A stretch of 6,838 nt of DNA from an uncultured Limnohabitans sp. (GTDB taxonomy: Bacteria > Pseudomonadota > Gammaproteobacteria > Burkholderiales > Burkholderiaceae_C): contig NZ_CALBEX010000367.1 in assembly GCF_937889215.1 (NCBI RefSeq), positions 1 through 6,838 of the forward strand, in the 5' to 3' direction. Numbering within the stretch: position 1 is the first letter of the stretch; every line of letters begins with the position of its first letter. Below the pieces are notes generated by a model. The model saw only the letters and a list, made by a program, of their open reading frames with translations. It had not been told where the DNA came from and searched no databases. Below, one piece after another: positions 1 to 6,838 of this stretch. A program made the position numbers and the translations under genes.

Positions 1-541
1 CCTCTGGGCCCGACTGCGCATATGGGGCGATCACCTCTTGGCCCAGCACCACCATGTCATAGCGCTCCGGGTCAATTTGCAATGGCTGCGACGGGTGGTG
101 GTAAGCGATCAACACGTCGCACCCCCCCTCCACCAGCCGCATGGCGGCATCGTGCACATTCAGAGCGATGAGTCGGCTCTTGATGGGGCCAAAGCTCTCG
201 CGCAGACTGGCCACCCAATGCGGGAAAAAGGTGAAGGCCAGCGTGTGCGGTAAAGCAAACTGTATGAAGTCCTGGCCCGCCGCATTGTGCCCGCGCAGCA
301 TGGCCCGTGTGTTTTGCAGCGCCTGCAGCATCTCCAAGGCTTGCGCATACAAGGTTTTGCCTGCAGGGGTGAGTTTGGTGGGGTAAGAACTTCGGTCGAC
401 CAAGTCAGCACCGGCCCAAGCCTCTAAAGACTGGATGCGCCGTGAAAACGCCGGCTGCGTGACATGCCGCAACTGCGCCGAACGGCTGAAACTGCGGGTT
501 TCAGCCAAGCTCACAAAATCTTCAAGCCATTTGGTTTCCAT
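1..541 (-). CDS. LysR-family transcriptional regulator, HypT/YjiE-like, C-terminus cut off by window edge
   Basis: An open frame of 180 codons runs without a stop from ATG at 541 to the left edge. It begins METKWLEDFVSLAETRSFSR. Residues about 4-62 form the LysR winged helix-turn-helix, with the characteristic TQPAFSRRIQSLE recognition-helix region at 28-40 and LTPAGKTLYAQA at 57-68. A linker helix follows. The first effector-binding subdomain starts near residue 92 (FIQFALPHTLAF) and continues to the edge, so roughly 120 residues are missing compared with a usual LysR protein of about 300. The ETKWL...FSRRI pattern resembles, from memory, E. coli HypT (YjiE), the hypochlorite-responsive regulator; the ligand here is unknown. 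No Shine-Dalgarno precedes the ATG. A -10-like GATAAT six bases upstream suggests a leaderless message. It lies 78 bases downstream of ruvB on the same strand but probably has its own promoter. LysR family membership is clear; the HypT subfamily is inference. Confidence 0.9.
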   Translation of the reverse strand, partial: METKWLEDFVSLAETRSFSRSAQLRHVTQPAFSRRIQSLEAWAGADLVDRSSYPTKLTPAGKTLYAQALEMLQALQNTRAMLRGHNAAGQDFIQFALPHTLAFTFFPHWVASLRESFGPIKSRLIALNVHDAAMRLVEGGCDVLIAYHHPSQPLQIDPERYDMVVLGQEVIAPYAQSGPE

Positions 542-547
542 GCGTGC

Positions 548-553
548 ATTATC
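548..553 (-). promoter_or_regulatory. Putative -10 element (GATAAT) for a leaderless lysR transcript
   Basis: On the minus strand GATAAT is followed by exactly six bases and then the ATG of the LysR gene. A -10 hexamer at this distance would place the transcription start on, or next to, the A of the start codon. No Shine-Dalgarno lies between. The flanking sequence ACGATAAT-NNN-CGCATG also occurs at dbpA. A convincing -35 at 16-18 bases is not visible. The call rests on position and on the match with the dbpA start. Confidence 0.45.
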
Positions 554-619
554 GTTTCAGCGAATGTGTAAGCCATGCCAATGCCCTCTGCAAACCAATC
601 CAGCTGGCGGAGCCAAAAC

Positions 620-1672
620 TCAAAACCGCTCGCCAAAAGATTTAGGCGGCGTCACACCCAAATGTTTGAAGGCCGCCAAGGTGGCCATGCGCCCACGGGG
701 GGTGCGCTGCAGATAGCCTTGCTGAATCAAATACGGCTCGATCACGTCTTCGATGGTGTCGCGTTCTTCACCAATGCTGGCGGCAATGTTGTCCAACCCG
801 ACCGGGCCGCCATCAAAGCGGTGGATCACCGCTTCTAGCAATTTGCGGTCCATCAGGTCAAAGCCTTCAGGGTCCACGTCGAGCATGACCAGCGCTTTTT
901 GCGCAATGGCTTTGTGGATGGTGCCGTCGCCCTTCACATCCGCATAGTCACGCACCCGGCGCAGCAGGCGGTTGGCAATGCGCGGCGTACCGCGTGAGCG
1001 CCGGGCGATCTCGAACGAACCTTCCGGGTCAATCGGCGCTTTGAGCAGGCCACTGCTTCGGGTCACGATGCGGGTGAGCTCCTCGGGTGTGTAGAACTCC
1101 AAACGCGAGACGATGCCAAAGCGGTCGCGCAAGGGGTTGGTCAGCATGCCGGCGCGGGTGGTGGCCCCTACCAAGGTGAAGGGCTGCAGGTCCAGCTTGA
1201 TGCTGCGCGCCGCCGGTCCTTCACCGATCATGATGTCGATTTGGTAATCCTCGAGCGCAGGGTAAAGGATTTCTTCAACCACCGGCGAGAGGCGGTGGAT
1301 CTCGTCAATGAAGAGCACATCGTTGCGCTCGAGGTTGGTGAGCAGCGCGGCCAAATCCTTTGGTTTTTCGAGCACCGGGCCGCTGGTCTGGCGCAGGTTC
1401 ACGCCCAGTTCGGCGGCGATGATGTGGCTGAGCGTGGTCTTGCCCAAACCGGGCGGACCAAACAGCAGCACATGGTCCAGCGGCTCCTCACGCATCTTGG
1501 CGGCGCTGATGAAAATCTCCAATTGCTCACGCACCTTGACTTGCCCGACGTATTCGTCGAGCAGCTTGGGGCGCAGGGCGCGCTCAATGGCTTCCTCTTG
1601 ATGAGACACAGGGGCCGCTGATATGACCCGGGGCTCGGGCTGCGGTGCGAAGTCGTCGGTGCGGATGCTCAT
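620..1672 (-). CDS. ruvB: Holliday junction branch-migration ATPase RuvB
   Basis: This 350-residue protein has the usual RuvB length and is collinear with the family. RuvB is the hexameric AAA+ motor that, with RuvA, drives branch migration of Holliday junctions during recombinational repair. Visible motifs are the N-terminal [14 protein letters not shown] block (31-44), Walker A GPPGLGKT (72-79), Walker B FIDEIH (121-126), sensor-1 VGATTRAG (168-175), the arginine-finger region LRDRFG (181-186), the sensor-2 segment [18 protein letters not shown] (about 227-244), and the C-terminal winged helix with [15 protein letters not shown] (314-328). The ATG at 1672 gives the family N-terminus MSIRTDDF. 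It sits 13 bases after the ruvA stop with only a weak CTGAG-like ribosome site, so the two are presumably co-transcribed and possibly translationally coupled. All key ATPase residues are present. No clear intrinsic terminator is seen before the LysR gene. Confidence 0.98.
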
Positions 1673-1685
1673 GGCTCAGATCGCT

Positions 1686-2261
1686 TTATTTGTTCAGGGC
1701 CTTGAGCGCGAGCTTGATGCCCTCGCTCACCCCAACGTCCACGGGCAGGCTCTTGAGGGCCGCTGCGGCTTCTTTGTCGCTGTAGCCCAGCGCCAGCAAG
1801 GCTTGTTGGATATCGCTTTGTGCGTCGGGAGTATTCACCGCAAACAAGCCGCCGATGTCACCGCCTAATTTGCCCTTGAGTTCGAGCAGCAAACGCTCAG
1901 CGGTTTTTTTGCCGATGCCTGGCACCTTGACCAAACGCCCCACCTCTTGTGTGGTGATGGCCTGCGCCAAGTCATCCACACTCATGCCGGACAACACACT
2001 CAAAGCCGTGCGTGGACCCACACCTGAGATTTTGATGAGCTGACGGAAAGCTTCTCGTTCGGCCAGCGTGGCAAAACCGTAGAGGATTTGCGCGTCTTCG
2101 CGCACCACAAAGTGCGTGACCAGACTGACTTTTTCGCCCGTGGCAGGTAAGTTGTAAAAAGTGCTCATCGGCACATTGACCTCGTAGCCCACGCCGTGGC
2201 AATCCACGATCACCTCGGGTGGGTTTTTGTCGCTCAGGATGCCGGTGAGTTTGCCAATCAT
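1686..2261 (-). CDS. ruvA: Holliday junction DNA-binding protein RuvA
   Basis: RuvA tetramers clamp the four-way junction in a square-planar form and load RuvB rings. The ATG at 2261 gives [20 protein letters not shown], the family N-terminus, and a protein of 191 residues; E. coli RuvA has 203. Domains are an OB fold (about 1-63, ending ILYGF), two helix-hairpin-helix motifs ([18 protein letters not shown] at 75-92 and [19 protein letters not shown] at 110-128), a short linker, and the C-terminal RuvB-contacting domain (about 146-191, [15 protein letters not shown]). The acidic pair E55-D56 lies in the pin segment. The same frame stays open upstream to another ATG at 2384, but those 41 extra codons match no RuvA N-terminus and cross the divergent promoter region, so I rejected that start. 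ruvC is not adjacent. ruvA is the first gene of the ruvAB unit and diverges from phoH. Confidence 0.97.
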
Positions 2262-2341
2262 GGGGGGCCTTTGGGTTTCATGGATATAGAGGAGAATCGG
2301 GGCTCCTTGGCCTGCACAAAAACCGCAAAACCACCCACGGA

Positions 2342-2346
2342 CAGGA
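2342..2346 (+). promoter_or_regulatory. Shine-Dalgarno-like CAGGA supporting a TTG start for phoH
   Basis: The pentamer CAGGA lies eight bases before TTG at 2355, a suitable distance for ribosome binding. No comparable site precedes the in-frame ATG at 2418, the most plausible alternative start. It lies in the 93-base divergent gap (2262-2354) between ruvA and phoH, which must hold both promoters. I could not identify a convincing -35/-10 pair for either gene there. Confidence 0.45.
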
Positions 2347-2354
2347 TTATCCAC

Positions 2355-3335
2355 TTGATCGTCAGACACACCTTCACGCCCCACAACAACACCCGTTTGT
2401 CACACCTGTATGGCCCGATGGACGCGCACCTGCGAACCATCGAAGCGGGCTTGCAGGTGAGCATTGCGCACCGCCACGAGCAATTCAAGGTGGACGGCCC
2501 CAAAGCCATGGCGCTGCGGGCAATGGAGATTTTGCAGGCCATTTACGAGCGCGCCGACCGCCCCATTTCACCGGACATGGTGCAGCTCATGCTGGTGGGT
2601 GACAGCGGTGGCGAAGAAGCGAACTTGCCCGCCTTGCAAACCCGCCGCGCTGACCTGAAGGCCCGCACCCCGGTGCAAGCAGCCTATCTGGAGAGCATCG
2701 CCAGCCACGACATCAGCTTTGGCATCGGCCCGGCCGGCACGGGCAAGACTTATCTGGCCGTGGCCTGCGCGGTGGACGCGCTGGAGCGCGCCAGCGTGCA
2801 GCGCATCGTACTGACGCGACCGGCCGTGGAAGCTGGCGAGCGCTTGGGCTTTTTGCCCGGCGACTTGTCACAAAAAGTTGACCCGTATCTGCGTCCCTTG
2901 TACGACGCGCTGTATGACCTGATGGGCTACGACAAGGTGCAAAAAGCCTTTGAGCGCAACGCCATCGAAATTGCCCCACTGGCCTTCATGCGCGGGCGCA
3001 CGTTGAACAACGCCTTTGTGATCTTGGACGAAGCGCAAAACACCAGCACCGAACAAATGAAGATGTTTTTGACCCGCATTGGCTTTGGGGCCAAGGCGGT
3101 GGTGACGGGCGATGTGAGTCAGATCGACTTGCCCAAGGGGCAGCTGTCAGGCCTCATCGATGCCGAGCGGGTTTTGAAGCGCGTCAAGGGCATTGCCTTC
3201 ACACGCTTTTCCAGCGCAGACGTGGTGCGCCACCCGCTGGTAGCCCGCATCGTGGACGCCTACGACGCGCAAGGCAGCGCCGCCATGCGGGCGGGTGTCA
3301 CGACCCGCCGCAAGCCCTTGCCCACCGACGACTGA
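2355..3335 (+). CDS. phoH: PhoH-like ATPase (YbeZ)
   Basis: This is a cytoplasmic P-loop ATPase of the PhoH/YbeZ family (326 residues from TTG 2355), the usual partner of YbeY in RNA metabolism; its exact substrate is not settled. After an N-terminal domain (about 1-105) comes the PhoH core. It has [20 protein letters not shown] (105-124), Walker A GPAGTGKT (125-132), [20 protein letters not shown] (150-169), Walker [10 protein letters not shown] (221-229), [13 protein letters not shown] (235-247), and GDVSQIDLP with KGQLSGL (252-267). I chose TTG 2355 because it yields [18 protein letters not shown], resembling the start I recall for Burkholderiales PhoH proteins, and because CAGGA lies eight bases upstream. 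ATG 2418 would lose 21 residues. The frame is open back to ATG 2196, but that overlaps the ruvA coding region on the other strand. ybeY follows after 20 bases as an operon. The frequent neighbours miaB, corC and lnt are absent here. Confidence 0.95.
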
Positions 3336-3355
3336 AAGCTGAATCGAGCACCTTC

Positions 3356-3811
3356 ATGGCCCTCCAGAAACTCCAACTGTCCCTGCAATTTGGCGACATC
3401 CCCTACGCCGCGCGACACCGAGCAGCCCTGCCCCGCCACGCGGTAACCCGTGCGATTCGCCACGCCTTGGCCGATGATGCAGAGATCACGGTGCGCATCG
3501 TGGGCGAAGAGGAAGGCCGAGCGCTGAACCTGGGTTATCGCAAGAAGGACTACGCGACCAACGTGCTGACCTTCGACTATGCGCAAGAGCCTGTGGTGAT
3601 GGCCGACCTGGTACTGTGCGCCCCAGTGGTGGCGCGTGAGGCCAAGGAGCAAGGCAAGACGCTGGCGGCGCATTACGCGCATTTGCTGGTGCACGCTACT
3701 TTGCACGCGCAGGGCTGGGACCATGAGACGAGCGAGGCCGATGCCGAGGAGATGGAGGCTTATGAGGTGGACATCTTGGCGGGGTTGGGGTTGAAGAACC
3801 CTTATCTGTAG
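3356..3811 (+). CDS. ybeY: Endoribonuclease YbeY, rRNA maturation factor
   Basis: YbeY is a zinc-dependent endoribonuclease needed for 16S rRNA 3'-end maturation and ribosome quality control. The protein has 151 residues, typical for the family. The zinc-binding signature H-x3-H-x5-H is intact as [11 protein letters not shown] (H113, H117, H123). The upstream substrate-channel motif is [17 protein letters not shown] (58-74). It keeps the conserved arginine R62 but has TNVLTF where many homologues have TDVLSF, a conservative difference. The first 20 or so residues are family-variable, so the ATG at 3356 is supported mainly by its spacing, 20 bases after phoH. The ribosome site is weak (GAG-containing), consistent with coupled translation. 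It is the last gene on the plus strand before the convergent gap, and a 76-base hairpin begins 39 bases after its stop. Confidence 0.96.
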
Positions 3812-3850
3812 TTTTTGCTGGTTAGGCCCCAGATGGTTTGAGCTGGGGAG

Positions 3851-3926
3851 GCCTCGAATGGGGTGGGGCCGGGTTCCTCATGCCGGGGTACCGGAAATCG
3901 TCACCCGGCCCCACCCCATTCGAGGC
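3851..3926 (+). repeat. Conserved-core hairpin A, 76 bases (perfect 24-bp stem, 28-base interior)
   Basis: The left arm 3851-3874 and right arm 3903-3926 are perfect reverse complements over 24 bases. The interior 3875-3902 is symmetric: eight unpaired bases (TCCTCATG), a 4-bp stem CCGG/CCGG around tetraloop GGTA centred exactly on the axis, then eight unpaired bases (AAATCGTC). Hairpin B on the other strand has nearly the same interior (25 of 28) and the same five inner stem pairs (CGGGT/ACCCG), but a largely different outer 19-bp stem. The element starts 39 bases after the ybeY stop and would form in that transcript. A T-run at 3937-3943 begins ten bases after the stem, too far for a standard terminator. 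The 5' arm is strongly G-rich. I do not recognise it as a named family. Its function is unknown; mobile palindrome or 3'-UTR structure are the main options. Confidence 0.85.
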
Positions 3927-4026
3927 TGTGGTGCAGTTTTTTTAACCCGCTGGGAATCTGTTGATCTGGCCCAATTAAGTTTGAATGGCCCATGTTTTTG
4001 TCGGCTATGCGGATATTTTTATCTTT

Positions 4027-4102
4027 GTCGGAGTCCCACCCCTGTGGGCGATGGCTTGCAGGGCGTGTTCCACGCCCATCGCCCACAGGGGTAGGCTCCT
4101 AC
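4027..4102. repeat. REP doublet (REPIN-like palindrome)
   Basis: Two inverted units flank a 21-base spacer. On the plus strand the first unit (4027-4054) begins GTCGGAGTCCCA. On the minus strand the second (4102-4076) begins GTAGGAGCCTA. Both continue CCCCTGTGGGCGATGG, so 4039-4054 and 4076-4091 form a perfect 16-bp inverted repeat. Each unit can fold by itself: CCCAC-CCCT-GTGGG in the first, and GCCTAC-CCCT-GTGGGC (one T·G wobble) in the second. A GTAG-type head before a short hairpin, in an inverted pair, is the known form of REP sequences mobilised by RAYT transposases. The spacer holds a further 7-bp hairpin, GGGCGTG-TTC-CACGCCC (4061-4077). No RAYT gene is in the window. The palindrome is certain; its assignment to the REP class is inference. 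Confidence 0.7.
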
Positions 4103-4121
4103 AAATAAGAATGACCACTCA

Positions 4122-4197
4122 GGTGTGTGAGGGGATGCGGCGGGTGACGATTTTCGGTACCCCGTTATGAGGAACCCGCCGCATCCCCTCACACACC
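4122..4197 (-). repeat. Conserved-core hairpin B, 76 bases (perfect 24-bp stem, 28-base interior)
   Basis: Arms 4122-4145 and 4174-4197 are perfect reverse complements over 24 bases around the interior 4146-4173. Read on the minus strand, the sense of dbpA, the interior begins TCCTCATA, has CGG-GGTA-CCG at the centre, and ends AAATCGTC. It matches hairpin A except at interior positions 8, 9 and 20. Positions 9 and 20 are the outer pair of the mini-stem: C-G in A, A·A in B. Stem lengths, interior length and the inner CGGGT/ACCCG pairs are identical to A, whereas the outer 19 bp differ at most positions. It begins 21 bases after the dbpA stop. No T-run follows the stem in the dbpA direction, so it is not an ordinary intrinsic terminator. 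Confidence 0.85.
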
Positions 4198-4218
4198 GCC
4201 CAAGCAAAAGGCAAAACG

Positions 4219-5628
<1,410 letters not shown>

Positions 5629-5634
5629 GCGGGG

Positions 5635-5640
5635 ATTATC
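5635..5640 (-). promoter_or_regulatory. Putative -10 element (GATAAT) for a leaderless dbpA transcript
   Basis: On the minus strand GATAAT ends six bases before the dbpA ATG, the same spacing as at the LysR gene, with shared flanks ACGATAAT-NNN-CGCATG. No purine-rich ribosome site lies between dtd and dbpA. A possible -35, TTGAGT, overlaps the end of dtd but is 20 bases away, which is long. If real, dbpA can be expressed independently of the transporter-dtd transcript. Confidence 0.45.
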
Positions 5641-5662
5641 GTTGCCCACCCCGAGCAGCGAC

Positions 5663-6106
5663 TCAAGCCGACATGCGCATCGGGATGGTGATGGGGCCAT
5701 CGTTGATGAGGGCTACTTTCATGTCGGCGGCAAAACGGCCGGTTTGCACCACCGAGTGGGCTTTTTGCGCTTGAGACACAAAGTGCTCGTACAAGCGCCG
5801 CCCTTCATCGGGCGCGGCGGCTTGGGTGAAGCTGGGGCGGTTACCGCCCGCCACATCGGCGGCCAGCGTGAACTGGCTCACCACCAGCAAACCACCGCCC
5901 ACATCCTGCACGCTCAGGTTCATCTTGCCCGCCTCGTCGCTGAAGATGCGCAGTTTCAAAATTTTGGCCAGCATCTTGTCGGCCACCGCATCGGTATCGC
6001 CCTTTTCGGCGCACAGCAGCACCAGCAAACCCGCGTCGATCTGGCCGATGACCTCGTCATCGACACGCACACTGGCTTCACTCACCCGTTGCAACACAAC
6101 AATCAT
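5663..6106 (-). CDS. dtd: D-aminoacyl-tRNA deacylase Dtd
   Basis: Dtd hydrolyses the ester bond of D-aminoacyl-tRNAs (and Gly-tRNA-Ala), freeing mischarged tRNA in the cytoplasm. The 147-residue length is typical. The start [20 protein letters not shown] is characteristic of the family. The signature SQFTLAAD is at 77-84, GNRPSF at 88-93, and the C-terminal Gly-cisPro loop NDGPITI at 135-141 supplies the chiral-proofreading dipeptide G137-P138. These are the two catalytic-site motifs of the family and both are intact. The ATG at 6106 overlaps the TGA of the upstream transporter gene in ATGA, so the two genes are very probably translationally coupled. dbpA follows after 34 bases. The short C-terminal extension after GPITI (PMRMSA) is ordinary. 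Confidence 0.97.
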
Positions 6107-6838
6107 TTCAAATCCCGAGCATCGTCAAAGTGCGCTTCCACATCGCTGGGCAAGAGCTGGATGGTGGCCCGCAGCCCCGGCACTTCGCTCATCAGGGCCT
6201 GCTCCACACTGGCGCGCAAGGCTGCGGCTCGCCCCAAGGTCCAGCTGGCGGGCATGTGCATGTGCAGGTCTATAAATCGGCGCTGCCCAGCTTGGCGGGT
6301 GTTCAAGTGGTCAAAGCGGATGATTTCAGTTTCCCCTCGGCGGTGCGTGAAACCATCCAACACCCTTTGCACTTCGGCCAACACCTCGGGCTCCAGTGCT
6401 TCGTCCATGAGGCCTTGGGAAGACCGCCAAATCAGGTGCCACCCTTCTTTCAGAATGTTCAACGCCACGCCAATGGCCACCAATGCATCCAGCCACAACC
6501 ACCCCGTCACCCCCACCAAAGCAATGCCCACCACCACACCCGCAGAAGTCCACACGTCGGTCACCAAGTGACGCGCATCGGCTTCCAGCGCAAGCGAGCG
6601 GTGTTGCTTGGCCGCGCGAAACATGAGCCAGGCCAAAAAGCCGTTCAAAGCGGAACTGCCTACCGACAAGGTCAAACCCCAACCGACTTGCGCAATAGGT
6701 TGCGGATCAAAAATCCGATGCCCGGCCGCCCAAATGATGCCCAAAGCCGCAACCACAATCAGGATGCCCTCAAAACCCGAAGAAAAGTACTCGGCTTTGT
6801 GGTGACCGAAGGGGTGCTCGTCATCGGCTGGTCGGGCT
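6103..6838 (-). CDS. Cation diffusion facilitator (CDF) transporter, N-terminus outside the window
   Basis: The last 244 residues of an inner-membrane divalent-cation/proton antiporter (probably Zn2+, Fe2+ or Mn2+) are visible; the frame is open to the right edge. It begins [20 protein letters not shown], the conserved loop after transmembrane segment 2, with D5, H8 and H12 corresponding to a known metal site of E. coli YiiP/FieF. Hydrophobic segments follow at about 21-39, 55-74, 96-113 and 115-130. [13 protein letters not shown] (87-99) carries H90 and D94, half of the transport site; the two aspartates of the other half lie outside the window. The cytoplasmic domain runs from about 140 to the end, ending [17 protein letters not shown]. 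About 60-70 N-terminal residues are missing. The GTG inside the frame at 6756 is only an internal valine, not the start. The stop overlaps the dtd start. Metal specificity cannot be read from this part. Confidence 0.92.

What the first reader, a model, noticed from the sequence alone, without database searches (positions are those of the whole stretch)
3851..4197. Two 76-base hairpins with a shared 38-base core but different, perfectly self-complementary outer arms
Hairpins A (3851-3926) and B (4197-4122 on the minus strand) have identical geometry: 24-bp perfect stem, 28-base interior, 24-base return arm. The core (five inner stem pairs CGGGT/ACCCG plus the interior) matches at 35 of 38 positions. 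The outer 19 bp of the two stems match at only a minority of positions, yet each is perfectly paired. Ordinary duplication followed by drift would leave mispaired arms. So either pairing is strongly selected, or the arms are made locally, for example by an element that inserts into a pre-existing palindrome or copies one flank by fold-back synthesis. An inside-out design, with constant centre and variable arms, fits none of the repeat families I know.
Basis: seen in the sequence. Interest (0 to 1): 0.82.

Follow-up and report, generated by a model that had tools for sequence, protein, structure and literature searches.

The report
Hairpin repeats, fixed tip, changing stems
The two hairpins belong to a repeat family scattered through the chromosomes of freshwater Limnohabitans bacteria and some relatives: the tip is nearly constant, the 24-25 base-pair stem differs from place to place, and changes on one side of the stem are matched on the other, so each copy likely works as a folded single strand, though what binds it and what it does remain untested.

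Summary
Both hairpins are real. A structure model built from 31 relatives finds copies in 88 of 90 same-genus genomes and 31 of 141 sampled genera of the family. Pairing falls to background outside the stem.

The arms are not made locally. At the same ybeY-dbpA site, orthologous hairpins carry different arms that still pair; 10 of 29 pairs changed on both sides. The hairpins are 92-96% identical between genomes, the spacer 44%. Copies in frame inside uvrA differ about 4-6 times less at silent sites than flanking codons. Wobble pairs favour one strand, 77 to 11.

So pairing is strongly selected, on one strand. Copies face both ways relative to genes and often form inverted pairs like REP doublets (REPINs), but have longer, variable stems and a constant inner tip. 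No partner enzyme or function was found; a Y1 transposase was checked and not linked.

The parts
3851..3926 (-). Hairpin A, 76 bases, 24-bp perfect stem; working strand inferred to be minus
   Evidence: arms; model R1 95.4 bits on minus against 44.7 on plus; fold z -9.7
3851..3874 (.). Arm of A, locus-specific; its last five bases CGGGT belong to the shared core
3875..3902 (-). Constant tip of A; on the minus strand GACGATTTCCGGTACCCCGGCATGAGGA, with a 4-bp mini-hairpin
3903..3926 (.). Return arm of A
4122..4197 (+). Hairpin B, 76 bases, 24-bp perfect stem; working strand inferred to be plus
   Evidence: arms; model R1 91.1 bits on plus against 40.4 on minus; fold z -11.0
4122..4145 (.). Arm of B, locus-specific
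4146..4173 (+). Constant tip of B; on the plus strand GACGATTTTCGGTACCCCGTTATGAGGA
4174..4197 (.). Return arm of B
3356..3811 (+). ybeY (endoribonuclease), ends 39 bases before hairpin A
   Evidence: PF02130; TIGR00043 above cut-off
4219..5700 (-). dbpA (DEAD-box RNA helicase), stop 21 bases beyond hairpin B; start codon not settled
   Evidence: NF008744 above cut-off; PF03880

Best explanation
The two hairpins are copies of a dispersed chromosomal palindrome family whose 24-25 bp stems stay paired through matched changes on both sides, likely because each copy acts as one folded strand that a still unidentified protein would grip at the constant tip. Shown: the family, the near-fixed geometry, compensatory change at one orthologous site, strand-specific wobble, constraint at ybeY-dbpA and inside uvrA, and near-identical pairs at different places of one genome. 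Inferred: that copies spread long ago as inverted pairs, as REP doublets do; that selection sees a folded single strand (I lean to ssDNA over RNA); that the tip is the recognition site. Arms differ between loci because the copies are old and only pairing, length and tip are held; double changes are slow, so arms look conserved within one locus and unrelated between loci.
For: Family and geometry. Covariation over 31 diverse copies: 25 of 29 pairs changed on both sides, score 0.817 against 0.199 shuffled, 0 of 500 shuffles as high. At the ybeY-dbpA site alone, 17 sequences: 10 of 29 pairs changed on both sides, score 0.233 against 0.107, 0 of 500. Strand: 96.1% of cells paired on the working strand against 92.5% on the other; 77 A.C against 11 G.T mismatches on the core strand over 77 distinct hairpins, 15 of 17 arm clusters leaning one way, 2 tied, 0 the other way. 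Constraint: A 92.3%, B 96.4%, spacer 43.9%, dbpA end 73.7% identity counting gaps (92.6, 96.6, 58.8, 88.9 without; shuffled spacer 23.8 and 42.3; 60 sampled pairs of 15 genomes). uvrA: fourfold-site difference 5.5% (23 sequences) and 6.2% (24) in the hairpins, 23.4% and 34.2% in flanking domains (27 each). Mobility: four near-identical pairs each in G315 and G322 at different places; filled and empty uvrA alleles, all 44 readable linkers a multiple of three.
Against: No partner protein was found. Hairpins in the first set were collected with a near-exact core, so part of the tip's constancy is by selection; in other genera the GTA loop is replaced (6 of 94 working-strand rows). Some orthologous sites have lost or broken the hairpins (L288, L290, L301, L302, L305, L310), so they are dispensable. 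Template-switch correction of palindromes could maintain pairing without function; it would not by itself explain silent-site constraint of tip and arms or the strand bias, but no call tests it. Clear excision or target duplication was not mapped for an intergenic copy.
Confidence: 0.55

Rival explanations
1. A structured RNA: the working strand is transcribed and the hairpin acts in mRNA or as a small RNA, for example protecting or marking transcript ends. Because pairs are inverted, a transcript from either side would carry one hairpin in the working orientation.
For: Strand-specific wobble; possible tandem G.A pairs exchanged for standard pairs at 27-52 (A.G 66, C-G 18 of 84 rows; in 12 of those 18 the next pair is standard or wobble too); ybeY and dbpA are convergent, so each mRNA would reach one working hairpin; the BRE paper reports an 80-nt Northern band from a BRE copy (passages and section 14), relevant only if BRE is this family.
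Against: Intergenic copies show no fixed relation to gene direction: convergent 54, same direction 75, divergent 25 of 154, orthologues counted. The first uvrA hairpin has its working strand antisense to uvrA, yet is as constrained as the second (5.5% against 6.2%).
Confidence: 0.25
2. Non-autonomous DNA moved by the resident Y1 (RAYT-type) transposase, that is, a REPIN in the strict sense.
For: One Y1 gene or more in 85 of 90 same-genus genomes, 56 of 56 good ones; hairpins nested in GGGGTCAGATC inverted repeats in the G303/G306 group, and such palindromes lie in 3 of 11 Y1 loci looked at; Y1 is commoner in hairpin-bearing family genomes (50 of 57 against 242 of 342, Fisher p 0.006; lineage not corrected).
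Against: No R1 match in 30 Y1 loci of about 3 kb or in 11 loci of 7-8 kb. Seven of 57 hairpin-bearing genomes have no Y1 match, among them G073, G179 and G257, at least 99% complete.
Confidence: 0.12
3. Arms generated locally by insertion into a palindrome or by fold-back copying of a flank.
For: In the G303/G306 group the hairpin is nested in an outer inverted repeat with near-constant ends while the stem differs from copy to copy.
Against: Near-fixed stem length; no stem above 8 bp in 13 empty uvrA linkers; compensatory change in place at ybeY-dbpA.
Confidence: 0.05

Closest known systems
BRE, Beta-proteobacterial repeat element (PMC3110155, 2011; section 14 and passages seen)
   Same: 75-91 bp in Bordetella, chromosomal only, mostly intergenic, some copies wholly inside genes, partial conserved matches of about 40-60 bp, hosts include Comamonadaceae (Polaromonas, Delftia, Acidovorax, Rhodoferax).
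   Different: Described with close tandem arrays and as a VNTR; the text has no 'hairpin' and uses 'palindromic' only in a reference. Its sequence is in a supplement and figure that I could not see, so identity is untested.
REP doublets / REPINs (PMC3116915, passages; PMC3733652, abstract, passages, sections 6, 15, 16 and part 1 of 17)
   Same: Inverted pairs separated by a spacer, mostly intergenic, compensatory changes, copies inside uvrA and other repair genes.
   Different: REP stems are 5-13 bp (GTAG) or 8-9 bp (CGTC) with a tag at the foot; here the stem is 24-25 bp and the constant part is the inner tip. GTAG REPs often flank a tyrosine transposase gene; these do not.
Rickettsia palindromic elements (RPE), seen only through PMC3733652
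   Same: Palindromes read through in frame inside protein genes.
   Different: Different hosts; no sequence comparison made here.

Membership tests
REP / REPIN (GTAG or CGTC) | Stem of 5-13 bp | tested here: not met
   24-26 pairs in 176 of 223 copies; range for REPs from Table 1 of PMC3733652
REP / REPIN (GTAG or CGTC) | GTAG or CGTC tag at one end (foot) of the hairpin | tested here: not met
   Sequences printed with flanks show no such conserved foot. CGTC does sit at the inner end of the stem on the core strand, a weak likeness, and it varies
REP / REPIN (GTAG or CGTC) | Inverted doublets | tested here: met
   Window A/B, ybeY-dbpA orthologues, pairs in L156 and L166; single and tandem copies also occur
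REP / REPIN (GTAG) | Association with a RAYT/Y1 transposase gene | tested here: not met
   0 matches in 30 and in 11 Y1 loci
BRE | Sequence similarity to the published repeat | not testable with these tools
   Sequence only in supplement and figure; no supplement look-ups allowed and no named Bordetella or Polaromonas chromosome at hand
BRE | About 90 bp, chromosomal, partly in genes, Betaproteobacteria | tested here: met
   76-82 nt hairpins; no match in plasmids, phages or viral contigs; in uvrA
BRE | Tandem arrays with no or few bases between copies | tested here: inconclusive
   Direct pairs start 141-159 bases apart, so not adjacent; other genera were not examined for this
Rfam families | Match at gathering score | tested here: not met
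   0 matches in the window

The most novel reading that the evidence does not exclude
An inside-out class of bacterial palindromic repeat: the recognition site is the tip (GAUUU facing AUGAGG below a covarying mini-hairpin), the stem is a sequence-free 24-25 bp ruler, one strand is read, and it spreads as inverted pairs by an enzyme not yet known, even into uvrA without breaking the frame.
Probability: 0.35. Interest if true: 0.75.

Novelty: new variant of a known kind. Interest (0 to 1): 0.56.

Why it matters
Short palindromic repeats are common, but evidence that selection acts on their folded form is usually indirect. Here one family gives three signs of it: compensatory change at an orthologous site, strand-specific wobble, and silent-site constraint inside a DNA-repair gene. 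The constant tip is a ready bait for finding the partner, so the old question of what such repeats are kept for becomes testable in cultured Limnohabitans.

Tried and rejected
Integron-like cassette ends: considered because genes in L156 and L166 sit between inward-facing hairpins. Of the proteins scanned there (10 of 14 ORFs of L156, 6 of 13 of L166) those with a Pfam name include seryl-tRNA synthetase, an antitoxin/acetyltransferase pair, peptidases and an amino-acid kinase, and none is a recombinase. Dropped.

5' leader RNA: suggested by L166, not borne out by the wider orientation count. Y1 transposase as partner: kept only as a rival. Inside-out CGTC REP: weak likeness, CGTC varies.

Other collections: no match in viral contigs (two exact patterns), plasmids or phages. 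Literature searches; the core letters appear in no held paper except one unrelated hit to a 13-letter piece; the BRE paper came.

Rows dropped or limits: 2 of 46 uvrA loci lacked both anchors (L263, L265); L261 has Ns and further rows did not fit the peptide patterns; the 30 ybeY-dbpA loci are the best of 79 listed places in 78 of 90 genomes; A was aligned for 17 of 19 distinct sequences, leaving out the 79-nt variants L289 and L300; B's 19 include the chimera L310; 31 of 32 listed hairpins went into A1 and A2. Large R1 searches used strict filters and few candidates per genome, so counts are lower bounds.

Full report
What is there. The gap between the convergent genes ybeY and dbpA (named) holds two perfect 24-bp hairpins, A at 3851-3926 and B at 4122-4197, with 28-nt interiors, inverted relative to each other. 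Cores agree at 35 of 38 bases and outer arms at 8 of 19. Both fold far better than shuffles.

It is a family. The core with up to three mismatches occurs in 9 of 299 sampled family genomes, and an exact pattern in 54 stretches of named contigs, 43 of them labelled Limnohabitans or Comamonadaceae bacterium. Over 78 distinct hairpins, pairing is 76-99% for the 24 pairs outward of the closing T-A and 5-32% for the next 16 positions. With wobble allowed, 176 of 223 copies have 24-26 pairs; longer ones include copies nested in a second inverted repeat. I aligned 31 diverse copies on both strands and built structure model R1. R1 finds matches in 88 of 90 same-genus genomes, 54 of 56 good ones, in 57 of 399 family genomes from 31 of 141 genera, and in 3 of 399 order genomes, all three in the same family. 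The window's own genome, 82% complete, has 8 places.

Pairing is selected, on one strand. The remaining mismatches on the core strand are A.C, which is G.U on the other, 77 times against 11 G.T; 15 of 17 arm clusters lean that way, 2 are tied. On the working strand the interior reads GACGAUUU, a small covarying hairpin, then AUGAGGA. Among 94 distinct working-strand rows fit the full tip pattern and the other 8 still hold GATTT and ATGAGG; the GTA loop is missing in 6. In 84 pattern-fitting rows position pair 27-52 is A.G 66 times and C-G 18 times. Reading the A.G cases as tandem sheared G.A pairs is my inference.

Arms evolve in place. In the 30 best-matching ybeY-dbpA loci of the genus, A is found in 20 and B in 19, one of them a chimera. 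Most A copies carry GGCC-type arms; L299, L303 and L308 carry GGTT- or GGTG-type arms that still pair; L314 is a mispaired mosaic. Ten of 29 pairs changed on both sides. A and B are 92.3% and 96.4% identical across genomes, the spacer 43.9%, the end of dbpA 73.7% counting gaps or 88.9% without. Other loci show decay: left part of A fused to right part of B (L288, L301, and a shorter remnant in L290), a chimera (L310), or no element (L302, L305).

Copies inside uvrA. In the window's genome (L153) and in G305 (L161) an 82-nt form lies in frame in a UvrA-type protein of about 2,100 aa. A 400-residue piece of it matches in 90 of 90 genomes, though some matches cover only part and UvrA paralogues are among them. 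Of 46 loci taken, 44 could be read across the linker; every linker length is a multiple of three, from 13 empty ones (372 nt) to 765 nt; some keep only the first (L262, L264) or only the second hairpin (L266, L268, L281), and in L267 and L269 the first is gone with the stem base left behind. Fourfold-site difference is 5.5% and 6.2% in the hairpins against 23.4% and 34.2% in flanking codons. The first hairpin's working strand is antisense to uvrA, yet it is as constrained as the second. The 13 empty linkers hold no stem above 8 bp; 21 filled ones hold 18-26.

Mobility and arrangement. Four near-identical pairs recur at different places in G315 and four in G322. After serS and a tRNA-Ser, G315, G306 and G370 carry a pair and G371 at least its first hairpin at a contig end, while other genomes differ there by other sequence, so that site gives no clean empty allele. 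In G303 and G306 single hairpins are nested in GGGGTCAGATCAACATTAATT inverted repeats. GGGGTCAGATC-type palindromes also lie in 3 of 11 Y1 transposase loci. Y1 genes are in 85 of 90 genus genomes, but no hairpin lies within 30 loci of about 3 kb or 11 of 7-8 kb, and 7 of 57 hairpin-bearing family genomes show no Y1. Of 223 copies, 154 are intergenic (54 convergent, 75 same direction, 25 divergent), 44 lie in mechanical ORFs and 25 at contig or locus edges; orthologues were not removed.

What it works like, and what it is. It behaves like REP doublets: inverted pairs, copies in uvrA, compensatory change. By tested features (stem length, foot tag, transposase neighbour) it is not a REP. The BRE repeat of PMC3110155 shares size, chromosomal place, hosts and in-gene copies; its close tandem arrays were not seen here. 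I put the chance that BRE is this family at about one half. If so, the repeat is already in print and what is new is its structure, the selection on it and the uvrA case.

Commitment. Best reading: an old dispersed palindrome, spread as inverted pairs, retained because one folded strand is recognised at its tip. I lean to DNA over RNA because orientation toward genes does not matter and the antisense uvrA copy is constrained; this is the least certain step.

Noticed in passing
window 4031-4099: A third hairpin (20-base arms, 95% complementary, 4035-4054/4076-4095) lies between A and B and ends in GGCTCCTAC, resembling a GTAG-type REP (resemblance recalled). The spacer is 193 nt here against 106-118 in 12 other genomes, so it looks like an insertion; two others have 291 nt with a similar palindrome visible in one (L050).
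   Followed up: partly
L153:7181-7262 and L153:5402-5483: Two further in-frame hairpin copies elsewhere in the same UvrA-type gene, beyond the linker studied; the second has an equivalent in L161.
   Followed up: no
L278 (G347 uvrA linker): A shorter insert with a similar peptide but different flanking residues, perhaps an independent insertion at the same linker.
   Followed up: no
L218, L219 (downstream of serS): The tRNA-Ser copy next to serS is cut short and followed by unrelated sequence, while ARAGORN finds an intact tRNA-Ser elsewhere in the locus, as an inserted island would leave it.
   Followed up: no
L160:11580 and L163:2792: Hairpins between seemingly equivalent neighbours in G306 and G303 face opposite ways, suggesting that the centre can flip; orthology was judged from ORF sizes only.
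   Followed up: no
G303/G306 loci L158-L160, L163, L164, L167, L168: Outer GGGGTCAGATC inverted repeats and the tip are near constant while the stem between them differs in most copies.
   Followed up: partly
L166:5951-7981: Protein with RTX calcium-binding repeats and weak metallopeptidase matches beside a hairpin pair.
   Followed up: no
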